In this document: positions 1 through 58,644 of the stretch, one piece after another
Numbering within the stretch: position 1 is the first letter of the stretch
How the letters are laid out: each line of letters begins with the position of its first letter
Source: Verrucomicrobiota bacterium
Lineage (GTDB): Bacteria > Verrucomicrobiota > Verrucomicrobiia > Opitutales > UBA953
Reading direction: 5' to 3'
DNA: 58,644 nucleotides
NCBI GenBank assembly: GCA_026397965.1
Contig: JAPLTU010000067.1
Coordinates: forward strand, 1-58,644
The notes under the pieces: model-generated
Database searches by the model: none
The model's input: only the letters and a program-made list of their open reading frames with translations
What the model was told of the DNA's origin: nothing
Position numbers and translations under genes: made by a program

Positions 1-1
1 G

Positions 2-706
2 AAAGTCATCGCCCGCGTCGCCGCCCTGCACGAGTTCAACCCGATGCTCGGTCACCGCGGTTGCCGCCTCGGCATCGCTTACCCGGAAATCACCGAGACC
101 CAGGCTCGCGCCATCTTCGAAGCCGCCGCTGCGGTCCAGAAGAAGGGTATCAAGGTGAAGCCCGAAGTCATGGTGCCCCTCGTCGGCTTCAAGCGTGAGC
201 TCGACCTCCAGGTCGAAGTCATCCACCGCGTCGCCGCCGAAGTGCAGAAGGAACAGAAGGTCAAGATCGCCTACTCCGTGGGCACGATGATCGAAGTCCC
301 TCGCGGCGCCCTCACCGCTGACGAAATCGCGCACACCGCCGAATTCTTCAGCTTCGGTACGAACGACCTCACCCAGACCGCGCTCGGCGTTTCCCGTGAC
401 GACATGGGTAACTTCCTCAACGCCTACACCGAGAACGAGATTTTCAAGAAGAACCCGTTCGCCACGCTCGACCAGACCGGCGTCGGCCAGCTCATCCAGA
501 TGGCCATCGAGAAAGGTCGCAAGACCCGCCCCGACATCAAGCTCGGCATCTGCGGTGAACACGGCGGTGAACCTGAGTCCGTTAAGTTCTGCCACCGCGT
601 GGGGCTGAACTACGTCTCCTGCTCGCCTTACCGCGTGCCGGTCGCCCGCCTCGCCGCGGCTCAGGCCGCGATCGAGGAGAAGCGCGCCGCCAAGAAGAGC
701 AAGTAA
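2..706 (+). CDS. ppdK: Pyruvate, phosphate dikinase, C-terminal part (5' end outside window)
   Basis: The reading frame is open from base 2, so the gene enters from the left edge and only about the last 234 residues are seen. PPDK interconverts pyruvate + ATP + phosphate and phosphoenolpyruvate + AMP + pyrophosphate. The visible part is the PEP/pyruvate-binding TIM barrel. It carries [10 protein letters not shown], the metal and PEP-binding stretch [10 protein letters not shown] followed by SRDD, and [10 protein letters not shown], which holds the active-site cysteine. In PEP synthase and PTS enzyme I this region reads differently (no GEHGGEP with the long NPMLGHRG lead), so PPDK is the best call. 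A strong hairpin terminator follows 21 bases after the stop. The lysine-rich tail (AAKKSK) is unremarkable. Confidence 0.95.
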
Positions 707-727
707 GCCCGAGTAAGGCGAACGACC

Positions 728-763
728 AAGGGCGTACCTTTACCGGTACGCCCTTTCTGTTTT
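728..763 (+). terminator. Rho-independent terminator of ppdK
   Basis: An 11-bp perfect stem (AAGGGCGTACC at 728-738 with GGTACGCCCTT at 745-755) closes a 6-base loop. It is followed by a T-rich stretch (TTCTGTTTT). Confidence 0.85.
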
Positions 764-817
764 CATAAAATCAGGAGCGAATCTGCTTCGGCGGCAGCGA
801 AACGAACGACCCAACAA

Positions 818-1156
818 CTATTTCATCCAACCGAGAAAACCAAGAATCAAGATGACGAAAACAAAGATGACCGTGGCGATTTTCCAACCCTTGGGCCCAG
901 CCCTCTTGGCAGCCTTCCGAACCTTCAACTTATTATGACGACCCCGAGAGGATACGCGCTGGACGCTCACTTCGGGATAATCTTGCCCGGAGATTTCCTT
1001 CACCGAACCGTAGACCAGGCCGAGCTTGATTAATTCTGCGTAAGCGTGGGCCTTGCGACTCGGCAGCAGACGATCAAATCCGTTGCACTCCCGACCCACA
1101 ACGAGTCGTTCTAAGGCCAACGCGGCATCAGGTGTAAGGGAAACGGGGGGGGGCAT
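818..1156 (-). CDS. Small protein with C-terminal membrane anchor, function unknown
   Basis: Not recognised. I start it at the ATG at 1156, giving 112 residues. A longer in-frame start at 1294 would overlap the divergent thiD start and add an AT-rich, non-coding-looking leader. The protein begins M-P-P-P, then a soluble region. A basic stretch (about residues 75-92, KLKVRKAAKRAGPK) leads into one hydrophobic C-terminal segment of about 18 residues (IATVIFVFVILILGFLGW), so it is probably a tail-anchored inner-membrane protein. The first codons after ATG are a run of nine C on the coding strand, a possible slippage site. No partner gene is evident. Confidence 0.6.
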   Translation of the reverse strand: MPPPVSLTPDAALALERLVVGRECNGFDRLLPSRKAHAYAELIKLGLVYGSVKEISGQDYPEVSVQRVSSRGRHNKLKVRKAAKRAGPKGWKIATVIFVFVILILGFLGWMK

Positions 1157-1285
1157 GTACTGCGAGGATTTAATTATTTGTTTACTCAAAAGTTTCACAA
1201 TCAAAAAAGTCCACCTGTTAAGCTCTTGCGAGCAAAGAGTTAATAGTGAGGATAGGTAATATATATTTCTGGAAACTTTCCCGAC
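1157..1285. promoter_or_regulatory. AT-rich divergent promoter region of thiD and the small membrane protein gene
   Basis: These 129 bases are clearly richer in A and T than the surrounding genes and separate two divergent genes. TAATATATATT at about 1257-1267, 19 bases before the thiD ATG, is the best -10-like stretch, but no well-spaced -35 is obvious. I see no TPP riboswitch core (no CTGAGA or ACCTGATC-like boxes), so thiD does not appear to be under riboswitch control here. Confidence 0.35.
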
Positions 1286-2083
1286 ATGCCTCACCTAAAT
1301 CCCACGCCAGACCTACCCGTCGCGCTGACGATTGCCGGATCGGATAGCGGGGCCGGCGCGGGCATCCAGGCTGATCTGCTAACTTTTTCGGCGCACGGGG
1401 TTTTCGGGACGACCGCCATCACCTGCCTCACCGCTCAAAACCCTTCCGGCGTATCCGGAGTGCAAGCCACCCCGGCGGCCTTCGTCACGGAGCAGTGCTT
1501 CCAAATTTACAAATATTTTAAACCCAAGGCTTTAAAGACCGGGATGCTTTTGGACGTAGAAATTGTCGCCGCGGTCGCCGACTTTATCCGGGAGGCTAAA
1601 ATCCCGAGCGTCGTCGACCCAGTCATGGTCGCCACCAGTGGCGCCACGCTGCTCTCTCCCGATGCGATTTCTGCGATGAAATCGAGGCTGCTTCCCCTGG
1701 CTACCTTGGTGACCCCTAATCTGGATGAAGCCTCTATTTTACTGGGAGAAAAGGCTCTGGGCGGCCAACGTTGCGAAATCGAAGCGGTTGCTTTGGCCGC
1801 AAAATATAAAGTGCCCTTTCTACTTAAAGGCGGCCACGCCAGCGGCGATCAACTCATCGATGTCTTGGCTTGGCCCAACGGAGAGACTGTCGTTTTAACC
1901 GCTCAACGAGCCCAAGGCGTCGACACCCATGGAAGCGGGTGCACCCTTTCGGCCGCCATCACGGCGCAGCTTGCCCTTGGGCAGCCGCTCAAGGAGGCGG
2001 TCATCTTAGCCCACGCCTATTTACAGCAAGCCATCCATAACCCCCTCCGGGTGGCGGGCCTGAATTGTATTAGGCATCTCTGA
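1286..2083 (+). CDS. thiD: Hydroxymethylpyrimidine / phosphomethylpyrimidine kinase
   Basis: ThiD phosphorylates HMP and then HMP-phosphate to the pyrophosphate used in thiamine synthesis. The length (265 residues) is typical. The N-terminus has the ribokinase-fold signature [18 protein letters not shown] at about residues 14-31, followed by CLTAQN. The C-terminus has the anion-hole motif [13 protein letters not shown], whose GSGC holds the catalytic region. VTPNLDEA and [10 protein letters not shown] are also standard ThiD motifs. It stands alone, with no other thi genes in the window. No Shine-Dalgarno sequence precedes the ATG (TTTCCCGAC). Confidence 0.95.
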
Positions 2084-2239
2084 TTTCCCCTTAGAAAGAG
2101 GGTTTTAGGGTATTTGTTGCCAAGCCTATCCCATTTGGCCGCCCCGGACGGTAATTCGGTAGGTTATTCACACTTGCCCCCGTTGAGTGCAGTCCTTTTC
2201 TAACCCATTCCCTGCAGGCACACCCTGCCCCCTAAGACC

Positions 2240-4045
2240 ATGCCTAAAAAGAACGCCGCCAAGCCATCCACCCCTAAGGCCAGCCCAGCCGTCTCCGCCT
2301 CGAGCGGCGTCAAGATGCGCGGCTGTGATGTCATGGTCCGTTGCCTCGAGAACCTCGGCGTCGACACGATTTTCGCCTACCCAGGTGGTGCCTCGATGGA
2401 GCTCCACCATGGCCTCGTCCGTTCCAAGAAAATCCGGACGATTCTACCGCGCCACGAACAGGGCGGAGCCTTCATGGCCCACGGCTACGCACGTTCGACC
2501 GGCAAGCCGGGCGTCTGCATGGCGACCTCTGGCCCTGGCGCCACGAATCTCGTTACCGCGATTGCCGATGCGCACATGGACAGCATCCCGCTGATCTGCA
2601 TCACCGGCCAAGTTTACCAACAATTTATCGGGCGCGCCGCTTTCCAGGAAACCGACTTCTACGGCATGACGCTGCCGATTGTGAAGCACTCCTTCCTCGT
2701 CCTCGATTACAACGAGTTGCCGAGCATCATGTACAAGGCCTTCAAGATCGCCACTACCGGCCGTCCCGGTCCCGTGGTGATTGATATCCCGAAGGACATC
2801 CAGCAACACGAGTGGGTCCCAGTCTTCCCTAAGAATCCCGACGACGTTTCCATCCCCGGCCTGCCGACGCCTCCGAAGTGCGCTGACAGCGAACTCGAGC
2901 AGGTCCTGCGCCTCATCGAGAAGTCTAAGCAGCCTGCGCTCTACATCGGCGGCGGCATCCTTTCCGGCGAAGCCCATAAAGAGCTGCGCGCCTTCGCCGA
3001 AGCCACCGGTATCCCCGTCGCTTCGACGCTGATGGGCCTCGGTGCCTTCCCCTGCGACCACCCGCTGTCCCTTTACTGGTACGGCATGCACGGCACTGTC
3101 GCCGGCAACTGGGCCGTGTGTAAGAGTGACCTGCTCATCACCATGGGTGCGCGCTTCGATGACCGTATCACCGGTGCCATCGAGAAGTTCGCCCCCGACG
3201 CTACGATCGTCCACATCGACATCGACCGCTCCGAGCACCAGAAGAACAAGTTTGCGCACTACCCAATCCACTCGGACATCAAGCACGCGCTCGGCCGCAT
3301 GGTCACGCTGGCCAAGAAGGGTTTCAAGAAGCCTGACCTGAAGAAGTGGTACGAGACCATCAACGGCTGGAAGAAAGAGCACCCGTATCCGTTTAGCTAC
3401 GAGCGCAAGACGAAGCACATCCTCCCCCAGGAAGCCATCGAAGTCCTCTTTGAAGAGACCAAGGGTAAAGCCATCATTTCCACCGGCGTCGGCCAACACC
3501 AGATGTGGGCCCCGCAGTATTACCGCTTCAACGAACCCCGCCGCTTCATCAGCTCGCTCGGCGCCGGCACGATGGGCTTCGGTCTTCCGGCCGCCATCGG
3601 CGCCAAGGTCGCCAATCCAGACGTCCAGGTCATCGACATCGACGGCGACGGCTCGTTCCTGATGAATATCCAGGAACTCGCGTGCATGAAGATCGAAAAG
3701 ATCAACGCCAAGATTCTCATCCTCAACAACCAGCACCTCGGCATGGTCGTGCAGTGGGAAGACCGCTTCTACTCCGGCACCCGCGGCCACACGATCCTCG
3801 GTGATGCCAAGAATATCGGCAGCCCGGACAACCCTGGCGGCCTCTACCCTGATTTCGTTAAAATCGCTAACGGCTTCGGTATCAATGCCCGTCAAGTCAT
3901 GAAGCGCGAAGACCTCCGCGCTGCTATGCGCGAAATGCTTGATCACGACGGACCTTACCTCCTCGACGTCATCGTGCCCTACACCGAGCACGTGTTACCC
4001 TTCATCCCGCAGAAGAAGTCGGCGATGGAGATTTTGACGAAATAA
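2240..4045 (+). CDS. ilvB: Acetolactate synthase, large (catalytic) subunit
   Basis: Thiamine-diphosphate enzyme that condenses two pyruvates to acetolactate (valine and leucine) or pyruvate with 2-oxobutyrate (isoleucine). At 601 residues it is slightly long because of a roughly 25-residue Lys/Pro/Ala-rich leader; an alternative start is the Met of KMRGCDVM. Domains in order: N-terminal pyrimidine-binding domain with the catalytic glutamate ([17 protein letters not shown]), central FAD-linked domain ([10 protein letters not shown]), and C-terminal TPP domain with the GDGSFLMN...LNNQHLGM diphosphate and metal motif. No ilvN regulatory subunit or ilvC follows; the next stretch is a repeat-filled intergenic region. 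The start has no Shine-Dalgarno sequence. Confidence 0.95.
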
Positions 4046-4064
4046 TCCCGCAGGGATTATTTCG
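4038..4064 (+). terminator. Perfect 12-bp hairpin overlapping the ilvB stop codon
   Basis: CGAAATAATCCC (4038-4049) pairs exactly with GGGATTATTTCG (4053-4064) around the 3-base loop GCA. The ilvB TAA (4043-4045) lies inside the left arm. The A/T-rich stem base and TTATTT on the right resemble a terminator without a long T-run. Confidence 0.5.
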
Positions 4065-4108
4065 AGGGGGCACGTGGGCAAGGTGACACGTGGACAAGGG
4101 GGTTAATG

Positions 4109-4134
4109 AACAGGGGCGCGTAAGCGCCCTTGTT
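4109..4134 (+). terminator. Second hairpin after ilvB
   Basis: GGGCGC (4114-4119) pairs with GCGCCC (4124-4129) around GTAA, flanked by AACA and TTGTT, which extend the stem. It is followed by only a weak T-rich stretch, so termination is plausible but unproven. Confidence 0.4.
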
Positions 4135-4220
4135 GCTTTGGGCATAAAACCAAACTCAAAGGGAGACCGGAAACCGAATGGTTTAGTTCGTTCCAGGTAG
4201 CGGGTGGCAGCATTGCATCG

Positions 4221-4246
4221 GGTAGGGATGCGATGACATCGCAGCC
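4221..4246 (+). repeat. GGTAG-headed hairpin unit 1
   Basis: 26 bases: GGTAG, arm GGATGCGAT, loop GAC, arm ATCGCAGCC. The arms pair at eight of nine positions. Confidence 0.7.
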
Positions 4247-4334
4247 GCATATTCATACAAAGGTGACGGGTGACGGCCACCAGGGCATCAGCCATTCGGG
4301 GGACGGTATTTCAGCCATCGGCCATCGGGAGACG

Positions 4335-4360
4335 GGTAGGGTCGGGACAGCGTCACGACA
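4335..4360 (+). repeat. GGTAG-headed hairpin unit 2 (degenerate)
   Basis: 26 bases: GGTAG, arm GGTCGGGAC, loop AGC, arm GTCACGACA. The arms pair at seven of nine positions. Confidence 0.55.
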
Positions 4361-4372
4361 TAGTTGTATCGA

Positions 4373-4399
4373 GGTAGGGCTGGCCATCCTTGGCCGGCC
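4373..4399 (+). repeat. GGTAG-headed hairpin unit 3
   Basis: 27 bases: GGTAG, arm GGCTGGCCA, loop TCCT, arm TGGCCGGCC. The arms pair throughout with one T-G wobble. It lies 2 bases from unit 4 in the opposite orientation. Confidence 0.65.
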
Positions 4400-4401
4400 G
4401 C

Positions 4402-4428
4402 GGTTGAGCGAGGGCGCTCAACCCTACC
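4402..4428 (-). repeat. GGTAG-headed hairpin unit 4 (inverted)
   Basis: Read on the minus strand: GGTAG, arm GGTTGAGCG, loop CCCT, arm CGCTCAACC. The 9-bp stem is perfect. Together with unit 3 it forms a tail-to-tail pair. Confidence 0.7.
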
Positions 4429-4570
4429 TCAAGACAGAGGCAATAAAATCAAGGGGAAACCGGAAACCGGATGATGTGCTGGGGTGCTATATCCCAAGCT
4501 AACATTCCGGTTTCCGGTTCCCCTTTGCTTGATCTTCTTGTCCACGTGTCCCCTTGCCCACGTGTCCCCT

Positions 4571-4591
4571 CGTCGCGGCTAAGCCGCGACG
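4571..4591 (-). terminator. Hairpin directly after trxB
   Basis: CGTCGCGGC and GCCGCGACG form a perfect 9-bp stem around a 3-base loop, starting one base after the trxB stop codon. There is no T-run, so it may act as a 3' stability hairpin rather than an intrinsic terminator. Confidence 0.45.
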
Positions 4592-4592
4592 C

Positions 4593-5516
4593 TCAGAGTC
4601 CCGCCAACCAGCGTTCGGCTTCGATGGCGGCGCGGCAACCCATGCCCGCGGCGGTAATGGCTTGGCGATAGACGTGATCCGAGCAATCGCCCGCAACAAA
4701 AACCCCGGGAATATTGGTGCTGACGGTGTTGGCTCCGGCGACGAAATAACCGCCGGCGTCGACCTCGAGGGACGGCGTGAAGGCTTGGGAATTAGGGACG
4801 TGGCCAATGGCGACGAAAACACATTTCACGCCCAGGGCGCGGACGGCACCGGACTTCTCGACTACTTCCAGCGTGTGGACCTTGCCGTCGGCGCCACCGA
4901 GGATTTGTTTCGGCGTGACGTTAAGGACGAGCTCAATCTTCGCGTGGTTCTTGACGCGCTGGATCATGATCTCAGAAGCGCGGAAGGTGTCGCGACGGTG
5001 CGCGAGGTAGACCTTGGAAGCGAAACGGGTGAGGAAGAGGGCTTCTTCGCAGGCCGAATCACCGCCCCCGACGACGGCTACGGGGACATCGCGGTAGAAC
5101 GCCCCGTCGCAAGTCGCACAAGTCGTGACGCCGTTGCCGCCGTAGTATTCCTGTTCACCAGGGATACCCAAGAAACGCGGCGAGGCGCCGGTGGCGATGA
5201 TCACGGCCTTGGCCTCATAGGTGGCTTCGCCGCCCTTGAGCTTCTTGATCGGGCCGGAGAAGTCGACGGAGTCGATGCGGTCCCAGGCGAACTTCGCGCC
5301 GAAGCGTTCGGCCTGGCCCTTCATATTCGTAATAAGTTCATTGCCGTCGACGCCGTGGATGAAGCCAGGGAAGTTCTCGACCTCGGAGGTCGTGGTCAAT
5401 TGACCGCCCGGCTGACCGCCTTCGAGCACCAGCGGGGTGAGGCCAGCTCGAGCGGCGTAGATCGCGGCGGTAAGGCCGGCACAGCCGGTACCAAGGATAA
5501 GGACGTTTTCAGCCAT
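4593..5516 (-). CDS. trxB: Thioredoxin-disulfide reductase
   Basis: NADPH-dependent flavoenzyme that reduces thioredoxin. I start it at the ATG at 5516 ([18 protein letters not shown]), giving 307 residues, the family norm; an upstream in-frame ATG adds 17 non-homologous residues. Motifs in order: FAD-binding [17 protein letters not shown] at the N-terminus, the redox-active CATCDGAF (Cys-x-x-Cys) in the middle, the NADPH-binding [10 protein letters not shown] just after it, and the C-terminal FAD motif [10 protein letters not shown]. It is divergent from secA and converges on the repeat-filled region after ilvB. Confidence 0.96.
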
Positions 5517-5639
5517 AGGGGATACCCATCTTGAGGGCTGTAAGCCAACGGCAAGGCGGAAAACCAACCTTTAACAACCTTAGTCAAGGCTTGCCCCGGG
5601 GGGTGGGGTCGGGGTTTGCTACCTTTCGCGCCCGGACCC

Positions 5640-8636
5640 ATGTTTCTCAGTATCCTCAAGCTCTTCTCTGGTAATCACAATCGGAAGTTCCTCCGTAAGT
5701 GCGAACCCATCGTAAAGCAGATTAATGCTCACGAGGCAGCTTACCAGAAGCTGACCGACGACCAACTCCGTGGCAAAACCGCCGAACTTCGTGGTCGGCA
5801 CGAAAAAGGCGAATCGCTCGACAGTCTCCTACCTGAAGCCTTTGCGGTCGTCAAAAATGCGGCTCGTCGCCTTTGCGGCACTTCCTGCCTGGTCTGCGAC
5901 CATGAGCTGACCTGGCAGATGGTCCACTTCGACGCTCAGCTGCTCGGAGGCATGGCCCTGCACCAAAATAAAATCGCCGAAATGGCTACCGGCGAAGGCA
6001 AGACCCTGGTCGCCACCCTGCCCCTTTACCTCAACGCCCTCACGGGACGAAACTGCCAACTCGTTACCGTCAACGACTACCTGGCGCGACGCGACTCCGA
6101 ATGGATGGGTCACCTCTACCGCTGGCTCGGCCTCACGGTCGGGTGCATTCAAAACCAGATGGCCAACGACGAGCGCAAATTGGCGTATGGCTGCGACATC
6201 ACCTACGGCACGGCTTCCGAATTCGGCTTCGATTACCTGCGCGATAACGGCATGGCGCTCTCGTCTGACGAACAAGTCCAGCGCTCGCACTACTACTGCA
6301 TCGTCGATGAAATCGACTCCATCCTCATCGACGAAGCGCGGACTCCTCTGATTATTTCCGGACCGGTTGCCGAAGAAAGTGAGCCCGCCTTCCCGCGCCT
6401 CCGTCAATCCATCCAAGGCCTGGTCGAGCTTCAGATTCGCTTGGTCACGCGCGTGATCACCGAGGCCCGCGACGAACTGGACAAAGTCGCCGATGATAAA
6501 GAGCCCTCGCCAGAGGCCCTGGACAAACTTTGGATGGCCTCGAACGGCATGCCGCGTAACCGTCTCTTCCTGCGTCTCATGGAGAATGGCCGCTGGCGCA
6601 AACTGCTCGAGCGGCACGAGGGCGTGCTCGCCAGCGAAATGGAAAAAGATCGGCGCTACCACCTTAAGGAGCGCCTCTATTTCGCCGTCAGCGAACGGAA
6701 CCACGAATCCGACCTCACGCAACTCGGCCGCGATACCCTTCGCCCCGGCGAACCGGATGCCTTCGTATTACCCGACCTACCTACCCGTTACGTCGAACTC
6801 GACCGCGATGAAAGCCTTACGCCTGAAAGCCGGGCGGCCCTGCGCGAAGAAGCCGAAAAAGCTTACGCCCGGGTCTCCGAAGACATTCACGCCATCGGCC
6901 AATTGCTGAAGGCCTACTCGCTCTACGAACGCGATAAACAATACGTCGTCCACGAAGGTAAGGTGAAGATCGTCGACGAAAATACGGGACGCATCATGGA
7001 AGGACGACGCTGGTCGGACGGGTTACACCAAGCCGTTGAAGCCAAAGAAGGCGTCCCCTTGGAGAAAGAGAATAAGACCTACGCGACCGTCACGATTCAA
7101 AATTATTTCCGGATGTACCAGAAGCTGGCCGGCATGACGGGGACAGCGGAAACGGAAGCCTCGGAATTCAATGATATCTACCGGCTGTCGGTGGTCACCC
7201 TCCCGACCCACCGCCCCTGCATCCGGACCGACGATAACGACATCATTTTTAAAACCCGCCGCGAAAAATATCAGTTCGCGATCAAGGAAATCGGCGAGGC
7301 CCATAAACGCGGTCAACCCGTCTTGGTCGGCACCGCCTCGGTCGAAGCTTCCGAAACCTTGGGCCGCATGCTCGGCATAGCCAAAATCCCCCACAAGATT
7401 CTCAACGCCAAACACCACGAGCAAGAGGCCGATATCATCACGCTGGCGGGGCAGAACGGCGCCGTCACCATCGCCACCAACATGGCCGGCCGCGGCACGG
7501 ACATCCGCCTCGGCGAAGGCGTGCGTGAATTGGGCGGACTTTACGTCCTCGGCACCGAACGCCATGAATCCCGTCGCGTCGACCGCCAGTTACGCGGCCG
7601 CTGCTCGCGGCAAGGCGATCCTGGAGGCTCACGCTTCCTGGTCTCACTCGAAGATGACCTGATGCGTTTGTTCTCCAACCAAGGCATCATCTCCTCGTTG
7701 CTCGAAAAATCTTTCAAAGAGGGCGAACCGTTGGAACACCCCCTGATGAACCATTCCATCGGTACCGCTCAGAAGCGGGTCGAGGGCCAGAATTATTCGA
7801 TGCGCAAACGCCTGCTGCAGTACGATGATGTGCTTAATCAGCAGCGCCAAATCATCTACGCTCTGCGCAATCGAACTCTAAAAACCGAAGACACGCGCGA
7901 AACCGTCCTCGATATCATCACCGAGGAAATCGAAGATCGCCTCGCCACCGCCTTCCCCGACCCCCACAGCCCGGCGGAAGCCCGTGGCACCGAAGCCTTC
8001 GTCTATTGGTTCATCACCGCTTTCCATATGCGGATCGACGCCCATGAGATCGAAAGCCGCACGCCCGCTCAAGCGCTCGAGTTCGCCCTCGCCAAAGTGC
8101 GCAACCTGCAAGTCGGCCGGGAGGAACATGAATCCAAGGAAATGCTTCAATACCTCGAGCGCAGCATCTTGCTTCGCGGCATCGATCGTAATTGGCAAAA
8201 CCACCTGACGGAAATGGAAGACCTCCGCCGCGGTGTCGGTCTCCGGAGTTACGCGCAAAAAGATCCGCTGAACGAATATAAGACCGAAGCCTTCAAGGCC
8301 TTCGAACGCCTGATGCGTCAACTGCGCAACGACGTCTGCTCGGGTCTCTTCCGGACGGGCTCTTCCATGGAAGCGCTGGAAGCCCTGATGCGCCGCGCCC
8401 AAGGCTTGACCAAGGCGACCGGCCCCGCGGAGCCTGGTACCGAATCCGAAACGGTCACTGCGGCCGCCAAGGCCCCGATCAAACACGAACCTTTCCGCCG
8501 CGCGACCGTCAAGATTGGCCGCAACGCTATCGTGCGAATCAAAAAAGGCCCGGAAACCCAGGAGATCAAGTGGAAGAAAGCCGAAGCACTCGTCCGGGAT
8601 GAAGGTTGGGAATACGTCGAAACGATTTCCGAATGA
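5640..8636 (+). CDS. secA: Preprotein translocase ATPase SecA
   Basis: Motor of the Sec pathway, pushing unfolded precursors through SecYEG. I start it at ATG 5640 (MFLSILKLFSGNHNRK), giving 998 residues; an ATG 24 bases upstream is in frame but adds a non-family leader. The nucleotide-binding domain has ATGEGKT at about residue 117 and the DEID/DEAR segment (IVDEIDSILIDEARTPLIISGP) at about 222-243. NBD2 has TNMAGRGTDI and QLRGRCSRQGDPG. Relative to E. coli SecA (901 residues) there are insertions around residues 245-400. The C-terminal zinc-binding tail (CxCxnCH/C) is absent; the protein ends YVETISE. It overlaps lnt by 4 bases (ATGA), implying translational coupling. Confidence 0.97.
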   Translation: MFLSILKLFSGNHNRKFLRKCEPIVKQINAHEAAYQKLTDDQLRGKTAELRGRHEKGESLDSLLPEAFAVVKNAARRLCGTSCLVCDHELTWQMVHFDAQLLGGMALHQNKIAEMATGEGKTLVATLPLYLNALTGRNCQLVTVNDYLARRDSEWMGHLYRWLGLTVGCIQNQMANDERKLAYGCDITYGTASEFGFDYLRDNGMALSSDEQVQRSHYYCIVDEIDSILIDEARTPLIISGPVAEESEPAFPRLRQSIQGLVELQIRLVTRVITEARDELDKVADDKEPSPEALDKLWMASNGMPRNRLFLRLMENGRWRKLLERHEGVLASEMEKDRRYHLKERLYFAVSERNHESDLTQLGRDTLRPGEPDAFVLPDLPTRYVELDRDESLTPESRAALREEAEKAYARVSEDIHAIGQLLKAYSLYERDKQYVVHEGKVKIVDENTGRIMEGRRWSDGLHQAVEAKEGVPLEKENKTYATVTIQNYFRMYQKLAGMTGTAETEASEFNDIYRLSVVTLPTHRPCIRTDDNDIIFKTRREKYQFAIKEIGEAHKRGQPVLVGTASVEASETLGRMLGIAKIPHKILNAKHHEQEADIITLAGQNGAVTIATNMAGRGTDIRLGEGVRELGGLYVLGTERHESRRVDRQLRGRCSRQGDPGGSRFLVSLEDDLMRLFSNQGIISSLLEKSFKEGEPLEHPLMNHSIGTAQKRVEGQNYSMRKRLLQYDDVLNQQRQIIYALRNRTLKTEDTRETVLDIITEEIEDRLATAFPDPHSPAEARGTEAFVYWFITAFHMRIDAHEIESRTPAQALEFALAKVRNLQVGREEHESKEMLQYLERSILLRGIDRNWQNHLTEMEDLRRGVGLRSYAQKDPLNEYKTEAFKAFERLMRQLRNDVCSGLFRTGSSMEALEALMRRAQGLTKATGPAEPGTESETVTAAAKAPIKHEPFRRATVKIGRNAIVRIKKGPETQEIKWKKAEALVRDEGWEYVETISE

Positions 8637-10261
8637 CCGAAGCCGCGGCGATGAGCATGCGTTCCAGTTCCCGACTTGCTTGGGGCGGAACGTCGCTCAC
8701 CGCCTTGCTGCTTTTCTTTTCCTTCGGTCCCGTTGGGCACCCGTTCATCGCTTTCATTGCGCTGGTGCCCGCCGCTATTGCGGCCGCCCAACTCCCGGAT
8801 TTGAAAACTTGGCGGCGCGCCTCTTTCGCAACGAGCTGGGTACTGTGGATCAGTTTATTAATTTGGTTGCGGCACGTTTACCCCCCGCTCGGTTGGTTAG
8901 GCCTGATCTTGCTCACGGCCTACTGCGCCCTGTATCCGTTTGTCTGGCTGCTGGCCCTGCGATGGATATTTCCCGCCTGCAATAACGCCGGCCTTCCGGC
9001 CCGGCTGCTCGCGATGCTTGGGCTGGCCGGTGCCTGGGGCCTGCTCGAATGGCTCCGCGCGACCGCGTTGACCGGCTTTGGTTGGCTGCCGCTGGCCGCC
9101 AGCCAGACCGATAATCCCGTCATGCTCAGCCTCTGCGCTTGGGCGGGTCCCTATGGTCTCTCGATTGTTTTGGTATTATTTAATCTGGGCTTAGCCCGCT
9201 GGATCGTTCGTCTCATCGGATTCTATCAGGCCGACGCCAAACTCGTGCCCTTAGGTCCGCTCGGCTGGCTTAATCGTATCACCCCGGAACTTTATCTCGG
9301 TCTCGTTCCGATCGGGCTTTCTTTCTTAGCCCTCCTCGACCGCAATAGCCGCACCGCTCACGAAGCCCACGAATTCGTCACCGCGGCGGTCGTGCAAACC
9401 GATTTTGATCCTCATGGAAAATGGGATAGCGCCCGCCTTCAGGAACATATCGAAGTGATCGGCCGTCTGACCCTCGACGTCGCCGCATCCCAAAAAGCCG
9501 ACTTTATCCTCTGGCCTGAAGCCGCGCTCCCGCTCTCGCTGGAAAGCGAACCTTACGTCGCGCGTTTAAGCAGCTTGGCCAAAGCCGCACACACCCCGCT
9601 CGTCATCGGCGCCATCGACCGCCGAGGTAACGGCTACGGTAATGGTGTCGCCATCATCACCGAAGAAGGCGTGCAGAAACCGACCTACGCCAAGCGACAC
9701 CTCGTGCCCTTTGGCGAGTACGTGCCGTTTGCCGACTTCATTCCCTTGCGAAAAGTAGTACCGATTAATGAAGACTGTATCGCCGGCCAAGACGTCGCTT
9801 TGTTGCCCCTTACTTCCCGTCGTGGGTTCACGTTCTCCGCGGGCGCGCTGGTCTGCTATGAGGACGTATTCCCCGAACTGGCCCGCGAACACGCGCAGGC
9901 CGGAGCCGACCTACTAATCGTCGTGACCAACGATGCTTGGTACGGACGCGAAGCCGGGGCCTACCAGCATGCGGCCCATTCAATTCTGCTCGCCGCCGCC
10001 ACCGGGCTGCCGGTCGTCCGTTGCGGGAATGCGGGTTGGAGTGGCTCAATCGACGGGCTTGGACGCGCTTTCCCTGTCACGAACAAGGGCTCGATTTACT
10101 TCCAAGGCAGCCAACTGATTAGCCCCGTTGCCATCGCCAAAGGTCCACACGAGATGACGTTCTGGGTGCGCTACGGAGATTGGGCCATCAGCTTAGGGGG
10201 GATTTGTTTCGGCCTAACTTACGGGTGGCGCCGTCGGCGCGGGGCTTCCGTCGCCGCCTAA
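8633..10261 (+). CDS. lnt: Apolipoprotein N-acyltransferase
   Basis: Inner-membrane enzyme that adds the third acyl chain to lipoproteins, which Lol sorting needs. The start is the ATG that overlaps the secA stop (ATGA); an earlier in-frame ATG at 8606 would lie inside secA. The protein has 542 residues. The N-terminal half is a set of hydrophobic segments (roughly residues 18-240). The C-terminal half is a carbon-nitrogen hydrolase domain with all three catalytic residues: Glu in LWPEAALP, Lys in YAKRHLVPFGEYVPF and Cys in GALVCYEDVFPELAR. It also has TNDAWYG. It is consistent with lolC/lolD about 9 kb away. Confidence 0.94.
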   Translation: MTEAAAMSMRSSSRLAWGGTSLTALLLFFSFGPVGHPFIAFIALVPAAIAAAQLPDLKTWRRASFATSWVLWISLLIWLRHVYPPLGWLGLILLTAYCALYPFVWLLALRWIFPACNNAGLPARLLAMLGLAGAWGLLEWLRATALTGFGWLPLAASQTDNPVMLSLCAWAGPYGLSIVLVLFNLGLARWIVRLIGFYQADAKLVPLGPLGWLNRITPELYLGLVPIGLSFLALLDRNSRTAHEAHEFVTAAVVQTDFDPHGKWDSARLQEHIEVIGRLTLDVAASQKADFILWPEAALPLSLESEPYVARLSSLAKAAHTPLVIGAIDRRGNGYGNGVAIITEEGVQKPTYAKRHLVPFGEYVPFADFIPLRKVVPINEDCIAGQDVALLPLTSRRGFTFSAGALVCYEDVFPELAREHAQAGADLLIVVTNDAWYGREAGAYQHAAHSILLAAATGLPVVRCGNAGWSGSIDGLGRAFPVTNKGSIYFQGSQLISPVAIAKGPHEMTFWVRYGDWAISLGGICFGLTYGWRRRRGASVAA

Positions 10262-10338
10262 GGGCAGGAAACATCAAGTCCTTGTCGACCTTACCTTAAA
10301 AACTCCTAAGGTGAGTTATCCCGACAAGTTTCTCTCTG

Positions 10339-11262
10339 ATGAAATTATTCCTATTCAGTTTTGTCTTTGGCCTTACGGCCATCCTTTCAGCACAGGAAAT
10401 TAAAAACCCGAAGACGGAGTTGCCCCCCGAGGGTATCGCCACCTTCCGTTTAAAAATCAAATCCATCCCCACCATCCGGGTAAAAATCAATGGCACGGAA
10501 TTAGTCTTAGGGGTGGATACGGGCTGCCAAGGCTCGGCAGTGATCACGCCCCGCGCGGCGGAGCGCTGCGGCATCAGCGCCGCGTTCAGCGTGCCCACCA
10601 TGGGCAACTCGGGTCGCAGCGAGTCCACTTATGCCTACATCGAGACCCTTGAGGCCGGCGGAGCGACTTGGCGAGATTTCCACGTCGCCATCATGCCGCT
10701 CGACGGCATGGACCTCGACGGCCTGCTCGGGGCGGATATTTTATTCGAACACGCTTTCTACATGGATCTGGGCAATCGGGTCATGACCTTAGGAAAAACC
10801 CCTGACACCTCGGCCGCGCATGAAGTCGCTTGTTACAGTCGGGGCGGACACTGCGGCGTGAACATCGAAGTCGAAGGCCAGAAAGTGCCGATGATCGTCG
10901 ATTCCGGAGCTTCGAAATCCTACATGAGTTCGATGAAGTTCAAGGGGAAGACCTCTTTTCGTGGCTACATCCCCATCGCCACCGTCCGCAGCGTCAGCCT
11001 TACGCGCATCGAAGTCTGCCAAATCAAATCCCTACTCATCGGCGGAACGCCGCTCACGGGCGTGGAATTCATCCGCGACACCGAACATAATCTATTGGGC
11101 GACGATTTTCTACGAGCTCACCCCATCGCGATCGACATGCCCTCGCGGCGGCTCTGGCTCTTTGAATCTCAGGTCAGCGCCCCGGCGGCGACTCCCGGGC
11201 CCGACCCAACGGCGACTTCTCCGCGGCCTCAGACCGAAGAGAAACCGATGCGCGCAAAGTAA
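10339..11262 (+). CDS. Secreted two-lobed retropepsin-like aspartyl protease
   Basis: The protein has 307 residues with a clear signal peptide (LFLFSFVFGLTAILSA, cleavage near residue 18). It carries two aspartyl-protease active-site motifs in one chain: VDTGCQGS at residues 59-66 and VDSGASKS at 187-194. Each is followed about 65-70 residues later by the matching flap-and-loop motif (LLGADIL, LLGDDFL). Bacterial retropepsin-like proteins usually carry one such unit and dimerise, so this looks like an internal duplication or fusion giving a single-chain pseudodimer. The C-terminal ~35 residues are Pro/Ala/Thr-rich and probably disordered. The substrate is unknown. It sits between lnt and a convergent unknown gene. 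Confidence 0.75.
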   Translation: MKLFLFSFVFGLTAILSAQEIKNPKTELPPEGIATFRLKIKSIPTIRVKINGTELVLGVDTGCQGSAVITPRAAERCGISAAFSVPTMGNSGRSESTYAYIETLEAGGATWRDFHVAIMPLDGMDLDGLLGADILFEHAFYMDLGNRVMTLGKTPDTSAAHEVACYSRGGHCGVNIEVEGQKVPMIVDSGASKSYMSSMKFKGKTSFRGYIPIATVRSVSLTRIEVCQIKSLLIGGTPLTGVEFIRDTEHNLLGDDFLRAHPIAIDMPSRRLWLFESQVSAPAATPGPDPTATSPRPQTEEKPMRAK

Positions 11263-11274
11263 TTCGCTGATCGC

Positions 11275-12018
11275 TTAACGGCGACGACCGGAAGCAGGAC
11301 GACCACCAGAGGCGCCCCCTTCTTCTTCCCGACCTTCTTCACTGGGCTCTTCTTCTTCGTCCCAGCGGAGATTCTTTTCCATGTCTTTGTCTTCTTCGAC
11401 GTCGGGCAGATCAGGGATATCTTCGGCGGCGGATTGCGGACGAGCAGGCTTGTCATCATCGTCCTCGTCGTTCGGGACTTCATGACCTAACGGGACGAAC
11501 TCGAGGATATCGGTGATTTCTTCGAAGGGGTGGATGTCGCGACCTTCGATAAGGGCTTGGTTGCGCAATTCGCTCAGCTGTTCATCCACATCTTCGACGG
11601 TCAACTTCTGCTCGAGTTTGATGGTGTCGTTAATGAGCTTCACGCGCAGACGCATGATGTGCTCGAGGAAGTCGGCATAGGCTCCTTTGTCGCCGTCTTT
11701 GACGTTCGGCATCGCAAAGAGCTGTTCTTCGGAATCGAGAATGTGTTCGGCGACGCGGACGAGGCGAAGCACTTGATCCTTATCCAACTCTTGCGCCTGG
11801 AAAGGAACGAAGGCCGCTTCCAGGATTTCGTTAGACAGACCATACTCCCGGAGCGGATCCATCATGTCCAAAATCCAAGGGAATTGGTGCGGGTCGAGCA
11901 TGCCCAAACCATCAGGCTCGTAGTGCTTAGGGTCGGAATTCTCCTTCACCCACCACGTCCCTTCCTTCTCTTTAAAGCGAAGGGTGCACCAGAGCAGTTT
12001 GGAGGTAGTCACAGCCAT
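11275..12018 (-). CDS. Conserved-looking protein with acidic, Arg/Gly-ended tail, function unknown
   Basis: Not recognised. The start is placed at ATG 12018 (MAVTTSKLLWCTLRFK), giving 247 residues; an upstream in-frame ATG at 12069 adds a proline/histidine-rich leader. Residues 1-190 look like a compact, mostly helical domain (EHILDSEEQLF, EHIMRLRVKLINDTIKLEQKL). From about residue 195 on, the chain is low complexity: strings of Asp/Glu (DEDDDDK, EEDKDMEK, DEEEEPSEEG, REEEGG) ending in GGRPASGRRR. There are no membrane segments. The acidic-then-basic tail suggests binding to a basic partner or nucleic acid, but no function can be given. It is divergent from pyrD. Confidence 0.6.
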   Translation of the reverse strand: MAVTTSKLLWCTLRFKEKEGTWWVKENSDPKHYEPDGLGMLDPHQFPWILDMMDPLREYGLSNEILEAAFVPFQAQELDKDQVLRLVRVAEHILDSEEQLFAMPNVKDGDKGAYADFLEHIMRLRVKLINDTIKLEQKLTVEDVDEQLSELRNQALIEGRDIHPFEEITDILEFVPLGHEVPNDEDDDDKPARPQSAAEDIPDLPDVEEDKDMEKNLRWDEEEEPSEEGREEEGGASGGRPASGRRR

Positions 12019-12127
12019 GGCAGGGTGAATTGCCCAACTATCGCCGGGAGTCAAGAGGGGTTGACTCACCCCGAAAAGGAACCCTTCTCCGCTTTCCTTC
12101 CGTCCAATCCTCCCTTAACTGCTGGGA

Positions 12128-13180
12128 ATGTCTTTCCTGTATGAAAAAGTGCTAACCAAGGCCCTTTACGCCCTAGACCCGGAATTAGCCCACCAAGTCG
12201 GCCTAAGAGGTATGGGTGTCCTCGGCGCCCTGCCCCCGCTCCGTGGCCTAATGGAGCGGCATCTGACCCCCAAGGGCGGCCGACCGATCGCCGCCTTCGG
12301 CCTAAACTTTCCCAACCACGTCGGTCTCGCCGCCGGGTTTGATAAAGATGGTATCGGCTGGCGCGGGGCCGCCGCGCTCGGCTTTGGCCACGTCGAAGTC
12401 GGGACTGTCACGCCCAAAGCACAACCAGGCAACGAACGTCCCCGCGTCTTTCGCTACCCGGAACTTAGCGCGGTGGTAAATTCGTACGGCTTCCCGAACG
12501 CCGGGGCGGAGGCTTTGCAAAAAAAACTCCAGAGCCAACCCGGTCGCGGTCAACGCACCTGCCCTCTCGGAATCAATATCGGCAAGAATAAAGATACCGC
12601 CAACGAACGGGCCCATGAAGATTATCTCTACTCTTTCAAACTCCTCGCCCCGCTGGCCGATTACCTCGTCGTCAACATCAGCAGCCCCAATACGCCAGGC
12701 TTACGCGCCTTACAGGATCGGGCGCCGCTCGTCCAGCTGCTCGCGACCTTGGCCCAAGAAAATAAAACCACTGCTGGCGGACCCGTCCCGCTCTTGCTCA
12801 AAGTTTCGCCGGACCTAAACCCCAACCAGCTCAGCGACATCGTCAGCGTCGTGGGAGAATGCGGCTTCGCCGGCATCATCGCGACCAATACGACGATCAC
12901 GCGCCCGTCGGGCACGGCGGCCTGCGCGACCCAAGGCGGCCTAAGTGGCGCCCCGCTCCTTGAACGCTCCCTGCACGCCGTGCGCTTCCTCGTGCAAGCC
13001 TCCCAAGGCCGGATCCCCGTCATCGGCTGCGGCGGCATCCTCTCCGCCCAAGACGCCGGTCGCTTCATGGACGAAGGCGCCTGTTTGGTCCAAGTGTATT
13101 CCGGACTTATTTTCCGCGGACCCGGACTCGCTCGCGAAATCGCCGAAGGCCTCGCCTGGCGCCAGCGTCCCTGGGCCTGA
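12128..13180 (+). CDS. pyrD: Dihydroorotate dehydrogenase (quinone), class 2
   Basis: Membrane-associated FMN enzyme that oxidises dihydroorotate to orotate in pyrimidine synthesis and passes electrons to quinone. At 350 residues it is typical of class 2. The N-terminal helical part (LTKALYALDPELAHQVGLRGM) is the membrane-binding segment of this class. Signature regions: FGLNFPNHVGLAAGFDKDG, SYGFPNAG, VVNISSPNTPGLRALQ (with the catalytic serine typical of class 2), LLKVSPDL, ATNTTITRP, GLSGAPLLERS and IGCGGI. A small membrane-protein gene starts 11 bases after its stop and may be co-transcribed. Confidence 0.95.
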   Translation: MSFLYEKVLTKALYALDPELAHQVGLRGMGVLGALPPLRGLMERHLTPKGGRPIAAFGLNFPNHVGLAAGFDKDGIGWRGAAALGFGHVEVGTVTPKAQPGNERPRVFRYPELSAVVNSYGFPNAGAEALQKKLQSQPGRGQRTCPLGINIGKNKDTANERAHEDYLYSFKLLAPLADYLVVNISSPNTPGLRALQDRAPLVQLLATLAQENKTTAGGPVPLLLKVSPDLNPNQLSDIVSVVGECGFAGIIATNTTITRPSGTAACATQGGLSGAPLLERSLHAVRFLVQASQGRIPVIGCGGILSAQDAGRFMDEGACLVQVYSGLIFRGPGLAREIAEGLAWRQRPWA

Positions 13181-13191
13181 GCCTACCCTTT

Positions 13192-13371
13192 ATGGATAAA
13201 CTCCTCCTGACGGTGACTTTGTCGAGTACCTCCGCCACCCTGCTCTTCTCAATCTACCCCAACAAAGGCAGCTTGGTCAGCAGGATGACCCGGTTCTCTT
13301 TCGCCGTCGCCCTTACGCTGACCGGATCGGTATGCGGAATCATCTACCTGTACGGAAAACTCGTCGGCTAG
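13192..13371 (+). CDS. Small two-helix membrane protein (59 residues), function unknown
   Basis: ATG at 13192 and TAG at 13369-13371 give 59 residues. There are two hydrophobic stretches (about residues 4-20 and 36-54) separated by a short polar, basic loop (PNKGSLVSRMTR), as expected for a helical hairpin in the inner membrane. The gene begins 11 bases after pyrD and is compact, with the region otherwise unassigned. It could be a pyrD operon partner, but there is no evidence of function. Coding status rests on its open frame, amino-acid composition and position. Confidence 0.5.
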   Translation: MDKLLLTVTLSSTSATLLFSIYPNKGSLVSRMTRFSFAVALTLTGSVCGIIYLYGKLVG

Positions 13372-13388
13372 TCAGACTCGCGACCTGA

Positions 13389-13934
13389 TCACTTCGTCGG
13401 GGCGACGGGGAGGTGCACTTCGGAGTGCTTGAAGAAGAACGGTACGAACGGGCTGTTCCAATAGACCGCATACGGTTCGCCGGCCGGCTTCACGTCCGTC
13501 CGCTTCGCCAGCCAAGCCTTCAGTTCGGTCAAGGCTTCCTCGTAATTCTCGAGGCTATAAGAACCGCGGATACCGATCGCGGCCACGCGTCGTTCGGGCA
13601 CCGACGACAGCTTTACCTGCGGCGTCTCCGCGAGGTCCGCGCGCTTGGCCGAGGCCTCGTCCATATAGAAGACCATCGTGCCCGGCTTGATGCCCGCTTC
13701 GACCGGCGCGGTCATCGGGATCTTATTGGAGTCGATGTAGCGGAAGAGCTTCCTGAACAGCCCGTTGTCCGCGGCGAAATAATCGTTGGCTGATTCCGTG
13801 CGCATCCAGCGGGCCGCCGGCAAGGTCTTGAGCTCGAGGTCGCCAGGCGCGGTGCGGGGATAGGCTTCGGACACGGCACCCAGTCTGGCCGACGCCACGG
13901 CAAGGGCGAGAGCAACCCAGAGGAACATCTTCAT
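13389..13934 (-). CDS. SOUL-family heme-binding-like protein, exported
   Basis: The start is at ATG 13934 (MKMFLWVALALAVASARLGAVSEAYP), which gives a clean signal peptide and 181 residues; the longer frame to 14072 overlaps the divergent DUF502 gene. The mature part has SOUL features: an N-terminal YEVRxYP-like strand replaced by DLELKTLPAARWMRT, the GLFRKLFRYIDSNKIPMTAPVE segment (the family hallmark is F..L..YI.G.N....KI.MTAPV), MVFYMDEASA, and a C-terminal YAVYWNSPFVPFFFKHSEV matching the family's 'Y.SP....R.NEV' ending. The heme ligand cannot be assigned from sequence. Confidence 0.8.
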   Translation of the reverse strand: MKMFLWVALALAVASARLGAVSEAYPRTAPGDLELKTLPAARWMRTESANDYFAADNGLFRKLFRYIDSNKIPMTAPVEAGIKPGTMVFYMDEASAKRADLAETPQVKLSSVPERRVAAIGIRGSYSLENYEEALTELKAWLAKRTDVKPAGEPYAVYWNSPFVPFFFKHSEVHLPVAPTK

Positions 13935-14024
13935 AAACTCATTAAAGGGCCTGCCGGCCCTATTCCAATCCCGGATTCCTGTGACCGCCCTTGCCACGGC
14001 CTCGGGACTTCCTTTTGTGATGTC

Positions 14025-14714
14025 ATGCGTGAAACGCCAGAAAAGACGACCTTCGCCTCCCGGGTCGGCCATAACTTCCTGACGGGGATGTTCCTGCTCC
14101 TGCCGATTAGTCTGACGTTCTACGTCATCTCCATTCTTTTGGATCTAATCGGCAAGCCTGTCCAAACTATCGCCAAAGAATGCCTGCGTTGGTTTTTTGA
14201 AAGCTCTCGCCAACCCCTGCCCGACTTTAGCTCCGGCACCTTAGGCGGCAGTCTCATGGTCGCGTCAGCCCTCGTGATGATCGTCATCCTGACCATCGTC
14301 GGCTGGCTCTCCAAACGGCTCTTCGGCAAACTCCTCCACCGCTGGTTCGCCACCCTCCTCGAGCGCACCCCCGGCCTCGGCGCCCTCTACGGCACCATCC
14401 GCCAAATGGTCGACGCCCTCAGCGGCCGCAACAAGGATACCTTCCGCCGCGTGGTGATGGTCGAGTTCCCCCGTCCGGGCATGTGGACCATCGCTTTCGT
14501 GACCCACGAGCAACCGACGGTCTTCAGCGAGGCCATCGGTAAACAGGTCGTGAACGTCTTTATCCCGGCCGCCCCCGCACCGACCACCGGCGTCATCCTG
14601 CACCTTTCCCCCGAGGAAGTCCGTGAGACAAAGCTGACCGTCGGCGAAGCCCTGGGTCTGTTGATGAGTTTCGGCGCCGTCGTCCCTAAGCTTGAAGAAA
14701 AAAAGCGGGGCTGA
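14025..14714 (+). CDS. DUF502 family inner-membrane protein
   Basis: The protein has 229 residues. Two hydrophobic segments are visible: FLTGMFLLLPISLTFYVISILL (about 16-37) and LMVASALVMIVILTIVGWL (about 75-95). The family signature follows: RTPGLGALYGTIRQMVDAL, then VVMVEFPRPGMWTIAFVTHE and VFIPAAPAPTTGVILHL. DUF502 proteins are widespread membrane proteins of unknown role. Its TGA overlaps the next ATG by one base, and that gene overlaps its follower in the same way, so all three are probably translated together. Confidence 0.85.
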   Translation: MRETPEKTTFASRVGHNFLTGMFLLLPISLTFYVISILLDLIGKPVQTIAKECLRWFFESSRQPLPDFSSGTLGGSLMVASALVMIVILTIVGWLSKRLFGKLLHRWFATLLERTPGLGALYGTIRQMVDALSGRNKDTFRRVVMVEFPRPGMWTIAFVTHEQPTVFSEAIGKQVVNVFIPAAPAPTTGVILHLSPEEVRETKLTVGEALGLLMSFGAVVPKLEEKKRG

Positions 14715-15316
14715 TGTCCACCTCGAGTCTGCGCTGCCTCATCCTCGGACGCGACCCGTCAGGTGAATCACACACGCTCATCACGGCACTCGAACCCGAC
14801 CAAGGGCTGACGCGATGCTTGCTCCGCACCCATCGCGGCAAAGGCACGACGGCTCCCGATCTCTTCGATGAGGGTGAAGTCATCCTCGAACTCGCCAAAG
14901 ACAACGGCATCCGCTTTGCCCGCGATTACCGGCTACTGACTCGGCGCAGCGGGCTCGCACAAAATCACCGCACCCTGGAACGGGCCTGTCGGCTGGCCTC
15001 GATGATTCGCAAAAATCCGCCGCCCCTGGAATCAGCGGCGGTCTGTTATCGCATCGCGCTCGAAAGTTTTGATGCGATGGCTTCCCGCCCCCGCGCGGAT
15101 TGCGCCTATTTTAAATCTCTCTGGCTGATGATCAAAGATGGCGGCTGGCCCGTCCAAGAACATTGGTTCGCCCGCCTCGGCGCTCGCCAAGAGTTCGCAA
15201 TCAGCATTCTGACGCACCCCCTTGACGCCCAAACCATCGAAGAAGAAAGCGTCCTTGCCCTTTCCATCGACCTCGAACGCTGGGCCGCAGGCGAAGCCCA
15301 CTTCGTGCTGCCCTGA
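14714..15316 (+). CDS. RecO-like protein (tentative)
   Basis: The protein has 200 residues. The N-terminal 90 residues read like the RecO OB-fold domain: a hydrophobic strand (SLRCLILGRD), GE followed by LITALEPDQGLTRCLL, and a paired-strand region ending FARDYRLLTRR. A helical region follows (TLERACRLASMIRKN), as in RecO. RecO loads RecA with RecR on SSB-coated DNA. It is shorter than usual (about 240), lacks the four-cysteine zinc motif of many RecO proteins, and similarity is by pattern only. Location directly before a nuclease-helicase gene, with ATG/TGA overlap on both sides, supports a DNA-repair role. Confidence 0.55.
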   Translation: MSTSSLRCLILGRDPSGESHTLITALEPDQGLTRCLLRTHRGKGTTAPDLFDEGEVILELAKDNGIRFARDYRLLTRRSGLAQNHRTLERACRLASMIRKNPPPLESAAVCYRIALESFDAMASRPRADCAYFKSLWLMIKDGGWPVQEHWFARLGARQEFAISILTHPLDAQTIEEESVLALSIDLERWAAGEAHFVLP

Positions 15317-17610
15317 TGCGAATCATCATCAAAACCAAGCGCGTCGAACTCAGCGCCCAAGAGTTTGCGACCTTCCGCCCTGGACCCGGCGCCGGGGCCG
15401 GCGGCGCGCCCTGGCGGGCCGAAGCGGGCCGCCAATGGCATGAGACCCTGCGGCGCCACGCGGAAGCGGAAGGCCAAGGCTGGACCTTCGAACACGCGGT
15501 CTCCAGCGAGATCGGGGCCTTAGGCTGGACAATTGCCATCACCGGGCGGTCCGACCAATGGCTGGAGCGCGAAGGTGAAGTCAAAATCCGGGAAATCAAA
15601 ACCGTCAGTACGAGCCTGCCGCGCAAACCGGAATTCCTGATCAAACGTTACCCGCAACACTTTCTACAGTTGGCCGCCTATTGTCATGCCGCCCGCCTCT
15701 TGCCTGACACTAAAGCGGTCCAAGGCGAAGTCATCTTCATCGACCCCACGGACGGAACGCAGCAAGCCGTCGCGCTTTCGTCTTCCGCGGAAGGCGACTT
15801 ATTAAAACAAGCCGAGACGGTCGCCGCCCATGCGGAAAATCGCCGAGCCAGTCATGCCCGCTTACTTAATCTGCCAGACCGGCTGCCCTTTAAGGAACCC
15901 CGCCCCGAATGGCTACAATGTTGTGCCGACCTCGATCAAGCGGGTATCGAATCCGCTACGCGACTCTTGGTCGCGCCGACGGGCTTCGGAAAAACTTCAG
16001 CGGCCTTGCGTCATGGGCTGGCGTTGATGCGCGGCGGCCGAGCGGGCCGCCTGCTCTACCTCACGGGCAAAGGCACCGGCCAACTTCAAGTCCTGCATGA
16101 ATTACGCCGCTTGGCCAAACCAAGCGAGTTGCGCGCCCTCGTCCTTCGCCCCCGCGCCGAACATGAAGTCGAAGGCCAGACCGATGACCCGGAAGAAATC
16201 CGCCGCAATTGGGCGCGAGCCGCAATCGACCCGCAAGCACTGCTCGAAGACGGTGCGGACTTGCGCCGCATCCGTGAACTTGGTCGCATCGCCGGCGTCC
16301 CGCCTTGGGATATCACCAAAGCGATGCTCGGCCATGCCGACGTGGTCATCTGCGACTACAACTACGTGTTCTCCCCCCGCAACCGGGCGGCACTCGAAAC
16401 TGTTCCGGGCTGGGAAAATGCCGATACGGCTCTGATCGTCGATGAAGCCCATAACTTACCCGAACGGGCCGCAGAATGTCTCTCGATGCGCGACGAAGCC
16501 GCCGCGGCCGCTGATTTTTCCTTCACCCTGACCCGATTCAAAGCCCCCGCGGCCTGGTGTACCGCGGCTCAAGCCTGGGCCGACTTTCTCCAAAAGCTTC
16601 CGAAAGCAGATGCGCTCTCGCCCGATGATCGCATCGAAGCCATGGCCATCGCCGATCGACTTTCGACGCTCGCCGCCGAACACCCATTTAATACCGACGA
16701 TTTACCTGACAGCGGAAAGCAAGCCGTATGGAACGCTGCGGCTTGGTCCGAGCGTTTAGAAAAAGCTGACCTCGGATGGCTCCTGTGGTCGCCGCGCGAA
16801 GGGATGCTCAGTCTCGATTGCCTGTCGGCGGCCAAAGCAACGGGCGAACGCCTCCTGACCTACGGCCACGCCTTGCTCATGACGGCCACGCCTGGGCCGA
16901 AAGGCTCCTTGGCGGCGGACTGCGGCCTCGATCCTGATACGTTCATTCGGGTCGACGCCCTGGCCCCTTGGCGACAAGGCGCTTACACCGTCGCGATTGA
17001 TGGTCGGGTCGATACGCGACTTAAGACGCGCGAAAAACATCTGCCCCAGACCGCCGCCGCGCTCTTACGTCTCGCCGAAGAAGGGGCCGTCGCGGCGTTC
17101 TTCCCCTCTTATAAATATGCGGAAAATGTCGTGAGTGAAATTCGTAAACTCAACCCTAAGGCTGACCTGGCGCTCCAACCGCGCGGACTGGGCCCCGACG
17201 GCACGGCACGCTTCGTCGAAGATTCACTCAATCGCACCACAATCCTCTGCCTGATCCTCGGCGGCTCGCTGGGCGAAGGCGTCGATATGCTGGGCGGACG
17301 CATCCGCTCCGCCGTGATCATCGGTCCGGCCTTACCCGAAGTAAATGCGCTCCAGGAAGCTCGCCGAAAAATGTTCGTCAACGATGGGGCCGAAGACGCC
17401 TTCTCTCTGGCTTACGTCCGCCCCGGCATGCGCAAAGTCAATCAGGCGCTGGGACGCCTCGTGCGCGCCCCAGGGCAAAGCGCTCGCGTGCTTTTGCATT
17501 GTCGAAGATTTGCCGACGAAGCGTACCGCACCCTGCTCTCGACCGAATATGGCGACCCGGCGGTGCTGACCGATGACCGCGAGTTCACGCAATGGGCCAG
17601 CCGCAGCTGA
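15316..17610 (+). CDS. RecB-like PD-(D/E)xK nuclease fused to XPD/DinG-like helicase, without Fe-S cysteines
   Basis: The protein has 764 residues. Residues 1-190 form a RecB/Cas4-type nuclease with all motifs: His42, Asp80 (GRSDQW), Glu93-x-Lys95 (REIKTV) and the Gln118-x3-Tyr122 motif (QLAAY). Residues 210-760 are a superfamily 2 helicase of the XPD/DinG type: Walker A APTGFGKT (220-227), DEAH (376-379, VDEAHNLPERA), LLMTATPG, GSLGEGVDMLGG and QALGRLVRAPGQ. XPD and DinG hold a 4Fe-4S cluster with four cysteines between Walker A and DEAH; here only Cys346 lies there. The segment before it reads VPPWDITKAML, where XPD has CPYYLA-type sequence. Cas4-type cluster cysteines are also missing. Likely a DNA-repair or recombination nuclease-helicase. 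It is translationally coupled to the RecO-like gene. Confidence 0.8.
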   Translation: MRIIIKTKRVELSAQEFATFRPGPGAGAGGAPWRAEAGRQWHETLRRHAEAEGQGWTFEHAVSSEIGALGWTIAITGRSDQWLEREGEVKIREIKTVSTSLPRKPEFLIKRYPQHFLQLAAYCHAARLLPDTKAVQGEVIFIDPTDGTQQAVALSSSAEGDLLKQAETVAAHAENRRASHARLLNLPDRLPFKEPRPEWLQCCADLDQAGIESATRLLVAPTGFGKTSAALRHGLALMRGGRAGRLLYLTGKGTGQLQVLHELRRLAKPSELRALVLRPRAEHEVEGQTDDPEEIRRNWARAAIDPQALLEDGADLRRIRELGRIAGVPPWDITKAMLGHADVVICDYNYVFSPRNRAALETVPGWENADTALIVDEAHNLPERAAECLSMRDEAAAAADFSFTLTRFKAPAAWCTAAQAWADFLQKLPKADALSPDDRIEAMAIADRLSTLAAEHPFNTDDLPDSGKQAVWNAAAWSERLEKADLGWLLWSPREGMLSLDCLSAAKATGERLLTYGHALLMTATPGPKGSLAADCGLDPDTFIRVDALAPWRQGAYTVAIDGRVDTRLKTREKHLPQTAAALLRLAEEGAVAAFFPSYKYAENVVSEIRKLNPKADLALQPRGLGPDGTARFVEDSLNRTTILCLILGGSLGEGVDMLGGRIRSAVIIGPALPEVNALQEARRKMFVNDGAEDAFSLAYVRPGMRKVNQALGRLVRAPGQSARVLLHCRRFADEAYRTLLSTEYGDPAVLTDDREFTQWASRS

Positions 17611-17611
17611 C

Positions 17612-18262
17612 TTAAATCCGGCCGATGACGCGACTCGCCGGGAAGCGGATCTTCTTCATCGCGGCATACTTGTCATCCTTCGCCCGATAACCGACGGCGC
17701 AGGCCACGACGACTTCGAAGCCAGAACCATTGAGGCCGAGGATTTCGGTGTAAGCGGCAGCATCGATGCCTTCGAGTGCGCAAGTATCGACGCCGAGGAC
17801 GGCGGCCGAGGTCATTAATTGGCCAAGTGCGATGTAGAGCTGACGGGCGGCCCATTCACGCTGTCTGGCCGCATCCATGCCCTTGACGACGCCCCCGATC
17901 ATCATCTGCCGATAAGGTTCCAACACCGTGGCGTTAGCGTTACGCTCGGTCACCATCTGATGGAAAAAGTCTTCGACATCCTTCTCGGTCATTTCCGTCC
18001 GGCGGGCGAAAACGACGAGGTGGGAGGCATCCGTCACCTGAGGCTGATTCCAAGAAACCGGGCGGAGCTTCGCGCGGACCGCCGGATCGGCGACAATGAA
18101 GAACTTCCAAGGCTGCAGGCCGTAAGAAGAAGGCGCCAGGCGCAGGGATTCTTCAAGCGAGGCCCAGATGTCGGCAGGAAGCGACCTCGTATCAAAAGCC
18201 TTGGTGGCGTAGCGCCAATTAAGAGCGGAAATAAGTTGGTCAGGCGAAACGGGAGCGTGCAT
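17612..18262 (-). CDS. Nitroreductase-family NAD(P)H-dependent flavin oxidoreductase
   Basis: The protein has 216 residues from the ATG at 18262 (MHAPVSPDQLISALNWRYATKAFD); a second ATG 12 bases upstream is equally in frame. The NfsB/nitroreductase fold is shown by NWRYATKAFD near the N-terminus (FMN phosphate contact), SLRLAPSSYGLQPWKFFIV, an internal ARRQLYIALGQLMTSAAVLGVDTCALEGID, and VVACAVGYRAKDD near the C-terminus. Such enzymes reduce nitro compounds, quinones or enones with FMN; the natural substrate is not predictable. It converges on the helicase gene with one base between the stops. Confidence 0.88.
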   Translation of the reverse strand: MHAPVSPDQLISALNWRYATKAFDTRSLPADIWASLEESLRLAPSSYGLQPWKFFIVADPAVRAKLRPVSWNQPQVTDASHLVVFARRTEMTEKDVEDFFHQMVTERNANATVLEPYRQMMIGGVVKGMDAARQREWAARQLYIALGQLMTSAAVLGVDTCALEGIDAAAYTEILGLNGSGFEVVVACAVGYRAKDDKYAAMKKIRFPASRVIGRI

Positions 18263-18301
18263 GAGGACGCCCACAAAGAAGAAACTTCGGGGGATGTCAA
18301 A

Positions 18302-19000
18302 TCACGCAGAGCCAAGCCGCCCGCCCGAAAGCACCAGGCGACGCTGCGTGCGCCCCGCAAACTCCGCGCTATGCGTGACTAGAAGCAAGGCCGTCCCGCG
18401 GTCGGCAACCACCCCAAGCAAGAGTTTCATGATTTCATCCGCCGTCTTTTCATCAAGGTTACCCGTAGGTTCATCCGCCAAGATCACGGCGGGCCGATTG
18501 ACCAAAGCGCGGGCAATCGCCACGCGCTGGCACTCGCCTCCCGAAAGGCGCGAAGGCGGGTGCTCGAGTCTATCGCCGAGCCCGACGGATATTAATAATT
18601 CCTTGGCGGCGGCGGTCGCGACCTGGACGGACGCTCCGGCGATTCTGGCCGCCAGCGCCACATTCTCCAAAGCCGTGAGCTCCGGCATCAGTTGATAATT
18701 TTGAAAGACGAAACCGATGCCGCGTCCGATGGCCATATGGGGCGAAACCTTCTTACCCGAATCCGGTGTCCGCACCAAAACTTCGCCGACATCGGCGAGA
18801 TCCAAGCCGCCTAAAAGCTGTAGTAACGTCGTCTTGCCCGAGCCGGATGAGCCTCGAATCGAAACCGATTCGCCGGCCCGAATTTCTAGGTCGACGCCCG
18901 CGATGATTTGCAACCGGCCCGACGGCGCCGCGAAGGCCTTTTGCAAGCCGGTAGCCCGCAAGACGCATTCGCCAGTCGAAATGGGATTGGAATCAGGCAT
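18302..19000 (-). CDS. lolD: Lipoprotein-releasing ABC transporter, ATPase subunit
   Basis: The protein has 232 residues. Walker A is GSSGSGKTTLLQ, followed by a Q-loop (VFQNYQLMPELTALENV, the MacB/LolD-type variant), the ABC signature LSGGECQRVAIARAL, Walker B VILADEPTGNLDE and the H-loop LLVTHSAE. LolD powers release of lipoproteins from the inner membrane for transfer to the outer membrane. It overlaps the 3' end of the lolC-type gene by 8 bases, and lysS lies just upstream of that, making a lysS-lolC-lolD operon. Some MacB-type ATPases look alike, but the LolC-type partner supports LolD. Confidence 0.9.
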   Translation of the reverse strand: MPDSNPISTGECVLRATGLQKAFAAPSGRLQIIAGVDLEIRAGESVSIRGSSGSGKTTLLQLLGGLDLADVGEVLVRTPDSGKKVSPHMAIGRGIGFVFQNYQLMPELTALENVALAARIAGASVQVATAAAKELLISVGLGDRLEHPPSRLSGGECQRVAIARALVNRPAVILADEPTGNLDEKTADEIMKLLLGVVADRGTALLLVTHSAEFAGRTQRRLVLSGGRLGSA

Positions 19001-20213
19001 CGCGCATCGCCTCCGAAGGTTTACGACCAGCGGCCCACAAGGCCGGGACTAGCCCAGCCAAAGCGGTGGTCAGAAGCGTGAAGCCCGCCGCCACGACAAA
19101 ATCCGATGCGTCGTAATGCAGCGGGACTTTGGAAAACTGGTAGACGCTGGCCACCATATCGCCGTCGCCAAAAAGGCTGTTGATGGTCCCCAAGATACTT
19201 TCACGGAAAAAGAGGATGGCCCAGGTCAGCAAGAAACCTAAGGCCGTACCGAGGGCTCCAATGAGAAAACCCTGCAGTCCGAAAAGCATGACAATCTTCC
19301 AGCGCTTCGAACCCAGTGAAACTAAGACGCCGACTTCTCGGGACCGTCGGATGACCGCCGAAAACAGCGTGCTCCCAATCGAGAATGAGGCGACCAGGGT
19401 GATGATGAACATCAGGAAAAAGAGCATCGTTTTCTCGAAGCGGATAGCCTCGAGGAAGTTTTTCTTAATATCCTGCCACGGGATGAAACGTAATTCGGGA
19501 TGACCGACGCCTAAGCGGCCAGCGATGGCCGGAGCCTGCGCGGGATCTTTAAGGCGCAGGGTGATACCATGCGAACGTGACCCCAAGTTCCAAAGCTCGC
19601 GAAACCGTCGGACAGGGATGAGCGCCGCCCGGTCATCGACTTCGGTAAAGCCGGTACGGACGATGGCACAGACTTCGAATTCGGCCGGCAACGGGGCCTT
19701 GCCCTTCTCCGCGCGTTCCGCCATCGACGGCGACCAAAGCTCGACCTTATCGCCAATTTGGACGCGTAAGGCTCGGGCCAGCCCGATGCCGAGGATGACG
19801 CGGCCATCGTCTAATTCGTCGAAGGATCCGGCGTAAACGTAGTTGCGCGCGGGTTGATTCTGATCGGCGACCTCGATGCCGCGCACGCCAGCGATACCCG
19901 AAAAATCTCCCCTACGTGCCAAGGCTGGACCTTCGGCGAAAGAAGTGGCGCTCAGGACGGCGGCATCGGCTTTCAACTGAGCGACCAGCCGCTCTGGCTG
20001 CTCGATCGGCTTCTGGCCAAGCACCACGCAATCGCCAAAAGATTCCCGAATGCGCAAACGGTGTTCTTCCCCAAAGCCATTCATCACCGTCTGCACCACG
20101 AGCAAAGAAGCCACCCCGAGGCCTACCCCTAAGATCGAGACCGAAGCAAAGGCCGGAAAGCGCTTACCGGGCGGGAAAAGCTGACGGAACGCGAGATGAA
20201 GGAACCAGGGCAA
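18993..20213 (-). CDS. lolC: Lipoprotein-releasing system transmembrane protein (LolC/LolE type)
   Basis: The protein has 406 residues with the MacB/FtsX layout: an N-terminal transmembrane helix (FASVSILGVGLGVASLLVVQTVMNGFG, the LolC/E hallmark), a large periplasmic domain (about 50-260), then three transmembrane helices ending in LLTTALAGLVPALWAAGRKPSEAMRDA. The phrase ILGVGLGVASLLVVQTVMNGF is diagnostic for LolC/LolE over other FtsX-like proteins. Only one transmembrane gene is present, so the transporter is probably a LolCD homodimer (the LolF arrangement) unless a second gene lies elsewhere. Nine bases or fewer separate it from lysS. Confidence 0.9.
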   Translation of the reverse strand: MPWFLHLAFRQLFPPGKRFPAFASVSILGVGLGVASLLVVQTVMNGFGEEHRLRIRESFGDCVVLGQKPIEQPERLVAQLKADAAVLSATSFAEGPALARRGDFSGIAGVRGIEVADQNQPARNYVYAGSFDELDDGRVILGIGLARALRVQIGDKVELWSPSMAERAEKGKAPLPAEFEVCAIVRTGFTEVDDRAALIPVRRFRELWNLGSRSHGITLRLKDPAQAPAIAGRLGVGHPELRFIPWQDIKKNFLEAIRFEKTMLFFLMFIITLVASFSIGSTLFSAVIRRSREVGVLVSLGSKRWKIVMLFGLQGFLIGALGTALGFLLTWAILFFRESILGTINSLFGDGDMVASVYQFSKVPLHYDASDFVVAAGFTLLTTALAGLVPALWAAGRKPSEAMRDA

Positions 20214-20221
20214 GGGTTTGC

Positions 20222-21706
20222 TTAGGATTGTTTCTCCGGCCCGAGGGTCGGGAAGAGAATGACGTCACGGATATTAGCCGCACCCGTCAACAGGATGACC
20301 AAGCGGTCGATACCAATACCGAGGCCACCCGCCGGAGGCATGCCATGCTCGAGGGCCAGCAGGAAGTCTTCGTCGATCTTCTGCATCTCGGCACCGGCCT
20401 GCTTCTGCAACATCTCCCGCTGCACGCCAGGGTCGTTTTGTTCCGAATAAGCGGGAGCGATCTCCTGGCCGTTGATGCATAATTCAAAGACGTCGATCGT
20501 CGAGTCGTCGGCAAGCGTCACCTTGGCCAAAGGACAGAGCTCCTTCGGAATATGCGTCACGAACGTCGGCTGAATCAACGTCGGCTCGATGAGCTTACCG
20601 AAAATTTCGTTGGTGATTTCGTAATCTTCCCAGTCCGCCCGCGGCTCGTGCAGGTCCATCTTCTTACAGGCGGCGATTTTTTCTTCCTTCGTCCGGGAGA
20701 ACCACTGGGCGTCACCCGTCCGCTCCAAGATTAAATCTTTGTATTTCGCTTCGCGCCATTCGCCGCCGAGTTCGATGGCGACGCCATCGGGGCGGGTGAC
20801 GACGGTCGTGCCGAGAACGTCGGTGCAAACTTTCTGGATCATCGAGCGCACCAACTCCATCATGCCGCGATAATCGGAATAAGCCTGGTAGGCTTCCAAC
20901 ATCGTGAATTCGGGGCTATGCTTCACCGAGACGCCTTCATTGCGGAAGACGCGCCCGATTTCGAAGACCCGATCCATGCCGCCGACCAAACAGCGCTTCA
21001 AGTGCAGTTCCAGGGCGATGCGCAGGTAGAAATCGCAATCGAGGGCGTTTGAATGGGTCTCAAACGGACGGGCCGCCGCACCGCCGGCGATGGCATGCAA
21101 CGCCGGGGTTTCGACTTCCGTGAATTGTCGGCTCCATAGGAACTTACGGATCGATTCGACGACGCGGCTGCGCGTGAACAAGCGGCGACGCGACTCTTCG
21201 TTCACCACGAGATCCAAGTAGCGCTGACGATAGATTTTTTCGGCATCCGTGAGGCCGGCCCACTTCTCGGGCAACGGACGCAGAGCCTTGGAGACCATGC
21301 GATATTCGGCGGTCCGGACGGTAACCTCGCCGGTCTTGGTCCGGAAAAGCTTTCCGCGCACCCCGACGAAATCGCCGAGGTCGACCATTTTTTTGAAATG
21401 CGTGTCGTAAGCATCGCCCAAGGCGTCGCGCGTGAAATAGGTCTGGATGACGCCACCCCGGTCCAAGAGCTTCACGAAACTTGCCTTACCCATCACCCGC
21501 AGGGCGATGACGCGACCGGCGACGGAGACCTCGGGGCCTTCTTCGATGCCCTCGGGCAAGAGCCCTGGGCAATCGGTCGAGACGTGGGATTGATTCCACT
21601 CGGCACGGTAAGGGTCTTCCCCAGCGGCACGCAGTTGGGCGAGTTTCTCCTTACGAACCGCAAAGAGGTCGTGAGAAATGGCGTTGAGGTCGGGCTTTTC
21701 GCTCAT
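20222..21706 (-). CDS. lysS: Lysyl-tRNA synthetase, class II
   Basis: The protein has 494 residues, typical for class II LysRS. The N-terminal OB-fold anticodon-binding domain ([21 protein letters not shown], about 50-150) is followed by the class II catalytic core: motif 1 ([29 protein letters not shown]), motif 2 ([32 protein letters not shown]) and motif 3 ([15 protein letters not shown]). This is one of the few genes here with a good Shine-Dalgarno sequence (GGGGAG, 6 bases before ATG). It is the first gene of a likely operon with lolC and lolD. No T-box leader is visible. Confidence 0.96.
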
Positions 21707-21819
21707 GGATGGCTCCCCAAAGGGGTGTCTTCGAGGAGGCAGGGAGGCAAGGGCGAAAGGTTAGCCAACCCTTGGCTTTCCGTGTTGCGATAGGTCCTTT
21801 ACGGAGAATAACCGAACCC

Positions 21820-22665
21820 ATGAAGGCGTACCTCGATTTGCTTCGCCATGTTCGGCAGCAGGGTGAAATCCGGCGCGACCGGACGGGCACTGGGACAATC
21901 GGTATTTTTGGCGCCCAACTTCGCTTCGACCTCGCGGAAGGCTTTCCCCTCCTGACGACCAAGAAAGTGCACATGAAGTCGATCACGCATGAGTTGCTGT
22001 GGTTTCTCTCCGGCAGTACGCAAAATGCCTGGCTGACGGAACGCGGTGTTTCGATTTGGAACGAATGGGCCACCGCCGAGCAGTGTGCGAAGTTCGGTCG
22101 GCCAGAAGGCGATCTCGGTCCGGTGTACGGTCACCAATGGCGCCGCTTCGGCGCGACGAAACTGGCCGACGGCACCTATGCCGAAAATGGCGTCGACCAG
22201 ATTAAACGCCTCCTCGAAGAAATCCGCCGCAATCCATCCAGCCGAAGACTGATTGTCACGGGGTGGAATCCGCAAGAAGCCGATCAGGTCGCCCTGCCGC
22301 CCTGCCATACGCTTTTCCAATTTTACGTTTCGACGGATGGCCGGCTCAGCTGCCAGCTCTACCAACGCAGTGCCGATCTTTTCTTAGGCGTGCCCTTCAA
22401 CATTGCGAGCTACTCCCTGCTCACGGCCATGATCGCACAGGTAGCGGGCCTTAAATTAGGGTATTTTGTGCATACCTTCGGCGACGCGCACATCTACTCC
22501 AACCATCTTGAACAGGTCGAATTACAACTTTCCCGCGAGACCCGGACGCTCCCGCGGTTGGTGCTGAATCCAGACGTCAAAGACCTCTTCGCTTTCAAGT
22601 TCGAAGATATTTCCATCGAAGGCTACGATCCTCACCCAGGCATCAAGGCGCCGGTCGCCATCTGA
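21820..22665 (+). CDS. thyA: Thymidylate synthase
   Basis: Makes dTMP from dUMP with methylene-tetrahydrofolate. I chose the ATG at 21820 ([11 protein letters not shown]), which gives 281 residues; the frame stays open upstream across the lysS start but without family sequence. Motifs: [19 protein letters not shown] (phosphate-binding arginine region), [29 protein letters not shown] with the nucleophilic cysteine, [17 protein letters not shown] and HIYSNH. The dihydrofolate reductase gene starts 4 bases after its stop, a common thyA-folA pairing that regenerates the folate cofactor. Confidence 0.96.
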
Positions 22666-22669
22666 ACCC

Positions 22670-23155
22670 GTGGATCTCGGTCGCCCTCTCTTCGCCATCG
22701 CGGCGGTCGCCCGCAATCGCGGGATTGGTATTAATAATAAACTACCGTGGCGCATCCCCGAGGACTTCGCGTTCTTCAAGACGACCACCATGGGCCAGGT
22801 ACTCCTCATGGGTCGTAAGACTTATGAGTCCATCGGCCGACCTCTCCCCGGTCGCACGACGGTGGTCTTAAGCCGGAGCGGATTTTCTGCACCCGGCGTC
22901 ATCACTGCCCACAACTGGTTGGAAGCGGCCGCCGTGGAGCCCGCTAAAAAACTTTTTCTCGCCGGCGGGGCCGCCCTCTACGCCGAAGCACTCCCCTGGT
23001 GCTCGGAGCTCATCCTGACCCACGTCGACCTCGAACCGGAAGCCGACGCCTTTTTCCCCGAATGGTCGGGTCTTTTTGATACGGGCGAGGTCATTCAGCA
23101 GCTTCCCACCTGTACCATGCGGCGTCACCTCCCCTTGATACGGCAAAGAGCTTAG
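22670..23155 (+). CDS. folA: Dihydrofolate reductase
   Basis: The protein has 161 residues from a GTG start, 4 bases after thyA. It reduces the dihydrofolate made by thymidylate synthase. Family motifs: FAIAAVARNRGIGINNKLPWRIPEDFAFFK (the Met20-loop region with Trp and the catalytic acid, here Glu in PEDF), MGRKTYESIGRPLPGRTTVVLSR (NADPH-binding) and FLAGGAALYAEALPWCSELILTHVD. The C-terminal strand is slightly shortened. With thyA it forms a two-gene unit. Confidence 0.93.
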   Translation: MDLGRPLFAIAAVARNRGIGINNKLPWRIPEDFAFFKTTTMGQVLLMGRKTYESIGRPLPGRTTVVLSRSGFSAPGVITAHNWLEAAAVEPAKKLFLAGGAALYAEALPWCSELILTHVDLEPEADAFFPEWSGLFDTGEVIQQLPTCTMRRHLPLIRQRA

Positions 23156-23285
23156 GACCCCGGCCACCGAGGCGGTGTAGCATTTTGGCTACCCCCTAAG
23201 CAGGAAGGCTACCAACTCGAAATAATGGGGTCTTTGGTTCGTTTTCTCCTTTCCAAGAAGTCCCCCCATCCTACCTTTCCCCCAT

Positions 23286-23819
23286 ATGCCGGACGGCCTG
23301 TTTATGTTCTTCGCAGCACTGACTCTCGGTGCCGCCCTCCTCCTTGTCCTCAGCCGCAATGCGGTCACTTCCGCCATGGGGATGATCCTCGCCCTGGTCG
23401 GGGTCGCCGCCGAGTTCTTCCTGCTCGATGCCTACTTCCTCGGCGTCCTTCAGGTCCTGGTCTACGCCGGCGCCGTCATGGTGCTCTTCTTATTCATTAT
23501 CATGCTATTGAATACGGATGATCCTGAAGACAGCTATCCTTGGAAAACCGCGGCAATCGGTCTGGCGGCTTTCTTCCTTCTGGGCGCCGGCGTGCTGTGG
23601 CTTTTTCACTGGTCCGGAGCCGTCCCCCAAAACCTTGCTGGTCCGACCCCGCCCGAACTGTCAATCAATCCGGCCGAGTTTACGACTTCCGCCAAATCTT
23701 TCGGCCGCCTCCTTTATACCAAATACCTTCTACCGCTGGAAATCGCCGGCTTCCTCCTGCTCGTCGCCCTGGTCGGCGTCGTCTCGCTGAGTAAAGACGC
23801 CAAAGAAGATAACGCTTAA
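23286..23819 (+). CDS. nuoJ: NADH-quinone oxidoreductase subunit J
   Basis: The protein has 177 residues with five predicted transmembrane helices and a hydrophilic stretch near residues 95-135. NuoJ is part of the membrane arm of complex I. Typical sequence: LSRNAVTSAMGMILALVGVAAEFFLLDAYFLGVLQVLVYAGAVMVLFLFIIMLL, the conserved third-helix region with the GAVMVLFLF signature. First gene of a five-gene run J-K-L-M-N with gaps of 8, 8 and 3 bases and a 4-base overlap. No ribosome-binding site; the leader is pyrimidine-rich (CTACCTTTCCCCCAT). Confidence 0.92.
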   Translation: MPDGLFMFFAALTLGAALLLVLSRNAVTSAMGMILALVGVAAEFFLLDAYFLGVLQVLVYAGAVMVLFLFIIMLLNTDDPEDSYPWKTAAIGLAAFFLLGAGVLWLFHWSGAVPQNLAGPTPPELSINPAEFTTSAKSFGRLLYTKYLLPLEIAGFLLLVALVGVVSLSKDAKEDNA

Positions 23820-23827
23820 TTTCCGCC

Positions 23828-24136
23828 ATGGAAAACACCTCTCTCGCCCATCACCTTATCTTAGCGGGGCTGCTCTTTGTGCTCGGCCTCACCGGCGTTC
23901 TCGTTCGTCGCAATCTCTTGGTGGTTTATATGTGCCTCGAGCTGATGCTCGCCGCCGCCACCCTCGCCCTGGTGGCCTTCTCGCGCTTTAACCGCACGAT
24001 GGACGGCGCCGTCTTGGTCTTCTTCGTCATCACCGTCGCCGCGGCGGAAGTCGCGGTCGGTCTCGCGTTGATCGTCGCCCTCTTTCGTCGTCGTGGCACC
24101 GTCCAAACCGACGCCCTTAACACCCTGCGCGACTAA
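23828..24136 (+). CDS. nuoK: NADH-quinone oxidoreductase subunit K
   Basis: The protein has 102 residues and three transmembrane helices. Family signature: GVLVRRNLLVVYMCLELMLAAATLALVAFSR, with the glutamate of helix 2 (CLELML) that is essential for proton pumping, and a second glutamate in helix 3 (AAAEVAVGLALIVALFRRR). It lies 8 bases after nuoJ and 8 before nuoL. Confidence 0.95.
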   Translation: MENTSLAHHLILAGLLFVLGLTGVLVRRNLLVVYMCLELMLAAATLALVAFSRFNRTMDGAVLVFFVITVAAAEVAVGLALIVALFRRRGTVQTDALNTLRD

Positions 24137-24144
24137 GTCTCCCG

Positions 24145-25971
24145 ATGGCTCACTATCTTCACTGGATTTTATTCCTCCCCCTCGTCGCCGCCGCATGCTC
24201 GGCCCTTTTCCTGCGCCGGCAGGGCGCAATCGCCGCGTGGTTTTCCACCGCCACCGCCTTCACAATCGCCGGTCTGGCGCTCAAAGTTTTGCTAACCGGC
24301 GGCGAGGTCACCTGGCATATCGAGCTGGCTAAGTTCGGCGATATTTCGCTCGGCTTCGGCTACCTACTCGACGCGAACGCCCGTCTGATGCTTTTCGTCG
24401 TATCCTTCGTGGCCGCCTGGATTCACCTCTTCTCGGTCGGTTATATGAAGGAAGACGAAGCGCGCGGGCGCTTTTTCGCCGGGCTGTCGATTTTCATGTT
24501 CTCCATCTTGGGCATCGTTGTCGCCGACAACTTGCTCATGACTTTCATCTTCTGGGAGCTCGTCGGTTTCAGTTCTTACATGCTCATCGCCCATTATTTC
24601 GATAAGGATTATGCGGCGGCGGCCTCTCGTAAGGCTTTTATCACGAATCGGGTCGGCGACCTTGGCTTCATCCTCGGCATCGCAATGTGCCTCTCGCTCT
24701 ACGGCACGCTCAACTTCTCGGAACTCGCGCAGCTCAAACCCGTCGGCGGTTTCCCCGTCATCTTGGGCGCGTTGCTGATGTGTGGCTTTCTCGGTAAGTC
24801 GGCGCAATTTCCGCTGCACGTCTGGCTGACGGACGCGATGGCTGGCCCGACCCCGGTCTCGGCCTTGATTCACGCTGCGACCATGGTGGCGGCGGGGGTT
24901 TACTTCATGGCCCGCGTGCATTTCATGCTCGCCGCCGATGTCCTGAACTTGATGGCGATTTCCGGAGCCGGCATGGCCGCACTGGCTGGCCTTTGCGCCT
25001 TGGCGCAGACTGATATCAAGAAATCTCTCGCCTACTCCACCCTCGCTCATCTGGGCATCATGGGATGCGCGCTGGGTCTCGGTCGCCCTGATCTCGCCGT
25101 GTTGCACATGGCGATGCACGCCTTCTTCAAGGCCACGCTGTTCCTCGGCGCCGGCTCCGTCATCCACGGCTGCCACCACGAGCAGGACATGCTCAAGATG
25201 GGCGGCCTGCTGAAAAAAATGCCCTTCACCGCTGCGACCTTCATCGCCGCGACGCTTTCCAATTGCGCGGTGCCTTTCTTCGCCGGGTGGTATTCCAAAG
25301 ATGCGATCATCGAGGCCGCGTATGAACATAACTTTGCGGTCTTCGCGTTTCTCGCCATCGCCGCCCTGGCCACCTGCCTCTACAGCGGTCGCATGATTCG
25401 CTTGGTCTTCCTCGGCGAAGCCAACTCCGAAGCGGCCGAGCACGCTCACGAATCTCCTTGGACGATGACTCTGCCGATCGTCGTCCTTGGCTTAGTCTAT
25501 TCCATCGCCGGAGGCTTCTTAGCCCACTCCCTTATCCCCGCTTCCGCTCTTGGGGTGGTCGCAAAGCCCCTCGAAGAGATGGCCTTCCACCTCACTGCAC
25601 CCGCCACCATCGTCGGGCTACTTGCCTTGCTCCTGGGCTTCGGAGGCGCCTTGAAATTTTATGGCATCACCCGAGGGAAGGACGCCCTGCAGGTCGTCTC
25701 CCCTCGCACCTACCATCTCCTCGAGCACCGCTGGATGGACGGCCTCTACCGCTGGTATATCGATAGCATTCAACGTCGCGCCGCGGAGTTCATCGCCTTC
25801 CTCGACTTACTCCTGATCAACGGCGTCGCCGTGCGCTGGATCGCCGGCGGCGTACCCGCAGTCCTTGGCTACTTCACCGGTCGATCTTTCCATCGCGGCC
25901 AAACCCGCGGCTACGCCCTCTGGATCGTACTCGGGACCCTTTTCTTGGCCTGGTTCCTCATCGCCCGCTAA
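24145..25971 (+). CDS. nuoL: NADH-quinone oxidoreductase subunit L
   Basis: The protein has 608 residues, the antiporter-like distal subunit of complex I with about 16 transmembrane helices and a long lateral helix near the C-terminus. Conserved pieces: FFAGLSIFMFSILGIVVADNLLMTFIFWELVGFSSYMLIAHYF (essential Glu), FITNRVGDLGFILGI, GKSAQFPLHVWLTDAMAGPTPVSALIHAATMVAAGVY (the key lysine is in GKSAQFP), CALAQTDIKKSLAYSTLAHLG and HAFFKATLFLGAG. It lies in the nuoJ-N run. Confidence 0.97.
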   Translation: MAHYLHWILFLPLVAAACSALFLRRQGAIAAWFSTATAFTIAGLALKVLLTGGEVTWHIELAKFGDISLGFGYLLDANARLMLFVVSFVAAWIHLFSVGYMKEDEARGRFFAGLSIFMFSILGIVVADNLLMTFIFWELVGFSSYMLIAHYFDKDYAAAASRKAFITNRVGDLGFILGIAMCLSLYGTLNFSELAQLKPVGGFPVILGALLMCGFLGKSAQFPLHVWLTDAMAGPTPVSALIHAATMVAAGVYFMARVHFMLAADVLNLMAISGAGMAALAGLCALAQTDIKKSLAYSTLAHLGIMGCALGLGRPDLAVLHMAMHAFFKATLFLGAGSVIHGCHHEQDMLKMGGLLKKMPFTAATFIAATLSNCAVPFFAGWYSKDAIIEAAYEHNFAVFAFLAIAALATCLYSGRMIRLVFLGEANSEAAEHAHESPWTMTLPIVVLGLVYSIAGGFLAHSLIPASALGVVAKPLEEMAFHLTAPATIVGLLALLLGFGGALKFYGITRGKDALQVVSPRTYHLLEHRWMDGLYRWYIDSIQRRAAEFIAFLDLLLINGVAVRWIAGGVPAVLGYFTGRSFHRGQTRGYALWIVLGTLFLAWFLIAR

Positions 25972-25974
25972 CCC

Positions 25975-27534
25975 ATGGACACTTTTCCTGCCACCCTCCT
26001 GCAAGTTGCGATCACCGCACCTGTTCTCATCGGCCTGATTCTCATCGCCGGACGATCCCTGCCGCGGAGTTTTGCTTCCGGCTTTGCCTTCACCGGCTTT
26101 GCCCTTCCGGCCCTCATCGCCCCGTGCCTGCTCGTCCTCTGGATCAACGACGCCACCTCGCCACTACAATTCCGTACCGATGGCCCTTGGGGCTTTGGCT
26201 TCGCCTTGAACGGTCTGGGTGCGCCGCTACTGGCCATGACATCGCTCATCGGCCTGGCTGCCGGGATCAAAGCGCTAACCCAAGATGTCGAGGCTCGTAA
26301 CACCTACCTCGGTCTCATCCTTTTCATGCTCGGCGGTACGCTTGGCGTCTTTGCGACCGACCACTTAATCGGGTTTTATTTTTTCCACGAATTCGCACTC
26401 ATTCCGACTTTTATCCTGACGCTCTTCTGGGGTGGCGAGGGACGCCGGACGGCCGCCATGCAGATGGCGATTTACCTGACCGCTGGCGCGATGGCCTCGC
26501 TCGCCGGTATCCTCATCGCCTTGGACGCGGCTAATCTCTCTTTCGCTAACGCGACTTTCGTCAATGTCGCCGATAGTCTGGGTACAGCGAAAAACATCCC
26601 CGCCGCCACCGGTGCGCTGGTCCTCTTCGGATTTGGAACGCTCGCCTCGCTCTTCCCTTTTCACTCTTGGGCCGCGCCTGGTTATTCCGCTGCCCCGACG
26701 CCCGTCTCGATGATTCATGCCGGGGCGCTCAAAAAATTCGGGGTTTACGGCCTCATCCTTCTGGGCTTAAGCAGCCTGAATATCTCGCAAGGCACACTTG
26801 GCTCTTGGTTCCTTTGGTTGGCCATCAGCAATGTCTTTATCGTTGGTCTGATCTGCCTGACGCAACGCGACCTCAAACAATTACTCTCCTGGAGCTCGGT
26901 AGCGCACATGGGCCCCATCTTCCTTGGCATCTGGGTCTGCGGCGCCTCCGGCAAAGCTGCTGGACTTGACGCCGCCGCCTTCTTGATGGTCGCCCACGGT
27001 TTATCATGTGCGGCTCTTTTCCTGCTCGCCAATGCGGTACGTCAACGCGCTGGCACCTACCGTCTAGACGAGTTGGGCGGCTTGGCCTCGCGTACTCCCG
27101 TACTTGCCGCTTTCTTTATCGCCGCCACGATGGCATCAATCGGCCTGCCGGGCTTCGGAAATTTCTGGGGAGAAATCGGTGTCTTCCTCGCCCTGCGTGC
27201 CCAACCCCTCTGGATTCAAGCCATCGTCGCTTCGACCGTTATTATTTCTGCCATCTACGCTTTACGGGCGGTGGCCGCTACCTTCTTCGGACCAACTTCT
27301 GCTCCTTTAACGGCTCGCTTGGAAACCGCCCCCTGTGACGACATCAACTGGATCGAACGGATCGCGGCGAGTATTCTCCTCGGCGCCTCCCTGACCATCG
27401 GGTTCATGCCCTCGTTAATCACTAAATCAACCAATCCTGTTTCGACTGGGGTCGCGAACTTCTCGCAACGCACGTCGACCGCACCTGCGGCCAAGCCAGC
27501 CGCTCCCGTCCAATCCCTACCTTCCGCCCGATGA
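25975..27534 (+). CDS. nuoM: NADH-quinone oxidoreductase subunit M
   Basis: The protein has 519 residues, an antiporter-like membrane subunit of complex I. The proton-channel glutamate lies in FYFFHEFALIPTFIL and the lysine region in LFPFHSWAAPGYSAAPTPVSMIHAGALKKFGVYGL, followed by CLTQRDLKQLLSWSSVAHMGPIFLG and the discontinuous helix region ASIGLPGFGNFWGE. The C-terminal ~35 residues are Ala/Pro/Thr-rich and outside the core. Starts 3 bases after nuoL and overlaps nuoN by 4 bases (ATGA). Confidence 0.95.
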   Translation: MDTFPATLLQVAITAPVLIGLILIAGRSLPRSFASGFAFTGFALPALIAPCLLVLWINDATSPLQFRTDGPWGFGFALNGLGAPLLAMTSLIGLAAGIKALTQDVEARNTYLGLILFMLGGTLGVFATDHLIGFYFFHEFALIPTFILTLFWGGEGRRTAAMQMAIYLTAGAMASLAGILIALDAANLSFANATFVNVADSLGTAKNIPAATGALVLFGFGTLASLFPFHSWAAPGYSAAPTPVSMIHAGALKKFGVYGLILLGLSSLNISQGTLGSWFLWLAISNVFIVGLICLTQRDLKQLLSWSSVAHMGPIFLGIWVCGASGKAAGLDAAAFLMVAHGLSCAALFLLANAVRQRAGTYRLDELGGLASRTPVLAAFFIAATMASIGLPGFGNFWGEIGVFLALRAQPLWIQAIVASTVIISAIYALRAVAATFFGPTSAPLTARLETAPCDDINWIERIAASILLGASLTIGFMPSLITKSTNPVSTGVANFSQRTSTAPAAKPAAPVQSLPSAR

Positions 27535-29039
27535 GTTTAATTTTTGCTAATATCGATGTGGCTTTCAAGGCCCTTGCCCCTCGCTCTTCCGACTGGCTTT
27601 CGATTACCCCCGAAATCGCCGTGGCTGGACTAAGTATCTTATGCCTGGTTCAGGCGATGCTTCTGCCCGCCAAGCTACGATGGCTGATCTCCGCGACGGC
27701 CCGCGCCGGACTGGTGCTCGTGATGGCCATGGCTCTCGTTCCGCATGCCGGCTGGAAACTCGCGGAAGATGTCGCCACCTTCGCCGGCCTTCTTCGCCAG
27801 AACCTGCCTTGCGAAGTTCGTCTCGTTTTCCTGTTCTCCGCTTTGCTGACCAGTTTCGTGGCTGACCGCTTCCTGCGCGACCGCGGAGCGGCCGTGGCTG
27901 ACTATCATCACGTACTATTAGTCGTCACGGCAGCCTTCATGCTGCTCGTGCAATCCAACCACTTCGTCACATTCTTCCTCGCCCTCGAAACCGCCGCCGT
28001 TGGCCTTTACATCCTTGTCGGTTACCTCCGGAAGAGCGATGCCTCCCTCGAAGCTGGCGTTAAATACCTCGTCGCCGGTGGCCTGAGCTCCGCGCTACTC
28101 CTCATGGGCATGGTACTGGTCTACGGCTCCCTCGGCGCCGTTGGCATCGCCGACTCCCTTAACTTTACGCAGATCGGCAACGCCCTCGCCGCCGGCAAAG
28201 GCAGCGCCCTGACCTTGGCAGGCGTGGCGCTCATCTTGAGCGGCGCAGCCTTTAAACTCGGTGCTTTCCCTTTTCACACCTGGATTCCCGATGTCTATCA
28301 AGGCGCCCCGACGCCCACCACCGCCTTCCTCGCGACGGCATCCAAAGCCGCGGGGGCCTTTACGTTGCTACTCTTGGTCACGGGCCCCTTCGTCGCATTA
28401 GCCCCTAAGATTGCGCCACTCCTCGCCGTCATCGCCGTCATTACTTTGCTCGTCGGTAATCTTGCGGCCCTCGCCACCACGGACATCAAGCGGGCCTTGG
28501 CCCTGTCGGGCGTTTCGCATGCCGGCTTCATCTTGGCAGCCATCACCGCCGCATTGGCGATGCCGTCCGTCACCGCTTTTGATTATAACGCCGAGCAGAC
28601 CATCGTCTTCTATCTCTTGGCCTACATCATCGGCACCTTCCTCACCACCCAGGCCTTGGCCTCGATGCCTGCGCCGGAAGACCATCGTCGCCCGATTCTC
28701 GCCCTCCGCGGCTTGATGCGTCGCGCCCCCATCCTTGCCGGCGCCCTCGGCTTCGGCATCGGCTCGCTCGCAGGCGTGCCACCCACCGTCGGCTTTATCG
28801 CCAAACTTCTCATTCTCGTTCTGCTCGTCAAAGCCAAGCTCTGGTGGATCCTGGGTGCCGCCCTTATCAGCGTCGCCGTCAGTATTCATTATTACTTTAG
28901 CATCCTGCGCGAAGCGGTCGTCCGTCCGAGCGAAGACGGTCAGGAACTCGCTCCGCTGGAAGTTTCCTTTGTTGCTCGCTTCGTGATCGGTGCCCTCGCG
29001 GCCGCTTCGATCTTGGGCGGACTGCTGGTTCTGTCCTAA
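27531..29039 (+). CDS. nuoN: NADH-quinone oxidoreductase subunit N
   Basis: The protein has 502 residues, the third antiporter-like subunit. Core regions: FFLALETAAVGLYILVGYLRKSDASLEAGVKYLVAGGLSSALLLMGM (essential glutamate and lysine), FKLGAFPFHTWIPDVYQGAPTPTTAFLATASKAAGA, ATTDIKRALALSGVSHAGFIL, and GVPPTVGFIAKLLIL near the C-terminus. Last gene of the nuoJ-N run. Its stop overlaps that of the convergent xerD gene by two bases, so there is no room for a separate terminator between them. Confidence 0.95.
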   Translation: MSLIFANIDVAFKALAPRSSDWLSITPEIAVAGLSILCLVQAMLLPAKLRWLISATARAGLVLVMAMALVPHAGWKLAEDVATFAGLLRQNLPCEVRLVFLFSALLTSFVADRFLRDRGAAVADYHHVLLVVTAAFMLLVQSNHFVTFFLALETAAVGLYILVGYLRKSDASLEAGVKYLVAGGLSSALLLMGMVLVYGSLGAVGIADSLNFTQIGNALAAGKGSALTLAGVALILSGAAFKLGAFPFHTWIPDVYQGAPTPTTAFLATASKAAGAFTLLLLVTGPFVALAPKIAPLLAVIAVITLLVGNLAALATTDIKRALALSGVSHAGFILAAITAALAMPSVTAFDYNAEQTIVFYLLAYIIGTFLTTQALASMPAPEDHRRPILALRGLMRRAPILAGALGFGIGSLAGVPPTVGFIAKLLILVLLVKAKLWWILGAALISVAVSIHYYFSILREAVVRPSEDGQELAPLEVSFVARFVIGALAAASILGGLLVLS

Positions 29040-29983
29040 CGCCCTCGCCCGCGACCCCGCGGGTGGTGCTTGCGATGCGCATCCGATAAGGCCGAGCGTT
29101 CGACGGCCGCGTAGATCTGCGTGGTCGCGATATCCGCATGCCCCAACATTTCCTGGATCGAACGCAGATCAGCCCCGCCAGCCAGAAGGTGGGTCGCAAA
29201 AGCGTGGCGCAAGAGGTGAGGCTTTACCGGGACGCTCACTCCCGCTTTCGCCGCCGCTTGCTTGACGCTTAACCAAAAAGTCTTGCGAGACAAAGCGACG
29301 CCGCGGGCGCTGAGGAAAAGGGCACTGCCCGTCTTGGGTCGGGTTAGCTTAGGCCGACCCTCCGCAAGGTAAGCCCGCAAAGCGACCAAGGCCGTTTCCC
29401 CCACGGGCACGACGCGATCCTTCGAACCCTTCCCGCGCACCCGCAATAAAGCGGAGTCGCTATCGACCGCCTGGATTTCCAGGCCGCATAATTCTGATAT
29501 GCGTAGGCCCGAACCATACATCATTTCCAACATCGCCCGATCACGCAGGCCTTGGGGCTTGGAGGTATCGGGAGCCGAAACGACTTGCGCGACCTGCTCC
29601 GGCGTAATCGTGCCGGGTAGTTTACGCACCGCTTTGGGGCTACGGGCAAGCTCCGTGAAATCGTCGCGCCTCATCCCGGAACGCACCAGGTAAGCCGCCA
29701 AGGAACGCACCGCCGAAAGTCGCCGAGCCAAAGAGGTCGCGACGTGACCTCGGCGATCCAGCGCTCGCACCCATGAATCGACTTCCGCGAGACCCACCTC
29801 CGCCCAGTTCGGTTTACCGACTCGACCGCAATGAGCGGCGAATCGGAGCAAGTCGGATTCGTAAGCTTCGACCGTCAACTTGGCCAAGCCGCGCTCCAAC
29901 GCGAGATGGCCCAAAAAACCGTCCACGGCCTCCTGAAGGTCGGGCGGCACCGCGGCACCTTTCGCTCGAGCTTTCCTGGACAT
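29036..29983 (-). CDS. xerD: Site-specific tyrosine recombinase, XerD-type
   Basis: The protein has 315 residues. The N-terminal SAM-like core-binding domain (about 15-110, LALERGLAKLTVEAYESDLLRF) is followed by the catalytic domain with the full set: Arg in SGLRISELCGL, Lys in GKGSKDRVVPVG, His-x-x-Arg in HLLRHAFATHLL, His in LGHADI and the nucleophile Tyr in TTQIYAAVE. With XerC it resolves chromosome dimers at dif. The order of motifs and 'HLLRHAFATH' fit XerD best; a second recombinase (XerC-type) lies about 21 kb downstream. The C-terminus is Arg/Gly-rich (PRGRGRGR). It is divergent from argA. Confidence 0.88.
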   Translation of the reverse strand: MSRKARAKGAAVPPDLQEAVDGFLGHLALERGLAKLTVEAYESDLLRFAAHCGRVGKPNWAEVGLAEVDSWVRALDRRGHVATSLARRLSAVRSLAAYLVRSGMRRDDFTELARSPKAVRKLPGTITPEQVAQVVSAPDTSKPQGLRDRAMLEMMYGSGLRISELCGLEIQAVDSDSALLRVRGKGSKDRVVPVGETALVALRAYLAEGRPKLTRPKTGSALFLSARGVALSRKTFWLSVKQAAAKAGVSVPVKPHLLRHAFATHLLAGGADLRSIQEMLGHADIATTQIYAAVERSALSDAHRKHHPRGRGRGR

Positions 29984-30031
29984 GCGTCATCAGTATTGCC
30001 CAGCAGGGCAAGGAGTCCATAAGGATTGAGT

Positions 30032-31357
30032 ATGTCCAGCCAGCGAGAGCGCGCCATGAAGCCCACCGACCTCCGGGGGATTCTTCGTTATGTCCCGATG
30101 TTCCGCGACCACGTCTTCGTCGTAGCCGTCGATGGTTCGATCATCAGTCACGAGAATTTTGCCAATATCGTCACCGACATCGCTGTCCTGCGGAGCCTGT
30201 CGATCAAGGTCGTACTCGTCCATGGCATTGGCCAACAACTCATCGGCCTTGCCGGGGAACATAATATCGCGCTTTCAGATATCCAAGGCGAAGGACCAAC
30301 GGATACAGCGACGATGTCGCTCGCCCGCGAAGCTTCGGCCTTGGTTTCACAGTCCGTCCTCGAACACCTTTCGCAAGCCGGTTTGCGCTGTGCGATCACG
30401 AACGCCGTGCGCTCCACCAAGGTCGGCGTGATCAAAGGAAAGAATTACCTCTTCACGGGCAAAGTCGAAAAGGTTGATGCCGCGATCCTGAAATCGATGC
30501 TCGCCCAAGATATTCTGCCGCTGGTGACTCCAATCGTCTGCGACCGCGAAGGTCAGTCATTGCGCGTCAACAGCGACCACCTCGCCATGGAACTGGCCGT
30601 CGCTTTGGGTGCCTCCAAACTCATCTACCTGACGCCTTTCAGCGGCCTGCAAATCGAAGGCGTCTTGAAAGTGAACCTCCCAGAGGATGAGCTCAAAAGC
30701 CTGCTCGCCAACAAGCAGGCTAAGCTCGACCCGCGCATCCGCAGTAAAGCCGTCCAAGCCGCCAAGGCATTGGCTGAAGATGTGCCCCGCGCCCACATCC
30801 TCGATGGTCGCGTCTTCGGAGGCTTACTCACTGAAATCTTTGATAAGGTTGGCCTCGGCACGATGGTCCACGCCAATGACTACGACCGGATTCGGCAGGC
30901 CAAAAAGAAAGACGCCCAAGCCCTCTACAACCTCGCGAAACACGGGGCCAAAACCGACGCACTCGTCGGGCGGACGCGCCAGCAGATCGAGCAAGCTTAC
31001 GGAGAGTTCTACGTCTACGAAATCGATGACAGCATCATCGGTTGCGCCGCCCTTAGGCCATACCCCGGCGGCAAATCGATGGAAATCTGCGCCGTCTACG
31101 TGCAGCCTTTCTACCACGGAAGAGGCGTCGGGCGGAAGCTGGTCGAATTCGCGAAACGTCGCGCTAAAGACCTGGGTGCCAAGAAACTCATCGCTCTCAC
31201 GACGCAGACCCAAGGCTTTTTCCAATCCGCTTGCGGCTTCCAGGTCGCCACGCTTACCGAACTCCCCGCGGAGCGCCGGAAAGAATTAAAGGCCAGCGGT
31301 CGCAACTCGCAGGTGCTCGCTTTCCCTCTCCGCCGTCTGAGCGATTCGGTACGCTAA
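30032..31357 (+). CDS. argA: N-acetylglutamate synthase, ArgA type (kinase-like + GNAT)
   Basis: First enzyme of arginine synthesis: acetyl-CoA + glutamate to N-acetylglutamate. I start at ATG 30032, preceded by AAGGA at a good distance; a TTG 6 bases upstream is in frame. The protein has 441 residues. Residues 10-290 form an amino-acid-kinase-like domain (VVLVHGIGQQL, the arginine-sensing domain in ArgA). Residues 295-435 form a GNAT acetyltransferase domain with the acetyl-CoA loop VYVQPFYHGRGVGRKLVEFA and TQTQGFFQSACGFQ. The GVGRKL motif and YHGRGVG match ArgA. The kinase-like domain lacks NAGK's catalytic features, as usual for ArgA. Confidence 0.93.
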   Translation: MSSQRERAMKPTDLRGILRYVPMFRDHVFVVAVDGSIISHENFANIVTDIAVLRSLSIKVVLVHGIGQQLIGLAGEHNIALSDIQGEGPTDTATMSLAREASALVSQSVLEHLSQAGLRCAITNAVRSTKVGVIKGKNYLFTGKVEKVDAAILKSMLAQDILPLVTPIVCDREGQSLRVNSDHLAMELAVALGASKLIYLTPFSGLQIEGVLKVNLPEDELKSLLANKQAKLDPRIRSKAVQAAKALAEDVPRAHILDGRVFGGLLTEIFDKVGLGTMVHANDYDRIRQAKKKDAQALYNLAKHGAKTDALVGRTRQQIEQAYGEFYVYEIDDSIIGCAALRPYPGGKSMEICAVYVQPFYHGRGVGRKLVEFAKRRAKDLGAKKLIALTTQTQGFFQSACGFQVATLTELPAERRKELKASGRNSQVLAFPLRRLSDSVR

Positions 31358-31368
31358 TTCCGCCGGCA

Positions 31369-32262
31369 TTACTTACGGGCGGTGAAAAATGCGCGCTGCT
31401 TTTCCGTAATCGGTAACGCCAGCTTTTCCATGACGAGAAGGAAGTCTTCCCACAGCGTTCGCTTGGCCGCGGCACTGGGGTTATGGAGCAGGTAATTCGG
31501 GTGGAAAGTCGGCATCAAGGGGATGCCATCAAACTCACGCCACTGCCCGCGGGCCTGCGTAATCGGCACGCCACTTCCCACCAAAGCCTCGAAGGCCTGG
31601 CCGCCTAAAGCGACGATGATCTGGGGCCGCACGATTTCGATCTGAGCTTTAAGGTAAGGGTGATTGAAGGCCAATTCCTTAACGGTTGGCGGACGTTTCC
31701 CGAATACGGTCGGGGGCTCCGGGCGCCACCCCATCACATTTACTAAAAATATATCTTCCGCCGGAATCGCGGTAGCCGCGAGGATGCGTTGCAACAAATC
31801 GCCCGAGGCTCCGACAAAAGGCTTTCCGCTTTCGACTTCCTCAATCGTCGGCGCGTCTCCGACAAACAAGACTTTCGCAGAGAGCGATCCCGCGCCCACG
31901 ACTGCATTTTGTTTGGCGGCCAAATGCCGACGCGTTTCCACACAGGCATGAATCAGGGTGGTCAAGGCGGCCATCCGCTCCGCCTTGGTCCCTGGTGGGA
32001 TCGTAAAAATGGGTGGCGGCGGTATCACCAGCTGAGCAGGCGCTTCGGCCCGGGCGGCAGGTTTAGGGCCAACAGCGGGCATAACGGCGACAGGGGGCCG
32101 CAGAAGGCCGGCAAGCGAAGGGCTCGAGGCCGCGCCAGTCGCTAAAGCCTTCAGCGCCGCCAAAGATGCATCCGATACGCTGACGTGACGCACCCCGGAG
32201 GCTTTCTGGCGTCTCAGCTCTTCGATGAGGACGTCTAGGGCTTCGGCGGGATCGTCGATCAC
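31369..32262 (-). CDS. Uracil-DNA glycosylase, family 4-like, lacking the Fe-S cysteines
   Basis: The protein has 297 residues. The C-terminal ~190 residues have the family 4 layout: motif GDAPTIEEVESGKPFVGASGDLL (family 4: GEAPGxxEDxxGxPFVGxAGxLL) at 135-157, LVNVMGWRPEPPTVFGKRPPT, IIVALGGQAFEALVG, and the second motif MPTFHPNYLLHNPSA at about 250-264. The family normally holds a 4Fe-4S cluster through four cysteines; here only Cys107 exists. The usual CxxC pair reads CVET and the KCRP position reads GWRP. The N-terminal ~95 residues are Pro/Ala-rich and unlike the family. It removes uracil from DNA by inference, though Glu to Asp and Gly to Thr changes in motif A leave activity open. It overlaps phhB by 4 bases. 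Confidence 0.78.
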   Translation of the reverse strand: MIDDPAEALDVLIEELRRQKASGVRHVSVSDASLAALKALATGAASSPSLAGLLRPPVAVMPAVGPKPAARAEAPAQLVIPPPPIFTIPPGTKAERMAALTTLIHACVETRRHLAAKQNAVVGAGSLSAKVLFVGDAPTIEEVESGKPFVGASGDLLQRILAATAIPAEDIFLVNVMGWRPEPPTVFGKRPPTVKELAFNHPYLKAQIEIVRPQIIVALGGQAFEALVGSGVPITQARGQWREFDGIPLMPTFHPNYLLHNPSAAAKRTLWEDFLLVMEKLALPITEKQRAFFTARK

Positions 32263-32549
32263 GGGCGGGAGATGGCTTGGATGGCGCGGGCGAGGGTCAA
32301 ATCTTTCTCCGTGATCTGCCCGCCGGCGTCATGGGTACAAAGCTGAAGGGACACCCGATTCCAACTATTATGAATTTCCGGATGGTGATCGAGTCGCTCG
32401 GCCTCGGCCCCGACCTGGTTAATGAAGGCCAAGGCGGCCTTGAAATCCTTTAACTTATAGAGCTTCAACAACTTAGAGTTTTCAATTCCCCATCCATCCA
32501 GGCCTTTTAGAGCCTCTTGGATCTGGCTTTGGGTTAAAGCTGCGCTCAT
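32259..32549 (-). CDS. phhB: Pterin-4a-carbinolamine dehydratase
   Basis: The protein has 96 residues, as expected for this family. The motif ERLDHHPEIHNSWNRVSLQLCTHDAGGQITEKDLTLARAI contains the paired histidines and the WNRV/THDAGG signature of the active site. It recycles tetrahydrobiopterin during aromatic hydroxylation, and the family also has roles in molybdopterin and folate chemistry. No phenylalanine hydroxylase gene is nearby. It is the first gene of a two-gene unit with the glycosylase (4-base overlap ATGA). Confidence 0.92.
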   Translation of the reverse strand: MSAALTQSQIQEALKGLDGWGIENSKLLKLYKLKDFKAALAFINQVGAEAERLDHHPEIHNSWNRVSLQLCTHDAGGQITEKDLTLARAIQAISRP

Positions 32550-32656
32550 GAAAAAGCCTCATTCAGCCCACTAACGGAGTCAACGCTGGGCTAAAGTAAG
32601 ACCCCTATTGTGAATAAACTTGCCGATGAACCCATAACATGTCTTACAGGGGGTCA

Positions 32657-32694
32657 GGTTTAACTCTGAAAATAACCAAACCAAGAGTTAAGCC
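32657..32694 (+). promoter_or_regulatory. Stem-loop in the leader of the RRM gene
   Basis: GGTTTAACTCT (32657-32667) pairs with AGAGTTAAGCC (32684-32694), 11 bp with one T-G wobble and a 16-base A-rich loop. It lies about 100 bases before the RRM start in a 245-base gene-free stretch (32550-32794). There is no T-run after it, so it is not an intrinsic terminator; a leader element or an operator are both possible. Confidence 0.4.
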
Positions 32695-32794
32695 CCGCAA
32701 TAATCCGGTGAGTTGACGGTCGTTAAGACGGCAAATCGAAATCCGAAGGTCGGAAACGGGCAATGCGGTGTAGGAAACAAGCAAAACAAAAGAT

Positions 32795-33265
32795 ATGGAA
32801 AACAAACTGTTCGTGGGTAACTTACCCTGGGCTGCAACCGAATCCGACATCCGGGCTCACTTCGCACAAGGTGGCGAGGTGGTCTCCGTGGAAGTCATGA
32901 TGGATAAGTTCACGGGTCGTCCTCGTGGCTTCGCCTTCGTGACCATGGGCAATGCGCAGCAAGCGCAGGATGCCATCGCTAAGACTGAAAACATTGATTT
33001 CATGGGTCGTCCCCTGAAGGTCAATGTCGCCCGTCCTCGTGAAGAGCGTCCTTCCTTCGGCGGCGGAGATCGTCCTCGTTCGGGCGGCTTCGGCGGTGGA
33101 GATCGTCCTCGTTCCGGCGGCTTCGGCGGTGGAGATCGCGGCGGCTTCGGCGGCGGCGGCTCTCGCGGCGGCTTCGGCGGCGGCGGTGGCGGCTCTCGCG
33201 GCGGCTTCGGCGGCGGCGAACGTCGCTCCGGCGGCTTCGGCGGCGGCGACCGTGGCGGATACTAA
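32795..33265 (+). CDS. RRM-type RNA-binding protein with glycine-rich tail
   Basis: The protein has 156 residues. Residues 3-80 form a single RNA recognition motif with RNP2 (LFVGNLPW, 5-12) and RNP1 (RGFAFVTM, about 44-51); the aromatic residues of RNP1 are present, so RNA binding is expected. From residue 87 the chain is Gly/Arg/Ser/Phe repeats (GGGDRPRSGGF three-fold, then SRGGFGGG), the RGG-like tail seen in bacterial cold- or stress-linked RNA-binding proteins. No Shine-Dalgarno sequence, but an A-rich leader (CAAAACAAAAGAT). A strong terminator follows, so it is a single-gene transcript with a long structured leader. Confidence 0.93.
   Translation: MENKLFVGNLPWAATESDIRAHFAQGGEVVSVEVMMDKFTGRPRGFAFVTMGNAQQAQDAIAKTENIDFMGRPLKVNVARPREERPSFGGGDRPRSGGFGGGDRPRSGGFGGGDRGGFGGGGSRGGFGGGGGGSRGGFGGGERRSGGFGGGDRGGY
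33058..33255 (+). repeat. Coding tandem repeats of the Gly-rich tail
   Basis: GGCGGCTTCGGCGG-type units recur with GGAGATCGTCCTCGTTC spacers, at least six units within 33058-33255. They encode the repeating GGFGGGDRPRSG-like tail of the RRM protein. The DNA repeats are close to identical, so copy number may vary between strains. Confidence 0.8.
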
Positions 33266-33292
33266 TCGTAAGATTTAAGATCCACACTCACC

Positions 33293-33319
33293 GGGGCGCC
33301 TATTGGGCGCCCCTTTTTT
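33293..33319 (+). terminator. Rho-independent terminator of the RRM gene
   Basis: GGGGCGCC (33293-33300) pairs with GGCGCCCC (33306-33313) around a 5-base loop, followed by six T. A textbook intrinsic terminator. Confidence 0.93.
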
Positions 33320-33390
33320 GTGCCTATTTCCCTAAAAAAGGTAATCCACTTGTCGCAACTGGCCAGCCTCCTACTCATAGTTTCCACCCC

Positions 33391-34398
33391 ATGAAGCGTC
33401 TGACCTGTATCCTGTTCCTCGCCCTGGCTTTAGTCCCCGCCCACGGCGCCCTCAACACCGACGGACTGCCCGCCGGCGCAGTCGCCATCGCGGGCTTTGA
33501 CCTCGCGACCTTTTACACCACCCAGCTCGGACAGGCAGTCATGAAGGCCGGCCCGATTAATACCGGTAACAGCGTCGACTCTAAATTATCCAAAGATAAA
33601 CTCGGAATCGATATTCAGAAAGACATCCACGCCGTCGTCCTTGGCGTCTATCCTGGAGCGGATGGTAAGGTATCAGATAAAAACGCCCAAGGCGTGATTC
33701 TGATTCGCGGTAAATTCGACCCCGCCAAAATCAATGCCGCGGCCAAGGACGCCAAGGTGCCGTCCACGCCAGCGGGCAAATACCAAGCTTGGGAAGCCAG
33801 AGCTTTCTTTGACGCGATCTTCGGCCCGAGGCCCAAGGACGGTGGCGGCGAGGCCTACCTCGTCGTCACTTCCGCCGACCTAATCGCCATTGCCAGCAAG
33901 GATTTCCTCGACCGGGCACTCACTGCCTTGGAGAAAAATACTAAGGCCGAATTGCTACCGAGCGAGGTGCGCGCCAAATTCGACGACGCCGCCAAGGGGT
34001 GGGCTTTCCTCTACGCCGATGTCTCTCGGGCGAAGATAAAGGATGACTCCTCGGGCATCAATGACCTCACGGTCGTGCTCGGCGAAAGCGCCACCGACCT
34101 ACAACTCAGGATTGCGGCCAACTTCATCACCGCGGAGAAAGCGACGAGTATACGCAAGCAGGTCAAGGGATTACAGGCCTTCGCCATGATGGGCCTCATG
34201 AATGATGATGACAAGACCCCCGCGGAGAAAGAAGACTTGCAGACGCTTTTAGAAATCATCCAAAAGATTCGCATCGGCGGCGAAGCCAACCGGTCGACCC
34301 TTGACCTCGATTTTTCGGCGGAAAAATCCGCGAAAGCTATCGTGCACGCAATTGAGAAAGCGCAGAAGGAAAAGCCGAAGGCACCGGCCGCCAAATAA
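33391..34398 (+). CDS. Secreted protein of unknown function
   Basis: Not recognised. The protein has 335 residues with a classical signal peptide (MKRLTCILFLALALVPAHGA, cleavage after residue 19 or 20). The mature part is soluble, with repeating alpha/beta character: AVAIAGFDLATFYTTQLG near the start, IQKDIHAVVLGVYPG, GVILIRGKFDP, AYLVVTSADLIAIASKDFLDRALTAL, and helical regions towards a lysine-rich end (KAQKEKPKAPAAK). The alternation of a strand-helix unit with 'IRGKFDP.KI..AAK' resembles large secreted proteins that measure or bind something at the surface, but no family can be named. The next gene starts 6 bases later, so the two are probably co-transcribed. Confidence 0.6.
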   Translation: MKRLTCILFLALALVPAHGALNTDGLPAGAVAIAGFDLATFYTTQLGQAVMKAGPINTGNSVDSKLSKDKLGIDIQKDIHAVVLGVYPGADGKVSDKNAQGVILIRGKFDPAKINAAAKDAKVPSTPAGKYQAWEARAFFDAIFGPRPKDGGGEAYLVVTSADLIAIASKDFLDRALTALEKNTKAELLPSEVRAKFDDAAKGWAFLYADVSRAKIKDDSSGINDLTVVLGESATDLQLRIAANFITAEKATSIRKQVKGLQAFAMMGLMNDDDKTPAEKEDLQTLLEIIQKIRIGGEANRSTLDLDFSAEKSAKAIVHAIEKAQKEKPKAPAAK

Positions 34399-34404
34399 GG
34401 TCTG

Positions 34405-35133
34405 ATGCGACGTCCGTGGCTACTGCTCGTCCTCCTCGCGACGGCGAGCGCGCTAGCTTGGCTCTGGCTCAACCCAGCGGAACTCCGTCTGCGCATTGAC
34501 CCGCGGAGCCGCGAGATCGCGCTCATCATTCCCGCGGAGATGGCCGGTCGTCGTACCGCTACCGCGGTAATTCAGGCCCTACCGGAACTCGCCGGACTGG
34601 AACAGCGCGCCGGCCTGCGCGAACAGCTAGCACGCCCTGCGGTAAATTCAGCCCAGCGCGTGGCCGTCGGCTTCATCCCCGGACAACTGGCTGAACTCAC
34701 CGTAGACACCCCAGAAGTTTCCGACGGCGGCAAGGTCATCCCCGGCCTTGCGCGCGTGCAGTTACGCGGCGTGCCGCATGGCTTTCTCCTCATCCACGCC
34801 GCTCCGGCCCAAGGCCTGCTGGAGACCGCCACTCGCCGCCGCTGGCTCGGCCGCGCGCTCATCGAGGCGGGCTCTCAGGCCGAAACGGCGACCATCGCAG
34901 TCGGCGAAAGCGACGACGGCGCCTTCCTCGTCGCGACGATCGCGTTCGCCTATCGGACCGGCGACGAGGCCGAAGCGGCGCTCGACCGCCTGACGGAAAA
35001 ACAAGGCGACTTCGAAGCCCTTGGTTTCGCCGCGCGACCGGGCACCGACCGCATCACACGCCAGACGAAGCTGCTCGTGGTCCGGCTCGACATCGAGACG
35101 GACCTCGTCCTGCAGGCACTCCGACGTCGCTGA
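34405..35133 (+). CDS. Membrane-anchored or exported protein of unknown function
   Basis: Not recognised. The protein has 242 residues. It begins with a hydrophobic signal or anchor (WLLLVLLATASALAWLWL, residues 5-22) after MRRP. The rest is soluble and rich in Ala, Arg and Leu, with segments such as ALIIPAEMAGRRTATAVIQALPELAGLEQ and FLVATIAFAYRTGDEAEAALDRLTEK. It begins 6 bases after the preceding secreted protein and probably acts with it. There is no lipobox cysteine. It converges on hisI with three bases between the stops. Confidence 0.55.
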   Translation: MRRPWLLLVLLATASALAWLWLNPAELRLRIDPRSREIALIIPAEMAGRRTATAVIQALPELAGLEQRAGLREQLARPAVNSAQRVAVGFIPGQLAELTVDTPEVSDGGKVIPGLARVQLRGVPHGFLLIHAAPAQGLLETATRRRWLGRALIEAGSQAETATIAVGESDDGAFLVATIAFAYRTGDEAEAALDRLTEKQGDFEALGFAARPGTDRITRQTKLLVVRLDIETDLVLQALRRR

Positions 35134-35136
35134 CGC

Positions 35137-35544
35137 TCAGACGATCTCCAACGTGCCATCGGCCCGCAAGCGGCGATAGTAGCAACCCGAGCGCGCCTTA
35201 CCGTTCTCCTTCGTATGGCAGGCTCCCTGGCCGGCCGGCCGGACTTTATATAGAATCGAATTCTGCTCACAGTTGACGCGCACCTCGAGGAGCTCAAGGA
35301 AGTCGCCGGAGGTCAGGCCTTTGATCCAAAGTTCGTTCCGCGAAGTGCTCCAAAAGGTGGCTTTCTTTTCCTTTAGCGCCGTCTGCAAAGCCAACTCGTT
35401 AACATAGCCCAAAATTAAGACTTCCCCGGTTTGGGCGTCTTGCGCGACCGCCGGGATCACTTCCGCCTGTCCGGAGGCAATTTTACGCAATTTTGCGAAG
35501 TCCAAACGCAACTGGGTGCCCTCTTCTAGTTCTTTATCGGCCAT
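35137..35544 (-). CDS. hisI: Phosphoribosyl-AMP cyclohydrolase-like protein with altered metal motif
   Basis: The protein has 135 residues. HisI opens the adenine ring of PR-AMP in histidine synthesis and needs zinc and magnesium. The fold is clear from [36 protein letters not shown] (family: 'VLMLAYMNEEAL..T...G.A.FWSRSR..LW.KG') and GACHT...SGCYYR. The zinc cysteines are present at 92, 109 and 121, but with five extra residues between the last two. The magnesium motif, normally D-C-D-x-D, reads N91-C-E-Q-N95, so all three aspartates are changed. This may be a lineage variant, or the protein may do related chemistry. No other his genes are near. Confidence 0.8.
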
Positions 35545-35619
35545 AGAACCATTTGGCAGGCTCCCCGCCCTTCATTCAAGGCTGGAATCGGCCCCATATT
35601 TTCCTTACCGATAAGCAAT

Positions 35620-37613
35620 ATGTCGCTCAATAATTCCGCCGACCTTTCCCGTGCCGCCACCGAAGCCCGCGGCCTTGCCATGGACGCCGTGGCTGCCTGT
35701 CATTCGGGTCACCTCGGCCTGCCCTTGGGCTCCGCTGAAATCGGCGCCGTCCTCTACGGTAACTTCCTCCGCCACGACCCCGCGGCCCCGCAATGGGTCA
35801 ACCGCGATCGTTTCGTGCTCTCCGCGGGTCACGGCTCGATGTTTATCTACGGCTGGCTTCACCTCGCCGGCTTTGATCTGCCCCTCGAAGAAGTAAAAGC
35901 CTTCCGCAAACTGCATTCCAAGACTCCAGGTCACCCTGAATTCGGCGAAACGGTCGGCGTCGAAGCTACCACCGGCCCTCTCGGGCAAGGCACGGGTAAC
36001 ATCGTCGGCATGGCCGTCGCCGCTAAGATGGCGGCCGCACACTTCAACACCGCCGAACATAAGATCTTTGACCATATCGTGGTCGGCCTCGCCGGAGACG
36101 GTTGCCTCCAAGAAGGTATCTCCCACGAAGCGGCCTCTTTCGCCGGCCGCTTTGGCCTCGATAATCTCATCATGCTTTACGACTCAACGACGTCACTTTG
36201 GACGCGATGGCTGCGAAGACCCAAAATGAAGATACGGCCAAACGCTACGAAGCGGCCAACTGGGAAGTCTTTACCGTCAAACAGGGCAATGAATTAGGCC
36301 CGATTGCGGATGCGCTGGACCAAGCGCGGGCCAGTAAGAACGGCAAACCCAAGCTAATCATCTGCAAGACCATCATCGCCAAAGGTATCGCCGAAGTCCA
36401 AGGCACCGCCAAGGGTCACGGTGAAGCGGGCGTGAAATTCATCGATGCCTCGCGTCAAGCCCTCGGCCTACCTGCCGAAAAATTCTTCGTCTCGCCTGAG
36501 ACCCGCGCCTACTTCAACGCCCGCAAGGTCAGCCAAGCCGGCGTGCATGCCGCATGGCAGCAGACCTTCGCCGCCTGGTCCAAGGCCAACCCCGAAAAGG
36601 CCTCTCTACTGGCTCAAGCTCAACAGGGTAACCATGGTGATGTTCAAGCCTTGCTCACGGCGATTCCGGAGTTCGGCAAGAACGCGCTGGCCACCCGCGT
36701 CTCGGGCGAAAACTGCATCAACGCGGTGGCTAAAGCTTCGCCTCTCGTTTTGTCCGGTTCCGCCGACCTTCACGGTTCAACCAAGAATTATATTAAAGAT
36801 GCGGGCGACTTCGACCTCGCCACGCCGACCGGCCGCAATCTCTACTTCGGCATCCGCGAACACGGCATGGGCGCGATCCTTAACGGCATCGCCTACCACG
36901 GTATCTTCAAGGGATCTGGCGCAACTTTCCTTACGTTCTCGGATTACCTCCGGCCTTCCATCCGCGTCGCCGCCCTCGCCAAACTCCAAGCGTTTTATAT
37001 TTTCACCCACGACTCCGTCGGCGTCGGTGAAGACGGCCCCACGCACCAGCCGGTCGAAACCGTCAGCGCCCTGCGCTGCATCCCGAACCTCGACGTCATT
37101 CGCCCCGGCGATGCCGAAGAAACGGCGGCCGCATTCGCCTTAGCCGTCTCGCGCCGCGACGGTCCCGTTGCGTTGATTCTTTCTCGGCAAAACGTTCCTT
37201 CACTAGATGTCGTCAGCGTGGCGACCCGCCGGCAAGGAACCCTCAAAGGTGCCTACGTCCTACGTCAAGAAACCAGCGCGCTCACCCATATCCTCATCGG
37301 TACGGGCAGCGAACTCTCGTTGGCGCTGGCCGCCGCGGAAGAACTCGGCGCGGGCGTCCGCGTCGTCTCCATGCCTTCCATGGAAATTTTTGCTCGTCAA
37401 CCCAAAGCCTACCAGCAGGAAATCTTGCCGGCCAGCTGCGTTAAACGCGTGAGCATCGAAGCCGGAGTCACTCTCTCCTGGGGCCGCTACGTGGGCACTG
37501 CCGGCACGGCGATTGGCACCGACCGCTTCGGACTTTCGGCCCCCGGCGACGTGGTCATGCGCGAAATGGGCATCACCAAAGAAGCCGTCATCGCCGCCGC
37601 CAAGGCCCTCTAA
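35620..37613 (+). pseudogene. tkt: Transketolase, frameshifted by one missing base
   Basis: Transketolase moves two-carbon units between sugar phosphates. The first 188 residues (from [18 protein letters not shown]) and the last ~475 residues are in different frames. The break is at about 36185: the sequence reads GAC TCA ACG ACG TCA, while the expected frame is GAC TCN AAC GAC GTC ACT TTG GAC, i.e. one base is missing after GACTC. Restoring it gives about 664 residues, the normal length, with [11 protein letters not shown], the D-S-N-D-V-T metal-binding stretch, HGMGAILNGIAYHG, FSDYLRPSIR and the GVGEDGPTHQPVE region intact. The break lies in the TPP/magnesium motif. Either a true mutation or a sequencing error; there is no homopolymer or slippery heptamer. 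Confidence 0.85.
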
Positions 37614-37634
37614 GGTTCGGCACGTGGAACGCTC

Positions 37635-37672
37635 AGGACCCGTGGCCGCAAGGTCGCTGGTCCTTTTATTTA
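37635..37672 (+). terminator. Rho-independent terminator of the transketolase gene
   Basis: AGGACC (37635-37640) pairs with GGTCCT (37659-37664). The stem continues inside with GTGGCC/GGTCGC (with G-T wobbles) around the loop GCAA. A T-rich tract (TTTTATTTATTTTATTT) follows. Confidence 0.85.
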
Positions 37673-38578
37673 TTTTATTTCCGTCAGTTCGACCTGCGAA
37701 ATCTTGAACAGGTCGCCCTGCTCCGAACCGAGCAGCAGGGTCTGGTCGTCGAACCAGGCGCACCCTTCCACCTGCCAAGAGAAAAGCGGAGGGGACAAAG
37801 GCGCCACCCAGGCCCGGCCCGAGAAAAAATCTTCGGCGCGGGCAGGCATTTCAAAAACCCAGAGCATTCGGTAGGTCAGCACGGCCAGACGACGACCGTC
37901 CGGCGAGAGGCTCGCATCGGTGACCATCCCATGGGCGTTGAATTGTGATATTTTTGTTAAGACGGCTTGCGTACCCGTCGCGGGCAACTCCACGCGCCAG
38001 AGCTCCGTCAGGGTATCTCGTCGGTGCTTGGTCAGCAGGTAGATTTTCTCCTGAAAAATGAAAATCGCCTCGCAATCGTGCGCCAGCTCCGGATCCGGGA
38101 AAGCGGTCTGGTCCGGCCAGCCGAAGACATATTTCTTGAAGTCGGTAATCTCGGTCGTGCCGACTTTCGGCTCTTGGAAAACATACACGGCGAGTTCCTT
38201 GCGCCGGGACACGTTATTACCCACGTCCGCCACGATCATTCGGCCGGAAGCATCACCGGTCAGGGCCTCCCAATCCACATTGGTCGCCCCTTTTAGGTTC
38301 ACACCCGTCCATAAGCCTTGCGCGGTTTTCACAAAGGTCCCGTCCGCATGGATGGCAGAAATCCGTGGCTTAGCTCCCGAATCGGAAAGCGTCCAAAATA
38401 ACCCGGGCTGAGACGGACTGGCCCAGAGCGCCGAGCACTCCGGGATGGTCGCCACGTTTAACTTTGCGACTGACTTCAAGGAGATTGCAGGAGTCTCTGG
38501 AAGGGTGCGCTCAATCAATGGCACCCCACGCGCCACGAGGTGGCCAAAGAGAATGAGAGCGCAACAAACCAATCGCAT
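37670..38578 (-). CDS. Exported beta-propeller-like protein of unknown function
   Basis: The protein has 302 residues with a signal peptide (MRLVCCALILFGHLVARG). The mature part is a run of strand pairs typical of propellers: ECSALWASPSQPGLFWTLSDSGAKPRISAIHADG, TNVDWEALTGDASGRMIVADVGNN, AVYVFQEP, DCEAIFIFQEKIYLLTKHR, TDASLSPDGRRLAVLTYRMLWVFE and QTLLLGSEQGDLFKI. The motifs 'DWEALTGD...MIVADVGNN' and 'DCEAIF' recall SdiA-regulated or phytase-like propellers; the substrate is unknown. It runs against the transketolase terminator, and its stop lies within 60 bases of that gene. Confidence 0.6.
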   Translation of the reverse strand: MRLVCCALILFGHLVARGVPLIERTLPETPAISLKSVAKLNVATIPECSALWASPSQPGLFWTLSDSGAKPRISAIHADGTFVKTAQGLWTGVNLKGATNVDWEALTGDASGRMIVADVGNNVSRRKELAVYVFQEPKVGTTEITDFKKYVFGWPDQTAFPDPELAHDCEAIFIFQEKIYLLTKHRRDTLTELWRVELPATGTQAVLTKISQFNAHGMVTDASLSPDGRRLAVLTYRMLWVFEMPARAEDFFSGRAWVAPLSPPLFSWQVEGCAWFDDQTLLLGSEQGDLFKISQVELTEIK

Positions 38579-38669
38579 GGATGTATGCTGTGACCTCTGG
38601 TCCCGACTGGCAACACGAAGCCGGCGACTTTGCTGTCGAACCTGACGCTAAATTGGCCCAACCTTAGTC

Positions 38670-39272
38670 ATGGCACGCTCTTCCGCACGCTCTCTCTGGA
38701 CGTTGAAACTCCGCGACGGGGCAAAACTTACCTCGGTGAAGAAAATTTCCGGGGCTCGAAAATTACCTGCTCAAAAAGTCGCCCAGCCTCGCGGTATCCG
38801 GGCCATCATCCTTGGCATTGATCCTTCGCTCCGCGGCACGGGACTGGCGGTGATTGATAATCGGGGCGAGCCGCCGAGGCTTTTAGCCAGCATCACCCTC
38901 AAGCTACATCCTAAACTGATTGCTTACGAATGCTTGGGTCGAATTGCGGACGGCGTCGAAGCCATTGCCAAAAAACATGGGGCGACCCATGCCAGCATCG
39001 AAGAAACCATCTACGTCCAAAACTTCCGGACGGCCCAAGCGATGGGTGCTTCCCGTGGCGCCGCACTCAGCGTGCTCGCCCGTCTTGGCCTCAGTGTCGA
39101 AGAATATGCCCCGAAGCGGATCAAGATGGCTGTCACGGGCCATGGCAGCGCGACCAAAGAACAGGTTGGCCGGATGGTCAGGTCCGTCTTAGGGCTGAAT
39201 CATGATTTACCTCTCGACGAGTCGGATGCAGCGGCCGCGGCGCTCTGCCATGCCTATACCGGTCGGCGGTAA
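38670..39272 (+). CDS. ruvC: Holliday junction resolvase RuvC with basic N-terminal extension
   Basis: RuvC cuts Holliday junctions with RuvAB. The core has all four acidic residues: Asp51 in LGIDPSLRGTG, Glu in SIEETIYVQN, and the pair in LDESDAAAAALCHA near the end. The core is of normal size (about 155 residues), but the protein starts with a roughly 44-residue Lys/Arg/Ser-rich extension not found in typical RuvC (E. coli Asp is at residue 7). A GTG at 38736 would remove 22 of these residues, so the start is uncertain. ruvA and ruvB are not in the window. It converges on the large membrane fusion protein with 4 bases between stops. Confidence 0.93.
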   Translation: MARSSARSLWTLKLRDGAKLTSVKKISGARKLPAQKVAQPRGIRAIILGIDPSLRGTGLAVIDNRGEPPRLLASITLKLHPKLIAYECLGRIADGVEAIAKKHGATHASIEETIYVQNFRTAQAMGASRGAALSVLARLGLSVEEYAPKRIKMAVTGHGSATKEQVGRMVRSVLGLNHDLPLDESDAAAAALCHAYTGRR

Positions 39273-39276
39273 TCCC

Positions 39277-41916
39277 TTATTCTTCGCTCACGACAAACTC
39301 ATCCTCCCGGCCGCGGGCCTGACTCCACCGTGCCATAACTTCATGCAACGGAACGGGGCGAACCTTCTGCCGTAGATTGTAATCCCCCGCTTCCAGGCAG
39401 GCCTTTAACTGCGCCCAGACAGCCGCATAAGAGCGGCTGAAACGGAGCGATCCGTCGCGTACGAGACTGGAAATATGGCAACAGCCGCCGATTTCCGTCA
39501 CCATGAAGCGACCGGCTTTGAGTTCCACTTCGTTGGTCGTCCGCAAATCAAAACGCGCAAAATGCAGCCCAGGGAAACGCTTCGCGAAATCGCTAAGAGC
39601 AGCGGTTAACTCCATTGTGACTAAATCCGGACGATGGAGGCAAAGGGCACCGTGACCGTAACTCCCAGAAAGGTTGAGTACCACGATTTCGCCGGCCGGC
39701 ACCACCCGATTCAGACCCTGGGCGTGACATTGCGTGAAAAGCTCCCCTCGCGACACCGCGATGTCATCAAGCCAAATGAGTTCCTCCAAAGTCTGCTCGC
39801 CATCGCCCATCACGGTCACGTTCTTCTTCTGGACGACCGCCATAATCCGTCCGTCATCGAGTCCCGGATTGCGGCGCCAGACGATTTCGAACTCGGAACC
39901 GGAAATCTTCTTCTGCAAAATAAAGTCTTCCTTGGCCGTACGCACGAAGCGCTCCAGCTGCTCGGAGTTCTTCAGGTAACGTAGCCCGGCACCATCCTCG
40001 GCGACTTCGGGTTTGAACACCAAGGGAAACCCGTGGCAGACGGCAAAAGCCTCCGCTTCTCGCACGCGCACCGCGGGCGTATCCTCCAGCGTCAACGCCA
40101 GGCTGGGACAGCAACGGGAGTCACGTTGGAACGGTCGTAATAACAAAGATTTGGAATCGCCGATAAACCCGCCGATGCGGCCGAAAGCCGGATTGGCCGA
40201 AGCAAAAGCGGTCAGACGACGGTAACGCAGGCTTAAAATCAGGATGCCGATTTTGACCGGAAGGAAGAGCAACCAGGACGGCCAATAGGACGGCTGCAGG
40301 AAGTTCTGGATCTTCATCACGATCTGTCTCCGTCCGCGCCAAGTGAGGGCCGGCAGGAACCAATGCGTGATCAGATGCAACGCGAAGAAGAAACCCAGAA
40401 TGACCCACAAGGCATTGTTCTTGAAGCGGTAGAGCACATCCATCGCCGCGGCGCCGTAAGTATAACCCAACCACATCAAGGGTGGCGTCCAGATCAAGGC
40501 GGCAGCCAATAATAAGAATCCTAACCGGAAGAAATTCAGCTTCATGATCCCGGCGGTGATGAAGGTAGGTACGCGGCTCGCCGGGATGAAGCGGGAACTG
40601 ACGACCACCAACATGCCCTTCGGGGTGGAGAACCAACCGGCCCATTGGTTGACCTTATGCTCCTTAATGAACCACTTGAGGGGCACCTTGCGAATCGCCT
40701 TACGTCCCCAGAATCTGCCTAAAGAGTATAAGGTGACGTCGCCGATGAAAATTCCCAACGTGCACGCCGCGACGGCAGACCAAAAATCGATGATGCCCAC
40801 CGACACCATCAGGCCCGAAGCCAGGCAGGTGGGATCTTCCGCCACAAAAGTACAAATCGTAATGATGATTAATAAAATCCAGAAATGCGAACCCTGCGCT
40901 TGCGGGATAGGCGGATCTTTTTCGGGCGAGCCGACGGTGATTGCAGATGTGTCCCGCGACTCATCGATGAATTTGTGGACCTTGGCGGCAACTACCGCTG
41001 GCTGCTCAAAGGCCACATCGCGTCCTCCGTCCATCAGTTCGAGACGTGCCTGCGGAACCAACTTAGCCGTGTATCGGGCGGTGTCGGGCGAAGTCATCCA
41101 GTCGTTCTCTCCGTGGATTAGCAGCAAAGGCTTACGCCAACTGCGTAAGATCTTCTTCGAATCGGAGAGGTCGGTATCGAAAACGGTCTTCGCATAATCC
41201 CGATCCCAGGGTAACAAATCAGCGACGCCGAAGTTAGGCGTGAGCCGTGAGATACTCCAAAAGAAAGCCCCTTGGAACCCGTAGACGATCTTGTTCACCA
41301 AGGGATTGCCGAGCATTTCAAATTCCTGCACGCCCGGGGCCGAGATTAATGTCATCGTCTGGACGCGACTAGGATGGGCGGCGGCTAATTCTAAAGCAGC
41401 AACGCCACCCAAGCCCTGTCCGACGACATGATAACGTTTTATCCCATAATATTCCATCAAAGAGGCCACCACCTCGGCATTAGCTTCCATCGCATGGCTC
41501 GGCACCTCGCCTGGACTCGTGTTAAACCCAGGCAGAAAAACTTCGACAACGGAATAGTCCCCCTGCTTCGCAAGCTCTTCGCACAACAGATGTCCGCGAC
41601 GGTCCCACGGCACGCGGTGCAAATAGACGATAACGTTTTCGCGGAAATGTTCGGTGGCGCCCACCTGCGCCTCCTCGAGACCCGTGACGCCATGGAGGTG
41701 TGCGCGGACGGGAATCTTATAATCGAGCTGCTCGACCTTATTCCCCTTGAAATCGAAAGCCGGCACTTGGATGGGCGTACCCTGCGAATAACGTTCGATG
41801 ACGTTGAAGAAGGGGAAGGCGGCGGACAGCCCTAATAATATCAAATAGGCGAGTACGCCCCACCATTTCCCAGGAACCCTCCCAAGGTTACGCTTGCGAT
41901 CAGCGGAGGTTGGCAT
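39277..41916 (-). CDS. Fusion of degenerate alpha/beta-hydrolase, DedA (VTT) membrane domain and ATP-grasp-like domain
   Basis: The protein has 879 residues. A transmembrane helix (WWGVLAYLILLGLSAAFPFF, 18-37) precedes an alpha/beta-hydrolase-like domain (about 90-320) whose nucleophile elbow reads G166-Q-G168-L-G and whose His position reads R299, although Asp272 is retained (HGEND). A DedA/SNARE-associated membrane domain follows (about 345-570): GIFIGDVTLYSLGRFWGRKA and SSRFIPASRVPTFITAGIMKLNFFRLG. The end (about 600-850) looks ATP-grasp-like: LVFKPEVAEDGAGLRYL, FILQKKISGSEFEIV, ARFDLR and MVTEIGG. DedA proteins flip or carry lipids such as undecaprenyl phosphate; ATP-grasp enzymes activate carboxylates. 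The function of the fusion is unknown; an envelope-lipid or cell-wall modification role is an inference. Confidence 0.7.
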   Translation of the reverse strand: MPTSADRKRNLGRVPGKWWGVLAYLILLGLSAAFPFFNVIERYSQGTPIQVPAFDFKGNKVEQLDYKIPVRAHLHGVTGLEEAQVGATEHFRENVIVYLHRVPWDRRGHLLCEELAKQGDYSVVEVFLPGFNTSPGEVPSHAMEANAEVVASLMEYYGIKRYHVVGQGLGGVAALELAAAHPSRVQTMTLISAPGVQEFEMLGNPLVNKIVYGFQGAFFWSISRLTPNFGVADLLPWDRDYAKTVFDTDLSDSKKILRSWRKPLLLIHGENDWMTSPDTARYTAKLVPQARLELMDGGRDVAFEQPAVVAAKVHKFIDESRDTSAITVGSPEKDPPIPQAQGSHFWILLIIITICTFVAEDPTCLASGLMVSVGIIDFWSAVAACTLGIFIGDVTLYSLGRFWGRKAIRKVPLKWFIKEHKVNQWAGWFSTPKGMLVVVSSRFIPASRVPTFITAGIMKLNFFRLGFLLLAAALIWTPPLMWLGYTYGAAAMDVLYRFKNNALWVILGFFFALHLITHWFLPALTWRGRRQIVMKIQNFLQPSYWPSWLLFLPVKIGILILSLRYRRLTAFASANPAFGRIGGFIGDSKSLLLRPFQRDSRCCPSLALTLEDTPAVRVREAEAFAVCHGFPLVFKPEVAEDGAGLRYLKNSEQLERFVRTAKEDFILQKKISGSEFEIVWRRNPGLDDGRIMAVVQKKNVTVMGDGEQTLEELIWLDDIAVSRGELFTQCHAQGLNRVVPAGEIVVLNLSGSYGHGALCLHRPDLVTMELTAALSDFAKRFPGLHFARFDLRTTNEVELKAGRFMVTEIGGCCHISSLVRDGSLRFSRSYAAVWAQLKACLEAGDYNLRQKVRPVPLHEVMARWSQARGREDEFVVSEE

Positions 41917-42032
41917 CGAGCGTCCATCAAAGGAGGGGAACCCTAAGGTGCAAGGCGGGAAGGCGAAATAAGGCCTAAAGTCCTTTATTTATGGCTTCCT
42001 AATCGCACGGTTCCCTACTTGTGTAACCCCAA

Positions 42033-42428
42033 GTGCAATCCACCGGTAAGGAACTTCCAGGCCTCAGCGTCACCCTCGATAAGATGGTGCACCATCGCGA
42101 TGCCAACTTTCCGCCCGCCACCCCGCACGCCTTCGTTTATTTTTTAACTATTACGAACCTTTCGGAGGAAACCGTGCGCCTCCTCGGAAGGAAATGGATT
42201 GTCCGGCCGGCCTTGGGAGACCTCGAGGTCATCGAAGGCGACGGCATCGTGGGTGAAACCCCTTTGTTGCCCCCGGGAGGTCAGTTTTCATATAATAGTT
42301 ATCACCTCGCGGGGGGAGCCTGCGTGGCCGAAGGCGCCTTCCATGGCACCACGACCCAAGGTGAACGCATCTTCGTAAGGATTCCCCCGTTGACGATGAC
42401 CCCGCCCGCCCCCTCTTCCCTTTCTTAA
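42033..42428 (+). CDS. apaG: ApaG domain protein
   Basis: The protein has 131 residues from a GTG start. The immunoglobulin-like ApaG fold is marked by TPHAFVYFLTITNLSEETVRLLGRKWIV, EVIEGDGIVGETPLLPPGGQFSYNSYHL and GAFHGTT. ApaG proteins bind or are linked to diadenosine tetraphosphate and are sensors of unclear biochemical role. The TAA overlaps the ATG of the following ribonuclease gene by one base (TAATG), so the three genes apaG, ribonuclease and amidase appear translationally coupled. Confidence 0.9.
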   Translation: MQSTGKELPGLSVTLDKMVHHRDANFPPATPHAFVYFLTITNLSEETVRLLGRKWIVRPALGDLEVIEGDGIVGETPLLPPGGQFSYNSYHLAGGACVAEGAFHGTTTQGERIFVRIPPLTMTPPAPSSLS

Positions 42429-43786
42429 TGAGAATTACCGACTTAAACTCCGGCCGCGAAATCGGCGCCAACTGCATGCTCGCCGAATTCGGCGGCGTCC
42501 GCGTGGTGATTGATTCCGGCCTGCACCCTAAACTCTCCGGCCGCGCCGCCCTACCGCAATTCGACAAGATCCAGGGCGGTGTAGATGGCGTGATCCTGAC
42601 GCACTGCCACCTCGACCACCTGGGCTCGCTTCCCCTGCTGATTCGCCAACACCCGGGCGCCCGAGTTTACGCCTCCGCCGCCACCACGCTCTTCGTCCGG
42701 CGCCTGCTGAATAATTCGATTCAAGTTATGAAAAGACAGCGGGAGGAAACGGGAATCACTGATTACCCACTCTACGTCGAGACGGATGTCGAGCGCGTCG
42801 AGAATGCCCTCGCCGCCGTACCCATCGCCAACCCGCGCATCATCGGCCGCGGGGGCGAAGAAATCGCCATCACCTTCCACCTCGCCGGCCACGTCGCCGG
42901 GGCGGTCGGCTGCTTAATCGAACATCGGCGGAAGCGTCATTTTTTCACCGGCGACGTCAACTTCCAGGCGCAACGGACGGTAGCCGGTGCCAACTTTCCA
43001 CGGCAACCTGTCGATACCCTGGTCATGGAATGTACCCGCGGGGCGACCAAGACGATACCGACGATGAGCCGCAGCACCGAAGAGAAACGCTTATTGAAGA
43101 CCATCAACGAAGTCGCCGACCGAGGCGGATCCGTCTTGCTTCCCGCTTTCGCCTTTGGGCGCATGCAAGAAATTCTGCTCTTCCTGCAAGAATCAGCCGA
43201 TGCTGGCAATCTCGCCGATGTGCCCATTTTCTGTTCCGGCCTAGGGATGGATCTTTGCGATTACCTCGACGCGGCGAGTAAGAAGACCAAGCAGGTAAAA
43301 TTCAGCCGGCAGGTATTACGCGATTTGAACGTCTTACCGCTTTCCCGTCGCTATACCCAACCTGGCAAAAACATGCCCGAAGCCGGCATCTACCTGCTCT
43401 CCAGTGGCATGTTGGTCGAAAAAACGCCCGCCTGGCGCGTGGCCGCCAACATCTTAGATCACGAAGAAAACGCCGTACTCTTTGTGGGTTACTGCGACCC
43501 AGAGACCCCGGGCGGAGAACTCATCGGGATGGCGCCAGGCGGAGAATTTAAATTCAAAAGCTTGGATCACATTTCTACGCTCCGTGCCCAAGTGGAGCGC
43601 TTCCACCTGAGCGGGCATGCGGACCGCGAAGAACTCATCGATTTCGCCAAAGACCTCGCGCCCAAGGACATCATCTTGACCCACGGCGATCCGCCCGCGC
43701 GGGCTTGGATGAAAGAGACTTTGGCGAAAGTGTTGCCGGCGACCCGCGTGCATGATCCCGAACCGGGAATACCTATCGACCTGTGA
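42428..43786 (+). CDS. Metallo-beta-lactamase-fold ribonuclease with beta-CASP domain
   Basis: The protein has 452 residues. The MBL zinc motif HCHLDH is at 59-64, followed by HLAGHVAGAVG and TGDVN, the remaining MBL histidine and aspartate positions. The beta-CASP insertion spans roughly 215-370 (LLPAFAFGRMQEILLFL, VPIFCSGLGMDLCDYL, IYLLSSGMLVEKTPAWR). The C-terminal signature FHLSGHADREELIDFAKDL is the beta-CASP motif typical of CPSF73-like nucleases, and THGDP follows. Such enzymes cut RNA. It overlaps apaG by one base and the amidase by 4 (GTGA). Confidence 0.93.
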   Translation: MRITDLNSGREIGANCMLAEFGGVRVVIDSGLHPKLSGRAALPQFDKIQGGVDGVILTHCHLDHLGSLPLLIRQHPGARVYASAATTLFVRRLLNNSIQVMKRQREETGITDYPLYVETDVERVENALAAVPIANPRIIGRGGEEIAITFHLAGHVAGAVGCLIEHRRKRHFFTGDVNFQAQRTVAGANFPRQPVDTLVMECTRGATKTIPTMSRSTEEKRLLKTINEVADRGGSVLLPAFAFGRMQEILLFLQESADAGNLADVPIFCSGLGMDLCDYLDAASKKTKQVKFSRQVLRDLNVLPLSRRYTQPGKNMPEAGIYLLSSGMLVEKTPAWRVAANILDHEENAVLFVGYCDPETPGGELIGMAPGGEFKFKSLDHISTLRAQVERFHLSGHADREELIDFAKDLAPKDIILTHGDPPARAWMKETLAKVLPATRVHDPEPGIPIDL

Positions 43787-45060
43787 TCACGGGCCCGCAA
43801 TCCGTTGAAGATTGGCGTGAGTTTTTCCTCACGCGTGGTCCACGCATGGCGGCCGAGGCCTTCTTGATCCGCCTCAGCGAGGTTAACGCGACCGAACAAC
43901 GTGCCGCCCTCTGCGGGCTCCCCGACACCCGCACCCTGACGCAGCGTTTTGAAAATGCCTGGGCGCTGCGCGAAGCTCATCTCGGTGGCGTCCCTTTCCT
44001 GACCAAGGATTTGTATTTCCGGACCGGTCACCCCACGTTGGCGGGCTCCACCTTTTTACCTGAAGAAATCGGCCCAGCCCGAACGACCTCCAGCCTCCCG
44101 GCCGCCTTCGAGCGCGATGCCGGCGCCGTGGAATGCGGGCGCACGCAATTACAAGAATTCGCATTCGGACTCACCGGCGAAAATCCGCACTTCGGCGATT
44201 GCCCTCACCCGACGCATCCGGAATTGCTGGCCGGCGGATCGAGCTCCGGCTCCGCCTTCGCCGTCGCTCGCGGACTGGTTCCTTTTGCTTTGGCGACCGA
44301 CACCGCTGGTTCCATCCGAGTTCCCTGCGGCTATTGCGGGATCTGGGGGCTGAGGCTTTCGCCTGACCTCACACCGGTCGGGGATATTTTCCCGCTCTCG
44401 CCGGGTTATGATACCCAAGGCTGGATGGCGCGGACTCCGCGTGACTTACTTCAAGTTTCCCGCGCCGTCCTCGGCGAAGCCCCTCCGGCCGGAGGCGGCC
44501 TCTGGGCGGGTGACCTGGGCTTGGGCATCCCCGCTGAAGATCTGGAGGTGATGAGAAAATTAGCCCTCAAGGCTGGCGCGCAAGAGGATCCCGCTGCCGC
44601 TGAACTCCTGCGGATAGCCTGTAAAGAAGCGTCAACGGCTTATCCGATTCTTGGGGGTCATGCCGCTGCCCGCGTCCATGCGGCCTGGCTCGAGCGTCGA
44701 AAAGATAGTTACGATCCGACGGTCTGGTCGCGCCTAGATGCCGGCCGCCAACGCACCCATGAAGAGCTTCGTCATGCGGAAGGTGTCCGCACGCGCATCA
44801 GCGAAGCCTACAAAGCCATCTTCAGTCGGCATCATTTCATAGCGTTACCTTCCACTTTCGGCCCAGCGGTGAGCAAAGCCGGCGCCGACGAGCTCCACCG
44901 GCAGCGACTGCTCGCCCTCAACGCTCCCGCATCTTTGGCCGGCTTGCCCGCGGTGGCTGGCACAGCGTCCCGCCCGGATGGCCAGACCGTGGGCGTGCAA
45001 TTCCTCTTCCCAGATATGCCTAACTTCGGGTGGAGTTCAATTTTGGAGCGTCTAACCTGA
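43783..45060 (+). CDS. Amidase-signature family enzyme
   Basis: The protein has 425 residues from a GTG start overlapping the ribonuclease stop (GTGA). All three catalytic residues of the amidase signature are seen: Lys in PFLTKDLYF (about 77), the cis-Ser in GGSSSGSAFAVA (about 151), and the nucleophile Ser in DTAGSIRVP (about 177). The family includes GatA, fatty-acid amide hydrolases and AtzF-like allophanate hydrolases; the 'LGG.PF.TKDLYF..GHPT..GS' region fits a stand-alone amidase rather than GatA, and no gatB or gatC is near. The substrate is unknown. Confidence 0.85.
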   Translation: MITGPQSVEDWREFFLTRGPRMAAEAFLIRLSEVNATEQRAALCGLPDTRTLTQRFENAWALREAHLGGVPFLTKDLYFRTGHPTLAGSTFLPEEIGPARTTSSLPAAFERDAGAVECGRTQLQEFAFGLTGENPHFGDCPHPTHPELLAGGSSSGSAFAVARGLVPFALATDTAGSIRVPCGYCGIWGLRLSPDLTPVGDIFPLSPGYDTQGWMARTPRDLLQVSRAVLGEAPPAGGGLWAGDLGLGIPAEDLEVMRKLALKAGAQEDPAAAELLRIACKEASTAYPILGGHAAARVHAAWLERRKDSYDPTVWSRLDAGRQRTHEELRHAEGVRTRISEAYKAIFSRHHFIALPSTFGPAVSKAGADELHRQRLLALNAPASLAGLPAVAGTASRPDGQTVGVQFLFPDMPNFGWSSILERLT

Positions 45061-46509
45061 TTAGAGGCGCTGGCGACGCATATGCGCCGAAGGCTGCCCC
45101 AAAGCTTCGCGATATTTAGCCACCGTGCGTCGGGCAATCTGGACGCCACGCTTACGCAACTCGACGGTGATAGCCTCGTCGGCCAAAGGTGCCGCCGGAT
45201 TTTCGCGGGCCAGAATATCGGCAATCATTTCTTGGACGCCCTCCTGAGCCACCGTCCCACCATCATCGGTGGCGACACCGGAAGTGAAGAACCAGCGGAA
45301 TTCCTTCAGCCCATGCGGGGTCATCATCCATTTATTCGCCGCCGCCCGACCGACGGTCGTCTCATGCACTTCCATCTCCTTGGCGACATCGGTCATCGTC
45401 AAGGGCTTCAGCTTCGAAGGGCCGTATTCAAAATATTCTGCCTGACGTTCCGTAATGATGCGCGCGAGTCGCTCGATGGTCCGCTGACGCTCTTCGATGG
45501 CGCCGATTAGGAACTTACCCTGCCGCATCCGTTCTAAAATATAAGTACGCTCTTTTTCACTGAGGGTCTGACCGGCCAACATGTCTTTATAGGCCGGCAC
45601 CAGACGCAATTTCGGCACGTGACGATCATCCATAATCACCTTCCATTTACCGTCTTCATCGAGTTCCACGGTGGCATCCGGCGTCACCACGCGGTTATCG
45701 TCGCGCATGAACCGGCGAGCGGGGACGGTCTCGAGCTTCGCCAGTTCGGCTAAAGCCTCGCGGATGCCATCGATTTCGACGTCCAGAATGCGGGCACATT
45801 CATCCAAACGTCGGCCCATCATGGGTTCCCAGCAATCCGCGATCAGACGGGCCGCCGTCGAAAGCCCGCGCCCGCGCTGGCGTAATTGCGCCGAGAAGCA
45901 CTCGCGGAGATTGCGTGCCCCGATGCCCGGAGGGTCAAACCCAAGCAATAAAGCGTGGGCCAGCGTGACGGCTTCATAAGACTGGCCCGAACGTAGCGCG
46001 ATGGTCGACAAGTCCTCCTCCAGGAATCCGCGCTCATCGAGCGCGGCGATCAGCAGTTTCAAAGCCTCCTGGACAGCGGCATCATCGGAGGCCGTCCGGG
46101 CCTGTTCGGCAAGGTGCTCCGCGATGGATGATTCCGCTGTAGCAGACTCCATCATATGACGACGACGATCCTCGTCCTCCTGCGTATAACCCTGCGAACG
46201 TACTTCCTCATAATAACTCTCGTCCCAATCTTCTTTCATCCGACGGAGGGCATCAAAATCGTCATCCCCGAGAGAAAGTTCGCGCGGACCGTCTTCTTCG
46301 GGCTCTTCCGCCCGGACCGGCGCATCGCTAGACTCGTTTGCGATGGGTTCAACTTCTTCTAAAAGCGGATTGGCCGCCATCTCCTCGGAAATTTCCCGCA
46401 ACAACTCCGCGGCCGGCACCTGCAGAATCCGCAGAGATTGCCGGAGCTGCGGTGTCAGGACGAGCCCTTGTACCTGCTTTTGCGATTGGTTGATGCCTTG
46501 ATGGGCCAT
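45061..46509 (-). CDS. rpoN: RNA polymerase sigma-54 factor
   Basis: I choose the start at ATG 46509 (MAHQGINQSQKQ), giving 482 residues; an ATG 15 bases upstream is in frame. Region I, which contacts activators, is QGLVLTPQLRQSLRILQVPAAELL near the N-terminus; region II is acidic (EEPEEDGPRELSLGDDDF). The core-binding and HTH region has MTDVAKEMEVHETTVGRAAANKW, and the RpoN box ARRTVAKYREAL is 19 residues from the C-terminus. Promoters read by it need a bacterial enhancer-binding activator; I found no convincing TGGCAC-N5-TTGC site in this window. It converges on the amidase gene. Confidence 0.96.
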   Translation of the reverse strand: MAHQGINQSQKQVQGLVLTPQLRQSLRILQVPAAELLREISEEMAANPLLEEVEPIANESSDAPVRAEEPEEDGPRELSLGDDDFDALRRMKEDWDESYYEEVRSQGYTQEDEDRRRHMMESATAESSIAEHLAEQARTASDDAAVQEALKLLIAALDERGFLEEDLSTIALRSGQSYEAVTLAHALLLGFDPPGIGARNLRECFSAQLRQRGRGLSTAARLIADCWEPMMGRRLDECARILDVEIDGIREALAELAKLETVPARRFMRDDNRVVTPDATVELDEDGKWKVIMDDRHVPKLRLVPAYKDMLAGQTLSEKERTYILERMRQGKFLIGAIEERQRTIERLARIITERQAEYFEYGPSKLKPLTMTDVAKEMEVHETTVGRAAANKWMMTPHGLKEFRWFFTSGVATDDGGTVAQEGVQEMIADILARENPAAPLADEAITVELRKRGVQIARRTVAKYREALGQPSAHMRRQRL

Positions 46510-46632
46510 GGATTGACTGCACATCCTAAACCTTGGGACGGACTTTGCAAAGGGTAACCTATCGCCAATCCGTTTGCCATCATAAGGCTTAATTTTAACG
46601 TAAAGCCATCCCGTCCGACGATTTACACCACA

Positions 46633-46659
46633 CGCCTAGGCGGCGTCGCGGTCGACCGC
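46633..46659. promoter_or_regulatory. Two adjacent perfect palindromes upstream of rpoN
   Basis: CGCCTAGGCG (46633-46642) and GCGGTCGACCGC (46648-46659), separated by five bases, lie between the tolB-like gene and rpoN, about 125 bases before the rpoN start. They have no T-run. They may be an operator for rpoN or a hairpin after the tolB-like gene. Confidence 0.4.
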
Positions 46660-46706
46660 AGCAAACTCTTGGTCTAAAGGTCAATCATCTCCGCCACCCG
46701 GATGGA

Positions 46707-47891
46707 TTAATTCCGACGCACCCAACAATCCGGCTCGGAACAGTCGGCCATCTGCACGGAAGATAGGCGTGTCACCTTGCCCGTGACGCTATCCACCACG
46801 GCGAGCCAAGAATTTGTTTTTGTAGCTTGAGTGGCGATCAAGTGACGACCATCGGCACACCAAGAAGCGTGCGAGAGATCAAGCGGGCTCGTCACGGGCA
46901 CCGGCGTCACCGTCCCCGCACTTAAATTAATGATACCCAGGCTGAGTCTACCCGATTGGAACGTAAAGATGAGCTGGTTAGGCACGGAAGGATTCCAGCG
47001 TGGCTCCGTGCAGTAACCATAGCCCGTCGAAACCCGCGTGACGGCGCCACCCGCCGAACTGGCGAGGTAAATTCCAGGATGCCCGACTGGTCCGCTCGTC
47101 AGCGCAAAACGGGCACCATCTGGCGACCACGACGGATCCGCATCCACATCCGGCGTCGCGATGACACGGTGCGGGGCCTCGCCATTAGGGCCAGCAACGA
47201 AAATATCCATGGTGCCTTTGTTGGATGAACCGAAAGCGATGCGCCCATCCGGACCCGAACTTGCTGCGCCCAAGGCGCCCCGAACATCCGTGATAACCTT
47301 CCGCGGCTCGCCGAGGCCATTGGTCGAAAAGATTTCCGGAAAGCCGGTGCGCACCGAAGAGACGAAATAGACCCGCGTACCGTCCGCCGACCATCGCGGC
47401 CCGATTGAGGTGTTGCGATAATTCGTCAGCCGCAGCGTCTTCGAGCGCGCCAAGTTGGTGACGTAGATTTCCTGATTGCCAGAAAATTTGGAAGTGAAGG
47501 CAATTTTGGTACCCGCAAAAAGCGGCTTGAGTTGCCACCGTTTACCGAGCCCGACGAGAGCGGCGTCGGCCGTGCGCAAGGCCAACTCATCCTCGTCCTT
47601 ACCTTCGACCGTGGATTGAAAAGCAAAACGCGCATTATCGCAGGCCACCGTGGCCGTCAGGCCGCTTCGGCTGATCGCGACTTTGACCGAAGATCCGGCA
47701 CGCAAGCTAATCGCACCGTGGGTCGAGAGGGCGAACTGCACCAGATTTCCCAGCACTGGGTCATCAGAGACCACCGAGATCGGGATGATACCCTTCTGCA
47801 ATTCGGCGTCGACGCTGTCGTTGATGACCACTCGATCCTGGGCGGGAAGAAGAGAGGCGGCGAAGAGAGCAAAGAGGGCAAGAAGTCGCAT
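46707..47891 (-). CDS. tolB: TolB-like secreted propeller protein
   Basis: I start at ATG 47891 (MRLLALFALFAASLLPAQD), which gives a signal peptide and 394 residues; the frame to 47972 would overlap the divergent mrp start. The N-terminal TolB-type domain (VVSDDPVLGNLVQFALSTHGAIS) is followed by a six-bladed propeller with the typical repeats: TKIAFTSKFSGNQEIYVTNLARSKTLRLTNY, SIGPRWSADGTRVYFVSSVR, PDGRIAFGSSNKG and DPSWSPDGARFALTSGPVG. TolB is the periplasmic part of Tol-Pal. The rest of the tol-pal operon (tolQRA, pal) is not adjacent, so TolB is likely but not certain. Confidence 0.75.
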   Translation of the reverse strand: MRLLALFALFAASLLPAQDRVVINDSVDAELQKGIIPISVVSDDPVLGNLVQFALSTHGAISLRAGSSVKVAISRSGLTATVACDNARFAFQSTVEGKDEDELALRTADAALVGLGKRWQLKPLFAGTKIAFTSKFSGNQEIYVTNLARSKTLRLTNYRNTSIGPRWSADGTRVYFVSSVRTGFPEIFSTNGLGEPRKVITDVRGALGAASSGPDGRIAFGSSNKGTMDIFVAGPNGEAPHRVIATPDVDADPSWSPDGARFALTSGPVGHPGIYLASSAGGAVTRVSTGYGYCTEPRWNPSVPNQLIFTFQSGRLSLGIINLSAGTVTPVPVTSPLDLSHASWCADGRHLIATQATKTNSWLAVVDSVTGKVTRLSSVQMADCSEPDCWVRRN

Positions 47892-47965
47892 GGAGAAGAG
47901 CAGAGAGGGCAGAATTAAATCGATAGCAGTTTGACCTGACTTCGGGCGGGAGTTCAATCTCACTA

Positions 47966-49048
47966 ATGCCACTCGATAAGGAATCTGTTCAGAAGGCCCT
48001 CAGCCAAGTCCGCTACCCGGGCTATAGCCGAGACATCATCGCCTTCGGGTTGGTCAAGGGCATTGAGGTCACCCTCGAAGGCAAAGTCACCGTAGGTCTG
48101 GCGGTGACAACGGCCGATCCAGCCATCCCGAAGAAACTTTACGCCGACATTGAGGCAGCCCTCAAGGCCATCGGCGCCGTGCAACCAGAAATCGCCATCA
48201 ACGTCACCGTTCCCAAGACCCCGCTAGGCGCTGCCGGCACACCTGGAGCGGAAGTCAAATTGCCTGCCAATGCTGGTGTCGGCCAAGTCAAACACATCGT
48301 AGCGGTGGCCAGCGGCAAGGGCGGCGTCGGTAAATCCACCTTTGCCGTGAATCTGGCCTGCGCTCTCGCCCGATCACTATCCGAACAAGGCCGCCCTGGC
48401 CGGATTGGCCTGATGGACTGCGATATCTACGGCCCCTCCGTCCCCTTAATGATCGGCGTCAACGCCCGCCCCACCCTGGATGGCGACGTCTTGATTCCCC
48501 TTGAAAACTTTGGGGTTAAAATCATGTCCATGGGCCTGCTCATCGAAGCTGATGCGCCCGTTGTCTGGCGCGGCCCGATGATCATGAAAACCATCACTCA
48601 GTTCGCGACACATGTCCGGTGGGGCGAATTAGACGTCCTGCTCATCGATCTGCCACCCGGCACCGGCGATGCGCAATTATCCATCGCCCAGGCCATGGCC
48701 TTGAGCGGGGCCGTCATCGTAACCACCCCGCAGACCGCCGCCGTTGCCGTGGCTTTACGTGGAGCCGCGATGTTCGCGAAAGTGAGCGTCCCCATCATCG
48801 GGGTCGCGGAAAACATGAGTTTCTTTGAGGGCACCGACGGGCATCGCCACTACCTCTTCGGTCAAGGCGGGGGACTGCGCGTCGCCACCGCCCTGAATAC
48901 CGAACTCCTCGGGGAAGTGCCGTTGGATCCCGCCGTTCGCCAAGGGGGCGACCACGGAATACCGGTCGTCATCAGCCACCCCGAGAGCAATGCGGCGAGG
49001 GTCTTCAAATCGGTCGCCTTGACGGTCCTCCGCAAACTCGAAGCCTAA
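47966..49048 (+). CDS. mrp: Mrp/ApbC-type ATPase without the CxxC Fe-S motif
   Basis: The protein has 360 residues. An N-terminal DUF59/MIP18-like domain (residues 1-85) precedes the P-loop ATPase: VASGKGGVGKSTFAVNLA (114-131), MDCDIYGPSVP, VDVLLIDLPPGTGDAQLSIAQ and VTTPQTAAVAVA. Mrp proteins carry and deliver Fe-S clusters, and in most, a CxxC motif follows ENMS (e.g. ENMS....C..CG..). Here the stretch 282-303 reads ENMSFFEGTDGHRHYLFGQGGG with no cysteine. The family call is firm; cluster carriage through this site is not possible. It is divergent from the tolB-like gene. Confidence 0.93.
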   Translation: MPLDKESVQKALSQVRYPGYSRDIIAFGLVKGIEVTLEGKVTVGLAVTTADPAIPKKLYADIEAALKAIGAVQPEIAINVTVPKTPLGAAGTPGAEVKLPANAGVGQVKHIVAVASGKGGVGKSTFAVNLACALARSLSEQGRPGRIGLMDCDIYGPSVPLMIGVNARPTLDGDVLIPLENFGVKIMSMGLLIEADAPVVWRGPMIMKTITQFATHVRWGELDVLLIDLPPGTGDAQLSIAQAMALSGAVIVTTPQTAAVAVALRGAAMFAKVSVPIIGVAENMSFFEGTDGHRHYLFGQGGGLRVATALNTELLGEVPLDPAVRQGGDHGIPVVISHPESNAARVFKSVALTVLRKLEA

Positions 49049-49113
49049 TTTTAACGGTTTTGTCGCCTACGGCTTGCCAGATTCATAATAACCTTACAAC
49101 TTATGCCTCAAGC

Positions 49114-49335
49114 ATGACAGAAATCACCCATGGTGCGTCTCCCGAAGCTGACTTAGCTTCACGGTCTTCGTTGTACGCTGAGTTTCTGGCTGAACGGGAA
49201 GAAATCCTGCGCCATAAGTGGATTGAGTCGGAAAAGCTCGGGTCGGATATCGGCTTCGAACGCGCTTTGATCGATTGGACCCGGCACCACCGGGCCCGTT
49301 GGCGTTTAGATCGTCGGCAAGTCCGGCTCGCTTAA
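49114..49335 (+). CDS. Small conserved-looking protein of unknown function
   Basis: The protein has 73 residues from the ATG at 49114 (MTEITHGASPEADLA); the frame also has a start at 49060 that adds 18 residues. The chain is charged and helical with a tidy motif: LYAEFLAEREEILRHKWIESEKLGSDIGFERALIDWTRHHRARWR. This 'HKW..SEK.G.DIGFERAL.DW..HHR..WR' pattern looks conserved, but I cannot name the family. It lies between mrp (66 bases upstream) and the convergent rpmG terminator. Confidence 0.55.
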   Translation: MTEITHGASPEADLASRSSLYAEFLAEREEILRHKWIESEKLGSDIGFERALIDWTRHHRARWRLDRRQVRLA

Positions 49336-49376
49336 AGCGAACCCCTCGGCCCCACTGGGCTGGCAGTTATGCCAAG

Positions 49377-49413
49377 AAATAAAAAAGCCGAAGGCATTGC
49401 GGCCCCCGGCTTT
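49377..49413 (-). terminator. Rho-independent terminator of rpmG
   Basis: On the minus strand, AAAGCCGGGGGC pairs with GCCTTCGGCTTT (two G-T wobbles) around CGCAAT. It is followed by TTTTTTATTT. It may also serve the plus-strand small gene. Confidence 0.85.
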
Positions 49414-49437
49414 GGAAAAGGAACGACGGAACGAGGC

Positions 49438-49608
49438 TTAACCCTTGATCTCCTTATGCAGCGTGTGACGGCGCAGGGAGGGGTTGTATTTGAGCTTCTC
49501 GACCTTCTCTTGGGAAAGCTTCTTATTACGAGTGGTCATATAGCGGGAAGGACGTTTGCCTTCTTTACGAGCTTCGGTGCACTCAATGATAACGGTTTCG
49601 CGGGCCAT
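49438..49608 (-). CDS. rpmG: 50S ribosomal protein L33
   Basis: The protein has 56 residues with start ATG at 49608 and stop at 49438. The sequence fits L33: [28 protein letters not shown] and [19 protein letters not shown]. It has one cysteine, so it is the zinc-independent (C-minus) form. It lies after the COX24-like gene with its own terminator between them. Transcription is towards the left. Confidence 0.93.
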
Positions 49609-49666
49609 GGTGTGGGAGGTTGGTGAGGGTTAAGACTTGGGGAGGGCGATGGGTCGGTGCAAGCCC

Positions 49667-49704
49667 GAAAAAGAAACAGGGCAACCGCATGGGTCGCCCT
49701 GTTT
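49667..49704 (-). terminator. Rho-independent terminator of the COX24-like gene
   Basis: On the minus strand, AAACAGGGC and GCCCTGTTT form a 9-bp stem. It extends inside through GACC/GGTT (with a wobble) around CATGC, and ends in a T-rich tract (TTTCTTTTT). Confidence 0.85.
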
Positions 49705-49738
49705 GCCAGCCTTTTGGCCCAAAAGTAACCCGGTGGGC

Positions 49739-49825
49739 TTACTTCTTGTGGCGCATATCTTTCGAACGCTTACGACGTTTGTGCTTATTCATCTTCAAAC
49801 GACGCTTCTTTTTGAGGCTTCCCAT
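49739..49825 (-). CDS. 28-residue ribosome-linked peptide, AURKAIP1/COX24-like
   Basis: Start ATG at 49825, stop TAA at 49739-49741. The peptide is [20 protein letters not shown] followed by SKDMRHKK. The '[16 protein letters not shown]' core matches the short basic domain of mitochondrial COX24/mS38 and of small bacterial ribosomal peptides that insert into the small subunit. It lies next to ispE and upstream of rpmG. The gene is too short for most gene finders. Confidence 0.7.
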
Positions 49826-49879
49826 AGGTAGGTAGTGGTTCGCATCTAGGCGGGTGCTCGCCTGACAGTAAAGCCGAAA

Positions 49880-50749
49880 CTAAGCAGAAATTCGAGTATC
49901 CATCATCCAGGCCCCTGGGCCCCAGGCTTTCTTCACGTCACCAAAGACGGGAATAGCGTCTAGACCCGCCGATACCAAGGCAAAGCAGGCACTTCCACTT
50001 CCGGTCAGGCGAAATTCGACCCCATGCATTTTGAGCAAGCTTTCAGACACCGTTGAAAGGGCTAGGTGCTTAGAAAAGACCGCTGGCTGTAAATCATTCC
50101 CTAAAACCGAGGGATCTCCCGACGGATGTTTCAGCCAAGCAGCGAGAAGGCTTTGGGCCTTATCGGCCGCCTGATAAGCCCCCGAATCTGCGAGCGCGGC
50201 ATAGGCCTCAGGCGTGGAAATGCCAAAGGGCGGCTTAATCACCCACACCCGATGATCGACCAAGGCTTGGCGAGCCGCTTCCGGTAAGAGCTCCAATCGT
50301 TCTCCCCTCCCCCGCATGATTGAGCTTTGGCCACGAATAAAATAGGGGCAATCCGAACCGACCAGCGCCGCAATCTCTTCTAACTTTGCAAAACCCAACG
50401 GGCTCGGGGCTGCCCGGTCCAGTAGGCGCAAGGTGGCCGCGGCATCGGAACTTCCCCCGCCCAAGCCGGCGCCGTGGGGAATTTTCTTCGTCAGATGAAA
50501 ACGTCCGAGGACACAATCGGGTCGATGCTGGCGGTAAGCCTGCACCGCTTTCATGACTAAGTTAGTTTCGTCTACCGGCAAAGAAGCGTCGTCGCAGGTC
50601 AAAGACAAGGGCTGCCCCACGTGCATGGCCAAGTGATCTGCGAGGGATAAACTAACGACGAGGCTGAGTAGTTCGTGAAAGCCGTCGGGCCGCTTCCCGG
50701 TGACGGCAAGCGAAAGATTTAATTTCGCGGGAGCAGCTTCGACCAGCAC
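49880..50749 (-). CDS. ispE: 4-diphosphocytidyl-2-C-methyl-D-erythritol kinase
   Basis: The protein has 289 residues, a GHMP kinase of the MEP pathway. Signs: APAKLNLSLAVTGKRPDGFHEL at the N-terminus (IspE hallmark 'APAKINL.L.V.G.R.DG.H'), the ATP-binding PHGAGLGGGSSDAAATLRLL, and the C-terminal LTGSGSACFALVS. It follows xerC with a short gap (51 bases) in the same direction. dxr and ispG, two other MEP enzymes, lie 1.5 and 5.8 kb away on the opposite strand. Confidence 0.94.
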   Translation of the reverse strand: MLVEAAPAKLNLSLAVTGKRPDGFHELLSLVVSLSLADHLAMHVGQPLSLTCDDASLPVDETNLVMKAVQAYRQHRPDCVLGRFHLTKKIPHGAGLGGGSSDAAATLRLLDRAAPSPLGFAKLEEIAALVGSDCPYFIRGQSSIMRGRGERLELLPEAARQALVDHRVWVIKPPFGISTPEAYAALADSGAYQAADKAQSLLAAWLKHPSGDPSVLGNDLQPAVFSKHLALSTVSESLLKMHGVEFRLTGSGSACFALVSAGLDAIPVFGDVKKAWGPGAWMMDTRISA

Positions 50750-50800
50750 TTGCCTAAATTAGTCGGCTCCGCCCTTGAGGCGAGGTCAATCCGTCCCCTC

Positions 50801-51742
50801 TCAAGGTCGCGGATGGGCCTTACGATGGACTTCGCGCAAACGGGAAACCGTGAGGTGCGTGTAAATCTGCGTCGTCGAAAGCGAGGCGTGGCCAAGTTGT
50901 TCCTGCACCAGCCGAAGATCGGCGCCATTTGAAAGCAGGTGCGTGGCGCAGGCATGACGCAACTTATGCGGCGTGAGGTCGGCCGGCAGCCCCGCCAAAG
51001 CCAACTTCTTCTTTAACATGAGCTGAACGGCGCGCGGATGCAGCGGCCCGCCGCGGGCGGCCAATAAAAGCGGAGCGCCACGGACCACCGTATTGCGTAA
51101 GGACAGGTAAGCCTGGACGGCTTGCACTGCCGTATCTCCGACCGGAATCACCCGCTCCTTGGAGCCCTTGCCGAGGACGCGCACCAAACCCGTACCGAGT
51201 TCGAGGTCTCCTCCTTTTAGCCCGCAAAGTTCTGACACCCGCAGCCCTCCGCCATAAAGCAGTTCCAAAATCGCCTGATTGCGGGCCGTCGTTTCCGCGG
51301 TCTCTTTTTCCGAAGCTTCCGGAGCCTCCATCAAAGCATCGGTTTGAATTTCGGTCAGGAACTTTGGTAAAGATCGTGGGAGTTTAGGCAGGACCAAACC
51401 GGCAGCGGGCGTAGAATTTATGCCACCGCGCTCGCGCAAGTCGGCAAGGAACGCCCGTAAAGCCGAGACTTGGTTATGGACCGAACGACGGTCATGGGTC
51501 GATTGGCGCTCGATGACGAAATCGCGCAGATTGCGTGCCGATAATTTAGCCCAATCCCCCTCCCACCCGCCGTTAGATTTCATCCAAAGGGCAAAACCTT
51601 TCAAAGAGCGGCCGTAGGTCAGACAGGTACGCGGCGCCAGACGCTTGCCCGCCAACTGACGCGTCAAGTAATCTGAGACTTCCTTCGAACCCGGCCAATC
51701 CGTCGCTCCCCCGTCAGCCTGCTGAACGGGGCGTCGCTTCAC
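50801..51742 (-). CDS. xerC: Site-specific tyrosine recombinase, XerC-type
   Basis: I take the GTG at 51742 as start: it overlaps the queF stop (GTGA), while the only upstream ATG (51823) lies well inside queF. This gives 313 residues, typical for XerC. The SAM-like domain (APRTCLTYGRSLKGF) is followed by Arg in GGLRVSELCGL, Lys in GKGSKERVIPVG, HKLRHACATHLL, LGHASL and the nucleophile Tyr in TTQIYTHLTV. 'RHACATHLLSNGADLRLVQEQLGHASLSTTQIYTH' fits XerC better than XerD. With the XerD-type gene at 29036 it would form the XerCD pair acting at dif. It is followed by ispE. Confidence 0.88.
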   Translation of the reverse strand: MKRRPVQQADGGATDWPGSKEVSDYLTRQLAGKRLAPRTCLTYGRSLKGFALWMKSNGGWEGDWAKLSARNLRDFVIERQSTHDRRSVHNQVSALRAFLADLRERGGINSTPAAGLVLPKLPRSLPKFLTEIQTDALMEAPEASEKETAETTARNQAILELLYGGGLRVSELCGLKGGDLELGTGLVRVLGKGSKERVIPVGDTAVQAVQAYLSLRNTVVRGAPLLLAARGGPLHPRAVQLMLKKKLALAGLPADLTPHKLRHACATHLLSNGADLRLVQEQLGHASLSTTQIYTHLTVSRLREVHRKAHPRP

Positions 51743-52149
51743 TGGGGCTTTTTGCCGTGTTCGGCTTTCACCGTGATGCCGATACCGCCGCGCACGCCAA
51801 AGGCGCCCGTGACTTCGCACCAAACGGGATCAAGTACGGCCACAAGGTCGTCGAGGATCTTGTTCGAAAGGTGCTCATGGAACATACCCTGCTGGCGATA
51901 ACTCCAAAAATACAGTTTCAAGGATTTGGATTCGACGATCCGCGGACCTGGAATGTAGCGGATGGTGATCTTGGCGAAATCGGGCTGGCCAGTCGCCGGG
52001 CAGAGGCAGGTAAACTCTTCGGTCGACAATTCGATGATGTAATTCCGACCCGCATGGCGGTTTGGAAAGGTCTCCAGCGTCTGCTGGGGTTTGTTCTGGG
52101 TGTTCCCGAGATGGGAAAGTCCTTGAAGGTCTTGGGGCTGCGTTGCCAT
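51739..52149 (-). CDS. queF: NADPH-dependent 7-cyano-7-deazaguanine reductase
   Basis: The protein has 136 residues, a single-domain QueF (T-fold). It reduces preQ0 to preQ1 in queuosine synthesis. The catalytic cysteine lies in TEEFTCLCPATGQPDFA, and the NADPH/substrate motif is ESKSLKLYFWSYRQQGMFHEHL, the QueF signature E(S/L)KS.K.Y...YR......E. It overlaps xerC by 4 bases and is the first gene of a leftward run queF-xerC-ispE. Confidence 0.94.
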   Translation of the reverse strand: MATQPQDLQGLSHLGNTQNKPQQTLETFPNRHAGRNYIIELSTEEFTCLCPATGQPDFAKITIRYIPGPRIVESKSLKLYFWSYRQQGMFHEHLSNKILDDLVAVLDPVWCEVTGAFGVRGGIGITVKAEHGKKPQ

Positions 52150-52271
52150 GCAAATAGGGAAGCAAACCTACGCCAAGACACAAGCGGAGAACGCCATTCA
52201 TTCTTAAACTAAGCGGAAACCTGCTTGCCTCAGAGCAGGCGTGCGGTTGCCTCAAATAGACCCACTTGCGC

Positions 52272-53441
52272 ATGGAAGCTAGGCCACTAACCATCCTCGG
52301 GGCCACCGGCTCCATCGGCACGACTACGCTCAACGTTGTCCGGGCTCACCCGCACCATTTACGCATTGCTGGATTAGCAGCCCACGCTCGCTGGCGTGAA
52401 CTGCTCGGGCCGGTGCATGAATTTGGCGTCAAGACCATTGCCCTCAACGACCCCAAGGCTGCGGCCGAAGCCCGAGCCTCGGGCGAATTTCCCGCCGGCA
52501 CGCGCATCCTCGAAGGCAACGAGGGTCTGATTGAAATCGCCTGCCTGCAAGAGGTGGCCACGGTTGTCTCCGCCGTCGTCGGCACCGCCGGCCTCGCCCC
52601 CACGCTCGCTGCCCTCGCCGCCCGCAAAGATGTCGCCTTGGCCAGCAAAGAACTTTTGGTCCTCGCCGGCAAATTCGTCACCGAAGCCGCGCGGCTTTCC
52701 GGAGCGCGCCTGCTTCCGGTCGATAGTGAACATAATGCAATCCACCAATTGCTCCGCGATAAGCCGCGGGCCGAAATCGAACGCCTGGTCTTGACGGCTT
52801 CGGGCGGCGCTTTTCGCGACACGCCGATCGAGCAGTTGCAAGATGTCACGCTCGAGCAAGCACTCCGGCATCCCAACTGGTCGATGGGCCCCAAGGTCAC
52901 GATTGATTCTGCGACGATGGCGAACAAGGGCCTCGAGCTTATCGAAGCCCGCTGGCTTTTCGACCTACCAGCGGAAAGGATCGATATCGTAATCCACCCG
53001 CAAAGTATCATCCATTCGATGATCACGCTGACCGATGGCAGCATGCAGGCCTTGCTTTCACCGCCCTCGATGGCCTACCCGATTCAGGATTGTCTGCTTT
53101 ACCCCCAACGCTTGCCCTGCCCCGCCCCCCGCCTCGACCTCACCCAAGCGCTGACCCTGACGATGGTGCCACCCGCGCCCGCCCGCTACCCTTGTCTGGG
53201 CTTGGCGCGCCAGGCCGCCACCCAAGGGGGGACGGCGCCGGCCATCTTTAATGCGGCCAATGAAATCGCAGTTGCAGCCTTCATTGCCGGCAAAATACGT
53301 TTCACGGGTATCGCCGAATTAGTTGGGCAAACCCTCGCCGCCTGCCCCAGCCGGGAGCCAAATTCGCTGGCGGACGTCCTCGCGGCTGATGCCGAGGCTC
53401 GCGTCATGGCGTCAAGGCTCGCCCTTAAGCTCTCCCACTGA
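52272..53441 (+). CDS. dxr: 1-deoxy-D-xylulose 5-phosphate reductoisomerase
   Basis: The protein has 389 residues from ATG 52272; a TTG 6 bases upstream is also in frame. It is the MEP enzyme after DXS. Motifs: NADPH-binding LGATGSIGTTTLNVV, ALASKELLVLAG, LPVDSEHNAIHQLL (acidic metal ligands), ASGGAFRD, HPNWSMGPKVTIDSATMANKGLELIEARWLF, and IHPQSIIHSMI with the catalytic region. rseP starts 23 bases after its stop, a pairing common in many bacteria. Confidence 0.96.
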   Translation: MEARPLTILGATGSIGTTTLNVVRAHPHHLRIAGLAAHARWRELLGPVHEFGVKTIALNDPKAAAEARASGEFPAGTRILEGNEGLIEIACLQEVATVVSAVVGTAGLAPTLAALAARKDVALASKELLVLAGKFVTEAARLSGARLLPVDSEHNAIHQLLRDKPRAEIERLVLTASGGAFRDTPIEQLQDVTLEQALRHPNWSMGPKVTIDSATMANKGLELIEARWLFDLPAERIDIVIHPQSIIHSMITLTDGSMQALLSPPSMAYPIQDCLLYPQRLPCPAPRLDLTQALTLTMVPPAPARYPCLGLARQAATQGGTAPAIFNAANEIAVAAFIAGKIRFTGIAELVGQTLAACPSREPNSLADVLAADAEARVMASRLALKLSH

Positions 53442-53464
53442 AATAACCCCCTTCTCCCTCTTTT

Positions 53465-55300
53465 ATGGATAACTTCTCTTTCAGCGACCTGTTGGGCTCA
53501 ATCTGGGGCATCGCCCTCGTCGCCATCTTTTTCGGTGGCTCGATTTTCGTCCACGAACTCGGCCACTTCCTCGCCGCCCGCAAGCGCGGGCTGAAGATCG
53601 AACGTTTCTCCATCGGCTTTGGCCCGCGCCTCTTCGGCTGGACGGGAAAAGACGGGGTTGATTATCGCGTTTCGATTATACCCCTTGGCGGCTATGTCGC
53701 CCTGCCTCAGCTCGCTGAGATGGAGGGCATTGAAGGCGAAAGTAAAGAAGACGCCGAGGCGTTGCCCAAAATTTCTTATACGGACAAGATGATCGTGTCC
53801 GTCATGGGTGCAGTCTTTAACGTTATTTTTGCGTTCATCTTAGCATGCATCCTTTGGGTGACCGGTATGCCCGTCCCCGAAGGCAGCGGGAGCACGACCA
53901 TCGGTTACGTTCCGGAACAAATCATCACCAGCGCCGGCCACCTTTCCGAACTGGGCCTCGGCCAAACCGTCCCCGGCCCAGGCTATGCCGCCGGCCTTCG
54001 CTCGGGAGATAAGATCATCTCCGTGGACGATAATGCGGTTTCGACTTTCACGCAGATTGGGGAAGCCGTCATGCTCGGCAACCGGAAGGACTCGCAAGGT
54101 AACCCCACGGCGACCTTTGTCGTCGAGCGCAACGGAGAGAGAAAAGAGTTTGTCGTGCAACCAGCCCGGATCGAAGTGAACAGCCATACCGGCGATCGTA
54201 TCCGGAGTGCCGGCATCCAACCCCGCACTTCCGTAATCATTGACCGGCCGATCCCGGGGTCGCCGGCGGAAAAAGCCGGTCTCCGCCAGGGCGATGAAGT
54301 GCTTTCCGTGGATGACCTCCCCGTCAATAATACCACTGAATTCAGGGAGCTGCTTCGCCTGAAAGGCGCGGTCCCCCGGCAGCTGCTCATCGAACGCGAA
54401 GGCGGAGTCCGCGAACGGCTTTCAATCACCCCGTGGGTCGGTACGACCGTTAATCCGGTCAGCGTCATTTCTTATGGCGATGAGAAACGTCGTCACTCCT
54501 TGATCATCTTACCCGTCACCCGCGACCTGCTCACCAAGGACGCTACCGCTAAACGCGATCAGTTGATGGTCCTCGGCATCTCACCAGAAGACAGCACCTT
54601 ATCCGACGCTCTCCGCATCGGCACCCTCATCGATAAAGTCGATGGCAAAGAATTGACGGTGGTCCGCTCTTTGGAGGACCTCGACAAAGCCGGAGCCGGC
54701 CCTCAGCGCGACCTCACGCTCTATTGGAAGCGTTCCAATGGAGAAGCGGGCAACATTCCTTTGAAGAATGCGGAGGTTCATCGGGGCAAGCCCGTCGAGC
54801 ACGCCCAGATCGGAGCCTACTTCCTCAGCGTTCCCGAACTGGCTTACCGCAACCCTTGGGAAACCTGCGCCGGTATCGTCAAATCGACCTTCACCACCTT
54901 AGGCCGACTCTTCGACCGCGGCTCGGACATCCAAGTCAAGCAACTCGCTTCCGTGATTTCGATCACGAAGACTTATTATAATCTTTCCGAAAATATCCGT
55001 CGCGTTCTCTGGTTCACGGTCCTGATCAACTTGAACCTCGCCGTCTTGAATCTGTTGCCGATTCCCGTCCTCGATGGCGGCCACATGCTCATCGCGACGA
55101 TTCAGCGCTTCACGAAGGGCGTCCTGAACAATCATGCCGTGGTCATCTTGCAGTATACGTTCATGGCCCTGCTGCTGAGCCTGATGGCTTACATCATCTT
55201 GCATGACGTACGTCGTTGTTCCGGGGATAGCGAATTGCAATTGCGCCAACAACTTCTTGATCGGCACGTGTATAAGCCGGCCGAGTTTTCGAAAAAGTAA
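53465..55300 (+). CDS. rseP: RseP-like site-2 zinc protease with three PDZ-like domains
   Basis: The protein has 611 residues, longer than the usual 450. The zinc motif H30-E31-L-G-H34 lies in the first transmembrane helix (FGGSIFVHELGHFLAARKRGLKIERFSIGFG), and the third ligand region is NLLPIPVLDGGHMLI near residue 535. Between them are three PDZ-like segments: PGYAAGLRSGDKIISVDDNAV, PGSPAEKAGLRQGDEVLSVDDLPVN and a weaker third IGTLIDKVDGKELTVVRSLEDL. Such proteases cut anti-sigma factors or signal peptides in the membrane. rseP follows dxr. No rseA/rpoE is near. Confidence 0.93.
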   Translation: MDNFSFSDLLGSIWGIALVAIFFGGSIFVHELGHFLAARKRGLKIERFSIGFGPRLFGWTGKDGVDYRVSIIPLGGYVALPQLAEMEGIEGESKEDAEALPKISYTDKMIVSVMGAVFNVIFAFILACILWVTGMPVPEGSGSTTIGYVPEQIITSAGHLSELGLGQTVPGPGYAAGLRSGDKIISVDDNAVSTFTQIGEAVMLGNRKDSQGNPTATFVVERNGERKEFVVQPARIEVNSHTGDRIRSAGIQPRTSVIIDRPIPGSPAEKAGLRQGDEVLSVDDLPVNNTTEFRELLRLKGAVPRQLLIEREGGVRERLSITPWVGTTVNPVSVISYGDEKRRHSLIILPVTRDLLTKDATAKRDQLMVLGISPEDSTLSDALRIGTLIDKVDGKELTVVRSLEDLDKAGAGPQRDLTLYWKRSNGEAGNIPLKNAEVHRGKPVEHAQIGAYFLSVPELAYRNPWETCAGIVKSTFTTLGRLFDRGSDIQVKQLASVISITKTYYNLSENIRRVLWFTVLINLNLAVLNLLPIPVLDGGHMLIATIQRFTKGVLNNHAVVILQYTFMALLLSLMAYIILHDVRRCSGDSELQLRQQLLDRHVYKPAEFSKK

Positions 55301-55426
55301 GCCCATCCGTGGGCATCGGCTAGCCTGTTGACCCTCGAACGCAGGGCTTTGCCTTGGGGTGCTCCTAAGCATTCCCTTTCGGCTCGTCCCAAGGAACTAA
55401 TCGGCTAAAACCGGGGTCATACCCCC

Positions 55427-56458
55427 ATGGAAAAGCCCCTCCCCGAAAACTCCCGCCGTCAGTTCCTCGGTAGCCTCGGTGCCGCCTTCGCCGCTCTGGC
55501 GATTCCGGCCTCCCTCGGCGCCGCCCAAGCTGCGGCCGACGCCGCGGGCAACCCAATCTCGAAAAAGACGGTTACGAATCCGTACGTCTATAAGTTCGCG
55601 ATCGGCAAGTTCGAGGCCTGGTCCATCAGCGATGGCTACGGCACCTTCACCAAAGGCGTGACCAAGAAGATGTGGCCGCCAGACGAACGCGCCGAGATGA
55701 CCAAGGCCCTCGTCGCCGTCGGCGAACGTCCCGACGACATGACGCTTTACATTAATATCCTGCTCCTACGTAAGGATAAGGAAGTGATCCTCGTCGACGC
55801 CGGTTTCGGCCCCCACAAGAACCAGAACTGGGGCTGGCTCGCGGACGCGATGGACACCATCGGCATCGAGTTCAAAGACGTGACCCACGCCTTGCTCAGC
55901 CACTCGCACATCGACCACATCGGCGGCCTCGCCAGCGGCGGAAAAATCCTCTTCCCCAACGCGGCTGTCCACGTGCTCAAGGAGGAAGTCGACTTCTGGC
56001 GCGGCAAGGAACCGGATTTCTCTAAGTCACACCGCACCGACGACATTAAGCAGATGATCAAGAATGTCCGCGGCTCCTTCGACACGCTTCAGCCGAACCT
56101 GGTCATCCATAAAGACGGCAATCAGATCCTCGACGGCGCGATCACGATCATCGCCGCCCCGGGCCATACCGACGGACATGCGATCTTCCGCATCAAGTCC
56201 GAGAACGAATCCCTCCTTCACGTCTCGGACCTCGCCCACAATCACGTGCTGATGCTCGAAAACCCCAACTGGTTCATCGACTTCGACCACAATCCAGAGG
56301 TAGCCATCGCAACCCGGAAGAAGGTCTTCGCCGAGATAGCGGTCACCAAGGAACGCGCCTACGGCTTCCACCTCCCCTGGCCTGGCCTGGGTGTGGTGAT
56401 TCCCAACGGCCGCAAGGGCTACCAGTGGATTCCAGCGTCCCATCGCTGGGATTTCTGA
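55427..56458 (+). CDS. Tat-exported metallo-beta-lactamase-fold hydrolase
   Basis: The protein has 343 residues. The N-terminus has a twin-arginine signal (SRRQFLGSL at 9-17, then AAFAALAIPASLGAAQA), so it is probably folded in the cytoplasm with metal and exported. The zinc motif HSHIDH is at 159-164. GFGPHKNQNW, FPNAAVHVLKEEVDFW, APGHTDGHAIF and VSDLAHN are MBL features as in lactonase/methyl-parathion-hydrolase-like enzymes. The substrate is unknown. It lies between rseP and ispG, transcribed in the same direction. Confidence 0.88.
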   Translation: MEKPLPENSRRQFLGSLGAAFAALAIPASLGAAQAAADAAGNPISKKTVTNPYVYKFAIGKFEAWSISDGYGTFTKGVTKKMWPPDERAEMTKALVAVGERPDDMTLYINILLLRKDKEVILVDAGFGPHKNQNWGWLADAMDTIGIEFKDVTHALLSHSHIDHIGGLASGGKILFPNAAVHVLKEEVDFWRGKEPDFSKSHRTDDIKQMIKNVRGSFDTLQPNLVIHKDGNQILDGAITIIAAPGHTDGHAIFRIKSENESLLHVSDLAHNHVLMLENPNWFIDFDHNPEVAIATRKKVFAEIAVTKERAYGFHLPWPGLGVVIPNGRKGYQWIPASHRWDF

Positions 56459-56499
56459 CGCTCGTTGACGGCTGAGGGCAAAGGGGTTGAGATAACCCT

Positions 56500-58512
56500 A
56501 TGTCCTCGGACTATTGTTCCTCCCGCCACCGCACGATCCGCCGCCTTACCCGCGTCGTGAACGTAGGCGGCGTAGCTGTGGGGGGTCTGAATCCGATTCG
56601 CCTGCAGTCGATGACGACCTCCGACACGGAGGACGTCGCGGCGACGCTCGCCCAAGCGATTCGCCTCGCCGAAGCGGGCTGCGAGATCATCCGCATCACG
56701 GCCCCGAACAAGGCCGCAGCCATCGCGCTGAAGGACATCCACCAGCAGTTCCGTGCCGCGGGCTTCAATCAGCCGCTGGTCGCCGACATCCATTTCCTCC
56801 CGGTCGCCGCGATGGAAGCGGTCGAACACGTGGAGAAGGTCCGCGTCAACCCGGGCAACTACGCCGACAAGAAGAAGTTCGCGGTACTGGAATACACCGA
56901 CAAAGCTTACGCCGAGGAACTGGAGCGCCTGCACGAGGCCTTCACGCCGCTGGTGCTCCGCGCTAAGGCCCTCGGCCGCTGCCTGCGCATCGGCACCAAC
57001 CATGGCTCGCTCTCTGACCGCATCATGAACCGCTTCGGTGATTCGCCGAACGGGATGGTGGAGTCCGCGTTAGAATTCATCCGCATCGCGGAATCCCATG
57101 GTTTCAAGGACATGATCCTTTCCCTGAAGTCCTCAAATCCGAAGGTGATGGTCGAGGCCTACCGCCTGGCGGCCGCCCGCATGACAGAACTCGGCATGGA
57201 CTACCCGCTGCACCTCGGCGTGACCGAGGCCGGCGAAGGCGAAGACGCCCGCATCAAGTCCGCCATCGGCATCGGCTCACTGCTCGCCGACGGCTTGGGC
57301 GATACGATTCGCGTCTCGCTGACGGAAGACCCTTGGCACGAAATCCCGGTCTGCAAAGAAATCGTCCGCCGAGCCGAAGGCTTCGCCGCGCTCGGCGCCG
57401 CTTCGTCAGTCAAGCTGCCCACCGACCCGGCCGACCCGTTCTCGTTCGCCCGTCGCGAGACCGAGCTCATCGAACTTTCGTCGAAGTGTCTTGCCGGTTC
57501 TGGCGAAGTTCCACGCGTGATCGTCCGGAGCATCGCCGGCCTCGCTGACTGGCAGGCCGCGGCAAAGGAACTACTAGACGCCCATGCCGCCCAGCGCGAA
57601 GTCCGTGCCGAAGGCCTGCTCCTGCGCCTGGATGATACCGCCCATGCCGCCGGTCTGCGCTCGCTGCGCAAGGCCCTTGGACAGGCCGTGCCAGCACTCT
57701 GGATTGAGACGAGTCTTTCCCCGGCTGAATTCCCATTTGACGGCTCCGGCAGCCGCCTGGTGGTCGTCAAAGCCTTCGCCGCCGGCGATGCCGCCGCCGT
57801 CAAAGCCTGGGGCGAAGCCGTGGCCAAGCACGACGCCATCCTCGCCGCCGACCTTGATGGCCCGACGCTCGCTGCGCTCGCCAAGGATCTCGCCGCCATT
57901 CCCTCCGGTCGACTTATCCTCACGTCCTCTCAACCCCAAGATGGCCTGCATGCGACAGGCACCTATCGCGAAATCGCCCGCTGCGCGACCACCGCCAAAA
58001 TCAAGGCACCGCTTTGGATTCGTGCGACCGTCGCCAATGCCGTGCGCTTGGATGCCGGCTTCCAGTCCCGCCTCATCGAGGCCTCGATCCTCGCCGGCGG
58101 CCTACTCGTCGACGGCTACGGGGATTTCCTCTCGTGCGAGACGCCGACCTCTTCGGCCAAATCGCTTACGCTGGCTTACGATATTCTGCAAGGCGCGCGT
58201 ATGCGCCAGACTAAGACCGAATATGTCGCCTGCCCGAGCTGCGGCCGCACCCTCTTCGACATTCAGTCGACGACCCTGAAAATCAAGGAACGCACCGGTC
58301 ACCTCAAGTCCGTCACCATCGCCGTCATGGGCTGCATCGTGACCGGCCCTGGCGAGATGGCTGACGCCGACTTCGGCTACGTCGGCGGCGCCCCCGGCAA
58401 GATCAACCTCTACGTCGGCAAGACGCCGATCAAGTTCAACGTCCCCCAGGAAGAAGCCGTCGAACGCCTCGTCGACCTCATCAAGGAAAAGGGCCGCTGG
58501 GTCGAAGCGTAA
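56500..58512 (+). CDS. ispG: 4-hydroxy-3-methylbut-2-enyl diphosphate synthase, long form
   Basis: The protein has 670 residues, whereas E. coli IspG has 372. The N-terminal TIM barrel (VNVGGVAVGGLNPIRLQSMTTSDTEDV...GCEIIRIT and VADIHFLP) is followed by a roughly 250-residue inserted domain (about 300-560) as in plant, Chlamydia and other PVC IspG. The C-terminal Fe-S domain has CPSCGRTLFDIQ and GCIVTGPGEMADADFGYVGG, with all three cluster cysteines present. It catalyses the penultimate step of MEP isoprenoid synthesis. It is the last gene of the window; hairpin repeats follow. Confidence 0.94.
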   Translation: MSSDYCSSRHRTIRRLTRVVNVGGVAVGGLNPIRLQSMTTSDTEDVAATLAQAIRLAEAGCEIIRITAPNKAAAIALKDIHQQFRAAGFNQPLVADIHFLPVAAMEAVEHVEKVRVNPGNYADKKKFAVLEYTDKAYAEELERLHEAFTPLVLRAKALGRCLRIGTNHGSLSDRIMNRFGDSPNGMVESALEFIRIAESHGFKDMILSLKSSNPKVMVEAYRLAAARMTELGMDYPLHLGVTEAGEGEDARIKSAIGIGSLLADGLGDTIRVSLTEDPWHEIPVCKEIVRRAEGFAALGAASSVKLPTDPADPFSFARRETELIELSSKCLAGSGEVPRVIVRSIAGLADWQAAAKELLDAHAAQREVRAEGLLLRLDDTAHAAGLRSLRKALGQAVPALWIETSLSPAEFPFDGSGSRLVVVKAFAAGDAAAVKAWGEAVAKHDAILAADLDGPTLAALAKDLAAIPSGRLILTSSQPQDGLHATGTYREIARCATTAKIKAPLWIRATVANAVRLDAGFQSRLIEASILAGGLLVDGYGDFLSCETPTSSAKSLTLAYDILQGARMRQTKTEYVACPSCGRTLFDIQSTTLKIKERTGHLKSVTIAVMGCIVTGPGEMADADFGYVGGAPGKINLYVGKTPIKFNVPQEEAVERLVDLIKEKGRWVEA

Positions 58513-58515
58513 CCT

Positions 58516-58541
58516 GGTAGGGTCAGCACTGCGTGCTGACC
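58516..58541 (+). repeat. GGTAG-headed hairpin unit 5
   Basis: 26 bases: GGTAG, arm GGTCAGCAC, loop TGC, arm GTGCTGACC. A perfect 9-bp stem, 4 bases after the ispG stop codon. Confidence 0.8.
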
Positions 58542-58569
58542 TAGTCTGCCTCGCATCCGCCGTCATCAG

Positions 58570-58595
58570 GGTAGGGACAGCACCACGTGCTGTCC
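58570..58595 (+). repeat. GGTAG-headed hairpin unit 6
   Basis: 26 bases: GGTAG, arm GGACAGCAC, loop CAC, arm GTGCTGTCC. A perfect 9-bp stem. Confidence 0.8.
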
Positions 58596-58606
58596 TCTCT
58601 GCCTTG

Positions 58607-58632
58607 GGTAGGGCGGGCTCTCCGAGCCCGCC
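58607..58632 (+). repeat. GGTAG-headed hairpin unit 7
   Basis: 26 bases: GGTAG, arm GGCGGGCTC, loop TCC, arm GAGCCCGCC. A perfect 9-bp stem. The window ends 12 bases later, so more copies may follow. Confidence 0.8.
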
Positions 58633-58644
58633 GTTGCCCCGATC

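Follow-up and report, generated by a model that had tools for sequence, protein, structure and literature searches.

The question raised by this locus is whether one long frame, read on the minus strand of the window (the whole stretch of DNA analysed, 58,644 nucleotides), encodes a membrane machine in which the flipping of a lipid carrier is coupled to a ligation step. An earlier note had proposed such a machine, built from a dead hydrolase, a DedA protein and an ATP-grasp-like domain. Based on the observed modules, their linkage, the loss of catalytic residues, the absence of partner genes and purifying selection, we consider that the 879-aa protein may well be a catalytically degenerate version, specific to its lineage, of a widespread membrane module of ATP-grasp, DedA and, often, hydrolase parts, a reading that we hold with about even confidence.

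One frame with three modules

Positions 39277-41916 of the minus strand form a single open frame of 879 codons, with the ATG at 41916 and the stop codon at 39279-39277. The main features are as follows.

39277..41916, minus strand: complete CDS, 879 aa, with a TM anchor and alpha/beta hydrolase-like, DedA/VTT and ATP-grasp-like parts (frame, Pfam, full-length homologues)
41797..41868, minus strand: N-terminal TM anchor, residues about 17-40 (hydropathy and charge count)
40945..41634, minus strand: alpha/beta hydrolase-like domain without nucleophile, residues 95-324 (Pfam, phmmer, Foldseek)
40408..40887, minus strand: DedA/VTT domain, residues 344-503 (Pfam PF09335)
40228..40284, minus strand: hydrophobic segment 545-563, N-terminal to the ATP-grasp core (hydropathy, comparison with stand-alone proteins)
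39352..40104, minus strand: ATP-grasp-like domain, residues 605-855 (family profile, conserved residues)

Pfam placed Abhydrolase_1 at residues 113-196 (E 1.3e-15) and VTT/DedA at residues 368-485 (E 1.5e-10, above cut-off), while the ATP-grasp end stayed below every Pfam cut-off. Distant NCBIfam matches were found to UptA-type DedA (6e-14, the best DedA match) and to cyanophycin synthetase (1e-6). AlphaFold models, built from genus-level alignments for the whole protein and for its C-terminal domain, reached a mean pLDDT of 47, and the Foldseek matches obtained from them are weak support, a fold hint at most. The residues ahead of the TM anchor are positively charged (five K/R, one D/E); the N-terminus is predicted from these charges to lie inside, and therefore the hydrolase domain outside, the inner membrane. 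Compared with the nearest relative, which is 96% identical, dN/dS was 0.07-0.09 in all three modules.

The gene looks monocistronic in the source genome: a RuvC-like gene on the plus strand meets it end-to-end, and an ApaG-like gene stands head-to-head with it (both named by reading the ORFs). Elsewhere in the window, the transketolase at 35620-37613 is read as two overlapping frames of 225 aa (35620-36297) and 471 aa (36198-37613). In the 96%-identical relative (L053) it is a single frame of 664 aa, and the split is, judging by this comparison, a frameshift of the assembly or the strain.

Recurrence of the fusion

The fused protein was found, in full or in part and without internal stops, in 34 of the 37 genus genomes searched (source genome counted); the three genomes lacking it are 83-90% complete. 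Four other families of the order yielded full-length relatives of 29-33% identity in a first search, and in later searches the fusion recurred at about 30% identity in further families of the order and of the phylum. The parts recur in three arrangements, namely hydrolase-DedA-ATP-grasp, DedA-ATP-grasp and a stand-alone ATP-grasp.

Thus, Pfam, the family profile and the recurrence across genus, order and phylum bear out the claim of the earlier note that three genuine modules sit in one membrane protein. The fusion is neither chance nor artefact, given a stop-free frame across the genus and four families and a dN/dS of 0.07-0.09. A frame wrongly joining separate genes is ruled out by the same fusion in dozens of genomes; the sole split copy (L052) is broken by a run of N in the assembly. 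The conserved fusion is the product of a widespread, undescribed gene module: neither DedA with ATP-grasp nor the set NRDE/DinB/ATP-grasp/VTT/YHS is described in the open-access full-text literature, which, with one DedA survey of other fusions (PMC10127716), is the basis on which novelty was judged. The fusions in that survey join DedA to rhodanese, PAP2 or pyridine-nucleotide oxidoreductase, partners that differ from the hydrolase and ATP-grasp found here.

The hydrolase-like domain

The fold of the first module is that of an alpha/beta hydrolase according to both Pfam and Foldseek (probability 1.00, TMt about 0.6 (0.63), from the low-confidence model). The phmmer matches were 8pzg (3e-7) and the alpha/beta hydrolase PlaF (PDB 6i8w, 3.6e-7). 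PlaF has one N-terminal TM anchor; the 879-aa protein differs from it in lacking the Ser and the His and in being fused to DedA and ATP-grasp. Membership of the OlsI family (NF052614) was rejected, the score being 32.9 bits against an equivalog cut-off of 385. The triad positions are occupied as follows.

41413..41415, minus strand: residue 168, nucleophile position, Gly (GQGLG) in place of Ser; Gly in 31/31 genus sequences
41101..41103, minus strand: residue 272, triad Asp kept; Asp in 31/31 genus sequences
41020..41022, minus strand: residue 299, triad His position, Arg; in the genus Arg in 24 and His in 7 (n=31)

The Ser-Asp-His triad of an active serine hydrolase is hence replaced by G168, D272 and R299, exactly as had been read from the sequence, with the caveat that seven of the 31 genus sequences carry His at 299. 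Glycine at position 168 is also present in both other genera of the host family. Outside this family, the fusions of five families (f8, f14, f20, f21 and f22) and most of those of a sixth (f84) retain the Ser, mostly together with Asp and His; independent loss of the Ser was found in f81 and in one f84 genome. The loss of the nucleophile, and with it the description as a dead hydrolase, therefore holds throughout the host family and fails as a trait of the fusion. Non-cutting, binding pseudo-hydrolases of the alpha/beta hydrolase fold are known, e.g., the neuroligins.

Two further observations concern this domain. In the f81 copies (L172, L173 and L174) the nucleophile is lost (ANGHA) and the ATP-grasp metal motif is intact; the f81 genomes carry DinB and NRDE at another site, which in one of them (G440) is near a second ATP-grasp copy. 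In one sub-clade of the source genus (L026-L030), dN/dS of the hydrolase-like domain was about 0.36, compared with 0.08 for DedA and 0.10 for ATP-grasp.

The ATP-grasp-like domain

A profile of the C-terminal domains of 24 relatives matched two solved enzymes across about 200 positions, glutathione synthase 7ta5 at 2e-11 and cyanophycin synthase 7txv at 2.2e-11, and the alignment takes in both the GDG motif and the metal motif E-x-N. Similarity to the ATP-grasp superfamily is accordingly a property of the domain family; the source domain alone passes no Pfam cut-off. With the cyanophycin synthetase and GshF glutathione synthase ATP-grasps it shares this profile match and the GDG..TL..LI motif, as well as E-x-N in the relatives; unlike them, it is membrane-anchored, joined to DedA and devoid of E-x-N in the host family. 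The hydrophobic segment 545-563 is, by comparison with stand-alone ATP-grasp proteins, part of this module, because the same segment precedes them.

On the adenine and phosphate side, K635, Q668 and E675 are kept. Of the Mg ligands (Asp and Glu-x-Asn), D790 and E808 are kept and the Asn is replaced by Gly.

39472..39495, minus strand: degenerate metal motif E808-x-G810 ... I815; E-x-N ... E in relatives outside the family (alignment)

All relatives outside the host family that cover the motif keep E-x-N and the following Glu, except for one divergent, apparently broken copy (L181). The source genus has E-x-G followed by Val, Ile or Ala (two sequences have Asp at the Asn position and one lacks the Glu), the sister genus g22 has G/S-x-K followed by Thr, and the third genus of the family has E-x-E; E-x-N, the Glu that follows it and the hydrolase Ser are lost in all three. 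That the ATP-grasp part would activate a carboxylate, as the earlier note proposed, is consequently doubtful for the 879-aa protein, since a motif that is near-universal elsewhere is lost throughout its family. Nucleotide binding or weak catalysis may nevertheless persist, since K635, Q668, E675, D790 and E808 remain.

Could the host-family enzyme still ligate by means of a re-wired metal site (Tyr753, His755 and E808-x-G), so that only the hydrolase of a coupled ligation machine is dead? The near-invariance of Y753, H755, G810, E808, D790, R788, K635, Q668 and E675 across 30 genus sequences and the dN/dS of 0.09 in this domain are consistent with such a site. However, g22 lacks the Glu as well and the third genus has E-x-E, so that the site differs from genus to genus in the way expected of a non-catalytic one; almost all relatives from outside the family whose sequence covers the motif retain the Asn, and the partner genes of the module, described below, are gone. 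We regard an active ligase as improbable.

The DedA domain

The second module scored 42-48 bits with the VTT profile, against a cut-off of 33.9, and a DedA profile searched against the PDB gave no significant match. The DedA identity (VTT above the Pfam cut-off) and the ATP-grasp identity (family profile, 2e-11) assigned by the earlier note were both upheld.

40834..40839, minus strand: D361, aligned with the Asp of the PGD motif in the canonical DedA paralogue of the same genome (alignment, genus conservation)
40573..40593, minus strand: R442 and R448, the Arg pair of the second re-entrant helix (SRFIPASR; alignment, role of the positions from PMC10127716)

Residue roles in COG0586 DedA proteins, including an essential Glu 12 residues before the PGD Asp, are taken from PMC10127716. 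R442 and R448 correspond to Arg130 and Arg136 of the second re-entrant helix. Of the acidic pair of YghB (Glu39 and Asp51), the equivalent of Asp51 is D361 and the Glu39 position is hydrophobic. An extra acidic residue, E360, stands beside D361, giving ED in place of the GD of the canonical paralogue. D361, R442 and R448 are invariant in the genus (both Arg in 31/31), and the acids of the re-entrant tip and both Arg are nearly invariant in all relatives. The domain thus shares with COG0586 DedA proteins (UptA, YghB/YqjA) a VTT profile above cut-off, the re-entrant-tip Asp and the two Arg, and differs from them in the missing Glu and in its fusion to two enzyme domains. As the Glu39 position is hydrophobic despite the matching Asp and Arg residues, it is by its residues a divergent DedA and not a textbook COG0586 member.

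These features bear on the reading that the DedA part recycles UndP as COG0586/UptA proteins do, with the ATP-grasp as an envelope peptide ligase attaching amino acids to a substrate that is UndP-linked or resembles peptidoglycan, like the ATP-grasp relatives of D-Ala-D-Ala ligase. The kept Asp and Arg positions (PMC10127716), the best NCBIfam DedA match to UptA (6e-14) and the D-Ala-D-Ala ligases ranked first by Foldseek with the low-confidence model all point in that direction. Against it, the Glu essential in COG0586 is replaced by a hydrophobic residue, a separate canonical DedA is encoded in the same genome, and no recurring cell-wall genes were recognised beside the module, where GNAT/PlsC acyltransferases do recur. 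We therefore consider a role in UndP recycling unlikely.

The canonical DedA lies on contig C28 of the source genome (G000; loci L162 and L183), where a 603-aa frame also holds a GNAT (PF13444) gene; the two are about 10 kb apart (at about 8.0-8.4 kb and 18.7-19.0 kb). The 603-aa GNAT protein is probably OlsF-like, and the genus may on this account still be able to make an ornithine-type lipid.

Partner genes and separate-gene forms

Neighbourhoods were counted at 48 loci outside the family of the source genome. DinB-like genes and NRDE/TANGO2 genes each lie near the module at 28/48 loci, and one or both at 34/48; YHS was found at 10/48, DoxX at 7/48 and an OlsB/OlsF-type GNAT or PlsC acyltransferase at 9/48. 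In Vibrio sp. THAF64, VTT, ATP-grasp, DinB, NRDE, YHS, DoxX and PlsC-GNAT form one close-packed row. PlsC-GNAT fusion proteins occur in the module at L121 6574-8352 (593 aa) and L156 11280-13049 (590 aa), their hosts being a verrucomicrobial genome and Vibrio sp. THAF64. As the acyltransferases alone among these neighbours belong to a known pathway, that of ornithine lipids and related aminolipids, this genomic context points to an aminolipid link. A minority of the loci show it, and the source genome's family has no acyltransferase neighbours, which speaks against the aminolipid reading. NRDE and DinB were absent from 9/9 host-family genomes tested (94-99% complete) and present in 9/11 other genomes sampled.

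In Proteobacteria, the organisms named here being drawn mainly from plasmid records, the parts are also found as separate genes. Paracoccus denitrificans has the ATP-grasp (PDEN_RS24485), hydrolase (RS25810) and VTT (RS24475) as separate neighbouring genes, as does P. ferrooxidans, the Paracoccus VTT gene being on the strand opposite to the other parts. The P. denitrificans hydrolase has an intact GYSYG; by sequence, the Paracoccus hydrolase belongs to the same superfamily as the fused domain and is a candidate counterpart rather than an established orthologue. The VTT and ATP-grasp genes lie side by side in Salinivibrio and Vibrio, and Azospirillum has a two-part VTT-ATP-grasp fusion. This Rosetta-stone pattern of fused versus adjacent genes indicates that DedA and ATP-grasp act jointly, often with the hydrolase as a third component. 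Of the proposed coupling between lipid movement and ligation, the functional link is therefore supported in Verrucomicrobiota and Proteobacteria alike; the relatives are a better fit to the coupled machine than the 879-aa protein is, as the latter's family has lost the E-x-N of the ATP-grasp and the Ser of the hydrolase.

History of the host family

In a tree of the DedA and ATP-grasp alignment, from which the catalytic columns were excluded and in which two host-family genera were sampled, the host-family members fall into a single clade with support 100 and a long stem, beside Ser-intact fusions of the same order. Given this single clade and the absence of the partners from 9/9 family genomes, the losses of the partners, the Ser and the metal motif would most simply be placed at the base of the family. 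The idea that the Ser and the partners were always lost together was rejected for the tree as a whole, as f81 lost the Ser independently yet keeps DinB and NRDE elsewhere in the genome.

Small genomes, the loss of both catalytic sites and both partners, and the faster evolution of the hydrolase domain in one sub-clade (dN/dS 0.36) might suggest a decaying relic, i.e., a former aminolipid enzyme of a reduced genome that is heading for loss and retained by chance. This is very improbable in view of the full-length frames in most of the genus, the low dN/dS of every module against the nearest relative and the invariant DedA residues. The loss pattern, taken with the dN/dS of 0.07-0.09, suggests that the protein took on a different role and is not decaying.

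Proposed function and significance

Within the reading of a degenerate member of a widespread module, we infer the lipid substrate, the reaction, the topology and the direction of transport. In the ancestral form, a membrane-anchored cytoplasmic ATP-grasp would form an amide linkage on a substrate of lipid or fatty-acyl type, the product being most likely an aminolipid. DedA would carry this product through the inner membrane to the opposite (outer) face, where the hydrolase-like domain would de-acylate or trans-acylate it. As judged from charges, the N-terminus would be inside, the hydrolase outside, and the ATP-grasp inside by way of its hydrophobic anchor segment. Flipping coupled to ligation fits this ancestral form. 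The acceptor need not be a lipid, as the nearest ATP-grasp relatives, by sequence, make peptides (cyanophycin and glutathione). In the host family, what remains would most likely be a DedA lipid transporter flanked by two binding or regulatory domains, which may bind nucleotide or lipid and regulate or guide the DedA carrier. The 879-aa protein is hence more likely a non-catalytic lipid transporter or scaffold, although here, too, we infer the biochemistry.

Known systems offer partial parallels. MprF couples lipid aminoacylation to flipping in one membrane protein; it is tRNA-dependent and its folds differ, and by this description it would be an analogue of the fused module in the way it works. 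For planctomycete ornithine lipids, an ATP-dependent N-acyl-ornithine ligase (OlsH) and an alpha/beta-hydrolase O-acyltransferase (OlsI) have been described (PMC12493201), a precedent for the joint production of ornithine lipids by an ATP-dependent amide ligase and an acyltransferase of the alpha/beta-hydrolase fold. The pairing resembles that found here; OlsH, however, is GH3-like and not an ATP-grasp, no DedA is mentioned there (PMC12493201), and the hydrolase here matches OlsI weakly, as given above. With OlsF and OlsBA, the module has in common that GNAT (PF13444) and PlsC-type genes adjoin it in several genomes; these are neighbours and not part of the fused protein, and they are not adjacent in the host family.

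A bolder version, which we offer tentatively and think possible rather than probable, is a synthase-flippase for non-phosphorus lipids. It would consist of ATP-grasp, DedA and an anchored alpha/beta acyltransferase with DinB-like, NRDE/TANGO2, YHS and DoxX accessories, resembling MprF but built from unrelated parts, and the host family would hold a double pseudoenzyme turned regulated lipid transporter.

The module bears on the substrates of DedA proteins beyond UndP. A DedA tied or fused to an ATP-dependent ligase, near aminolipid acyltransferases, provides a testable route to non-UndP cargo, and such tests are feasible where the parts are separate genes (Paracoccus and Vibrio). It would also place NRDE/TANGO2 and DinB-like proteins in a context. 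The host family, finally, is a natural experiment in which the flippase was kept and both enzyme sites are gone.

Follow-up and report, generated by a model that had tools for sequence, protein, structure and literature searches.

GTAG-type REP hairpins of a freshwater Opitutae genome and the RAYT lineages that they flank in related genomes

GTAG REPs have been sorted into 24 families, most of which split into sub-families whose stem residues differ but remain complementary, and in 2013 the verrucomicrobial Opitutus terrae was reported to hold several of these families together with head-to-head dimers spaced 1–2 bp apart (PMC3733652). The associated enzymes, RAYTs (TnpA-REP, REP-associated tyrosine transposases), bind REP hairpins that follow a GTAG in single-stranded DNA and cut them; for the TnpA-REP of Stenotrophomonas maltophilia K279a, cleavage is lowered by a mismatch in the stem and depends crucially on one base of the loop (PMC8266576). 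Recognition of perfect-palindrome REPs by RAYTs was called unresolved and then studied for two such enzymes only (PMC8266576). In Stenotrophomonas and fluorescent pseudomonads, many classes of REP have been described, each paired with a RAYT of its own, and relic REP families remaining after RAYT loss have been proposed for pseudomonads and stenotrophomonads (Nunvar 2013, PMC3686654).

The window analysed here, a stretch of 58,644 nucleotides, contains seven hairpin units, all of which were found where the initial annotation had placed them (Table 1). All seven have GTAG at one end, a 9-bp stem and a loop of 3–4 bases, compared to a GTAG end, a 6–13 bp stem and a 2–4 base loop in the REPs of Di Nocera 2013 (PMC3733652). 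Complementary sub-families, several families per genome, head-to-head dimers as in O. terrae and REPtrons are likewise common to both, the likeness to the O. terrae families being one of description and not of consensus sequence. The units also resemble stenotrophomonad REPs, in which 8–9 perfect pairs directly follow GTAG (PMC3686654), and the REPs of the Group 3 TnpA-REP of K279a (REPtron Sm), where a perfect palindrome after GTAG, of 8 bp with a 3-base loop, flanks the gene in inverted copies (PMC8266576). The present set differs from that of Di Nocera 2013 in the link drawn between stem families and RAYT clades across a single genus, and from that of Nunvar 2013 in its phylum, its GGTAG head and its arm starting with GG; the biochemistry belongs to the K279a enzyme (PMC8266576), whereas the Opitutae RAYTs are known here from sequence alone. 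The initial annotation had set the units apart from ordinary REPs by their variable stems, a contrast that falls with the published alternative stem residues of most GTAG REP families (PMC3733652).

Table 1. The seven hairpin units, with coordinates in the window
Coordinates	Strand	Feature	Pairing	Remark
4221..4246	+	REP, ATGCGAT-GAC family	8/9	One mismatch
4335..4360	+	Decayed REP-like hairpin	7/9	3′ arm ends in CA
4373..4399	+	REP, stem GGCTGGCCA, 4-base loop TCCT	8 pairs and one G-T	
4402..4428	-	REP, stem GGTTGAGCG, 4-base loop CCCT	9/9	Right half of dimer
58516..58541	+	REP, TCAGCAC-TGC family	9/9	
58570..58595	+	REP, ACAGCAC-CAC family	9/9	
58607..58632	+	REP, CGGGCTC-TCC family	9/9	

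The partner arm had been said always to match and to end in CC; pairing is complete in units 4402, 58516, 58570 and 58607 but not in 4221, 4335 and 4373, and unit 4335 departs from the CC ending. Units 4373 and 4402 are the left and right halves of a dimer with GTAG on the outside and 2 bp between them. An Rfam search of the window gave no match. The window hairpins are real and far above chance: GGTAG hairpins with a loop of 3 or 4 bases numbered six at a threshold of at least 8/9 pairs and four at 9/9 pairs, compared to means of 0.01 and 0 in 100 dinucleotide shuffles.

Copies are also abundant in the rest of the genome, of which 2.18 Mb in 89 contigs of an incomplete assembly was searched. 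A loose pattern gave 70 matches compared to 3 in a reversed control, and covariance models, a search that the initial annotation had proposed, gave 177 matches for the 3-base-loop form and 95 for the 4-base-loop form, with few places common to both; the genome total is about 250 GGTAG hairpins. Arm types were counted in 224 kb of genome stretches picked around matches, which is not an unbiased census. The 227 units listed there nearly all have at least 7/9 pairs and an arm ending in CC. Neighbouring pairs within 120 bp in these stretches were head-to-head in 69 cases and tail-to-tail in 9, and 28 head-to-head dimers have the 2-bp spacing and geometry of 4373/4402. Stems in this genome fall into about ten discrete families, most of which recur many times as exact copies. 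The commonest stems comprise GCAGCAC-CGC, TCAGCAC-TGC, ACAGCAC-CAC, ACGGCTC-TCC, CGGGCTC-TCC and ATGCGAT-GAC and, with CCCT-type loops, TTGAGCG and CTGACCA.

An associated RAYT gene, which the initial annotation had suggested looking for, was found twice in the source genome and many times in its relatives. Contig C66 carries an apparently intact RAYT between inverted GCAGCAC-CGC REP copies, of which the downstream copy is altered in its outer stem. Its protein matches the RAYT model NF047646 with an E value of 2.3e-19, the scores of the source-genome RAYTs falling below the model's own cut-off, and the solved TnpA-REP 4ER8 with an E value of 4.5e-7; H-L-H (HUH motif) is present in the RAYT sequence. 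The second RAYT, on contig C54, has a start that is shortened relative to its relative in locus L058, and is flanked by CTGACCA, TTGACCA and TTGAGCG REPs with a CCCT loop. The REPtron arrangement, a RAYT between inverted copies of a REP repeated in the genome, is present on C66, on C54 and in many relatives. RAYTs of the ATGCGAT, TCAGCAC, ACAGCAC and CGGGCTC families were not found among the loci fetched from the incomplete assembly of the source genome. A 314-aa Y1 transposase on contig C64 (locus L001, 430–1510) was rejected as a partner, its flanks being long unrelated repeats with the motif GGGGTCAG. Near-identical long palindromes with GGGGTCAGACCGCTTC lie on both sides of this gene, which resembles the RAYT-like elements flanked by TIRs (TIRtrons) described in PMC3733652.

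RAYTs were then compared across 79 genomes of the same family as the source genome, with presence scored from fetched loci only. A GTAG hairpin flanks 54 of the 74 RAYT-like genes read, mostly as an inverted pair in which the upstream REP lies on the gene's strand and the downstream REP on the opposite strand; most of the genes lacking one belong to a longer type characterised by an NHFH motif, and some were read from another genus. Stem mismatches climb with RAYT distance, from 0.09 of 9 bases between near-identical RAYTs to 4–5 of 9 between distant ones, and RAYTs with less than 40% residue difference have stems that differ at about 0.1–0.2 of 9 bases. The corresponding Mantel correlations were 0.74 and 0.77 (p 0.0005, 43 RAYTs) and, with one RAYT per family (n=17), 0.53 for upstream and 0.62 for downstream REPs (permutation p 0.0002). 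Genome G029 contains four RAYTs with four different REP types; the stem therefore tracks the RAYT rather than the host. The upstream and downstream stems of a single RAYT differ on average by 2.2 of 9 bases, compared to 4.4 of 9 between RAYTs. At many RAYTs (L064, L069, L242, L260 and others) the two stems are fixed but different, for example GGCGGCCAT upstream and GGACGTGAT downstream.

In the RAYT tree, REP type goes with clade, and TCAGCAC-TGC, ACAGCAC-CAC and GCAGCAC-CGC each correspond to one clade; the three clades are sisters whose proteins share 47–57% identity between clades, and their REPs differ by one covarying stem pair and loop bases. Residues separating the three clades were found in one alignment column only, which is too few for a reading. 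In another genus of the family, the RAYT model matched 13 times in genome G006 and 32 times in G008, in many cases in frames of 300–450 aa that cover model positions 70–146 only; these may represent a separate transposase family that has expanded.

Six of the seven window units are identical or close to hairpins flanking a RAYT lineage. The TCAGCAC-TGC REP of unit 58516, with 9 exact copies in the source genome, flanks RAYTs in L069, L222 and L230, and the ACAGCAC-CAC REP of unit 58570, with 8 exact copies, lies on both sides of RAYTs in L065, L066, L073, L076, L082, L218 and L224. The CGGGCTC stem of unit 58607 forms the REP upstream of the L061 RAYT and also adjoins the RAYT in L057, linking CGGGCTC-TCC to both. 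The ATGCGAT arms of unit 4221, whose family has perfect copies at other places in the genome, are also present on both sides of the RAYT in L056, to which ATGCGAT-GAC is linked. The TTGAGCG/CTGACCA stems belong with L058 and its relatives: the stem of unit 4402 adjoins the truncated RAYT on contig C54 (L002) and stands beside intact RAYTs in L058 and L068, and the stem of unit 4373 matches those at its RAYT neighbours approximately. For unit 4335, whose 5′ arm GGTCGGGAC is found again on contig C11, no cognate RAYT was found among the loci fetched.

In two of three families, copy number is higher in genomes where the cognate RAYT was found, by Mann-Whitney tests that ignore host relatedness. 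Exact copies had a median of 21 with the RAYT and 4.5 without it for the CAC family (p 9e-5), and of 25.5 and 3 for the CGC family (p 3e-4); the TGC family showed no clear effect (medians 3.5 and 1, p 0.09; p 0.5 among genomes holding any copies). Outside the genus, exact 25-mers of the three sister REPs are nearly absent, and reversed controls gave zero matches; the TGC 26-mer is present in many named freshwater Opitutae assemblies.

Taken together, the units are very probably GTAG-type REPs, each family spread by its own RAYT, with hairpins that diverged along with the RAYT lineages. This freshwater Opitutae genome holds several REP families side by side, each probably propagated by a RAYT, an HUH enzyme that would act on the hairpin in single-stranded form behind its GTAG. 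By analogy with the published work, the Opitutae RAYTs would bind, cut and mobilise these hairpins. As RAYT lineages diverged within the genus, the cognate hairpins would have diverged alongside, and, with the folded strand as the substrate of the RAYT, changes in one arm would have to be matched in the other, giving the covariation seen between families. The RAYTs of the other REP families here have probably been lost since or lie in the unassembled part, and such loss would leave relic REP families behind.

Could the hairpins instead be kept mainly as host RNA or DNA signals, for instance to end transcripts or bind proteins, and be mobile only incidentally? Host roles of REPs have been discussed (PMC3733652), and both window clusters are extragenic and downstream of genes, unit 58516 lying directly after the GcpE (ispG) stop and 4221–4428 between convergent genes. 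However, there are many families per genome, REP family content varies between genomes of one genus, and the repeats flank RAYTs, all of which are predictions of a mobile element, and we regard a primarily host-signal role as improbable.

It is very unlikely that a single recogniser reads only hairpin shape plus GGTAG, a mode of recognition that the initial annotation had suggested, while the stem bases drift freely under a pairing constraint. Such a recogniser would suit the head and stem length that are constant across families (GGTAG in 223 of the 227 units, from a search pattern that itself required GT(A/G)GG) and the loop and stem sequences that vary between them, and a hairpin plus a GTAG head is indeed the known mode of RAYTs (PMC8266576). 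The stem itself is not free, because most arm sequences recur exactly: the 117 perfect units listed in the 224 kb have 21 distinct 5′ arms, and 89% of the perfect copies belong to arms present at least three times. Stems are discrete and follow the RAYT lineage. The impression that arms differ in nearly every copy is correct inside the window, which has one or two members per family, but not in the genome. Each arm sequence marks a repeat family of its own, so that an outcome which the initial annotation had named as refuting its reading largely applies, except that the families are akin to one another and that related genomes carry a cognate RAYT for most of them. Seven of nine stem positions differ between families in a covariation count that took rows chosen for perfect pairing, so that its figure of 100% paired is circular.

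The stems GGGCGCCAC and GGGCGCGAC, together 53 copies, have the same G-T pair fixed at stem position 3. They often form a hetero-dimer about 65 bp apart (in L198, L196 and other stretches of the source genome); in L081 and in L249, the same two stems lie on the two sides of the RAYT. Least credible is the rebuilding of the second arm from the first, for example by template switching within the hairpin, a process that had been offered at the outset and is not needed: most copies pair perfectly while families differ at most positions, in rows chosen for perfect pairing, but whole units recur exactly, pointing to copying of the entire element, the G-T pair is retained in all 53 copies, and 55 imperfect copies outside that family keep one-arm or mixed-arm mismatches unrepaired, 7 of them combining arms from different families or variants. 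The covarying arms thus very probably reflect RAYT-hairpin coevolution, and neither free drift under recognition of shape alone nor arm rebuilding.

The new part is modest and consists of many RAYT-REP pairs densely sampled, the majority from a single genus. The 17 RAYT-REP combinations with different downstream stems are natural variants for the question of RAYT specificity, and the three sister clades, with hairpins one stem pair and loop apart, are part of that natural series. The genome is also a case of many REP families remaining with few surviving RAYTs. Tentatively, the RAYTs of one genus might form a series of mutually exclusive readers, with specificity set by stem pair 3 (T-A, A-T or G-C) and the loop (TGC, CAC or CGC), and the left and right ends of a REPtron might be told apart by their stems.

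Two other repeats lie around the first REP cluster of the window. An inverted repeat at 4447–4530, separate from the REPs, has 38-nt arms AAGGGGAAACCGGAAACCGGATG ... CATTCCGGTTTCCGGTTCCCCTT and a further arm at 4157–4183, and its core GGGGAAACCGGAAACCG is also present on contig C35. A 21-nt inverted pair at 4081–4101 and 4550–4570 (90%, AGGTGACACGTGGACAAGGGG) encloses the entire REP cluster.
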